The translations under genes were made by a program, and so were the position numbers. 34,564 nt of DNA from Acidobacteriota bacterium (GTDB lineage: Bacteria > Acidobacteriota > Terriglobia > Bryobacterales > Bryobacteraceae), in the NCBI GenBank assembly GCA_016870915.1, contig VFZY01000045.1, positions 1-34,564 on the forward strand. Reading direction: 5' to 3'. The notes beneath the pieces are model-generated. The model had not been told where the DNA came from, ran no database searches, and was given only the letters and a program-made list of their open reading frames with translations. This document shows positions 1 through 34,564 of this stretch, in pieces (the stretch's first letter is position 1; each line of letters opens with the position of its first letter).

Positions 1-292
1 TCAGCCGGAAGGTTGGATCCTGCGAGAGCCGCTCGGCATCGTTGACATCCTCGTAGCCGGCAATCCGGCTGTAGACGGACTGGCGCAGTAGGTCCGCCAG
101 CGGAAGCTGGGTATTCTTGCCGCGCCGTGAGTCAGTCAGGTGTTGGGCAATGAGAGCACCGAAGCCCAGCCGTTCATCCAACTCACGCACCAGGATCAGA
201 CCACCATCGGAAGTAACGCGCGATCCCTGGAAGTCGATCTTGAGAAGGCCGTTGAACGAGAGCTGAAAGGGCTGGTTTTGTTTGTCACCCAT
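1..292 (-). CDS. IS1380-family transposase, N-terminal part (cut by window edge)
   Basis: Reading leftward from the ATG at 292-290 gives 97 uninterrupted codons to the window edge. A good ribosome binding site (GGAGG) lies about ten bases upstream of the start. The product begins MGDKQNQPFQLSF and contains TSDGGLILVRELDERLGF, then a stretch ending in RQSVYSRIAGYEDVNDAERL. The early SDGG-L-L-RE-D motif and the R-x-Y-x-x-IAGYED-NDA motif are typical of the N-terminal part of IS1380-type DDE transposases. The DDE catalytic residues would lie outside the window, so it cannot be judged whether the gene is intact. It would catalyse cut-and-paste or copy movement of the element. The transposase is antisense to the ku remnant next to it. 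Confidence 0.85.
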   Translation of the reverse strand, partial: MGDKQNQPFQLSFNGLLKIDFQGSRVTSDGGLILVRELDERLGFGALIAQHLTDSRRGKNTQLPLADLLRQSVYSRIAGYEDVNDAERLSQDPTFRL

Positions 293-402
293 TGGGTGCT
301 GTCCTCCGCAGGGGTCTTCGCTGCCTTCAAACCCCTATCGATATTGATGCGGACGAGCATCCAGGAGATTCGCACGCGCGGCTCAAAACGGAAATGTGGG
401 TT
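1..402 (-). mobile_element. IS1380-type insertion sequence, one end only
   Basis: The window opens inside an insertion sequence. The start of an IS1380-family-like transposase lies at 292 and reads leftward off the window. The right end of the element is placed at about 390-402 because recognisable Ku protein sequence begins abruptly at 403 on the other strand. The terminal inverted repeat and the target duplication cannot be confirmed, since the other end is outside the window. The family is assigned from the transposase N-terminus; the exact boundary is inferred. Confidence 0.55.
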
Positions 403-942
403 GAAACTTCCTACTACCTGCAGCCCGAAGAGGCGGGCGAGAAGCCCTACACGCTGCTGTTTGAGGCCATGCGCTCCAGCGGCTACCTCGCCGTCGCCAA
501 GCTGCTCATGCACAATCGCGAACACATCGTCGTTCTGCGGCCCGGCAAGCGCGGCATGATTCTTCACACGCTCTATTACCGCGATGAAGTGCGCGAGATG
601 GACGAGTTCCGCACCGACACCTCAAACATTCGCGAAGCCGAAGTGAAGATGGCCCTGGGCCTCATTGAAGCCCTCGCCGCGCCCTTCGACCACGAAAAGT
701 ACCGTGACGTTTTCCGCGAACAGTTGCGCGCCATGATCCAGGCCAAGATCGACGGCCAGGAAGTGGTGGCCGCCCCGCAATCGCAGGAGATCGCCCCGGT
801 CATCGACATCATGGAAGCGCTCAAGCAAAGCCTGGCCCTGCTCAAGAAGCCGCCCGCGGCCGAAACCGAGCAGACCCCCGAGCTGGTGCTGACGCCGCCG
901 GCCGAACGCGCCCGCAGGCCTCGCCGCGTGGCCGGCGGATAG
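403..942 (+). pseudogene. ku: Ku protein (non-homologous end joining), C-terminal remnant
   Basis: From 403 the plus strand encodes 179 residues that match the middle and end of bacterial Ku: ETSYYLQPEEAGEKPY at the beginning, then AKLLMHNREHIVVLRPGK and an R-rich tail (ERARRPRRVAGG). Bacterial Ku forms a ring homodimer that binds DNA ends and recruits LigD. Family members are about 260-290 residues, so roughly the first 100 residues, half of the beta-barrel core, are missing here. The open frame continues upstream to an ATG at 292, but that part (IDIDADEHPGDSH) reads through the insertion-sequence end and has no Ku character. I therefore call this a gene interrupted by the adjacent IS1380-type element. 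The lost 5' part may sit on the far side of the element. No ligD is visible. Confidence 0.8.
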
Positions 943-1007
943 ACCTTGCGGCATCGCGGTAAACTTCAAGAAGTACCTCTCCACGAGGTCCTGCTTCACG
1001 AGACCTA

Positions 1008-2129
1008 ATGATCCAATTTGAACTGGACACCGATCGCGCACTGTTCGAAGGCGCATTCGAGTTCGCGCAGCAACAGGTGCGGCGGCTCATCGAAAAACAC
1101 CCGGACTTCTATCCGATGTACACGGAGAAAGGCCGCTGGAAGCACCGGAAACCCGCCTGGACGCACTGGTGCGACGGCTTCCTGCCCGGCATGATGTGGC
1201 TCTTCCACCGGCGCTCCGAAGGCGCCAACGCCGATTACTGGAAGCGCCAGGCCATCCGCTACACGGAGCCCCTGGAAGACCGCAAGTTCGACCGCGACGT
1301 TCACGACCTGGGCTTCATCTTCATGTCCACCTACCGCCGCTGGTTCGCCCTCACCCAGGACCCGCTGCTGAACGACGTCCTCATTCAAGCCGGCCAGACG
1401 CTCGCCCTGCGCTTCAAGGAAAAGGGCCAGTACCTGCGATCCTTCGTCAGCGATGAGTCCCTGTTCATCGACATCATGATGAACGTCGGCATCATCTTCT
1501 ACGCCGCCCGCGAAACCGGCGACCGCCGCCTGCGCGAGATCGCCATGCGCCACTCCCTCACCACCCGCCGATACCTGGTCCGCGGCGATGGCTCCACGTC
1601 GCACGAAGGTATCTTCGATCTCAAGACCGGCGAGTTCCAACGCCAGACCACGCACCAGGGTTTCCGTGGTGACTCCTGCTGGGCGCGCGGCCTCACCTGG
1701 GCCATCTACGGCTTCGGCACCTGCTATGAGTACGCCCGCGACCCCAACTTCCTGGCCACCGCCGAGGCCTGCGCCGACTACTACATCACTTATGCCCCCG
1801 CCAACGGCATCCCGCCGTGGGATTTCAACGCCCCCGCCGCCAGCCGCAAGCAGGTGGACACCTCCGCCGCCGCCATCGGCGCCGCCGGCCTGCTCCGCCT
1901 GAGCCGCCTGGTGCAGGACCCCGTCAAGGGGCATTTCTACTGGGCCAGCGGCCATCGCATCATGCGCAGCCTGTGTGAAAGCCACCTGGCAAAGGGCAAC
2001 CCGAACTGGGAAGGCATCCTCACCGGAGGCGTCTATCACATCCACAAGAAGCTCGGCGTGAATGAAAGCGTGATGTGGGGCGAACACTTCTTCGTCGAAG
2101 CCCTCGAACATCTGCTCAGCCCGCGGTAG
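1008..2129 (+). CDS. Glycoside hydrolase family 88 (unsaturated glucuronyl hydrolase)
   Basis: This 373-residue protein has the hallmarks of GH88, the alpha6/alpha6-barrel enzymes that hydrate and release the unsaturated uronic acid left at chain ends by polysaccharide lyases. WTHWCDGFLPGMMW (51-64) is the usual early motif. VHDLGFIF carries the likely catalytic Asp100, and SLFIDIMMNVGIIFYAA carries Asp155; both positions correspond to the paired Asp residues of the family. A later CWARGLTWAIYGF block is also typical. Length agrees with GH88 proteins. No export signal is evident, so it probably acts on imported oligosaccharides. It precedes the sugar kinase by 7 bases, which suggests one operon. 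The start follows only a weak ribosome binding site. GH105 is the nearest alternative family, but the motifs fit GH88 better. The natural substrate cannot be told from the sequence. Confidence 0.88.
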   Translation: MIQFELDTDRALFEGAFEFAQQQVRRLIEKHPDFYPMYTEKGRWKHRKPAWTHWCDGFLPGMMWLFHRRSEGANADYWKRQAIRYTEPLEDRKFDRDVHDLGFIFMSTYRRWFALTQDPLLNDVLIQAGQTLALRFKEKGQYLRSFVSDESLFIDIMMNVGIIFYAARETGDRRLREIAMRHSLTTRRYLVRGDGSTSHEGIFDLKTGEFQRQTTHQGFRGDSCWARGLTWAIYGFGTCYEYARDPNFLATAEACADYYITYAPANGIPPWDFNAPAASRKQVDTSAAAIGAAGLLRLSRLVQDPVKGHFYWASGHRIMRSLCESHLAKGNPNWEGILTGGVYHIHKKLGVNESVMWGEHFFVEALEHLLSPR

Positions 2130-2136
2130 CCGACCC

Positions 2137-3750
2137 ATGCCTCGCTACGCCATCGGCGTCGACTATGGCACGGAGTCCGGCCGCGTCATGCTCGCCTCGC
2201 TCGACACCGGCGAGGAAGCGGCCTGGCAGGTGGTGCGCTACCCGAACGGCGTGCTCGATGAGCGGCTGCCCGATGGCACGCCGCTCGGTCCCGATTGGGC
2301 CCTGCAGGACCCGCGCGACTACGAACGCGTGCTCGAAGAGGGTATCCCCGCCGTGCTCCGGACCGCTGGCGTCACGCCGGATCAGATCGTGGGCATCGGC
2401 ACGGACTTCACCGCCTGCACCATGCTGCCCACCCTTGCCGATGGCACACCGCTGTGCCAGGTGCCCGCTTTCGCCGGCCAGCCCCATGCCTGGGTGAAGC
2501 TGTGGAAGCATCACGCCGCGCAGCCCGAGGCGGACCGCATCGAACAGGTCAACGCCGAAACCAAAGGCGCCGCCCTGCGCCACCACAACGGCCGCTTCTC
2601 CTCCGAATGGTTCTTCGCCAAACTGCTTGAGACCCTGAACCACGCCCCTCAGGTCTACCGCGCCGCGGACCGCTTCATCGAGGCCGGCGATTGGATCGTC
2701 TGGCGCATGACCGGCGCCGAACGCCGCAACGAATGCGCCGCCGGCTACAAGGGCATGTGGGTGAAAGGCTCGGGCTTCCCCGCGCCTGCGTTCTTCGCCG
2801 CTCTCCATCCGGACCTGGCGGACGTCACCGCGAAGCTCGCTTCGGACTACTACCCGCTGGGCTCCAAGGCCGGCGGCCTGACACCGGAAATGGCCGCCCG
2901 GCTCGGTCTGAACCCGGGCACACCCGTCGCCGTGGGCCACATCGATGCCCATGCCGGCGTACCGGCCTGCGGCGTCGTTGAGCCCGGTTCGCTCGTCATG
3001 ATCATGGGCACCTCCCTCTGCCACATGCTGATGGCGAACGAAGGCCCGGTGGTGGAAGGCGTGGCCGGTGTCGTGCAGGATGGCATCGTTCCGGGCTATT
3101 GGGGTTACGAAGCTGGACAGGCGGCCGTGGGCGACCTCTACGCCTGGTTCTTTCGCGCCTTCGGCGTTGCACCCGATGCCGTCACCGGGGAGGCATTGAA
3201 AATCCCTCCCGGCGCAAGCGGACTGGTGGCGCTTGATTGGTGGAACGGCAACCGCAGCGTGCTCATGAACGCCGGCCTCAGCGGCGCGCTCATGGGCGCC
3301 ACACTCGCCACCACACCCGCCGAGATCTATCGCGCGCTGGTGGAAGCCACGGCTTTCGGCACTCTCACCGTGATCCGGGCGTTTGAAAAACACGGCATTC
3401 CCATCGAACGTCTCATCGCCTGCGGAGGCCTGGCCGAAAAAAGCCCGCTCGTCATGCAGATCTTCGCCGACGTGACCAATCGCCAGATTGCCCTGCCGCG
3501 CTCGCTGCAGGCTTCAGGCCTCGGCGCGGCCATGCATGGCGCCGTCGCCGGCGGCGTTTTCGCCTCCATCGCCCAGGCCGCGAACGCGATGGCCGGACTC
3601 CAGAGCCGCGGCTATCAGCCGTCCGCCCAGGCGCACGCCGTCTATCAGCGCGTCTACGAAGAGTATCTCCTGCTGCACGACTACTTCGGTCGTGGGGCCA
3701 ACGACGCTATGCGCCGCCTGCGAGCCTTGTCCGCGCAGTGCCGCGGATAA
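2137..3750 (+). CDS. araB: Ribulokinase-like FGGY sugar kinase
   Basis: The 537-residue product begins RYAIGVDYGTESGRVML, the ATP/phosphate-binding start of FGGY-family carbohydrate kinases. It carries the ribulokinase-type blocks GTDFTACTMLP, VKLWKHHAAQPEADRI, GYKGMWVKGS and VAVGHIDAHAGVPACG; the Asp in HIDAH is the expected catalytic base. C-terminal ACGGLAEKSPLVMQIFADV is the usual adenosine-binding region. Length fits ribulokinase (about 540-570). The reaction would be ATP-dependent phosphorylation of L-ribulose or a related ketose. It lies 7 bases after the GH88 gene. No araA or araD is next to it, so another pentulose or uronate-derived sugar is possible. Its last 44 bases overlap the end of the convergent membrane-protein gene. 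Confidence 0.85.
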   Translation: MPRYAIGVDYGTESGRVMLASLDTGEEAAWQVVRYPNGVLDERLPDGTPLGPDWALQDPRDYERVLEEGIPAVLRTAGVTPDQIVGIGTDFTACTMLPTLADGTPLCQVPAFAGQPHAWVKLWKHHAAQPEADRIEQVNAETKGAALRHHNGRFSSEWFFAKLLETLNHAPQVYRAADRFIEAGDWIVWRMTGAERRNECAAGYKGMWVKGSGFPAPAFFAALHPDLADVTAKLASDYYPLGSKAGGLTPEMAARLGLNPGTPVAVGHIDAHAGVPACGVVEPGSLVMIMGTSLCHMLMANEGPVVEGVAGVVQDGIVPGYWGYEAGQAAVGDLYAWFFRAFGVAPDAVTGEALKIPPGASGLVALDWWNGNRSVLMNAGLSGALMGATLATTPAEIYRALVEATAFGTLTVIRAFEKHGIPIERLIACGGLAEKSPLVMQIFADVTNRQIALPRSLQASGLGAAMHGAVAGGVFASIAQAANAMAGLQSRGYQPSAQAHAVYQRVYEEYLLLHDYFGRGANDAMRRLRALSAQCRG

Positions 3751-6082
3751 GCAGCAGCGCCGCCACGTACAGCGCCGCGCCGATCAACATCGCTTCCCGC
3801 AAGCCCAGATAGATGGCCAGGAAAATCGCGCTCGCCGAGCCCAGCACGCTCGACGCCGAATTGAGCGACCACGCCCACCGCACCGAAGGCTTGTGCCAGC
3901 CCTCCAGCCGCGCCAGGCCCGCCGGAAACGGGATGCCCATGCAGAAGCCCGCCGGGGCGATCATCACCACCGACACCGCCATCTTCACCCACAGCGGCCA
4001 GCCCACCGCGCCATCCGTGATCACGCCCGCGCTCACCGCCAGCAGCGCCACCAGCGCTGAAATCGAGCCCAGCACCACCTGCAGCCGGCCGTCATCGGCG
4101 CGCACCAGGCGCCGGCTCATGTAACTGCCCGCGCCGCTCGATACCAGCATCGCGAACACAATCACCACCAGCGCATAGGTGGGGTGGCCCAGGAACAGAA
4201 CGAACTTCTGGATCAGCGCCACCTGGATCAGAATGTACCCCGCCCCCAGACAAACAAAGTAGAGAAGGTACCGCCGGATGCCGCGCTCCACCGGCAGCCG
4301 CGTGCCCAGCATCAGCGGCGGCAGCACCAGCACCAGCGCCGTCGCCGCCAGGCTGACCCCCATCAGCCCGAACAACAGCGGCACCGCCCGGTTGATCTTG
4401 TAGTCGGCGCTGTCGCGCGACATCGAGGTCACGAACTCCCACAAATCCCGCGGCTGCACGGTGTAAAAGAAGAACGGCCGGTTGTCGTCCACCGAGGTCA
4501 CATCGAACCGGTAACTCTCCAGGAACCCCGCCGGATCCGTGGTCCGCAGATACTCGCCAAACGCATTCGTCGGCCGGTCCCCCGGCAGGTACACAATCGG
4601 GATCCTGCCAGCCAGTTCACTCCGCGTCCGGTCGATATCGGCCGCCGTGAACGGCTTCCGTGAAATCAACACCGTGTCGCGGGCGCCCCAGCCGTTGATC
4701 AACTGCCCGTCCTCCCGCAGCACAATCACGTGCTTCCAGGTCTGCGTCTCACCCAGTTCCGCCAGCGCCGTGTCCGCCAGCGTCAGCAGACGCAGCGATT
4801 CGCGCGGCGGTTCGAATCCCCAGCGCGTGAACACCAGGATCCCGTCATCGGTCAGGTGCGCCAGATAGTCGCGGAACGCATCGCTTGTGTAGAGGTTGTT
4901 CTCCGAAAGCGCGAACGCGCCCGCCGCCGTCGAGGCCCACGTGTCCACCAGCGTGGCCTGAATCACCTGGTACTTCTCCGTCGAACGCCGCACGAACGCC
5001 CGTCCGTCCTCCACCACGATCCTCACCTCAGGCCGGAAGTAGAGCCGCTTGCTCAGATCGGCGAACCGGTCCTTCATCACCTTCTCGGCGATGATCGGAT
5101 TGATCTCCACGCCCGTGATATCCTTCGACCCCGAAGCCAGCGCCCGCGAAACGTCCCATCCCCCGCCCGGCCCGATAATCAGCGTCTTGGCTCCCGGCCG
5201 CAGCACATACGGGAAGCCCATGCCCTGATACAGCAGCCCCTCGCGGTCATCCTTCGTCAGCTTGTCGAAATCAAACTCCGCGATCCCCGTCGCCGCGTCC
5301 GCATCGATCACAATGCTCATCCGCGTCGAACCCGGCTCCGGAGCCACGGCGATCCGTGAAAAGCTGTTCCACTTCACATACCGCTCGCCCTGCAGCTTCT
5401 GACCCTTGGCGTACTTCACGTCGATCATCGGGCGCTTGATGTTGAAGATCATCAGCGCCACAATCACCAGCGCCAGCGCCGCCCCGGCCGCCCGCCCGCG
5501 CCCGTTCCGCGCAAGGTTGAACCACACCGACGAACTGGCCGCAAACAGCACCCCCACGCTGATCAGCGTGTTCTGACCTCCGAAGACGTCGAGAAAAGGC
5601 ACCAGCAGCAGGCAGCCGCCCGCTGCGCCCAGAAGATCGAAGAAGTACACCCGGTCCACCCGCGAGACCGTCTCCGAAATCGCCAGCGACACAATCGCGC
5701 CGGAAAAGGTGAACGGAACCGCGCTTGCGAAGTAGACCAGCGCGAGAGTCAGGTTCCCCGGCTCGCCCTCCACGCTCAGCAGGAAGATCAGCGACAACAC
5801 CACCGCCACGCTGTTGGCCGCCGCCAGGGTTCCCAGTTTTCCGAACAACGAGCCCCGCCAGCCCGCCACCACATACGAGAACACACCACCCGCGCCCAGC
5901 CCGAACAACGCGATCGAAATCGCCAGGAAGGCCAGATGGTAGTAAAAAATCACCGAGAAAATCCGCGTCAGCGCCAGTTCAAGCAGCAGCGTGGCGAGCG
6001 TTGTGAGCGCCACGCCCCAATACACTTGCGGCCAACTAACGGGTTCCGGTGCGGAGGTTTCGGAAAGCGAGATGCGAGACAA
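3707..6082 (-). CDS. Membrane protein with spermidine-synthase-like domain
   Basis: The 791-residue product has a long hydrophobic N-terminal half (about 18-215, several membrane segments starting YWGVALTTLATLLLELALTR). A soluble Rossmann-type domain follows, with TLIIGPGGGWDVSRAL (300-315) and ITGVEINPII as the aminopropyltransferase/AdoMet-like nucleotide-binding signatures, and SVDDNRPFFFYTV after it. A second membrane block fills about 560-785. This is the architecture of the large fused polyamine-synthase-like membrane proteins of environmental bacteria, whose substrate is generally unknown. The only in-frame start at the N-terminus is TTG at 6082, immediately preceded by AGGA with almost no spacer, so the true start may be a little downstream. 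The gene converges on the kinase gene and overlaps it by 44 bases. Polyamine synthesis itself is not shown. Confidence 0.8.
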   Translation of the reverse strand: MSRISLSETSAPEPVSWPQVYWGVALTTLATLLLELALTRIFSVIFYYHLAFLAISIALFGLGAGGVFSYVVAGWRGSLFGKLGTLAAANSVAVVLSLIFLLSVEGEPGNLTLALVYFASAVPFTFSGAIVSLAISETVSRVDRVYFFDLLGAAGGCLLLVPFLDVFGGQNTLISVGVLFAASSSVWFNLARNGRGRAAGAALALVIVALMIFNIKRPMIDVKYAKGQKLQGERYVKWNSFSRIAVAPEPGSTRMSIVIDADAATGIAEFDFDKLTKDDREGLLYQGMGFPYVLRPGAKTLIIGPGGGWDVSRALASGSKDITGVEINPIIAEKVMKDRFADLSKRLYFRPEVRIVVEDGRAFVRRSTEKYQVIQATLVDTWASTAAGAFALSENNLYTSDAFRDYLAHLTDDGILVFTRWGFEPPRESLRLLTLADTALAELGETQTWKHVIVLREDGQLINGWGARDTVLISRKPFTAADIDRTRSELAGRIPIVYLPGDRPTNAFGEYLRTTDPAGFLESYRFDVTSVDDNRPFFFYTVQPRDLWEFVTSMSRDSADYKINRAVPLLFGLMGVSLAATALVLVLPPLMLGTRLPVERGIRRYLLYFVCLGAGYILIQVALIQKFVLFLGHPTYALVVIVFAMLVSSGAGSYMSRRLVRADDGRLQVVLGSISALVALLAVSAGVITDGAVGWPLWVKMAVSVVMIAPAGFCMGIPFPAGLARLEGWHKPSVRWAWSLNSASSVLGSASAIFLAIYLGLREAMLIGAALYVAALLLIRGTARTRLAGGA

Positions 6083-6105
6083 TCCTACATCTTAGCGTCT
6101 GGCGG

Positions 6106-6915
6106 CTAATCCACGCTGAACACGAACGGCTCGCCGTAGCCCAGTTCCTGATAACCCACGCCCGGCGCACGCAGTTTCAGCGACGCGGCAAACTGGCGCG
6201 GATCCACGCGATTGTCCGCGAACATGTCGTAGTGGCACGGAATCGCCGCCTTCGGCCCGATCTTCCCCACAATGTCCGCCGCCTCCCAGTGCGAGAGATT
6301 GTTGAACCCGCCGTTGATGCACGTCACCACCAGATCCGGCTTGTGGCGCGCTGCCGACACCAGCAGCTCCGTGTAGTCCGTGTCACCCGTCACATACACC
6401 CGCGGCCCCCGCGAGCCGAACTGGAACACAAACCCCATGTGGTTCAGATCCGTGTCGTCCGTCGGCAGCGCGAACGTTCCATGCACCGCCACGTCGCGAA
6501 ACTCCACCAGGCACTGCGGCCACGCCGGCTGAATCCGTCCCTCCTCCACGCCGCTCGCGCGAAACACGTCGCAGCTAGGGTGCGGCCCCAGGAACATCAT
6601 CGTGTCCTTGTGCCGCAATCCTTCAATCGTCGCCGGGTCGGTGTGATCCTGATGGTTGTGCGTGCACGTGTAGAGGTCCACCTCCAGGTCCTCCGGCGGA
6701 ATCAGAATCGGAACCTGGCGCCGCAAATCCAGCCCCAGGGACGCCGCCAGCCCCTCGCACGAATCGCTCAGGTAAAGGTCCGTTGAAACCAGAGTCCCCT
6801 CCGGCGACTTCATGATGTAGCCGTTCTGCCCGAACCACCACATCGCCACACTCCCTCGGGGAACCGGGAACGCCTTGATTGCGCGCATCAACGCCCCGGA
6901 GTTTGTCATGCTCAT
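6106..6915 (-). CDS. UlaG-like metallo-beta-lactamase-fold hydrolase
   Basis: The ORF can be extended upstream to 7134, but the family-like sequence starts at MSMTNSGAL. The start chosen is ATG 6915, behind GGAGG; ATG 6909, six bases on, has a better spacer and is equally possible. The product is about 269 residues. VAMWWFGQNGYIMKS and STDLYLSD match the N-terminus of UlaG, the L-ascorbate-6-phosphate lactonase. CTHNHQDHTD gives the metal-binding HxHxDH motif (H86, H88, D90, H91), and VYVTGDTDY and IPCHYDMF supply later metal ligands. UlaG itself is about 354 residues, so this is a shorter relative, and the substrate is unknown. It is divergent from the YtxH gene. The membrane-protein gene starts 23 bases after this gene ends. 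Confidence 0.82.
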   Translation of the reverse strand: MSMTNSGALMRAIKAFPVPRGSVAMWWFGQNGYIMKSPEGTLVSTDLYLSDSCEGLAASLGLDLRRQVPILIPPEDLEVDLYTCTHNHQDHTDPATIEGLRHKDTMMFLGPHPSCDVFRASGVEEGRIQPAWPQCLVEFRDVAVHGTFALPTDDTDLNHMGFVFQFGSRGPRVYVTGDTDYTELLVSAARHKPDLVVTCINGGFNNLSHWEAADIVGKIGPKAAIPCHYDMFADNRVDPRQFAASLKLRAPGVGYQELGYGEPFVFSVD

Positions 6916-6951
6916 CGTTCCTCCGAGAATAGCAGCGCCGGAGACACGCGA

Positions 6952-6957
6952 TACAAT
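6952..6957 (+). promoter_or_regulatory. Candidate -10 element for a leaderless transcript
   Basis: TACAAT stands seven bases before the ATG at 6965 with no ribosome binding site between them. This spacing is what leaderless genes show in groups where such transcripts are common. No convincing -35 box is visible. The assignment is an inference from one short motif. Confidence 0.35.
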
Positions 6958-6964
6958 GGTACTT

Positions 6965-7231
6965 ATGGCACAAAACAACTCTGGCGAACGTCTCATCTGG
7001 TTCTTTGCCGGCGCCGCCGTCGGCGCCGCCCTCGGCATCCTCTTCGCGCCCCAGTCAGGAGCCGACACCCGCCGCTTCATCGGCCGCAAAGCCGACGAAG
7101 CCCGCGACTCCATTGAGGATGCCGGCCGCGACATGCTGGACCGTGGCCGCGACCTCTACGCCAAGGGCCGCGAGATCGCCGACGAAGCCGCCGAACTGTT
7201 CGAACGCGGCCGCCGCATCGTCCAGGGCTAG
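6965..7231 (+). CDS. YtxH-domain small membrane-associated protein
   Basis: An 88-residue protein with one hydrophobic segment, LIWFFAGAAVGAALGILFAP (10-29), directly followed by QSGADTRR. This glycine-rich segment plus FAP-x-SG-x-x-TR is the signature of YtxH-like (GvpP-type) proteins. The rest, from 40 on, is a strongly charged amphipathic helix (KADEARDSIEDAGRDMLDR and so on), likely coiled or surface-lying. YtxH proteins are linked to general stress in Firmicutes; their biochemical role is not known. An in-frame ATG at 6956 would add MVL, but 6965 gives the usual start. The gene is divergent from the UlaG-like gene and 30 bases before the aldehyde dehydrogenase. Confidence 0.78.
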   Translation: MAQNNSGERLIWFFAGAAVGAALGILFAPQSGADTRRFIGRKADEARDSIEDAGRDMLDRGRDLYAKGREIADEAAELFERGRRIVQG

Positions 7232-7251
7232 CCTGAGCTGTAATGCACAGC

Positions 7252-7256
7252 GAGGA
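7252..7256 (+). promoter_or_regulatory. Ribosome binding site supporting a TTG start
   Basis: GAGGA lies five bases before TTG 7262. It decides the start of the pyrroline-5-carboxylate dehydrogenase gene, because no ATG or GTG gives a family-length N-terminus. Confidence 0.6.
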
Positions 7257-7261
7257 ACAAT

Positions 7262-8812
7262 TTGACTCTGCCACCTTTCACCAATCAGGCTTTCACTGAT
7301 TTCTCGAACCCGGCCAACGTCCAGGCCATGCTCGCCGCCCAGGCCGCCGTGCGTGCCCGGTTCGGCCGAGAGTATCCCTTGCTCATCGCGGGTGAGCAGG
7401 CCACCACGGACGCCAAGCTTCAGAGCGTCAACCCCTCGCGCCCCGCCCAGATCGTGGGCGTCCATCAACTGGCCACGCCCGCCATGGCCCAACAGGCCAT
7501 CGAACGCGCCCACGCCAATTTCCCCGCCTGGAGCCGGACCCCGGTCGAGGACCGCGTCAAAGCCGCCGTGCGCGTCGCCTCCATCATCCGCGACCGCAAG
7601 CTCGAATTCGACGCCTGGCTCGTCTATGAAGCCGGCAAGACCTGGAATGAGGCCGAAGCCGACGTCTCGGAAGCCATCGATTTCTGTGAATACTACGCCC
7701 GCCAGATGATGCATTGGGCCAACCCGGGCCCGCTGGTCCAGATGCCCGGCGAACACGGCCGCCTTGTCTATCTCCCGCTCGGCGCGGGCGTCATTGTGCC
7801 GCCGTGGAACTTCCCGCTCGCCATCCTCGCCGGCATGAGTGTCGCCGCGCTCGTCGCCGGCAACACCGTCGTCATCAAACCCTCCAGCGACACCCCCACC
7901 GTCGGCGCCAAGTTCGCCGAAGTGCTGCTGGAAGCCGGTTTCCCCGCCGAATCCTTCAGCTTCCTCCCCGGCAGCGGAGCCGCCATCGGCGACCTTCTGG
8001 TCACCCATCCCCTCACCCGCTTCGTCTCCTTCACGGGGTCCAAGGACGTTGGCCTCCGCATCAATAAACTCGCCGCCCGCCCCCAGAAAGGCCAGCGCTG
8101 GATCAAGCGCGTGGTCGCCGAAATGGGAGGCAAGGACGCCATCGTCGTCGATAGCGAAGCCGATGTCGATGCCGCCGTCACGGGAGTGGTGCAGGCCGCT
8201 TTCGGCTATCAGGGCCAGAAGTGCTCCGCCTGTTCGCGCGCCATCGTCGATCAGTCCGTGCACGATGAGTTCCTCGCGAAGCTCGTCGCCGCCGCCGCCA
8301 AACTCACCGTCGGCCCCTCGGATGACCCTGCCCACAACCTCGGCCCGGTCATCAACGGCCGCGCCCGCCAGACCATTCTCGACTACATCGAGACCGGGCG
8401 CTCGGAAGGCCAACTCGCCCTCGGCGGAGCCGCCGCCCCCGGCGAAGGCTACTTCATCCAGCCCACCATCTTCAGCGGCATCGAAGCCCACCACAGGCTG
8501 TTTCAGGAAGAGATCTTCGGGCCGGTTCTCGCGGTGGCCAAAGCCCGCGATTTCACCCACGCCATGGAACTGGCCAATGACTCCGAGTACGGCCTCACCG
8601 GAGCTCTCTACTCACGCAACCCCGAAAAGATCCAATACGCCCGCGATCACTTCTTCGTCGGCAACCTCTACATCAACCGCAAGTGCACAGGGGCCATGGT
8701 CGGAGCCCACCCCTTCGGAGGCTTCAACATGTCCGGCACGGATTCCAAAGCCGGCGGGCCGGACTACCTGCTCCAGTTCCTGCAAGGCAAATCGATCGCC
8801 GAAAAGCTGTAG
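7262..8812 (+). CDS. pruA: L-glutamate gamma-semialdehyde (P5C) dehydrogenase
   Basis: The 516-residue product is an NAD-dependent aldehyde dehydrogenase of the P5CDH/RocA-PutA branch, which oxidises glutamate semialdehyde to glutamate in proline and arginine breakdown. The N-terminus YPLLIAGEQ and SVNPSRPAQIVG are branch-typical. VIVPPWNFPLAI (178-189) and FTGSKDVG shape the nucleotide site. VAEMGGKDAIVVD carries the general base Glu287, and YQGQKCSACSR the catalytic Cys321. Length is close to free-standing P5CDH (about 515-545). No proline dehydrogenase gene is adjacent. Glutamate dehydrogenase occurs 20 kb away, and the two could share the glutamate pool, but that is inference. Translation starts at TTG with a good ribosome binding site. 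The convergent metallo-hydrolase ends 9 bases later. Confidence 0.92.
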   Translation: MTLPPFTNQAFTDFSNPANVQAMLAAQAAVRARFGREYPLLIAGEQATTDAKLQSVNPSRPAQIVGVHQLATPAMAQQAIERAHANFPAWSRTPVEDRVKAAVRVASIIRDRKLEFDAWLVYEAGKTWNEAEADVSEAIDFCEYYARQMMHWANPGPLVQMPGEHGRLVYLPLGAGVIVPPWNFPLAILAGMSVAALVAGNTVVIKPSSDTPTVGAKFAEVLLEAGFPAESFSFLPGSGAAIGDLLVTHPLTRFVSFTGSKDVGLRINKLAARPQKGQRWIKRVVAEMGGKDAIVVDSEADVDAAVTGVVQAAFGYQGQKCSACSRAIVDQSVHDEFLAKLVAAAAKLTVGPSDDPAHNLGPVINGRARQTILDYIETGRSEGQLALGGAAAPGEGYFIQPTIFSGIEAHHRLFQEEIFGPVLAVAKARDFTHAMELANDSEYGLTGALYSRNPEKIQYARDHFFVGNLYINRKCTGAMVGAHPFGGFNMSGTDSKAGGPDYLLQFLQGKSIAEKL

Positions 8813-8821
8813 CCGCCCGGC

Positions 8822-9718
8822 CTACTTCCCCAACTCGTCATACAGCAGCCCCGGGATCCGTCCCCACCGCTGACTGGCCGCCTCGAACGTCTGCGGACGC
8901 GCCGCCCCCGGCGCCAGCGGAGCCACCCGCCACGCCGGCAGTTCCATCTTCTCTAACGCCAGCTCCGCCAGCACTTCGTCGCGCGAACGTCCCTGCTGGC
9001 GCAGGCTCAGTACCTTCTCCCGCAGCCCCTCGAACGTGCGCTTCCACGCCACCAGGTCCTCCCGCTTCATGATCGGCCCATGCCCCGGAATCACCGTGTC
9101 GAAGTCCCACGCCTCAAGCGTCCGGTCAATCGTCCGGATCCACTCCACCGCGCTCGCCCCGTTGTTCGTGTCCAGCAGCGGAATGTTCGCCACAAACAGA
9201 TCCCCCGTGTGAATCGTCTTCAGATCCGGGAAATACACGATCGCGTCGCCGTTCGTATGGCCCCGCCCGAAGTGCCGGGCCCGCACCTCACGCCCGCCCA
9301 GGTACAGCGACGCCTCGTTCGCGAACGCCACCCGCGGCGCCCCCGGCTGCTTGCCGCGAGCCATGTTGTCCCGCGCGTTCCGGTGCAGGATCACCTCGGC
9401 GATTCCCAGCATCTTCGCGTTGCTGCCCGTGTGGTCGCCGTGATGATGCGTGTTGATCACGTACCGCACCGGCCTATCCGTCGCCTTCTTGACGTTCGCC
9501 AGAATCTGGTCGAAATCCTGCGTGAACTTGTCGTCCACGATCACCGTGCCCTCTTCGGTGGGAAACACCGCCACGTTGCCGCCCGAGCCCTGAATGTTCC
9601 AGAGCCCGTCCTTCACCTTTTCCAGCGTCAACGTCTGCGGCGGGGGCGCCTGCGCCGCCCACAGCACAAACACAAAACCGGCCAGTGCGGCCGCGCGAAA
9701 CATGGATGCGTACTGCAT
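8822..9718 (-). CDS. Exported metallo-beta-lactamase-fold hydrolase
   Basis: A 298-residue protein with a signal peptide-like start (FRAAALAGFVFVLWAAQA, 7-24), so it is probably periplasmic. VINTHHHGDHTGSN carries the zinc-binding HxHxDH motif (H91-H96). GRGHTNGDAIVYFPDLKTIH, TGDLFV and VIPGHGPIM supply the remaining ligand motifs. This arrangement is typical of the SoxH/quinoprotein-relay subgroup of the fold, whose members have varied or unknown substrates. Nothing points to beta-lactam resistance in particular. ATG 9718 was chosen; ATG 9703 would also keep the signal peptide. It follows motB by 24 bases on the same strand and may be co-transcribed with it. Confidence 0.82.
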   Translation of the reverse strand: MQYASMFRAAALAGFVFVLWAAQAPPPQTLTLEKVKDGLWNIQGSGGNVAVFPTEEGTVIVDDKFTQDFDQILANVKKATDRPVRYVINTHHHGDHTGSNAKMLGIAEVILHRNARDNMARGKQPGAPRVAFANEASLYLGGREVRARHFGRGHTNGDAIVYFPDLKTIHTGDLFVANIPLLDTNNGASAVEWIRTIDRTLEAWDFDTVIPGHGPIMKREDLVAWKRTFEGLREKVLSLRQQGRSRDEVLAELALEKMELPAWRVAPLAPGAARPQTFEAASQRWGRIPGLLYDELGK

Positions 9719-9742
9719 GCCAAGAGTATACAGACACTCCGG

Positions 9743-10849
9743 CTACCGCTTTTTGCGCATCGTGGGCCCGAACGCGCTCGGCTTCGCCACAGCCTCATAG
9801 GCAGCCGCCGATGTCTCCACCGCCGCTCCGCGCCCCGGCCCGGCCGCAACCCGCGGGCGCTCCTCCGGCAAATCCGCAATCCGCGTCGGAAGCGGAGCCG
9901 CCGCGCGCACAGCCGGCGTCCGCGCCTCTAAGGTCGTCACCGACGCTCGCGCCTCTAAGCCCGTCATCGGCGCTCGCGCCTCTAGGCCCGTCATCGGCGT
10001 TCGCGCCTCTAGGCCCGTCACCGACGCACGCGCGGGCGCGGCAGGAACTTCCACCACCGGAGACAACTCCGCGGAAGGCTTACCCTTCCCCTCGTCCTGC
10101 TTCTGCACCGGCTCCGACTTCCCGCCAAAGTCGTTCAGGATCACCACATCCACCCGCCGGTTCTGCTGGCGTCCTTCCGCCGTGTCGTTCGGCGCCACCG
10201 GAACCGTGTCCGCAAAGCCCACAATCGCCATCCGGCTCCGCGAAATCGCGAACATCTCCGCCAGCACCTCCAGCATCGCAATGCTGCGCGCCGCCGAAAG
10301 CTCCCAGTTGCTCTGGAACCGCGCCGACCGGATCGGTGTCGAATCCGTGTGGCCCTCAAGCCGCACCGGATTCCGCACCGCCGCAATCGATGCCGCCACC
10401 TTCTCGATAATCGGCAGCGCATCCTCGTTCAACTGGTCGCTCGCCGGCGGAAAAAACGCCGCCTCCCGCATGCTGATCACGAGCCCCCGCGCCTCCAGAT
10501 CCACCTGGACCTTCCCCTCCGACACTTCCTGCTTCAGCACCTCGTTCAACCGGTGGAGCGACGGAACCAATTCCGCCCGGGCCATCTCCGCCGCGGCCGA
10601 GTCATGCTTCTGGTCCTTCTCTCCCGGAATCTTGTGATCCCCCGACATCCCCGAAAGTGCACGCTGCAGCGCCCCGCTCTCGAACGCCTCTTTCATCGAA
10701 CGCGACAACTCAGCCACTTTGCCTTTATCCGACTGGCTGTTGGCGAACATCACCACAAAAAACGCGAACAGCAAAGTGATGAAGTCCGCATACGACACAA
10801 GCCACCGCTCGTGGTTCTCGTGCTCAGCGTGTGGCTTGCGCCGCGACAT
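9743..10849 (-). CDS. motB: Flagellar motor stator protein MotB with repeat-bearing tail
   Basis: The 368-residue protein has the MotB plan. A short cytoplasmic start is followed by one membrane segment, SYADFITLLFAFFVVMFA (19-36), containing Asp22, the expected proton-binding residue. Next come a linker and an OmpA-like peptidoglycan-binding domain (about 120-242) with LEGHTDSTPIRSARF and NWELSAARSIAMLEVL. Together with MotA it anchors the stator to the cell wall and drives rotation. The unusual part is a C-terminal extension of about 125 residues that contains four 9-residue repeats (275-310) and ends in a basic MRKKR. Most MotB proteins stop soon after the OmpA domain. It is 6 bases after motA. 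Confidence 0.92.
   Translation of the reverse strand: MSRRKPHAEHENHERWLVSYADFITLLFAFFVVMFANSQSDKGKVAELSRSMKEAFESGALQRALSGMSGDHKIPGEKDQKHDSAAAEMARAELVPSLHRLNEVLKQEVSEGKVQVDLEARGLVISMREAAFFPPASDQLNEDALPIIEKVAASIAAVRNPVRLEGHTDSTPIRSARFQSNWELSAARSIAMLEVLAEMFAISRSRMAIVGFADTVPVAPNDTAEGRQQNRRVDVVILNDFGGKSEPVQKQDEGKGKPSAELSPVVEVPAAPARASVTGLEARTPMTGLEARAPMTGLEARASVTTLEARTPAVRAAAPLPTRIADLPEERPRVAAGPGRGAAVETSAAAYEAVAKPSAFGPTMRKKR
9920..10027 (-). repeat. Four 27-base tandem repeats inside motB
   Basis: Four in-frame units encode ASVTGLEAR, TPMTGLEAR, APMTGLEAR and ASVTTLEAR. They lie in the tail after the peptidoglycan-binding domain. Being a multiple of three, changes in copy number would alter tail length without breaking the gene. 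Confidence 0.9.
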
Positions 10850-10855
10850 CGTCCG

Positions 10856-11683
10856 TTACGCCCGCCGCAGGGCAGCCGCCCCCGCCGCCGCCTTCCCCTT
10901 CGCCGGCTCCTCCGCCGGCAGATAGCTCTCCAGCTTGCTGCGGATCAGCTTCGGATTCAGCCCCTCCGCAATCCCGATAATCCCCTCCAGAGCCATCTCC
11001 CGGAGCATCGCCTCCTGGTGCACCTTCGCCTTGATCTTGTTCGCCGCCGGCAGCAGGAACAGGTTCGCCAGCGCCACGCCGTAAATCGTCGCCACGAACG
11101 CCACCGCGATCCCGTGCCCCACTTCCTTGATGTCCTCCAGGTTCTTCATCACCTGGATCAGCCCCATCACCGCGCCGATGATTCCGATCGTCGGTGCATA
11201 CCCGCCCGCCGCCTCGAAGCACTTCGCCTCGGCCCCGCCCCGCTCTTCGTGCGCGGAAATCTCAAGCTCCATCATCTTCCGCAACTCGCCCAGATCGCAG
11301 CCGTCCACCGCCAGCGTCAGCGCTTTCTTCAGAAATGGATCCGTTGCCCGCGCCGCCTCCGCCTCCAGGGAGACCAGCCCCTGCCGCCGCGCCTTCGACG
11401 CGTACTCGATAATCTCATCGATCACCGCCCGCCCTGTCCTGGGTTTGTCCGTGAACACGCCCAGCAACTGCCGCGCCCCGCCCGCCAGAGTATCCAGCGG
11501 CGTGTTCACCATCACCGCCCCCAGCGTGCCGCCCGCCACAATCAGGCCCGCGGTCAACTGCGCCACGTCGCTGATGTTTCCACCCTCAAGCAACAGCCCG
11601 CCCACAATCCCCAGCGCCGCCACCGCCAGGCCCAGAACGGTCCCATAGTCCGGCTTCAATGCCGGCTTGGCCGGGGCTGCCAT
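10856..11683 (-). CDS. motA: Flagellar motor stator protein MotA
   Basis: The 275-residue product matches MotA/TolQ/ExbB-type stator subunits of the MotA branch. Two membrane helices lie near the N-terminus (YGTVLGLAVAALGIVGG and VAQLTAGLIVAGGTLGAVM). A cytoplasmic loop follows, then two more helices: YAPTIGIIGAVMGLIQVM and GIAVAFVATIYGVALANLFL. The prolines in APTIGIIG and LFLLPAANK correspond to the functionally important MotA prolines. With MotB it forms the ion channel that turns the flagellar motor. Its ATG shares one base with the stop of flbD (TGATG), and motB follows 6 bases later, so the three genes look translationally coupled. Confidence 0.94.
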   Translation of the reverse strand: MAAPAKPALKPDYGTVLGLAVAALGIVGGLLLEGGNISDVAQLTAGLIVAGGTLGAVMVNTPLDTLAGGARQLLGVFTDKPRTGRAVIDEIIEYASKARRQGLVSLEAEAARATDPFLKKALTLAVDGCDLGELRKMMELEISAHEERGGAEAKCFEAAGGYAPTIGIIGAVMGLIQVMKNLEDIKEVGHGIAVAFVATIYGVALANLFLLPAANKIKAKVHQEAMLREMALEGIIGIAEGLNPKLIRSKLESYLPAEEPAKGKAAAGAAALRRA

Positions 11684-11877
11684 CAGGCCGCCGCCTCGGC
11701 GCGCAGACTCCGCCGGTACTCAACCGTCCGGCGAACCACTTCCTCGGGCGCCTCCGTTACCACGAACTTCTGCCCGTTCGTGAGAGTGATCACCGTATCA
11801 GGTGTCGTTTCAAGATGTTCGATCAGGTCGCAGTTCAGGACGATCGGAACCCGGTTAATGCGTGTCAGCCAGATCAT
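11683..11877 (-). CDS. flbD: FlbD-like flagellar protein
   Basis: A 64-residue protein starting MIWLTRINRVPIVLNCDLIE, followed by HLETTPDTVITLTNGQKFVV. Both stretches are characteristic of the small FlbD/SwrD family found before motAB in many flagellar operons. In Bacillus the family member increases motor power. A longer frame starting with TTG at 11886 exists, but the family begins at the MI of ATG 11877. The stop overlaps the motA start by one base. Confidence 0.82.
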   Translation of the reverse strand: MIWLTRINRVPIVLNCDLIEHLETTPDTVITLTNGQKFVVTEAPEEVVRRTVEYRRSLRAEAAA

Positions 11878-11924
11878 GCACGGCAATCCGCCACATGAAC
11901 TTATCGGCTACCCCACCCCCTCTA

Positions 11925-12335
11925 TTACGCATCCTTTAGTAGGGTTAAAAGGTCCACCAATTCGCGCCGGATCGGCTCCAGCCGAGCCATCTCAACCGTC
12001 GCCCCCGCCGCGGCTCCAAACAGGCTCGCCTGCACCCCCGGAGCCGCCGCCCCCGCCACGGGAGCCGCCTTCTTCCGGCTCCTCGCATTGGCCAGATGCT
12101 TCCGAGCCCCCTCAATCGTAAACCGCTGTTCGTAGAGCAGATGTTTGATCTGCAGGATCAGCTCCACGTCCTTCCGCCGGTACATCCGGTGATTGCTCCC
12201 CGCCTTCTTCGGCTCAATCCCCGGAAACTCGCTCTCCCAATACCGCAGCACGTGCGGCTCCACCCCCGCCATGCGGCTCACTTCGCCCATGCGGAAATAC
12301 AGCTTGTTGGGTAGTTGCTGTCCTGTCTCGCTCAT
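11925..12335 (-). CDS. MerR-family transcriptional regulator
   Basis: The 136-residue protein has a MerR-type winged helix in its first 75 residues: RMGEVSRMAGVEPHVLRYWE is the helix-turn-helix, and NHRMYRRKDVELILQIKHLL the wing and second helix pair. The remainder is an Ala-rich linker (KKAAPVAGAAAPG) and a short helix ending LVDLLTLLKDA. No cysteine cluster for metal binding is present, so the ligand, if any, is unknown. Small MerR proteins of this type are common near core genes in Acidobacteriota and Deltaproteobacteria. It is the first gene of the minus-strand motility run, 47 bases before flbD, and is divergent from rlmB with a 65-base gap that must hold both promoters. Confidence 0.85.
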   Translation of the reverse strand: MSETGQQLPNKLYFRMGEVSRMAGVEPHVLRYWESEFPGIEPKKAGSNHRMYRRKDVELILQIKHLLYEQRFTIEGARKHLANARSRKKAAPVAGAAAPGVQASLFGAAAGATVEMARLEPIRRELVDLLTLLKDA

Positions 12336-12400
12336 GGCTCCCGGCCTCCGGCTCCATGCGCCGGGTTGGCGTTACCATTTAACATTATGAGCTTTGCCGT

Positions 12401-13114
12401 ATGAGCGTGCTTGCTGGAATTCATCCCGTGCGGGAAGCCCTGCTCGCCGGCCGCCCCATCGATCGTGTTCTCGTCGCCAAAGGCGCCGGCGGACCGCGCC
12501 TTCAGGAAATCATCGACCTCTGCCGCGAACGCAAAGTCCCCCTCCGTTTTGAACCCCGCGCCGCCCTCGATCGCGCCACCGCCTCCGCCACCCATCAGGG
12601 CGTCGCCGCTTTTGCCGCCGCCCAGTCCGCCACCACTCTTGAAGCCGCCGCCGCCGCCCGTGGACTCCTCGTCATCCTCGATGGCATCGAAGATCCCCAC
12701 AACCTCGGCGCCATCGTCCGCACCGCCCATGCCGCCGGAGCCGCGGCCGTCATCATCCCCGAACGCCGCGCCGCCGGTGTCACCGAAACCGTCGCCAAAG
12801 CCGCCGCCGGCGCCCTCGAGCACCTTCCCCTGGTCAAGGTCACCAACGTCAATCGCTGCATCGAAGAGCTGAAGGAGCAGGGCTACTGGATCTACGGCTT
12901 GGACGAACGCGGCGCCGTCGCCTACGACCGTGTGGAGTACAACGCGCCCGCGGCCATCGTCCTCGGCGGCGAAGGCCACGGCCTGCACCAGCAGACGGCC
13001 AGACACTGCGACGTTCTCGTCAGAATCCCCATGGCTGGAGCCATCGCCTCGCTCAACGTCTCGGTGGCAGCCGGCGTCGCGCTCTTTGAATGGCGAAGGA
13101 GAAACCCCCAATGA
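12401..13114 (+). CDS. rlmB: 23S rRNA (guanosine-2'-O-)-methyltransferase RlmB (SPOUT)
   Basis: The 237-residue product is a TrmH/SpoU-type 2'-O-methyltransferase. SVLAGIHPVREALLAG is the classical start of the substrate-binding domain. The SPOUT knot is given by three motifs: VILDGIEDPHNLGAIVRTAH, IVLGGEGHGLHQQTARHCD and VRIPMAGAIASLNVSVAAG. RlmB methylates the ribose of a conserved guanosine in the peptidyl-transferase region of 23S rRNA. Length matches the family (about 240-250). Assignment to RlmB and not another TrmH-type enzyme is by the overall motif set. Its stop codon overlaps the ATG of the following sulfatase, an unexpected coupling of a housekeeping gene to an exported enzyme. Confidence 0.9.
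   Translation: MSVLAGIHPVREALLAGRPIDRVLVAKGAGGPRLQEIIDLCRERKVPLRFEPRAALDRATASATHQGVAAFAAAQSATTLEAAAAARGLLVILDGIEDPHNLGAIVRTAHAAGAAAVIIPERRAAGVTETVAKAAAGALEHLPLVKVTNVNRCIEELKEQGYWIYGLDERGAVAYDRVEYNAPAAIVLGGEGHGLHQQTARHCDVLVRIPMAGAIASLNVSVAAGVALFEWRRRNPQ
13096..13101 (+). promoter_or_regulatory. Ribosome binding site deciding the sulfatase start
   Basis: AAGGAG lies nine bases before ATG 13111 and inside the end of rlmB. It favours 13111, which gives a Tat signal at the N-terminus, over the upstream in-frame ATG at 13090. Confidence 0.65.
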
Positions 13115-14862
13115 TCGGAATATCCAGACGTCAGTGGCTGGCCGCACTGGCCGCGGCCCCTGTGCCGGCCCAGTCCCGCCGCCGGCCCAACATCGTCGTC
13201 ATGCTTGCCGATGACCAGGGCTGGGGCGATCTCGGCATCAACGGCAACACCAACCTCGCCACGCCCCACATCGACTCCATCGCCCGCGACGGCGCCCTCT
13301 TCGATCGCTTCTTCGTCTGCCCCGTCTGCGCTCCCACCCGCGCCGAGTTTCTCACCGGCCGCTACCACGGCCGCGGCGGTGTCCGCGGCGTCAGCACCGG
13401 GGAAGAGCGCCTCAACACCGACGAACACACCATCGCCCAGACCTTCAAGTCCGCCGGCTACGCCACCGGAGCCTTCGGCAAATGGCACAACGGCTCCCAA
13501 CACCCCTACCATCCCAACGCCCGCGGCTTCGATGAATTCTATGGATTCACCGAAGGCCACTGGGGCCAGTACTTCAACCCCGAACTCGAACACAACGGCG
13601 AAATCGTCCGCGCCCGCGGCTTCATCGCCGACATCATCACGGACCGTGCCCTGCGCTTCATCGGCCAGCACCACACCCGCCCCTTCTTCTGTTACCTGCC
13701 CTTCAACACGCCCCATTCTCCCTATCAGGTGCCCGGCCGGTACTTCGACAAGTTTGCCGCCCTCGACCCCCCGCTCAAAGCCCGCGACCCCCAACAGGAG
13801 AGCCTCCCCATCACCCGCAGCGTCCTCGCCATGATGGAGAACCTCGACGCCAACGTCGGCCGGGTTCTCGCCCATCTCCAATCCCTGAACCTCGCCAATG
13901 ACACCATCGTCGTCTACTTCAGCGACAACGGTCCGCAAAGCTGGCGCTGGAACGGCGGCATGAAGGGCCGCAAGGGCAACCTGGATGAAGGCGGCATCCG
14001 CTCCCCGCTCCTCATCCGCTGGCCCGGCCACATCGCCCAGGGGACCCGCATCCCGCAAATCGCCGCCGCCATCGATCTGCTGCCCACCCTCGCCGCTCTC
14101 GCCGGCATTCCCATCCGTGCCGAAAAGCCTCTCGACGGCCGCAATCTCCAGCCGCTCCTCGCCAATCCCGCCGCCCCCTGGCAGGACCGCATGATCTTCA
14201 CCGCCTGGCGCAACCGCGTCAGCGTCCGCACCCAGCAATACCGCCTCGATCCCGACGGCCGCCTCTTCGACCTCCCGGCCGACCCCGGCCAGGACCGCGA
14301 CATCGCCGCCGCTCAACCCGCCATCGCCACACGGCTCAAAGCCGCCGCCGCCGAATTCGCCCGCACCGTCCTCCCGCCCCTCGCCGACCCGCGGCCTTAC
14401 CCCGTCGGCTACTCCCGCACCACCCGCCTCCCGGCCCGCGATGGAGTGCCCCACGGCGGAGTCCGCCGCAGCGCGCCAGCCCCCAACTGCTCCTACTTCA
14501 CCAACTGGACCAGGCCCGGGGACTCCATCACTTTCGATATCGAAGTCGCCCGCCCCGGCCGTTTCCATGCCGAAATCTACTACGCCTGCCCCGCCGCCGA
14601 CACCGGCTCCACCATCGAACTCGCATTCGGAGACGCCCGCCTCACCGCCCGCATCACCGAACCCCACAACCCGCCCGCCCTCGGCGCCTCCGACGACCGC
14701 GCCCCCCGCGGCGGCGAATCCCTCGTCAAGGACTTCCGCCCCATGACCCTCGGCCCCATCTTCCTCGCCCAGCACCGGGGTCCCCTAACCCTCCGGGCCA
14801 CCGAAATCAAAGGCGCCCAGGTGGCGGAAATCCGCTATCTCGCCCTCACCCGCCTGGATTGA
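13111..14862 (+). CDS. Tat-exported sulfatase with C-terminal beta-domain
   Basis: The start at 13111 gives MIGISRRQWLAALAAAP, a twin-arginine export signal, and 583 residues. The sulfatase core follows: PNIVVMLADDQGWGDLGI (metal-binding Asp pair), then VCAPTRAEFLTGR with Cys73, which must be converted to formylglycine, then FGKWHNG and VYFSDNGPQSW. Such enzymes hydrolyse sulfate esters, usually of polysaccharides. After about residue 430 an extra domain (FTNWTRPGDSITFDIEVARP and later) looks like a beta-sandwich carbohydrate-binding module, which would hold the enzyme on a glycan; that part is inference. The start overlaps the rlmB stop by four bases (ATGA). No sulfatase-maturating enzyme is present in the window. 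Confidence 0.9.
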   Translation: MIGISRRQWLAALAAAPVPAQSRRRPNIVVMLADDQGWGDLGINGNTNLATPHIDSIARDGALFDRFFVCPVCAPTRAEFLTGRYHGRGGVRGVSTGEERLNTDEHTIAQTFKSAGYATGAFGKWHNGSQHPYHPNARGFDEFYGFTEGHWGQYFNPELEHNGEIVRARGFIADIITDRALRFIGQHHTRPFFCYLPFNTPHSPYQVPGRYFDKFAALDPPLKARDPQQESLPITRSVLAMMENLDANVGRVLAHLQSLNLANDTIVVYFSDNGPQSWRWNGGMKGRKGNLDEGGIRSPLLIRWPGHIAQGTRIPQIAAAIDLLPTLAALAGIPIRAEKPLDGRNLQPLLANPAAPWQDRMIFTAWRNRVSVRTQQYRLDPDGRLFDLPADPGQDRDIAAAQPAIATRLKAAAAEFARTVLPPLADPRPYPVGYSRTTRLPARDGVPHGGVRRSAPAPNCSYFTNWTRPGDSITFDIEVARPGRFHAEIYYACPAADTGSTIELAFGDARLTARITEPHNPPALGASDDRAPRGGESLVKDFRPMTLGPIFLAQHRGPLTLRATEIKGAQVAEIRYLALTRLD

Positions 14863-14989
14863 TGCACCTGACCAATCCCCGCGATCACAAACTCTGAAAC
14901 TTTATTTCCAGTCTGTTTTCAACAAATTACAAACAACAGAAGGAAATCCCGATCCCCCCGCTCCGTAAAATCAGCACGGAGAACAAACC
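14863..14989 (+). other. AT-rich intergenic region
   Basis: Positions about 14885-14945 are rich in A and T, standing out sharply in a very GC-rich window. A TAAAAT at 14966-14971 and CGGAG at 14977-14981 precede the next start. It probably holds the promoter of the following gene; no clear -35 box or terminator hairpin was found. Confidence 0.4.
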
Positions 14990-15679
14990 ATGGCTACCCT
15001 ACGTCAATCCGAAACCTCGCGCGCCAACGGCGCCCTCTCAACCGGACCCGTTACCCCTCAAGGTAAATCCCGGTCCGCCCAAAACTCCCTCAAACACGGC
15101 CTCTACGCCAAAGGCCGGGTCCTCCCCTGGGAATCCCAGGAAGAATTCGACGAACTCCGGCAGGAACTCCACGACCACTACCTCATCCCCCAAGTCCACC
15201 GCCACCTCGTCGATCAACTCGCCTCCGAACTCTGGCACATCCAACGAGCCGAGCGCTTCGAAGAAGCCCTCCTCATCGACAACCGGAACGAGGCCCGCAA
15301 CAACCTCATCCGCTACAACACCAAGAACCCCACCGAGCACCAGATCCTCGCCAACACCTACATCCGCCTCAACACCTGCCCGGCCTACGTCACCGCCCTC
15401 CGCGAACGCGACCGCTCCCACCGCCACGCCCGCCTGCTCCGCGCCGAACTCGAAAAACTTCTCCGCCAGACCCTCGACGAACGCCCGCCCAACAAACCGC
15501 GTCCCACCCCTGCACCCGAACCCTTCAACATCCTCGACACCTTCGCCGAGCCCTCCCCCCTCATGGCCAGGTTCGTTTCCAACCTGCGCCAAACTTCGCC
15601 CGGCAATCACCCCAAGACCGGTCCCAAAACCGGCCCCGAACCGGCCCCCAACCCGGGTCCCAAGCCCACAAAGGAGTAA
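14990..15679 (+). CDS. Conserved hypothetical protein with STGP/HGL motif
   Basis: A 229-residue protein of unknown function. Its N-terminus, RANGALSTGPVTPQGKSRS then QNSLKHGLYAKG (about 12-42), matches a motif (STGP-x-T-x-x-GK ... N-x-x-x-HGL-x-A) that I recall from many Acidobacteriota and Planctomycetes hypothetical proteins. The middle (about 45-165) is helical and rich in charged residues, with LRQELHDHY, ELWHIQRAERFEEAL and SHRHARLLRAELEKLL suggesting coiled coil. The tail from about 170 is Pro-rich, with GPKTGPEPAPNPGPKP repeats. There is no signal peptide or membrane segment. CGGAG lies nine bases before the ATG. It is preceded by an AT-rich spacer and followed by the DUF1553 cytochrome gene. 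A nucleic-acid-binding role is possible but unsupported. Confidence 0.72.
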   Translation: MATLRQSETSRANGALSTGPVTPQGKSRSAQNSLKHGLYAKGRVLPWESQEEFDELRQELHDHYLIPQVHRHLVDQLASELWHIQRAERFEEALLIDNRNEARNNLIRYNTKNPTEHQILANTYIRLNTCPAYVTALRERDRSHRHARLLRAELEKLLRQTLDERPPNKPRPTPAPEPFNILDTFAEPSPLMARFVSNLRQTSPGNHPKTGPKTGPEPAPNPGPKPTKE

Positions 15680-15781
15680 CCGCGCCACCCAAACGATGTC
15701 CGATCACCCCGCAAACAGGCCCGGAACGCCACACACCAGGCCCGAAGTGTGTCCAATTCCACCCCAACCCGCCCCGCGCGA

Positions 15782-15787
15782 TATAAA
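15782..15787 (+). promoter_or_regulatory. Candidate -10 element before the DUF1553 cytochrome gene
   Basis: TATAAA, part of TATAAAAT, in an otherwise GC-rich spacer. It would start transcription near 15794, about 95 bases before the favoured TTG start at 15891. No matching -35 box was seen. Confidence 0.3.
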
Positions 15788-15890
15788 ATGGGTATCATCC
15801 ATGACCCAGGCCCCCAGCGCACAGGCCGCCCCGGCGCGGCTCCAAACACCCGGAAAGACGCGCCTCAACGAAAGCCGGGGCGAGTCCGTT

Positions 15891-18800
15891 TTGCGCGTGT
15901 TCTTCCGACGCCTCCTCCCACTCGCCCTCCTCGCGGCCGCCGTCACGCCCGCCCAGTCCCCCATCGACTTCACCCGCGACATCCAGCCCATCTTCGAGAA
16001 AAGCTGCCACCAGTGTCACGGCGCCAAAGCCCAACTCGGCCAACTTCGGCTCGATTCGAAGGCCCTCGCCCTCAAAGGCGGCCAGTCCGGCGTCATCCTC
16101 CACCCCGGCCGCGCCGCCGGCAGCACCCTCTACCAGCGCGTCGCCGGTCTCGGCGACCAGGCCCGCATGCCCATGGGCCTTCCCCCTCTCGATGCCCGCG
16201 CCATCACCCTCATCCGCGACTGGATCAATCAGGGAGCCGTCTGGCCCGACACCGCCTCCGTCCCCGCCGCCCAAATCCGCAAGCACTGGGCCTATGTCGC
16301 CCCCGTCAAGTCCGCACCGCCCGCCGTTCGCGACACCCGCTGGGCCCGCAACCCCATCGACCGCTTCATCCTCGCCCGCCTCGAACAGGAAAAACTCACC
16401 CCCGCCCCCGAAGCCGATCGCATCACCCTCCTTCGCCGCCTCTCAATCGACCTCACCGGTCTCCCGCCCACCCCCGCCGAAGCCGACGCCTTCCTCCGCG
16501 ACAAGTCCCGCGATGCGTACCAGAAGCAGGTCGAGCGCCTCCTCAAGTCCCCCCACTACGGCGAACGCTGGGCCCGCTACTGGCTCGATGCCGCCCGCTA
16601 TGCCGATTCCGACGGCTTCGAAAAGGATAAGCAGCGCTGGGTCTGGTTCTACCGCGATTGGGTCGTCAACGCCTTCAACCGGGACCTTCCCTACAACCGC
16701 TTCATCACCGAACAACTCGCCGGCGACCTTCTCCCGAATCCCACCCAGGATCAAATCGTCGCCACCGGCTTCCTCCGCAACTCCATGATCAATGAGGAAG
16801 GCGGCATCGACCCCGAACAGTTCCGCATGGAAGCCATGTTTGACCGCATGGACGCCGTCGGCAAATCCATGCTCGGCGTCACCATCCAGTGCGCCCAGTG
16901 CCACAATCATAAGTTCGATCCTCTAACGCAGGAGGAATACTACAAGCTCTTCGCGTTCCTCAATAACTCCCACGAAGGCAGCGCCACCGTCTACACCACG
17001 GAAGAACAGGCCCGCCGCGCCGATATCTTCCGCCGCGTCCGGGACCTCGAAGCGGAGCTCAAGCACCGCAACCCCAACTGGCAAAAAGATATGGAGGCCT
17101 GGGAGCGCTCCGCCTCCTCCGGCCTCACCCCCTGGACCACCGTCCGCCCCGCCGCCGAGGACATCTCCACCGGCGGCCAGAAATATCTCCTCCAGAAAGA
17201 CAACTCACTCCTCGCCGCCGGCTACGCCCCCACCAAGCACAAAGTCAAACTAACCCTCGACACCACGGCCGCCAGCCTCACCGCGCTCCGTCTTGAGCTC
17301 CTCAATGACCCCAATCTCCCCCTTGGCGGCCCCGGCCGCTCCATCAAAGGCACCGGTGCCCTGAGCGAAATCACCGTCGAACTGCAACCCCGCAACGACG
17401 CCGCCGCCAAACCCACCCCCGTCCGCATCACCCGCGCCGCCGCTGACATCAACCTGCCACAGCGCCCAATCGACCCCATCTATTTCGACAAGTCCGACAA
17501 CGCCAAACGCATCACCGGACCCATCGAATTTGCCATCGATGGCAAAGACGACACCGCCTGGGGCCACGACGCCGGTCCGCTCGAACGCAACCTGCCCCGC
17601 ACCGCCGTCTTCTTCTTCGAAAAACCCATCGACGCCAAAAAACACGAAGTCATCGTCTATCTCAGCCAGCGGCACGGCGGCTGGAACTCCGACGACAACC
17701 AGAACTACAACCTCGGCCGCTTCCGTCTCTCCACCACCGATGCCGCCGCCCCCGCTCTCGACCCAGTTCCCGCCGCCATCCGCCGCATCCTCGATCTCCC
17801 CGCCGCCGTCCGCACCGGCGCGCAAAACGACGCCCTCTTCGCCTTCTACCGCACCACCGTACCCGCCTGGCGCGACACCAATCAGACCATCGCCGGCATC
17901 CTCGCCACCCACCCCGAAGGCCACTCCCAACTCATCCTCACCGAGCGCACCGAAGCCCGCGCCACCAGCATTCTCATGCGCGGCGACTTCCTCAAACCCC
18001 AGAAGGAAGTGGCCTCCGGTGTCCCTGCTTTCCTCAATGAACTGCCCAAGGATGCCCCGGCCAATCGCCTCGGCTTCGCCCAATGGCTCACCAGCCGCAA
18101 TGCCCCCACCACCGCCCGAAGCTTCGTCAACCGCGTCTGGCAGGCCTACTTCGGCACAGGCATCGTCGAAACCAGTGAGGACCTCGGCCGCCAAAGCCCC
18201 GCCCCCTCCCATCCCGAACTCCTCGACTGGCTCGCCGTCGAATTCATGGACCGCAACTGGTCCATCAAGGATCTCCACCGCCTCATCGTCAACTCAGCCG
18301 CCTACCGCCAGACCTCCAAGGTAACCCCCGAACTCCTCCAGCGCGACCCCTACAACCGTCTCCTCGCCCGCGGCCCCCGCTTCCGTGTCGATGCTGAAGC
18401 CGTCCGCGATATCGCCCTCGCCGCCAGCGGCCTGCTCAACCCCGCACTCGGCGGACCCGCTGTCTACCCGCCCGCCCCCGAGTTCCTCTTCCAGCCGCCC
18501 ACCTCCTACGGCCCCAAGATCTGGAAGGAGGAAAAGGACACCAACCGCTACCGCCGCGCCCTCTACACCTTCCGCTATCGCAGCGTGCCCTATCCCATGC
18601 TCCAGAACTTCGACGCCCCCAACGGCGATTTCGCCTGCGTCCGCCGCACCCGCTCCAACACGCCGCTGCAAGCCCTCACCACCCTCAATGAGCCCATGTT
18701 CCTCGAATCCGCCCGCGCCCTCGCCTCCAACACCCTCGCAAACGGCGGCAAGTCGGACCAGGAACGCGCCGCCTACGCCTTCCGCCGCTGCGTCTCCCGC

Positions 18801-18998
18801 CCCCCCACCGCCGATGAATCCCGGGAACTTCTCGCCCTCCTCGAACGCAGCCGCACCCGCCTCGCCAAAGGTGAACTCGACGCCAAACCCATCCTCGGTG
18901 CCGACGCCCCCAAAGCCTCTGACCCCGTCCAACTCGCCGCCTGGACCTCCGTCGCCCGCGTCCTCCTCAACCTCGACGAGACCATCACAAAGGAATAA
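15891..18998 (+). CDS. Planctomycete-type cytochrome c / DUF1549 / DUF1553 protein
   Basis: Starting at TTG 15891 gives 1035 residues beginning with an export signal, RVFFRRLLPLALLAAAVTPA. ATG 15801 is the alternative and would add 30 unpromising residues before that signal. IFEKSCHQCHGAKAQLGQL carries a haem-binding CxxCH (39-43) in a PSCyt1-type cytochrome domain. A DUF1549 domain follows (NPIDRFILARLE, RRLSIDLTGLPPTPAEADAF, YGERWARYWLDAARYADSDG), with a second CxxCH in IQCAQCHNHKFDPLTQEEYY (334-338). The end is a DUF1553 domain with TARSFVNRVWQAYFG, LLDWLAVEFM and RRTRSNTPLQALTTLNEPMF. The function is not established; it is thought to be an exported redox enzyme of polymer breakdown. DUF1501 follows after 3 bases, the usual partner. 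Confidence 0.9.
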   Translation: MRVFFRRLLPLALLAAAVTPAQSPIDFTRDIQPIFEKSCHQCHGAKAQLGQLRLDSKALALKGGQSGVILHPGRAAGSTLYQRVAGLGDQARMPMGLPPLDARAITLIRDWINQGAVWPDTASVPAAQIRKHWAYVAPVKSAPPAVRDTRWARNPIDRFILARLEQEKLTPAPEADRITLLRRLSIDLTGLPPTPAEADAFLRDKSRDAYQKQVERLLKSPHYGERWARYWLDAARYADSDGFEKDKQRWVWFYRDWVVNAFNRDLPYNRFITEQLAGDLLPNPTQDQIVATGFLRNSMINEEGGIDPEQFRMEAMFDRMDAVGKSMLGVTIQCAQCHNHKFDPLTQEEYYKLFAFLNNSHEGSATVYTTEEQARRADIFRRVRDLEAELKHRNPNWQKDMEAWERSASSGLTPWTTVRPAAEDISTGGQKYLLQKDNSLLAAGYAPTKHKVKLTLDTTAASLTALRLELLNDPNLPLGGPGRSIKGTGALSEITVELQPRNDAAAKPTPVRITRAAADINLPQRPIDPIYFDKSDNAKRITGPIEFAIDGKDDTAWGHDAGPLERNLPRTAVFFFEKPIDAKKHEVIVYLSQRHGGWNSDDNQNYNLGRFRLSTTDAAAPALDPVPAAIRRILDLPAAVRTGAQNDALFAFYRTTVPAWRDTNQTIAGILATHPEGHSQLILTERTEARATSILMRGDFLKPQKEVASGVPAFLNELPKDAPANRLGFAQWLTSRNAPTTARSFVNRVWQAYFGTGIVETSEDLGRQSPAPSHPELLDWLAVEFMDRNWSIKDLHRLIVNSAAYRQTSKVTPELLQRDPYNRLLARGPRFRVDAEAVRDIALAASGLLNPALGGPAVYPPAPEFLFQPPTSYGPKIWKEEKDTNRYRRALYTFRYRSVPYPMLQNFDAPNGDFACVRRTRSNTPLQALTTLNEPMFLESARALASNTLANGGKSDQERAAYAFRRCVSRPPTADESRELLALLERSRTRLAKGELDAKPILGADAPKASDPVQLAAWTSVARVLLNLDETITKE

Positions 18999-19001
18999 GC
19001 C

Positions 19002-20417
19002 ATGAACTGCCAGGACCATCTTTGGAAAAATCGTCCCGCCGGCGAAGTCAGCCGCCGCTGGTTCCTCGAACAGTGCGGCATCGGTCTCGGTGGCATGGCC
19101 CTCGCCCAACTCGCCGGCGCCGCCTCCACGGACCCCCTCGCGCCCAAGAAGCCCCACTTCGACGCCCGCGCCAAACGTGTCATCTTCCTCTTCATGGCCG
19201 GCGCGCCCAGCCACCTCGAACTCTTCGACAACAAGCCCCAACTCGCCAAATTCGACGGAACCCTGCCTCCCGCCGATCTCCTCAAGGGCTACCGCGCCGC
19301 CTTCATCAACCCCAACTCCAAACTCCTCGGCCCCAAGTTCAAATTCGCCCGCCACGGCCAGTCCGGCGCCGAAATTTCGGAGCTTCTCCCGCACACCGCC
19401 CGCATCGCCGACAAGCTCACCATCGTCCGTGGCATGACCACCGACGCCTTCAACCACGCCCCCGGCCAACTGCTCATGAACACCGGTTCCCAGCAGTTCG
19501 GCCGCCCCTCCATGGGCGCCTGGGTCACCTACGGCCTCGGCAGCGAAACCCGCGATCTTCCGTCGTTCGTCGTCTTCTCCTCCGGCAAAAAAGGACCCTC
19601 CGGCGGTAACTCCTGCTGGGGCTCCGGCTTCCTCCCCACCGTCCATCAGGGCGTCCAGTTCCGCGGCTCCGGCGAGCCCGTTCTCTACCTCGCCAACCCG
19701 CCCGGCGTCGACAACCAGCTCCAGCGCGATTCGCTCGATACCCTCGGCCGCCTCAACCGCATGCGGCTCGATACCGTCGGCGATCCCGAAATCGCCACCC
19801 GCATCAGCTCCTTCGAAATGGCGTTCCGCATGCAAAGCGTCGCCCCCGAAGTCATGGATATCTCAAAGGAGCCCCAGCACACGCTCGACCTCTACGGCGC
19901 CGTCCCCGGCAAACCCTCCTTCGCCAATAACTGCCTGCTCGCCCGCCGCCTCGTCGAAAAAGGCGTCCGCTTCGTCCAGCTCTATCACGAAGCCTGGGAC
20001 CAGCACGGCAGCCTCGTCAAGGACATTCAGGAAAACTGCAGGAACACGGATCAGGCCGCCGCCGCCCTCGTCACCGATCTCGAACAACGCGGCCTCCTCA
20101 AGGACACCATCGTCGTCTGGGGCGGGGAATTCGGCCGCACCCCCATGGTCCAGGGCGGCTCCGATGGCCGCGATCATCATCCCAACGCCTTCACCATGTG
20201 GCTCGCCGGCGGCGGCTTCAAGCCCGGCATCACCCACGGCGAATCGGACGAACTCGGCTTCAACGTCACCCGCGGCAAGGTCCACGTCCATGACCTTCAT
20301 GCCACCATGCTCAACCAGTTGGGCTTCGATCATACCCGCCTCACATTCCGCTTCCAGGGCCGCGATTACCGGCTCACCGATGTCCACGGCAGCGTGGTGC
20401 GAGAGTTACTCACTTGA
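19002..20417 (+). CDS. Tat-exported DUF1501 protein
   Basis: The 471-residue product carries a twin-arginine signal, [20 protein letters not shown] (17-36). It then shows the DUF1501 pattern: [52 protein letters not shown], and near the end [20 protein letters not shown] and [14 protein letters not shown]. The family is sulfatase/alkaline-phosphatase-like in fold, but its reaction is not known. It is almost always next to a DUF1549/DUF1553 cytochrome, as here, and the two probably form one exported system. The last four bases overlap the next gene (TTGA). Confidence 0.9.
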
Positions 20418-21160
20418 GACGCATTTCGGACCGGGACGAGATCTTCGCATTACTAAATCAGGATCCCGCTTGGTCGGCCTACCCGGTCGCCGATCTCGAA
20501 CCGGGCTTCTTTGAATGCTGCGAATGGTACGCCGACGGGAACTCGCTGGCCCTCATTTTCAAAGGTCTCCCGGACTATACCGTCCTCTTCCTGCTCGGCC
20601 CCTGCCAGGCCCTGCTGCGGGAGATCTCTCTCTCCCCGGCCTATATTAATGTGCACCCCGAGTTTCTCGATGATGTTAGTAAGTACTACGACTTCCCGGA
20701 CCCTCTTCCCATGTGGCGCATGAGTCTGGAAGCGCTCCGGCCGGCCCGGGCCAACGATGTCATCACCCTCCCTGCCTCGCGCTCCGAAGAGATCAAAGCC
20801 CTCTACCGTTTCGGCGGCGGCGACGCCTTTGCCCGCCGGCAGGTGGAAACCGGCTACTTCCGCGGCGTCGAACGCGACGGTGAGCTGGTGGCCGCCGCCG
20901 GCATCCACCTCGCATCCCGCACCTGGGGAGCCGCCGCCATCGGCAACGTCATCACCCACGGCGAATACCGCAACCAGGGCCTCGCCGCCGCCTGCACCAC
21001 CGCCGTGGTCCAGGCCCTCCAGCAGGACGGCATCCACAACATCGTCCTCAACGTCGAACAGCGCAACCATACTGCCATCCGGCTCTATGAACGCCTCGGC
21101 TTCGTGCGCCACTGCGCCTTTCTCGAAGGCCACGCCATCCGCCGCCAGGAGGTCGATTAG
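20414..21160 (+). CDS. GNAT-family N-acetyltransferase
   Basis: The start is TTG at 20414, overlapping the DUF1501 stop as TTGA. The product is 248 residues. The GNAT fold is in the second half: [20 protein letters not shown], then [20 protein letters not shown] with the acetyl-CoA-binding RNQGLA (186-191), and [17 protein letters not shown] as the terminal motif B. The first 110 residues ([20 protein letters not shown] and so on) resemble the N-terminal arm of two-domain GNATs. The substrate is unknown. It sits between DUF1501 and a metal ATPase with no spacer on either side, so it is probably translated with them. Confidence 0.85.
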
Positions 21161-23305
21161 ATGCCGGCCTCCACGCTCAGCTTCCGGGTCCACGGCCTCG
21201 ATTGCGCCGAGGAGGTCTCTCTCCTCCGCCATGCCCTCGATGGCCGCCAAGGCGTCCTCGGCCTTGCCTTCGATGTGGTCAATGCCCGTATGACCATCGA
21301 ACTCGATCCCGAGCTCATCGACGCTCCGGCCATCCAGAAAGCCGTCGCCGGAACCGGCCTCCGCGCCGAACCCTGGCGCGACCAGCCCACCGCCGGTCCC
21401 GCCGCCTCCTGGCTCGCCACCCACAGCCGCTCCGTGCTCACCATCGCCAGCGGCCTCGCCGTCCTGGGGACCATGGTCGACCACGCCCTGCGCAGCGGCA
21501 ACTCCTCCCTGGCCTTCCTCTCCCACGAAGATGAGGCCCACTCCGCCCGCGCCATCGCTCTCTGCTCCATGGCCATCGCCTCCGGCATGTACTACTTCCT
21601 GCCCAAGGCCTGGTTTGCCATCCGCCACCGCCGGCCGGACATGAACGTCCTGGTCTCCATCTCCATCGCCGGAGCCATCTATCTGGGCCAATGGTCGGAA
21701 GGCGCCACTCTCGCCTTCCTCTTCTCCCTCGCCAATCTGCTCGAATCCTGGAGCCTCGCCAAAGCGCGCGGCTCCATCGGCCAGCTCCTCAACGCCGGTC
21801 CCCGTGAAGCCTCCGTCGTCCACCACGACCACGAACACCGCACCCCGCTTGACCGCGTTCCGGTCGGCGCCACCGTCCGCGTCCGCCCCGGCGAACGCAT
21901 CCCCTTCGACGGCGAAGTCTCCGCCGGCGCCTCCGGCGTCAATCAGGCGCCCATCACCGGCGAGTCCGTCCCCGTCCTCAAGCGCCCGGGCGATTCTGTC
22001 TACGCCGGCTCCGTCAACGGCGAAGGCCTTCTCGACATCCGCACCACCCGCGCCGCCCACGACACTACGCTCGCCCGCATCGTCCGCATGGTCGAATCCT
22101 GCCAGACCCGCCGCGCTCCCTCGGAACAGTTCCTCGAACGCTTCGCCCGCATCTACACCCCGGTCATGATCGCGCTCGCCGCCGCCGTCGCGCTGGTGCC
22201 GCCCCTGTTTGATGGCCGCTGGCCGCACTGGTTCTACCAGAGCATGGTCATCCTGCTCATCTCCTGCCCCTGCGCCCTGGTGATTTCGACGCCCGTGACA
22301 ATCGCCGCCGCCCTCGCCTCAGCCGCCCGTCGCGGCATGCTCATCAAGGGCGGAGCCTATCTCGAGATCGCCTCCCGCATTCGCGCTATCGCCTTCGACA
22401 AGACCGGCGTCCTCACCGCCGGCCAGCCTCGCGTCGAAGCCTTCGAACCGCTCAACGGCCACAAGACGGAGGACGTTCTGCGCCGCGTCGCCTCCATCGA
22501 GCAGTCGAGCGAACACCCGCTCGGCCGCGCCATCCTCCGCTACTGCCAGGAACAGGGCATCCGCCCCGCGCCCTCGGCCGGATTCCAAGCCCTGCCGGGG
22601 CTCGGCGCCGAAGCCACCATCGACGGGGAAGCATTCTGGATCGGCAGCAGCCGCATGCTCGCCGCCAGACACGGCGTTGCCGAAACCGCCGGAGACAGTG
22701 GCCACACCGCCGTCTTCTGCGGCGGCGCCGACGGCCCCTGGGCCCGCATCGGCCTCACGGATCTGCCCAAACCGGAAGCCGCCGAAGCCGTCCACGCCCT
22801 GCGCGGCCAGGGGATCGGCACGCTTGTGATGCTCACCGGAGACAACCCGGCAACCGCCCGCGCCGTCGCTTCGGAACTCGGCTTCGATCAGGCCCACGCG
22901 GAACTCCTGCCGGAGGACAAGGCAAACCACATCGCCTCACTCCGCACCCGCCACGGCGCGGTGGCCATGGTCGGCGACGGCATCAATGATGCGCAAGCCC
23001 TCGCCGCCGCCTCGCTCGGCATCGCCGTCGGAACCCGCAGCACCGATGTCGCGCTCGAAACCGCGGACGTCGTCCTGGTCACCGATGACCTCCGCCGCAT
23101 CGCCGCCCTCATCCATCACTCACGCCGGGCCTTTGCCATCGTCAAGCAGAACGTCGCCTTCGCCCTAGCCACCAAGCTCATCTTCCTGGTAGTGGCATTC
23201 CTCGATCTGGCCACCCTCTGGATGGCCGTCGCCGCGGACATGGGCGCCACGCTGCTGGTCACCTTCAACGGGCTCCGCATGTTGAGAACCGGGAGCCTCC
23301 GATGA
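21161..23305 (+). CDS. zntA: P1B-type ATPase, Zn/Cd/Pb exporter
   Basis: The 714-residue product has the full P-type ATPase set: TGES (266-269), the ion-site CPC motif (369-371), the phosphorylated Asp413 in AFDKTGVLTAG, SSEHPLG (HP at 452-453) and VGDGINDAQAL. The N-terminal HMA domain has GLDCAEEV in place of GMxCxxC, a single-Cys variant known in zinc/cadmium pumps. In the last helices ATKLIFLVV and AADMGATLLVTFNGLRML place a Lys and an Asp where ZntA has its Zn/Cd selectivity residues. It should expel Zn, Cd or Pb. A His cluster (HHDHEH, 221-226) may add metal affinity. It starts the base after the GNAT stop. Its last 48 bases recur almost exactly at 23662-23709. Confidence 0.9.
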   Translation: MPASTLSFRVHGLDCAEEVSLLRHALDGRQGVLGLAFDVVNARMTIELDPELIDAPAIQKAVAGTGLRAEPWRDQPTAGPAASWLATHSRSVLTIASGLAVLGTMVDHALRSGNSSLAFLSHEDEAHSARAIALCSMAIASGMYYFLPKAWFAIRHRRPDMNVLVSISIAGAIYLGQWSEGATLAFLFSLANLLESWSLAKARGSIGQLLNAGPREASVVHHDHEHRTPLDRVPVGATVRVRPGERIPFDGEVSAGASGVNQAPITGESVPVLKRPGDSVYAGSVNGEGLLDIRTTRAAHDTTLARIVRMVESCQTRRAPSEQFLERFARIYTPVMIALAAAVALVPPLFDGRWPHWFYQSMVILLISCPCALVISTPVTIAAALASAARRGMLIKGGAYLEIASRIRAIAFDKTGVLTAGQPRVEAFEPLNGHKTEDVLRRVASIEQSSEHPLGRAILRYCQEQGIRPAPSAGFQALPGLGAEATIDGEAFWIGSSRMLAARHGVAETAGDSGHTAVFCGGADGPWARIGLTDLPKPEAAEAVHALRGQGIGTLVMLTGDNPATARAVASELGFDQAHAELLPEDKANHIASLRTRHGAVAMVGDGINDAQALAAASLGIAVGTRSTDVALETADVVLVTDDLRRIAALIHHSRRAFAIVKQNVAFALATKLIFLVVAFLDLATLWMAVAADMGATLLVTFNGLRMLRTGSLR
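23258..23305 (+). repeat. Flanking direct repeat, copy 1 (3' end of the ATPase gene)
   Basis: These 48 bases encode the ATPase end [15 protein letters not shown] plus the stop. About 41-42 of 48 bases match copy 2 at 23662-23709, and the last 33 bases differ at only two positions. The two copies bound the tandem array. Confidence 0.85.
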
Positions 23306-23709
23306 ACACCCCTAATCCCCGCGCCCCGGAACCACGCCCCGTTCCGAGCCACGACCGCGAGGGAGTGCCCAAGGTCGCCACCGTCAACAGGCTCCCCATT
23401 CCGAGCCACGACCGCGAGGGAGTGTCCACAGTCGCCACCGTCAACAGGCTCCCCGTTCCGAGCCACGACCACGAGGGAGTGCCCAAGGTCGCAACCTTCA
23501 AAAGGCTCCCCGTTCCGAGCCACGACCGCGAGGGAGTGTCCACAGTCGCCACCGTCAACAGGCTCCCCATTCCGAGCCACGACCGCGAGGGAGTGTCCAC
23601 AGTCGCCACCGTCAACAGGCTCCCCATTCCGAGCCACGACCGCGAGGGAGTGCCCAAGGCCGCCACCTTCAACAAACTCCGCCTGTTGACAACCGGGAGC
23701 CTCCGATGA
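23302..23709 (+). CDS. Repeat-filled small ORF of doubtful coding status
   Basis: An open frame of 135 codons exactly fills the space between the ATPase and moaB, overlapping both by four bases (ATGA at each end). It is almost wholly a 19-residue repeat whose consensus is [19 protein letters not shown]. The end, [15 protein letters not shown], copies the tail of the ATPase. Because the DNA period is 57 bases, a multiple of three, several frames are open on both strands, so the frame alone is weak evidence. There is no domain, signal peptide or membrane segment. If translated it would be a low-complexity charged protein. It may instead be a by-product of repeat expansion that keeps translational coupling between its neighbours. 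Confidence 0.3.
23344..23685 (+). repeat. Tandem array of six 57-base repeats
   Basis: Units begin with CCGAGCCACGACC at 23344, 23401, 23458, 23515, 23572 and 23629, exactly 57 bases apart. They are near-identical, with a variable segment reading either GTGTCCACAG or GTGCCCAAGG. The last unit runs into copy 2 of the flanking direct repeat. The core GAGCCACGACCGCGAGGG is related, in reverse orientation, to the array at 34021-34260. Confidence 0.95.
23662..23709 (+). repeat. Flanking direct repeat, copy 2 (moaB start junction)
   Basis: This is the second copy of the ATPase 3' end, finishing with the same CCTCCGATGA in which the ATG is the moaB start. Loss of the array by recombination between the copies would leave the ATPase stop overlapping the moaB start. 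Confidence 0.85.
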
Positions 23710-24212
23710 GCGCCACCCTCCACAAATCGAAGGCCGAATCCAAGGGCCCGGTCCACATCGCCATCGTCACCGTCAGCGACACGCGCACGCCGGAAACGGA
23801 TCTCAACGGCCAGTTCCTCCGTCACGCCATCGAAACCTCCGGCCACATCGTAAGCGGCTACCGGATCATTCCCGATGAGCCCGCCGACGTCGCCCTGATG
23901 CTCGACACCTTCTGCGCCGGCGACACACAGGTTGTGCTCTGGAACGGAGGCACGGGCATCTCACCACGCGACACAACGTATGACGTCCTTGCGCGGCGTC
24001 TTGAAAAAACGCTGCCCGGCTTCGGAGAACTCTTCCGCATGCTCAGCTACGAACAAGTGGGCGCCGCCGCCATGCTGTCGCGCGCCACGGCCGGCGTCTA
24101 TCGTGGCCGCGTGGTCTTCTCCACACCGGGCTCCAACGCCGCCGTGCGCCTGGCCTGGGAGAAACTCATTCTCCCTGAGCTGAAGCACCTGGCCTGGGAG
24201 GTGACCCGCTGA
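23706..24212 (+). CDS. moaB: MoaB/MogA-type molybdenum cofactor protein
   Basis: The 168-residue product has the MoaB pattern: [20 protein letters not shown] at the N-terminus, then [38 protein letters not shown] and [20 protein letters not shown]. The GGTGISPRD loop binds molybdopterin. Proteins of this family adenylylate molybdopterin (MogA) or have a related role (MoaB); length and the sequence after PRD fit MoaB. No other molybdenum-cofactor gene is nearby. The ATG overlaps the stop of the repeat ORF. The last 47 bases overlap the end of the convergent sulfatase gene. Confidence 0.9.
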
Positions 24213-25560
24213 GCAATTTTTCAAGACGCGCCACCGTGGCCGGCTCGCGAGCCGAGATGTCCTCGTTCTCGCCCGGGTCCCGCGCCAGGTCGAACAGGCC
24301 GCTTTGGGCGAAGCCCCGGGTCAGCTTGTAGCGCCCGTCCCAGACGGTGCGCCACTCATCGAGCCCGCTTCGCACATGGCTTCGATGCCGGTCCGTCGCG
24401 CCCGCCAGCACCGGGCGTAGCGAACGGCTGTCCATGTCGCCGGGCGTCGGAATCCCGGCCCAGTCCAGGAACGTCGACGCCAGATCGATGTGGCTCACCA
24501 GCGCATCGGTCGAGTGGCCGCGGCGAACACCGGGTCCGGCAACCACAAGCGGCACGCCGATCGAAGCCTGATACGGCACGGTCTTGCCCCACCGGTTGTG
24601 GTCGCCCAGCATCTCGCCGTGGTCGCTGCAAAACACAACCAGCGTGTTGTCCAGTTCGCCGCGCTGCTTCAGGCGGTGGAGAAAGATGCCCAGCCAGGCG
24701 TCGATGTTCTCCACCATCGCCGAGTAGTTCTGGCGGATGGCCGTGTGGGTCTTGGCGTCGAACTGCGTGTTGGCGTTGGGCTGCGGGTATTCGCGGCCCC
24801 GGCAAAGGCCGTCCATGCGCCGCGTGATATCCATCGGGCTGTGGGGCCCGGTAAAGTTGAGCATCAGGAACCAAGGCTTGTCCTTGGGTGCGCGGTCAAG
24901 CAGCGCCAGGCCGTTCCGGGCGATGTAGTTGTCGCAGTAGGCATCCTCGGGCAGCGGCGTTGGCGCGGTGTGGGCGTAGTTGCCCTTCTGGCCCCGCTCA
25001 TGGAAGTCCTCAACGTGCGTGGCGGCCAGGCCGCTCGCATGCAGGTACGCCATGTAGGGATCTTTGGGAGTCTTGGCGCCGCTTCGGATAGCATCATGCT
25101 TGCCGGCGTTGTCGATGGCGTCCGAGTAGCCCCACTCGCGTGTCAGGCGGCGGCCGTCCAGGCCCCAGTCCTGGGTCTTCTTATGAAGATCCACTTTGCC
25201 GCAGGCCATGGTGTGATAGCCGGCCTCGCGCAGCAGAGTGTAGAAGGTTCGCTGCTCCACCGGATAGTCCTGGCCGTTGTTGCGGACGCCGCAGCGTTCG
25301 TACTCGCGGCCCGATGCCAGGCAGGCGCGTGACGGCGCGCAGAGCGGCGACGCCACCACGGCGCGGCGGAAGTTCACGCCGCGCGCGGCCAGGGCGTTGA
25401 GATTGGGCGTGCGGACGTCGACGGACTTGTTGGCGCCGGTCCAGTCAAATCGCAACTGGTCGGGAAAGAAGAAGAGGATGTTGGGGCGCTTGCCTTGCGG
25501 CGCGCCCAGGGCGCTGCCGGCGGTGGCGCTGGCGGTGAGGGTGAAGGTTCTTCGGGTCAT
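24166..25560 (-). CDS. Sulfatase
   Basis: A 464-residue sulfatase with a short export-like start ([20 protein letters not shown]). [15 protein letters not shown] gives the first metal-site segment, with PDQ in place of the more usual [18 protein letters not shown] holds Cys74, the residue to be converted to formylglycine, and [19 protein letters not shown] closes the metal site. These features suit the choline-sulfatase/iduronate-sulfatase-like side of the family; the substrate is not known. Its ATG overlaps the stop of the preceding sulfatase by four bases, so the two are probably made together. The last 16 codons lie antisense to the end of moaB. Confidence 0.9.
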
Positions 25561-26966
25561 GCTGTAAGGCCCCAGCCCGGCTTGGTGACGTCGGCCCTGT
25601 CGCCGGCCTCAGCCAGGTGTTTTTGCAGGAGTGTTCGCAGCCCGGCCACACGCTTGGGTTGCGCCGCGGCCAGGTTGTTCATTTCGAACGGATCGGATTT
25701 CAGGTCGAAGAGTTGGACGGTTTCCTTGCCGGCCACGTTGTAGAGGATCAGCTTCCAGTCGCCTTGCGTAACGCCGCGCTGTACGTCGCGGTAGGCAAAG
25801 AACAGGCTGTCGCGGTGGGCGGCGCGCGGGTTTGTGAACAGAGGCCGCAGGCTGCGGGCGGTCACGGTGTCGGGCATCGTGGAGCCGCTCAGGTCGATGA
25901 CGGTCGGGCAGACGTCGCTCAGGTAGCAGAGCGCGTCGCAGATGGAGTTCTTGGGGATGCCGGGGCCGCGGATGATCAGTGGCACGCGCACGCTGTGGTC
26001 GTACAGGTTCTGCTTGCCCATCAGGCCGTGATGGCCCACGGCCAGGCCGTTGTCGGCGGCGAAGACGACGTAGGTGTTCTCCGAATCGCCGCTCGCTTCA
26101 AGCGCGTCGAGGATGCGCCCGATCTGGGCGTCCACCTCGGAGATCATCGCGTAGTATTCGGCGATCTGTTTGCGCGTGTCTTCGGGTGTGCGCGGAAACG
26201 GGGCCAGCAGTTCGTCGCGAACCTTCAGTTCGCCGTTGTCGAAAGGATGCTGGGGCAGGAAGTTTTTGGGCAGTGCGACCTTGTCCGCGCTGTACCAGCC
26301 GGAGTAGGGCTTAGGCGCCATGCGAGGATCGTGCGGGGAGGTGAAGGCAGTGTAGAGCAGGAACGGTTTGTCTTGAGGACGGTTCTTCAGAAAGTCGATG
26401 GCGGCGTCGGCGAAAAGCTGGCTGGAGAACGTGCTCGTGACCGTGATCTTGTCCTTGGGATACCGGCCTGTCGGGTCCAAAGGGTTCGCGTCAACGCGGT
26501 CATGGTACTGCATGCCGCCGAGGAAGATACTTGCGCCGTGGGAGAAAGCGCGGGCATGCAGTGGGCCGCCGTTGTGCCACTTGCCGGTGGCGAAGGTGGC
26601 CCAGCCGTTCTTTCGCAGCACCTCGGGGAACATGTCGAACGGCCGCCGCTCGCTGGCCGGGAAGTTGTTCGGGGCGATGATGCTCCGGTGGATATGGAAG
26701 AGCGCCTGGCCCGTTATCAGCATGGCGCGGCTTGGTGCGCAGACGGCGGGAATGGTTCCGCCCATGATGTGGGCCTTGCGGAAGGCCATGCCGGAACGGA
26801 CCAGCCGGTCCATGTTCGGCGTGCGGACCTCGGGGTGCCCCAGCGCTGCGATGGTGTCAAAGCGCTGGTCGTCGGTGAACAGGATCAGAAAATTGGGAGC
26901 GCGCCGCCGCTGCGCGGTGGCAGAGGCGGCAACGCCGGAAGCAAGAAGGGCCCGGCGGGTAAGCAT
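25557..26966 (-). CDS. Tat-exported sulfatase
   Basis: The frame is open up to 27086, but ATG 26966 gives MLTRRALLASGVAASATAQ, a twin-arginine-like export signal, and 469 residues. PNFLILFTDDQRFDT is the first metal-binding segment, AVCAPSRAMLITG holds the formylglycine Cys76, and VVFAADNGLAVGHHGLMGK completes the metal site. An internal NGWATFATGKWHNGG is typical. This is a different subgroup from the downstream sulfatase, although they overlap by four bases (ATGA) as an operon. No ribosome binding site precedes 26966; a TATTCT lies eight bases upstream of it, compatible with a leaderless transcript. Confidence 0.9.
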   Translation of the reverse strand: MLTRRALLASGVAASATAQRRRAPNFLILFTDDQRFDTIAALGHPEVRTPNMDRLVRSGMAFRKAHIMGGTIPAVCAPSRAMLITGQALFHIHRSIIAPNNFPASERRPFDMFPEVLRKNGWATFATGKWHNGGPLHARAFSHGASIFLGGMQYHDRVDANPLDPTGRYPKDKITVTSTFSSQLFADAAIDFLKNRPQDKPFLLYTAFTSPHDPRMAPKPYSGWYSADKVALPKNFLPQHPFDNGELKVRDELLAPFPRTPEDTRKQIAEYYAMISEVDAQIGRILDALEASGDSENTYVVFAADNGLAVGHHGLMGKQNLYDHSVRVPLIIRGPGIPKNSICDALCYLSDVCPTVIDLSGSTMPDTVTARSLRPLFTNPRAAHRDSLFFAYRDVQRGVTQGDWKLILYNVAGKETVQLFDLKSDPFEMNNLAAAQPKRVAGLRTLLQKHLAEAGDRADVTKPGWGLTA

Positions 26967-26974
26967 CACAGTAC

Positions 26975-26980
26975 AGAATA
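26975..26980 (-). promoter_or_regulatory. Candidate -10 element for the minus-strand sulfatase pair
   Basis: Read on the minus strand this is TATTCT, eight bases before ATG 26966. The divergent sulfatase starts at 27005, so both promoters must fit in or beyond a 38-base gap. There is no clear -35 box. Confidence 0.25.
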
Positions 26981-27004
26981 CAAGGAATAGGATGGGGTAG
27001 CCTA

Positions 27005-28315
27005 ATGAGGATGATTTCACGCAGAAGCATGTTGACGGCGCTGGCCGCGGCCCCGGCCGCGAGCATGGCCCAAACGCGCAAGCCAAACTTCGTTTTTCTT
27101 TTCGCCGACGACATGGGTTGGGGCGATGTCGGTTTCAACGGGCGCAAGGAATGGTCCACGCCGAACCTCGACAAACTGGGCCGCGAGGGCACCATCTTTG
27201 ACCGCTGGTACACCGCCTGCCCGCTCTGCGCTCCCTCGCGCGCCGCGCTCATGACCGGCAAGTACAACATCCACAACGGGGTGCGCAACAACAGCATGGA
27301 CCTGCCGGCCACCGAAGTCACCGTGGCCGAGGCGCTCAAGGCGCAGGGCTACCGCACCGCGCTCTTCGGCAAGTGGCACAAGGGCCGTATGGCCGATGGC
27401 GGCTTCCTCCACCCGCTCGACCAGGGCTTCGATGAGACCTTCGGCTATCTGGATGCCCTCCACGCCTGGGAACACTTTCCAAAGAAGCTCTGGCGCGGGC
27501 GCGAGGAGCAGCCCGTCAAGGGCTATAGCTGCGACCTTCTGGCCGACGAGGCCGTCCGCTTCATCGGCGAAAACCGGAATAATCCCTTCCTGCTCTACGT
27601 GCCCTTCATCGAGCCGCACTTCCTCATCGAAGCGCCCGAGGAAGACGTGGCGCGCTTCAAGGGCAAGTTCTCCGAGAAGGACCCGTCCAAGCCCTTCAAC
27701 GCCAACTACGCCGCCATGATCACCCGGCTTGACCGCGCCATCGGCCGCATCGTCGCGGCCATCGATCAGGCCGGCCTCGGCCGCGATACCGTCATCGTCT
27801 TCACCAGCGACAACGGCGCCACCTTCGAAAAAGGCAACGAGGGCGCCTCCAACTTCCACGACAGCAATCGCCCTTTCCGTGGTCAAAAGCGCAGCCTCGA
27901 AGAGGGCGGTATCCGCGAGCCTGGCATCGTGCGCTGGACGGGCCATGTGCCGGCCGGCAAGCGAAGCACAGTGCCCATGCACAACATCGATATCCTGCCC
28001 ACCTTCGTTGCCGCCGCCGGCTCCAAGCCGGACCCTGCCTGGAAAGTGGATGGAGCCAACATGCTCGATGTCTGGCTCGGCCGTTCGAACGGTCCCGAAA
28101 GGACTCTCTTCTGGGACTTCCGCATCGAAGGCGTCGACATGGCCGCCGCCATGCGCGGGGACCACAAACTGCTGGTCGTCGGGGGCCACCGCTCGCTCTA
28201 CAACGTCCGCACGGACCCCGGGGAGCGGCGCACGCTGGGTCCGGAAATGCCGGACCTCTTCAAGCAACTCGACGGCGAACTGAAAGCCTGGTTGGCAACG
28301 GAGGTGAAGCGCTAA
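27005..28315 (+). CDS. Tat-exported sulfatase
   Basis: A 436-residue sulfatase beginning MRMISRRSMLTALAAAPAAS, a twin-arginine export signal. ATG 27011 is an alternative start, but a GGATGGGG-type site stands seven bases before 27005. PNFVFLFADDMGWGDVGFNG gives the metal-binding Asp pair, [16 protein letters not shown] holds formylglycine Cys75, and TALFGKWHKGR and VIVFTSDNGATFEKGNEG complete the active site. It resembles arylsulfatase A-type enzymes. It is divergent from the sulfatase pair, and its stop overlaps the end of the M14-like gene by three bases. Confidence 0.92.
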   Translation: MRMISRRSMLTALAAAPAASMAQTRKPNFVFLFADDMGWGDVGFNGRKEWSTPNLDKLGREGTIFDRWYTACPLCAPSRAALMTGKYNIHNGVRNNSMDLPATEVTVAEALKAQGYRTALFGKWHKGRMADGGFLHPLDQGFDETFGYLDALHAWEHFPKKLWRGREEQPVKGYSCDLLADEAVRFIGENRNNPFLLYVPFIEPHFLIEAPEEDVARFKGKFSEKDPSKPFNANYAAMITRLDRAIGRIVAAIDQAGLGRDTVIVFTSDNGATFEKGNEGASNFHDSNRPFRGQKRSLEEGGIREPGIVRWTGHVPAGKRSTVPMHNIDILPTFVAAAGSKPDPAWKVDGANMLDVWLGRSNGPERTLFWDFRIEGVDMAAAMRGDHKLLVVGGHRSLYNVRTDPGERRTLGPEMPDLFKQLDGELKAWLATEVKR

Positions 28316-29049
28316 CGCCGCGCCGGCAGGGCGCCATCCAGCCACTCGATCATCCGGCGCTGCTTATCGGCCAGCCCCAGGGACGCTTCGATGTTCACAT
28401 AGCGTATGCCGCGGGCCGCGCATAGGCGCGAAAGGCTGCCGTCGTCGTCCGGCGGGGCTTTCTGCTGCAGGACCACGTTGTAGATGGACCGCGACAGGAT
28501 CTCGAAATCGGCCGGGTCCGTGGCCAGCATGAACTCGCGGGGATGCGCGGCCTCCTTCACCGAGACCTTGTCGCTGATGGGGATCTCGTCGGTCATCGAG
28601 TAGCCTTCGCTGTTGTTGTGCATGGCGATGATCAGCCCGCCCGGCGGCGGTAGTAGCAGCTTGAGAAAGCGGTCGCGATCCCGGTCCAGCGTGTCGAGCG
28701 CGGCCTTGGACTGGGCTTCGGTCCAGGCCGGATTGAGGCGCTTCAGGTTCTTGCCCGCGCCCTCGCGGGAGAACATCCGGTTCGGGTCAAGCTGTCCGCC
28801 GGCCAGGGGCACGTTGCGGCGCTCGGAGTCCACCAGCAAGGCGAGGCCCGCGCGGCCTTTGAGGTGGTCGCGCAGCACCTGGCGGGCCGTGCTCTCATTG
28901 CCGTGCACATGAAAGTAGCGGCGCGGCGAGTTGCTCCGGCCCATGACGTGGAACCGAGCTTCGCCCATCGGAGCCAGCCGCGGAGTGCGGAACGGCAGCC
29001 AGGCCAGCGCGGAAGCAGCGGCTTCGCGGCGGGTAAGGTGGTGGGTCAT
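28312..29049 (-). CDS. Hypothetical protein with M14-metallopeptidase-like motifs
   Basis: The frame is open to 29145, but ATG 29049 gives a twin-arginine-like start ([20 protein letters not shown]) and 245 residues. I do not recognise the family by name. The order of motifs resembles zinc carboxypeptidases of the M14 fold: [15 protein letters not shown] gives H49-x-x-E52 like the HxxE zinc pair, [12 protein letters not shown] looks like the DxNRxF substrate loop, [12 protein letters not shown] offers H144 as third ligand, and [10 protein letters not shown] offers E221 as the base. If so, it would be a periplasmic or cytoplasmic hydrolase of peptides or amide bonds. The function is inferred from spacing of motifs only. 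It is divergent from glutamate dehydrogenase with 22 bases between them. Confidence 0.55.
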
Positions 29050-29071
29050 AATTGGATGCGGAGACGATTCC

Positions 29072-30349
29072 ATGATCGCAGAGACACAGGCGGCCGGGCT
29101 TGATCGCGAACTCAATCCCTGGATATCAGCCGAGGCGCGGTTCAATCAAGCGGCCGGACGGCTGGCGCTGGATGAAGGCATGCGAAAAATGCTGAGTCTG
29201 CCGGCTCGCGAGGTGACGGTGCACGTGCCGGTGACGCTCGATGACGGGCGCCTGGAGGTGTTCACGGGCTATCGCGTGCAGCACTCCATTGCCCGCGGCC
29301 CGGCCAAGGGCGGCATCCGGTATGCACCCGATGTGACTTTGGATGAGGTGCGGGCGCTGGCGTCCTGGATGACGTGGAAGTGCGCCGTGGTGAACATCCC
29401 CTACGGCGGAGGGAAGGGCGGCGTGATCTGCGATCCGTCCATCCTCTCCGAGTTCGAACTGGAGAGAATTACACGCCGCTACACGGCGGAGTTGATCGAT
29501 GTGATTGGACCGGAGGTTGACATTCCGGCCCCGGACATCAACACCAATGAGCGGACCATGGCATGGATCATGGACACCTACTCGATGCACAAGCGCCAGA
29601 ACGTGACCGCGGTGGTCACGGGCAAGCCGCTCAACCTGGGCGGGTCGCGCGGGCGGCCGGAGGCCACCGGGCGCGGCTGCTCGTTCGTGACGCGCGAGGC
29701 GCTGAAGCTGTTCGGCATCGCGCCTTCGGACGCGCGCATCGTGGTGCAGGGGTTTGGGAACGTGGGCGGCATGGGCGCCCGGCTGCTGGCGGCCATGGGG
29801 TGCCGCATCGTGGGCGTGATTGAGTATGACGGCGCGGTGTACAACGATCATGGCATCGATGTCGAGAAGCTGATGGCGCACCGCCGCTCGACCGGGTCCA
29901 TTACCGAATTCGGCGAGGCGGAGGACATGGACCGCGATGAGGCGCTCTACATGCCCTGCGAGGTGTTGCTGCCCGCTGCCAAGGAGAACATCGTCACGTC
30001 GCTCAACGCGCATCGCATCCGGGCGCGGGTGCTGTGCGAGGGCGCCAACGGGCCCACCACGCCGCCGGCCGACGCGGTGCTGCGGGAAAACGGGGTGTTC
30101 GTCATTCCGGACATTCTGGCGAATGCCGGTGGGGTGACGGTGTCGTACTTCGAGTGGGTGCAGGACAGGCAGGGATACTTCTGGAATGAGCAGCTGGTGA
30201 ATGACCGGCTGGAAGAGATCATGGTGAACAGCTTCCACGACGTGGTGCGGTATTCGGCCCAGCACGATGTGGACAACCGCACGGCGGCCTACATGCTGGC
30301 GCTCGACCGTGTGCAGTTCGCCATCAAAATCCGGGGCATCTACGCCTGA
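29072..30349 (+). CDS. gdhA: Glutamate dehydrogenase (Glu/Leu/Phe/Val dehydrogenase)
   Basis: The open frame extends back to 28931, but ATG 29072 has CGGAG eight bases upstream and gives 425 residues, the usual length. [20 protein letters not shown] (K79), [20 protein letters not shown] (K103, K115) hold the substrate-binding and catalytic lysines. [18 protein letters not shown] and [20 protein letters not shown] provide the second active-site and the NAD(P)-binding motifs. It interconverts glutamate and 2-oxoglutarate plus ammonia. Glutamate is favoured over branched-chain amino acids by length and motifs, but this is not certain. The stop shares one base with the mutS start (TGATG). Confidence 0.93.
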
Positions 30350-32877
30350 TGGCAGCCGAAGCCACGCCGCTCATGCGGCAGTATCATGCCATCAAGCAGC
30401 AGGTGCCGAACGCACTGCTGATGTTCCGTCTGGGCGACTTCTACGAGATGTTCTACGAGGACGCCGTGGTGGCCGCGCGCGAACTTGAGATCACGCTCAC
30501 CTCGCGCAACAAGGACAAGGCCGACGCGGTGCCCATGTGCGGCGTGCCGTTCCACGCCGCCGAGGGCTACATCGCAAGGCTCATCCAGAAGGGCCACCGC
30601 GTGGCGGTGTGCGACCAGACGGAGGACCCGCGGTTCGCCAAGAAGCTGGTGAAGCGCGAGATCACGAGGATCGTGACGCCGGGTACGGCCACCGATTCGA
30701 GCGTGCTGCGGTCCCACGAGAACAACTACCTGGGCGCCATCGTCTCCGACGGCACGCGGGCCGGGCTGGCCTATGCGGACGTTTCAACGGGCGAGTTCCG
30801 GGTGACCGAAGCGGATGTCGACAGTGTGCTGGCCACGGTGGACACGCTGAACATCCGCGAGATTCTGACGACGGCCAAGAGCCAGGTGCGGCCCAGCGTG
30901 CGGACCGAACTGGACGACTGGGTGTTCAGCCTGGACTTCGCCGAGCGCACCCTGCGCGATCACTTCCGGCTGCTGTCGCTGGATGGCTTTGGGTTCGAGC
31001 GCCGGCCGCTGGCCGTGCGGGCGGCGGGCGCCGTTGTTCACTATCTGCGCGACACGCAGCGTTCGGCGCTGGATCATCTGGACAGGCCGGCTTATTACGA
31101 GCGCGGCGACAGCATGATCCTGGACCCGGTTACGGTGCGGAATCTGGAACTGGTGGGGCCCGACCGTGAGAGCGCCCTGATTGAAGCGCTGGACCAGACC
31201 TCGACGGGCATGGGAGGCCGGCTGCTGCGCAAGCGGCTGCTGGCTCCGTCGCTTGATTTGCCGGAGATCGAGACGCGGCTGGATCAGGTGGAGTGGCTGC
31301 TCAAACAGACCATTCTGCGCGCCAGCCTGAGGCGGGCGCTGGAGGGCATTCTGGATCTGGAGCGGCTTCTCGCCAAGGTGACCATGGGCTCGGCGACGCC
31401 GCGGGAGTTGTTGGGCCTGGGGCGATCTCTGGCCGTGATGCCGGAGTTGAACCGGCTGCTTGGGGACAAGCGGTTCGATGAACTGGCGGAGGTGCGGGAC
31501 GCCATTCTGGGCGCCATCTCCGATGAGCCGCCGGCGAGTCTGGCCGACGGCGGAACCATCCGCGCCGGGTACAACGCGGACCTGGATGAGTTGCGTGCCA
31601 TCAAGACCAACTCCCAGCAGTTCATCGCGGCCATTGAGACACGCGAGCGCGGGCGAACGGGGATCCAGTCGCTCAAGGTGCGCTTCAACAACGTCTTTGG
31701 CTACTACATCGAGATCTCGAAGGCGAACCTGCATCTGGCGCCGGCGGACTATGACCGCAAGCAGACGCTGGTGAATGCCGAGCGGTTCACCACGCCGGAA
31801 CTCAAGGTGCTGGAGAGCAAGGTGCTGGAAGCCGAGGAGCGGATTCTCACCATCGAGCGTGAGATCTTCACGGCCGTGCGGGCCGCGGCGGCGAGTGAAG
31901 CCCGGCGCATCCGTGTTTTGGCGGCGGGCATCGGGGAACTGGACGTGACGGCCACGCTGGCCCAGGTGGCTGCCGAGCACAACTATGTCCGGCCGGGATT
32001 TCTGGCGAGCGGAGAACTGCGGGTGCTGGCGGGCCGGCATCCGGTGATCGAGCGCATTGTCGAGCGCGACGCCCAGCGGTTCATTCCCAATGACTTGTAT
32101 CTGGACAGCGCCAAATTCGCGGCGATCATCACGGGGCCGAACATGGGCGGCAAGTCCACCTACCTTCGGCAAGCGGCTCTGATTCAGATACTGGCGCAGA
32201 CGGGCAGTTTCGTGCCCGCGGCGCAGGCGTCGCTGCCGGTGGTGGACCGTGTGTTCACACGCATCGGCGCAAGCGACAACCTGGCGCGGGGACGCTCGAC
32301 GTTCATGGTGGAGATGACGGAAACGGCGCTCATTCTGAACACCGCCACGGCGCAGAGCCTGGTGATCCTGGATGAGATCGGGCGCGGCACCTCGACCTTC
32401 GACGGATTGGCGCTGGCGTGGGCGGTGATCGAGCACATCCACCATCGCATCGGCGCCAAGACGCTCTTCGCCACGCACTACCACGAACTGACGGAGCTTG
32501 AAGGCAAGCTGGCGGGCGTGGCCAACCTGCATGTATCGGTGAAGGAGTCCGGCGATCAGATCATCTTTCTGCGGAAGGTGGAGCCGGGTGCGGCTGACAA
32601 GAGCTATGGAATTGAGGTGGCGCGGCTGGCGGCGCTGCCGCTGAGTGTGATCGAACGGGCGCGCGAGATTCTGGCCCTGCATGAGAAGTCCGAGCATGCC
32701 GTGAGCCAGGAACTGGCGCCGCGCCGGACCGTGAAAGCGCCGCCGGTGCAGATCCAGATGTTTGAGCCGGTGGGCCATCACATCGCCGATCGTATCCGTG
32801 GCCTGGACTTGAACAACCTGCGCCCGGTTGAGGCGCTCCAGATTCTGTCTGAACTTCAGGATGAGTTGAAACGATGA
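30349..32877 (+). CDS. mutS: DNA mismatch repair protein MutS
   Basis: The 842-residue product is a full-length MutS. The N-terminal mismatch-binding domain has LMFRLGDFYEMFYEDAV with the F31-x-E33 pair that stacks on the mismatch. The connector, core and clamp follow. The ATPase domain has Walker A GPNMGGKST (596-604), then TFMVEMTETALILNTA, SLVILDEIGRGTSTFDGLA as Walker B, and FATHYHELTELE. It recognises mispairs and recruits MutL, which is not in the window. Its ATG shares one base with the gdhA stop, and its stop overlaps the anmK start by four bases, so three unrelated functions appear coupled. Confidence 0.96.
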   Translation: MAAEATPLMRQYHAIKQQVPNALLMFRLGDFYEMFYEDAVVAARELEITLTSRNKDKADAVPMCGVPFHAAEGYIARLIQKGHRVAVCDQTEDPRFAKKLVKREITRIVTPGTATDSSVLRSHENNYLGAIVSDGTRAGLAYADVSTGEFRVTEADVDSVLATVDTLNIREILTTAKSQVRPSVRTELDDWVFSLDFAERTLRDHFRLLSLDGFGFERRPLAVRAAGAVVHYLRDTQRSALDHLDRPAYYERGDSMILDPVTVRNLELVGPDRESALIEALDQTSTGMGGRLLRKRLLAPSLDLPEIETRLDQVEWLLKQTILRASLRRALEGILDLERLLAKVTMGSATPRELLGLGRSLAVMPELNRLLGDKRFDELAEVRDAILGAISDEPPASLADGGTIRAGYNADLDELRAIKTNSQQFIAAIETRERGRTGIQSLKVRFNNVFGYYIEISKANLHLAPADYDRKQTLVNAERFTTPELKVLESKVLEAEERILTIEREIFTAVRAAAASEARRIRVLAAGIGELDVTATLAQVAAEHNYVRPGFLASGELRVLAGRHPVIERIVERDAQRFIPNDLYLDSAKFAAIITGPNMGGKSTYLRQAALIQILAQTGSFVPAAQASLPVVDRVFTRIGASDNLARGRSTFMVEMTETALILNTATAQSLVILDEIGRGTSTFDGLALAWAVIEHIHHRIGAKTLFATHYHELTELEGKLAGVANLHVSVKESGDQIIFLRKVEPGAADKSYGIEVARLAALPLSVIERAREILALHEKSEHAVSQELAPRRTVKAPPVQIQMFEPVGHHIADRIRGLDLNNLRPVEALQILSELQDELKR

Positions 32878-34016
32878 GAGCAGTGGGTGTGATGAGCGGA
32901 ACATCGCTCGACGGGGTGGATGTGGCGGTGGTGGACCTGCGCGGCGAGGGCTGGAATACGCGCGCGCGTCTGGTGGCGTTCAGCAGCAAGCCTTATCCGC
33001 GGAAGGTGCGCGAGGCCATTCTGGCGGTATCGAACCGGACGTGCCACACGGCCGAGATCGCGCGGTTGAATGTATGGCTGGCGGAACACTACGCGGAGCG
33101 GGTGATCGCGACGTGCAGCGCGCATGGCATTCGGCAGAAGTCGATTGGAGTTGTGGGCTGCCACGGCCAGACGATCTTTCACGAAAGCGAACCGGTGCGG
33201 TTTCTTGGCCGCGCGACGGCGAGCACGCTGCAGATTGGCGACGGGTCTTTCCTGGCCGAACGTCTGGGCATCACGGTGGTGCACGATTTCCGGATGCGCG
33301 ATATGGCGGCGGGCGGCAAGGGCGCCCCGCTGGTGCCGTATCTGGATTACCTGTTGTTCCGGCACCGCACCCGTGGGCGTGTGGCGTTGAACCTGGGCGG
33401 GATCGGGAACATCACGGCGATTCCGGGCGGGGCGGAGAGCCCGGATGAAACGTTCGCCTTCGACACCGGCCCGGGGAACATGGTGATGGATCAGTTGGCG
33501 GCGCTGGCCACGGGCGGGCGTGCCTCGTTTGACCTGGATGCGAGGATTGGCCGCAAGGGGAAGTTGAACCAGGGCTTGCTTGATGAGTTGATGAAGGACC
33601 GCTATCTTGCGGCGGCGCCTCCGAAGACGGCTGGACGGGAGCAGTATGGCCAGGAGTTCATCGCAAGGCTGCGGGCAACGGGGTTGCCGTTGGCCGACCT
33701 GATGCACACGGCGGCGGCGTTCACGGCGCGAAGCGTTGCGGCGGCGGTGGACCGGTTCGTCCGGCCTCGATTTACCCCGCGCGATCTTGTTGCGGCGGGC
33801 GGCGGGGTGCATAACCCGCTGCTGATGGCGTACCTGTCGGCGTTTCTGCCGGACCTGAAGATCACGACGACGGCGGAACACGGGATCGACCCTGATGCCA
33901 AGGAAGCGGTGGCTTTTGCGGTGCTGGCGGCGGAGTCAATTCACCTGAGGCCGTCGAACCTGACGTCCGCCACGGGAGCGCGGCATAGGGTGATTCTGGG
34001 GAAGATCAACCCCTAA
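32874..34016 (+). CDS. anmK: Anhydro-N-acetylmuramic acid kinase
   Basis: A 380-residue protein starting MRAVGVMSGTSLDGVDVAVV, the phosphate-binding signature of AnmK. GVVGCHGQTIFHESEPVRF, STLQIGDGSFLAERLGI, RVALNLGGIGNITAI and FAFDTGPGNMVMD follow in the family order. AnmK opens and phosphorylates 1,6-anhydro-MurNAc to MurNAc-6-phosphate in peptidoglycan recycling. Length is typical (370-390). It overlaps mutS by four bases (ATGA). MurQ, the next enzyme of the pathway, is not in the window. A tandem repeat array begins 5 bases after the stop. Confidence 0.95.
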   Translation: MRAVGVMSGTSLDGVDVAVVDLRGEGWNTRARLVAFSSKPYPRKVREAILAVSNRTCHTAEIARLNVWLAEHYAERVIATCSAHGIRQKSIGVVGCHGQTIFHESEPVRFLGRATASTLQIGDGSFLAERLGITVVHDFRMRDMAAGGKGAPLVPYLDYLLFRHRTRGRVALNLGGIGNITAIPGGAESPDETFAFDTGPGNMVMDQLAALATGGRASFDLDARIGRKGKLNQGLLDELMKDRYLAAAPPKTAGREQYGQEFIARLRATGLPLADLMHTAAAFTARSVAAAVDRFVRPRFTPRDLVAAGGGVHNPLLMAYLSAFLPDLKITTTAEHGIDPDAKEAVAFAVLAAESIHLRPSNLTSATGARHRVILGKINP

Positions 34017-34020
34017 ATGG

Positions 34021-34260
34021 GGATGTTTCGGTTCGGTTGAGTGGCAGGACGCTCCGTTGCCGTCGCGGCTCGGTTGTTGGGGATGTTTCGGTTCGGTTGT
34101 GGGGCGGGACGCTCCGTTGCCGTCGCGGCTCGGTTGTTGGGGATGTTTCGGTTCGGTTGAGTGGCAGGACGCTCCGTTGCCGTCGCGGCTCGGTTGTTGG
34201 GGATGTTTCGGTTCGGTTGAGGGGCAGGACGCTCCGTTGCCGTCGCGGCTCGGTTGAGGG
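34021..34260 (+). repeat. Tandem array of four 60-base repeats
   Basis: Four units of exactly 60 bases start at 34021, 34081, 34141 and 34201, each beginning GGATGTTTCGGTTCGGTTG and containing GACGCTCCGTTGCCGTCGCG. A partial unit (GGGATGTTTC) follows at 34260. Frames are open because 60 is a multiple of three, but the product has no protein character. A 27-base stretch, from GGACGCTCC to GGCTCGG, matches the reverse complement of the 57-base array units at 22 of 27 positions. The region from the end of anmK to about 34300 otherwise holds nothing I can identify. Confidence 0.95.
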
Positions 34261-34304
34261 GGGATGTTTCAGACTAAAGAGCGAATGGTCTTCTCGCCGA
34301 CGTG

Positions 34305-34535
34305 CTACTGCCTGCCTTCCACCTGGCGGCGCAGGCGCGCCGCGTAGGCCATCGTGTAATTGCGCGACGGTGCGTTGAACGTCTTTTCGCCGATCGCATC
34401 CAGTGCGCCGGCCAGTAACAGTTTCGGCTCCTTCGCCGCGCGGCGCGTGTCAACAACTTTGAGACACCCGGCATGGGAATTTACTGACGTTCCTCTCTGT
34501 CTGTTGGGCTGGTGTCGACCGGCTTGTTGATCCAA
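34305..34535 (-). CDS. Short hypothetical ORF
   Basis: A possible 76-residue frame starting with TTG at 34535. Only the second half, LKVVDTRRAAKEPKLLLAGA and ALDAIGEKTFNAPSRNYTMA, has normal composition and GC-rich third positions. The first part overlaps the end of another frame. It could be a real small gene with a start inside, or the tail of a broken gene. I do not recognise it. Confidence 0.3.
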   Translation of the reverse strand: MDQQAGRHQPNRQRGTSVNSHAGCLKVVDTRRAAKEPKLLLAGALDAIGEKTFNAPSRNYTMAYAARLRRQVEGRQ

Positions 34536-34564
34536 ACCTCCGATGGCAGGGGCAAAGGCTTGGG
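34481..34564 (-). CDS. Possible C-terminal end of a gene entering from the right
   Basis: A minus-strand frame enters at the window edge and stops at TAA 34483-34481, giving 27 residues that begin PKPLPLPSEVWINKPVDTSP. It has protein-like composition but is too short to identify. The start would lie outside the window. Confidence 0.35.
   Translation of the reverse strand, partial: PKPLPLPSEVWINKPVDTSPTDREERQ

Follow-up and report, generated by a model that had tools for sequence, protein, structure and literature searches.

In the window, by which we mean the whole stretch of 34,564 bp analysed here, a gene for a heavy-metal translocating P-type ATPase is followed by an array of 57-bp repeats and then by a moaB-type gene, and an open frame through the array overlaps both neighbours (Table 1). 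Very probably, a REP-like hairpin element of the class 3 TnpAY1 type came to lie where the ATPase gene ends and was amplified head to tail to give the array. An apparent oddity is thereby tied to a mobile repeat system that has been little studied: the type of mobile repeat is known, and its location is unusual.

Table 1. Features of the ATPase-moaB junction and the second array, in positions of the window
Feature	Position	Strand	Remarks
Heavy-metal translocating P-type ATPase gene	21161..23305	+	TIGR01525, 583.3 bits (cut-off 346.25)
Left copy of the 48-bp ATPase 3' end (original)	23258..23305	+	ends in CCTCCGATGA; similar C-termini in relatives
Putative ORF through the array	23302..23709	+	135 aa; ATGA overlap at each end
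Leader (21 bp), ATPase stop to first element remnant	23306..23326	+	from the sequence
Possible truncated seventh unit	23327..23343	+	element 5' half CGGAACCACGCCC joined to unit end CCCCGTT
Array of six 57-bp units	23344..23685	+	unit = 24-bp element + 33-bp spacer
REP-like element, unit 1	23344..23367	+	
REP-like element, unit 2	23401..23424	+	
REP-like element, unit 3	23458..23481	+	one change, in the loop
REP-like element, unit 4	23515..23538	+	
REP-like element, unit 5	23572..23595	+	
REP-like element, unit 6	23629..23652	+	
Right copy of the ATPase 3' end	23662..23709	+	6/48 differences; abuts moaB; first 24 bases = end of unit 6
moaB-type molybdopterin-binding domain gene	23706..24212	+	PF00994, 100.8 bits
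Second array in the window	34018..34270	-	60-bp units with element variant CCGAGCCGCGACGGCAACGGAGCG

Composition of the array and its flanks

The ATPase contains the Pfam domains E1-E2_ATPase, Hydrolase and HMA. The moaB product scores 139.6 bits against TIGR02667, below the cut-off of 222.4, and alignments to its 21 closest matches in relatives (59-69% identity) begin at residue 2-5. The two genes were found together only in loci of this genome (80 ATPase loci plus moaB loci, 129 loci searched in all). In a second search, which covered 1.5 or 5 kb per side where the contig allowed (some loci end at contig ends and some share genomes), the partner gene was absent at E 1e-5 from 29 further ATPase loci of relatives (L160-L188), from 23 of the 80 and from 29 moaB loci. 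Neither a conserved non-repetitive gene at the place of the array nor a direct ATPase-moaB junction was seen in the relatives, and no empty site or intermediate came to light; in a DNA search of the other family genomes, the ATPase end had a best-scoring match of 73% identity.

The six 57-bp units listed in a preliminary description of this DNA, made from the sequence alone, are recovered by TRF (tandem repeat at 23337-23674, period 57, 5.9 copies, 91% matches). The same description held that the last 48 bases of the ATPase gene recur ahead of moaB, and they do: both copies end in CCTCCGATGA, and only two of their six differences fall within the last 33 bases. When the 406 bp of the ATPase 3' end were compared with this genome by BLASTN, the sole other match was the right copy (23664-23709, 89%, E 7e-10; three of 120 first-look candidates were scored). 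ATPase C-termini in relatives resemble VTFNGLRLLR, in a listing that includes some tails from minus-strand loci that are not ATPase; the partner search covered both strands.

Each unit consists of one element and a spacer; the last 24 bases of the spacer are similar to the beginning of the 48-bp tail, of which a second, complete copy abuts moaB. At the DNA level the resemblance of the units to the ATPase tail, proposed earlier, is borne out: with the two sequences aligned in register and ungapped, 17-19 positions agree between the final 24 bases of each of units 1-5 and the initial 24 of the tail, versus at most 10 at any offset of 1 to 6 bases in either direction. By local alignment unit 1 scores 27 against the tail (18/21 bases), unit 2 scores 24 and unit 3 scores 22, and for the six units 0-4 of 2000 dinucleotide shuffles score as high; taken alone, this test is weaker than the in-register one. 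Elsewhere in the window unit 1 scores 26, and stretches there slightly surpass the ATPase tail for units 2 and 3 (26 vs 24 and 24 vs 22, respectively).

Upstream of unit 1, the remnant CGGAACCACGCCC differs by one mismatch from CNGARCCRCGACC, with 2.1 such matches expected by chance in the window; judged by its place, the segment that contains it is possibly a truncated seventh unit. Between 23306-23343 and the unit spacer there is no significant likeness (scores as high in 726 and 154 of 1000 shuffles). No Rfam match was obtained in 23100-24000 at gathering thresholds, plasmids searched with 23240-23730 gave no match, no promoters were predicted, and there is one terminator-like site, on the minus strand, vs 0.8 expected.

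A dispersed hairpin element and an associated transposase

Each unit opens with a 24-base copy of a hairpin element, dispersed through the genome, with the foot CNGAG and the stem CCRC-GA-CC / GG-GA-GYGG. Its core GAGCCACGACCGCGAGGG occurs on 12 contigs of this genome and in related genomes. The element pattern finds 28 sites in this genome with up to three mismatches and 26 with up to two, the reversed pattern none. With up to two mismatches the element is present in 30 of 61 genomes (own included), reaching 285 copies in one family member, while the reversed control gives 0 in all 61; in the draw from the phylum one genome had one reversed-control match. A looser pattern, for which the reversed control gave two matches in this genome and one in another (G030), was used for flavours only.

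A pattern that fixed the foot, the loop and the mismatch positions and let the stem vary found 119 sites in the fetched loci (some overlapping), of which 116 form at least five of the six pairs; the reversed pattern found 0 sites. Among 65 distinct variants (a 66th, beyond the limit of six differences, was left out before alignment) 93.3% of the cells are paired, five of the six pairs show two-sided changes, and the outermost pair is not formed in 17. Their covariation score was reached by 0/500 shuffles, and slid structures are 33-54% paired. Because the pattern fixed them, the invariance of foot, loop and mismatch in this alignment is there by construction, and the foot was therefore tested apart: left free, it reads CNGA in 94 of 101 hairpins, with 0 hairpins in shuffled DNA. 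The loci scanned, also for the pair orientations given below, were mostly picked for holding the element or a Y1 transposase and do not sample genomes at random; from both hairpin scans the redundant ones among the own loci (L001-L008, L020, L159, L189 and L246, with L276 too in the free-foot scan) were left out. Folding energy is not better than in shuffles, either for the whole 57-mer (RNA z -0.35; DNA z -0.82) or for the 24-mer of the ATPase-moaB array (z -1.04), so that it is covariation over the family, not folding energy, that supports the hairpin. Position 25, which would complete the closing base pair, is G in 1/22 own sites vs 69/79 in relatives; the copies of this genome, mostly lacking that pair, may therefore be poor substrates now.

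The single PF01797 (Y1_Tnp) match in this genome lies on contig C320, with the element 4 bp upstream and none downstream within 1.5 kb. Among 30 loci of homologues of this transposase (the best per genome, from 63 genomes with matches, own included), the element lies within 400 bp in 24, on both sides in 18, and is absent within that distance from six. Of the control loci, 40 chosen by hand, not at random, from Y1 matches in element-bearing genomes, nine belonged to the clade and are not among the remaining 31, of which 2 carry the element anywhere in the locus. The element family is tied by position to one HUH/Y1 transposase clade, of which this genome has one gene. That protein has the motifs NHVH and YVINHQ (Y----Q, with H in place of E before Q); Y....Q is present at 30/30 loci and the exact NHVH at 19/30. 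It is not a canonical RAYT by NF047646 (36.8 bits vs the cut-off of 80), nor is the foot, CNGAG, of the GTAG/GTGG type.

The study describing class 3 TnpAY1 is reportedly that of Quentin et al. 2018. The class 3 section of the published description gives an atypical hairpin with the 5' foot CnGA at its base, high copy number, an occurrence in Acidobacteria (about 600 elements in Solibacter usitatus), a transposase with NHVH and Y----Q (table consensus YV[VI][AENY]EQ), and several elements flanking the gene (PMC6006769). The CnGA foot, hairpin, NHVH with Y----Q, flanking elements and high copy number were all found here, and foot and transposase motifs point to class 3, a placement made by motif comparison. 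The transposase is a candidate for moving the element.

Origin of the array and its open frame

Given a dispersed element with matching foot and transposase motifs, we read the locus as a REP-like array, running head to tail, with some of the ATPase 3' end included in each unit. The element would have been put at or in the duplicated tail by the transposase or its past activity, and slippage or unequal recombination between adjacent units may have raised the copy number. As the duplicated 48 bp carry both the ATPase stop and the ribosome-binding sequence and start of moaB, both flanking genes are intact, which is probably why the array is tolerated; it is most likely selfish or neutral.

The main alternative is that the array ORF is translated, carrying ribosomes from the ATPase stop to the moaB start so that a MIRU-like coupling is kept. 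The overlaps that the preliminary description had pointed out are real: ATGA at 23302-23305 holds the ORF start within the ATPase stop, ATGA at 23706-23709 joins the ORF stop to the moaB start, and the overlap with the flanking gene is thus -4 nt at both ends, the spacing at which MIRU ORFs are coupled according to the relevant part of a review (PMC12548453). GGGAG stands 6 nt ahead of both ATGs, in the case of moaB within the right copy of the tail. However, the overlaps follow from the 48-bp duplication, and only a one-in-three match of phase is needed. A unit of 57 (3 x 19) bases with no stop in frame keeps the array open of itself, up to the duplicated stop; three of the six frames over 23306-23690 are stop-free. 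Moreover, codon changes relative to the unit consensus are 16 non-synonymous and 1 synonymous.

It had also been suggested that other arrays with the core might sit at stop/start overlaps, and this did not hold as a rule: checked crudely, with a minimum frame length of 100 codons, the other 14 element clusters (on 11 further contigs and at the right end of the window) include none with an ORF linking overlaps on both sides, and one (L016) with overlap-type codons on both sides and no ORF joining them. Among the 15 clusters checked, the ATPase-moaB array is the only one with such an ORF, which favours translation, yet its absence from the other 14 argues against it. Ribosomes could possibly run through the array into moaB, as the letters would permit, but we regard a translated array as unlikely. 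We give rather less credence to the stronger proposal that the element captures an upstream stop together with a downstream ribosome-binding sequence and start, making itself a translated linker in a coupled operon junction, with a length varying by 19 codons; it would then be an acidobacterial counterpart of MIRU, derived from another, REP-like system.

Plain slippage duplication of the ATPase tail, seeded by the junction with no mobile element involved, would explain the duplicated 48 bp and the tail-like spacer. It is very improbable, as the dispersed element makes up 24 of the 57 bases, is absent from the ATPase tail and is present at unrelated loci, and arrays or pairs of the element with other spacers occur on contigs C146, C234 and C285 and at the right end of the window. 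On C285 the 71-bp units contain the element and, from a gene with an RmlD domain (250 bits), the last 21 bp; in the second array of the window the element variant CCGAGCCGCGACGGCAACGGAGCG has its inner pair changed on both sides. The original idea of a tandem expansion seeded by the operon junction therefore stands in part: the expansion is bounded by the duplicated tail and its units hold tail sequence, but the ingredient common to the core-bearing arrays is the REP-like hairpin, not the junction. The direct ATPase-moaB junction with a clean ATGA that was envisaged there would be a putative ancestral state.

The assembly is a draft of 367 contigs with several element sites near contig ends (C272, C285, C320, C64, C146, C161), and an artefact or a wrong copy number might be suspected; with units that differ from each other at several sites and unique sequence on both flanks, the chance of this is slim. 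A conserved small gene with a repeat-rich product, for which the 135-codon ORF and its overlaps might speak, is close to negligible, as the ORF has no homologue in 199 other family genomes (E<=1e-5) and no NCBIfam family, its changes are mostly non-synonymous, and the flanking genes were not found together elsewhere. Its one Pfam match, Sarcoglycan_2_C, lies below the cut-off (23.5 vs 24.1 bits, over 20 residues) and is most likely due to chance.

Comparison with known repeat systems

The array shares with class 3 TnpAY1 systems the CnGA 5' foot, the hairpin, high copy number, the acidobacterial host, NHVH with Y----Q and an element flanking the transposase gene, but the class 3 description mentions neither head-to-tail arrays nor capture of a gene end (PMC6006769), and the copies in this genome mostly lack the closing pair. 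The class 3 section, a brief account from 2018, leaves behaviour undecided (PMC6006769). The printed literature, apart from supplementary files and subscription papers, yielded no account of tandemly arrayed class 3 elements. To this system our analysis adds a covariation-supported hairpin and a test of gene neighbourhood over 30 loci. Within a single genome, two arrays show the element amplified with the 3' end of a neighbouring gene, which makes local amplification of such elements testable in complete genomes.

In the loci fetched from this genome the elements of every neighbouring pair within 200 bp (15 pairs, five arrays) stand head to tail, 0/15 being inverted, and no REPIN-type inverted doublet was found among its close pairs, whereas 23 of 25 close pairs in loci of relatives are inverted (some loci overlap; L159, L189 and L246 were left out). 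The clusters described for Pseudomonas fluorescens SBW25 are mostly inverted doublets (PMC3116915). According to the sections on REP clusters, those of SBW25 (PMC3116915) and other GTAG REPs (PMC3733652) include tandem repeats that incorporate flanking DNA segments, and some REPs provide stop codons or lie in ORFs; they differ in belonging to another element family with a GTAG-type foot, and those sections describe no junction of the stop/start-overlap type. Acidobacterial Y1 transposases are described in the latter paper as well, but with long terminal inverted repeats on their flanks (PMC3733652). The BIME/RAYT system of E. coli, as summarized in PMC2817692, resembles the present one in its small palindromic elements in arrays and in a Y1 transposase gene flanked by inverted elements, but has a GTAG foot and BIME elements in opposite orientation, not head to tail as here.

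With the mycobacterial MIRU, likened here by description, the locus shares a repeat ORF that overlaps a neighbouring gene by 4 nt, as the review's MIRU section has it (PMC12548453); the ORF of the ATPase-moaB array differs in bearing no sign of selection on its product and in occupying one site in this genome. Should the coupling prove true, it would give repeats a second, distinct way of entering an operon and leaving it unbroken.

The array and its flanking genes

The six 57-bp units do lie between the heavy-metal P-type ATPase and moaB-type genes, as the preliminary description had it, and the final 48 bp of the ATPase gene (the tail) recur immediately 5' of the moaB gene. A BLASTN search of the same genome with the ATPase 3' end reported this right copy as the only other match (E 7e-10; 3 of 120 candidates scored). 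Both copies terminate in CCTCCGATGA, which yields two ATGA overlaps and an ORF running from one to the other. Sequence comparison indicates that the left copy is the original, because relatives' ATPases have similar C-termini (VTFNGLRLLR or alike); the 21 closest relatives of the moaB product start aligning at residue 2-5. No second genome of this genus appeared in the relatives' lists, the ATPase end has a best-scoring DNA match of 73% identity in other family genomes, and no examined locus outside this genome carries the ATPase and moaB genes together. The period of the separate 27-bp repeat is a multiple of three, and this repeat is perhaps coding.

Positions of the features in the window, unless a contig of the same genome is named
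Feature	Position	Remark
27-bp tandem repeat	9921-10033	4.2 copies, 88% matches
DUF1501-like gene (presumed)	19002-20417	near array
Heavy-metal P-type ATPase gene	21161-23305	
Left tail copy	23258-23305	
Array ORF	23302-23709	
Possible unit remnant	23327-23343	before first unit
Six 57-bp units (TRF)	23337-23674	91% matches
Right tail copy	23662-23709	6 differences, 2 in last 33 bases
moaB-type gene	23706-24212	
Two sulfatase-like genes (presumed)	24166-27086	near array
Array with 60-61-bp unit	34018-34270	element CCGAGCCGCGACGGCAACGGAGCG
Array with 60-61-bp unit	1922-2374 of locus L019 (contig C234)	element CCGAGCCGCGACGGCAACGGAGCG
Open frame	4357-4584 of locus L015 (contig C320)	upstream of transposase gene

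A dispersed hairpin element

The array is not purely local sequence, a point beyond the reach of the preliminary description: 24 of the 57 bases in each unit belong to an element found across the genome. The CCGAGCCRCGACCGYGAGGGAGYG pattern (up to 3 mismatches) occurs at 28 sites on 12 contigs, its reversed pattern at none; these copy numbers are lower bounds, because the assembly comprises 367 contigs and several sites lie close to contig ends. A close variant (up to 2 mismatches) was found in 30 of 61 genomes, this one included, with up to 285 copies in one, while the reversed control gave none in all 61. Among 297 genomes sampled evenly across the phylum, 12 (this one included) carry the element, the reversed control giving one match in one genome.

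The element folds as a hairpin with a four-base loop and a GA/GA mismatch in the stem. A scan of the fetched loci (some of which overlap) that put no constraint on any proposed stem position returned 119 sites (66 distinct) and none for the reversed pattern; at least 5 of the 6 pairs form in 116 of them. Of the cells in 65 distinct variants, 93.3% are paired; both sides have changed in five of the six pairs, and none of 500 shuffles attains the covariation score. Pairing falls to 33-54% once the partner strand is slid. The outermost pair is the weakest, being absent in 17 of the 65 variants and in most copies of this genome (G at position 25: 1 of 22 sites here vs 69 of 79 elsewhere). A CNGA foot accompanies 94 of 101 hairpins found without using the foot, a search that returned no hairpins in the same amount of shuffled DNA (1.47 Mb). 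Relatives carry their own flavours, e.g. CCGAGCCGTGACCGCGAGGG in the genome G013 and CCGAACCGCGACTGTCAAGG in G008. Compensated stem changes are present in several of them, which would fit joint evolution of element and transposase.

The associated transposase

A transposase is linked to the element by position. The single PF01797 (Y1_Tnp) match of the genome, on contig C320, has an element 4 bp upstream of the TTG where similarity starts; in the 1.5 kb downstream no element turned up. This protein matched 63 of 200 family genomes, and loci were obtained for 30 of the 63 (its own included): an element lies within 400 bp of the gene in 24, on both sides in 18, mostly tens of bases away and mostly in inverted orientation, and 6 have none within that distance. 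Among the Y1_Tnp loci fetched from element-bearing genomes, 31 others contain an element anywhere in the ~3-kb locus in only 2 cases. The frame upstream of the C320 gene is uninterrupted across the element and a series of short HATTAP-like coding repeats up to the end of the contig; these repeats may be degenerate element pieces.

The protein carries NHVH and Y----Q motifs, the latter found in 30 of 30 homologue loci, and its best match is the NCBIfam REP-associated tyrosine transposase model, with a score (36.8) below the cut-off of 80. The excerpted text of PMC6006769 gives class 3 TnpAY1 a CnGA foot, Y----Q, atypical structures and about 600 repeat copies in Solibacter usitatus; the features found here agree with these, and the four that were tested, namely the foot of an atypical hairpin, the transposase motifs, elements flanking the transposase gene and high copy number, point to putative membership of this class.

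Unit make-up, the array ORF and the origin of the array

Each unit consists of one element and a 33-bp spacer. The proposed echo of the tail holds in register: without gaps, units 1-5 agree over their final 24 bases with its first 24 at 17-19 positions, and shifts of 1 to 6 bases leave no more than 10 matches. It is fainter by local alignment, a weaker test (unit 1 scores 27, with other parts of the window reaching 26, and other stretches beat the tail by 2 in the case of units 2 and 3). The right tail copy begins with the last 24 bases of unit 6, and the spacer of this unit agrees with those of the others at 23-26 of 33 positions. The stretch before the first unit is possibly a remnant of a seventh, about 2 such matches being expected in the window by chance.

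The idea that the ORF couples translation from the ATPase to moaB, possible in view of its two overlaps, has scant support: beyond the duplicated 48 bp these overlaps need no more than a one-in-three match of phase, the 57-bp period alone keeps the frame open (3 of 6 frames are stop-free through the array), 16 codon changes relative to the unit consensus are non-synonymous and 1 is synonymous, and the ORF has no relatives among 199 other family genomes. Nor is it supported that arrays sit at stop/start overlaps as a rule, since an ORF linking overlap to overlap occurs in 1 of the 15 element clusters of the genome that were checked, this array; the L016 cluster is flanked by overlap-type codons but lacks a linking ORF, and several other clusters lie inside crude, maybe spurious ORF predictions, which leaves their exact gene context uncertain. 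Among known coupled repeats, the mycobacterial MIRUs (excerpt of PMC12548453) come closest.

We infer that a REP-like element arrived near the gene end and then amplified together with its flank. An array on contig C285 has 71-bp units, each of which carries an element plus the 3'-terminal 21 bp of an RmlD-domain gene (250 bits), its stop codon among them; C272 seems to hold its other end, and therefore the assembly probably broke there. All 15 close element pairs in the loci of this genome, which come from five arrays, are head to tail, while 23 of 25 such pairs are inverted in relatives' loci, some of these loci being counted twice. The two arrays with similar 60-61-bp units and the same variant element, on different contigs, look as if the array itself had spread and not just the element, or as if the contigs were once neighbours. 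Amplification of an element together with its flank would be an ordinary, if neat, event, because the excerpts of PMC3116915 and PMC3733652 describe REPs of pseudomonads repeated in tandem along with pieces of flanking DNA.
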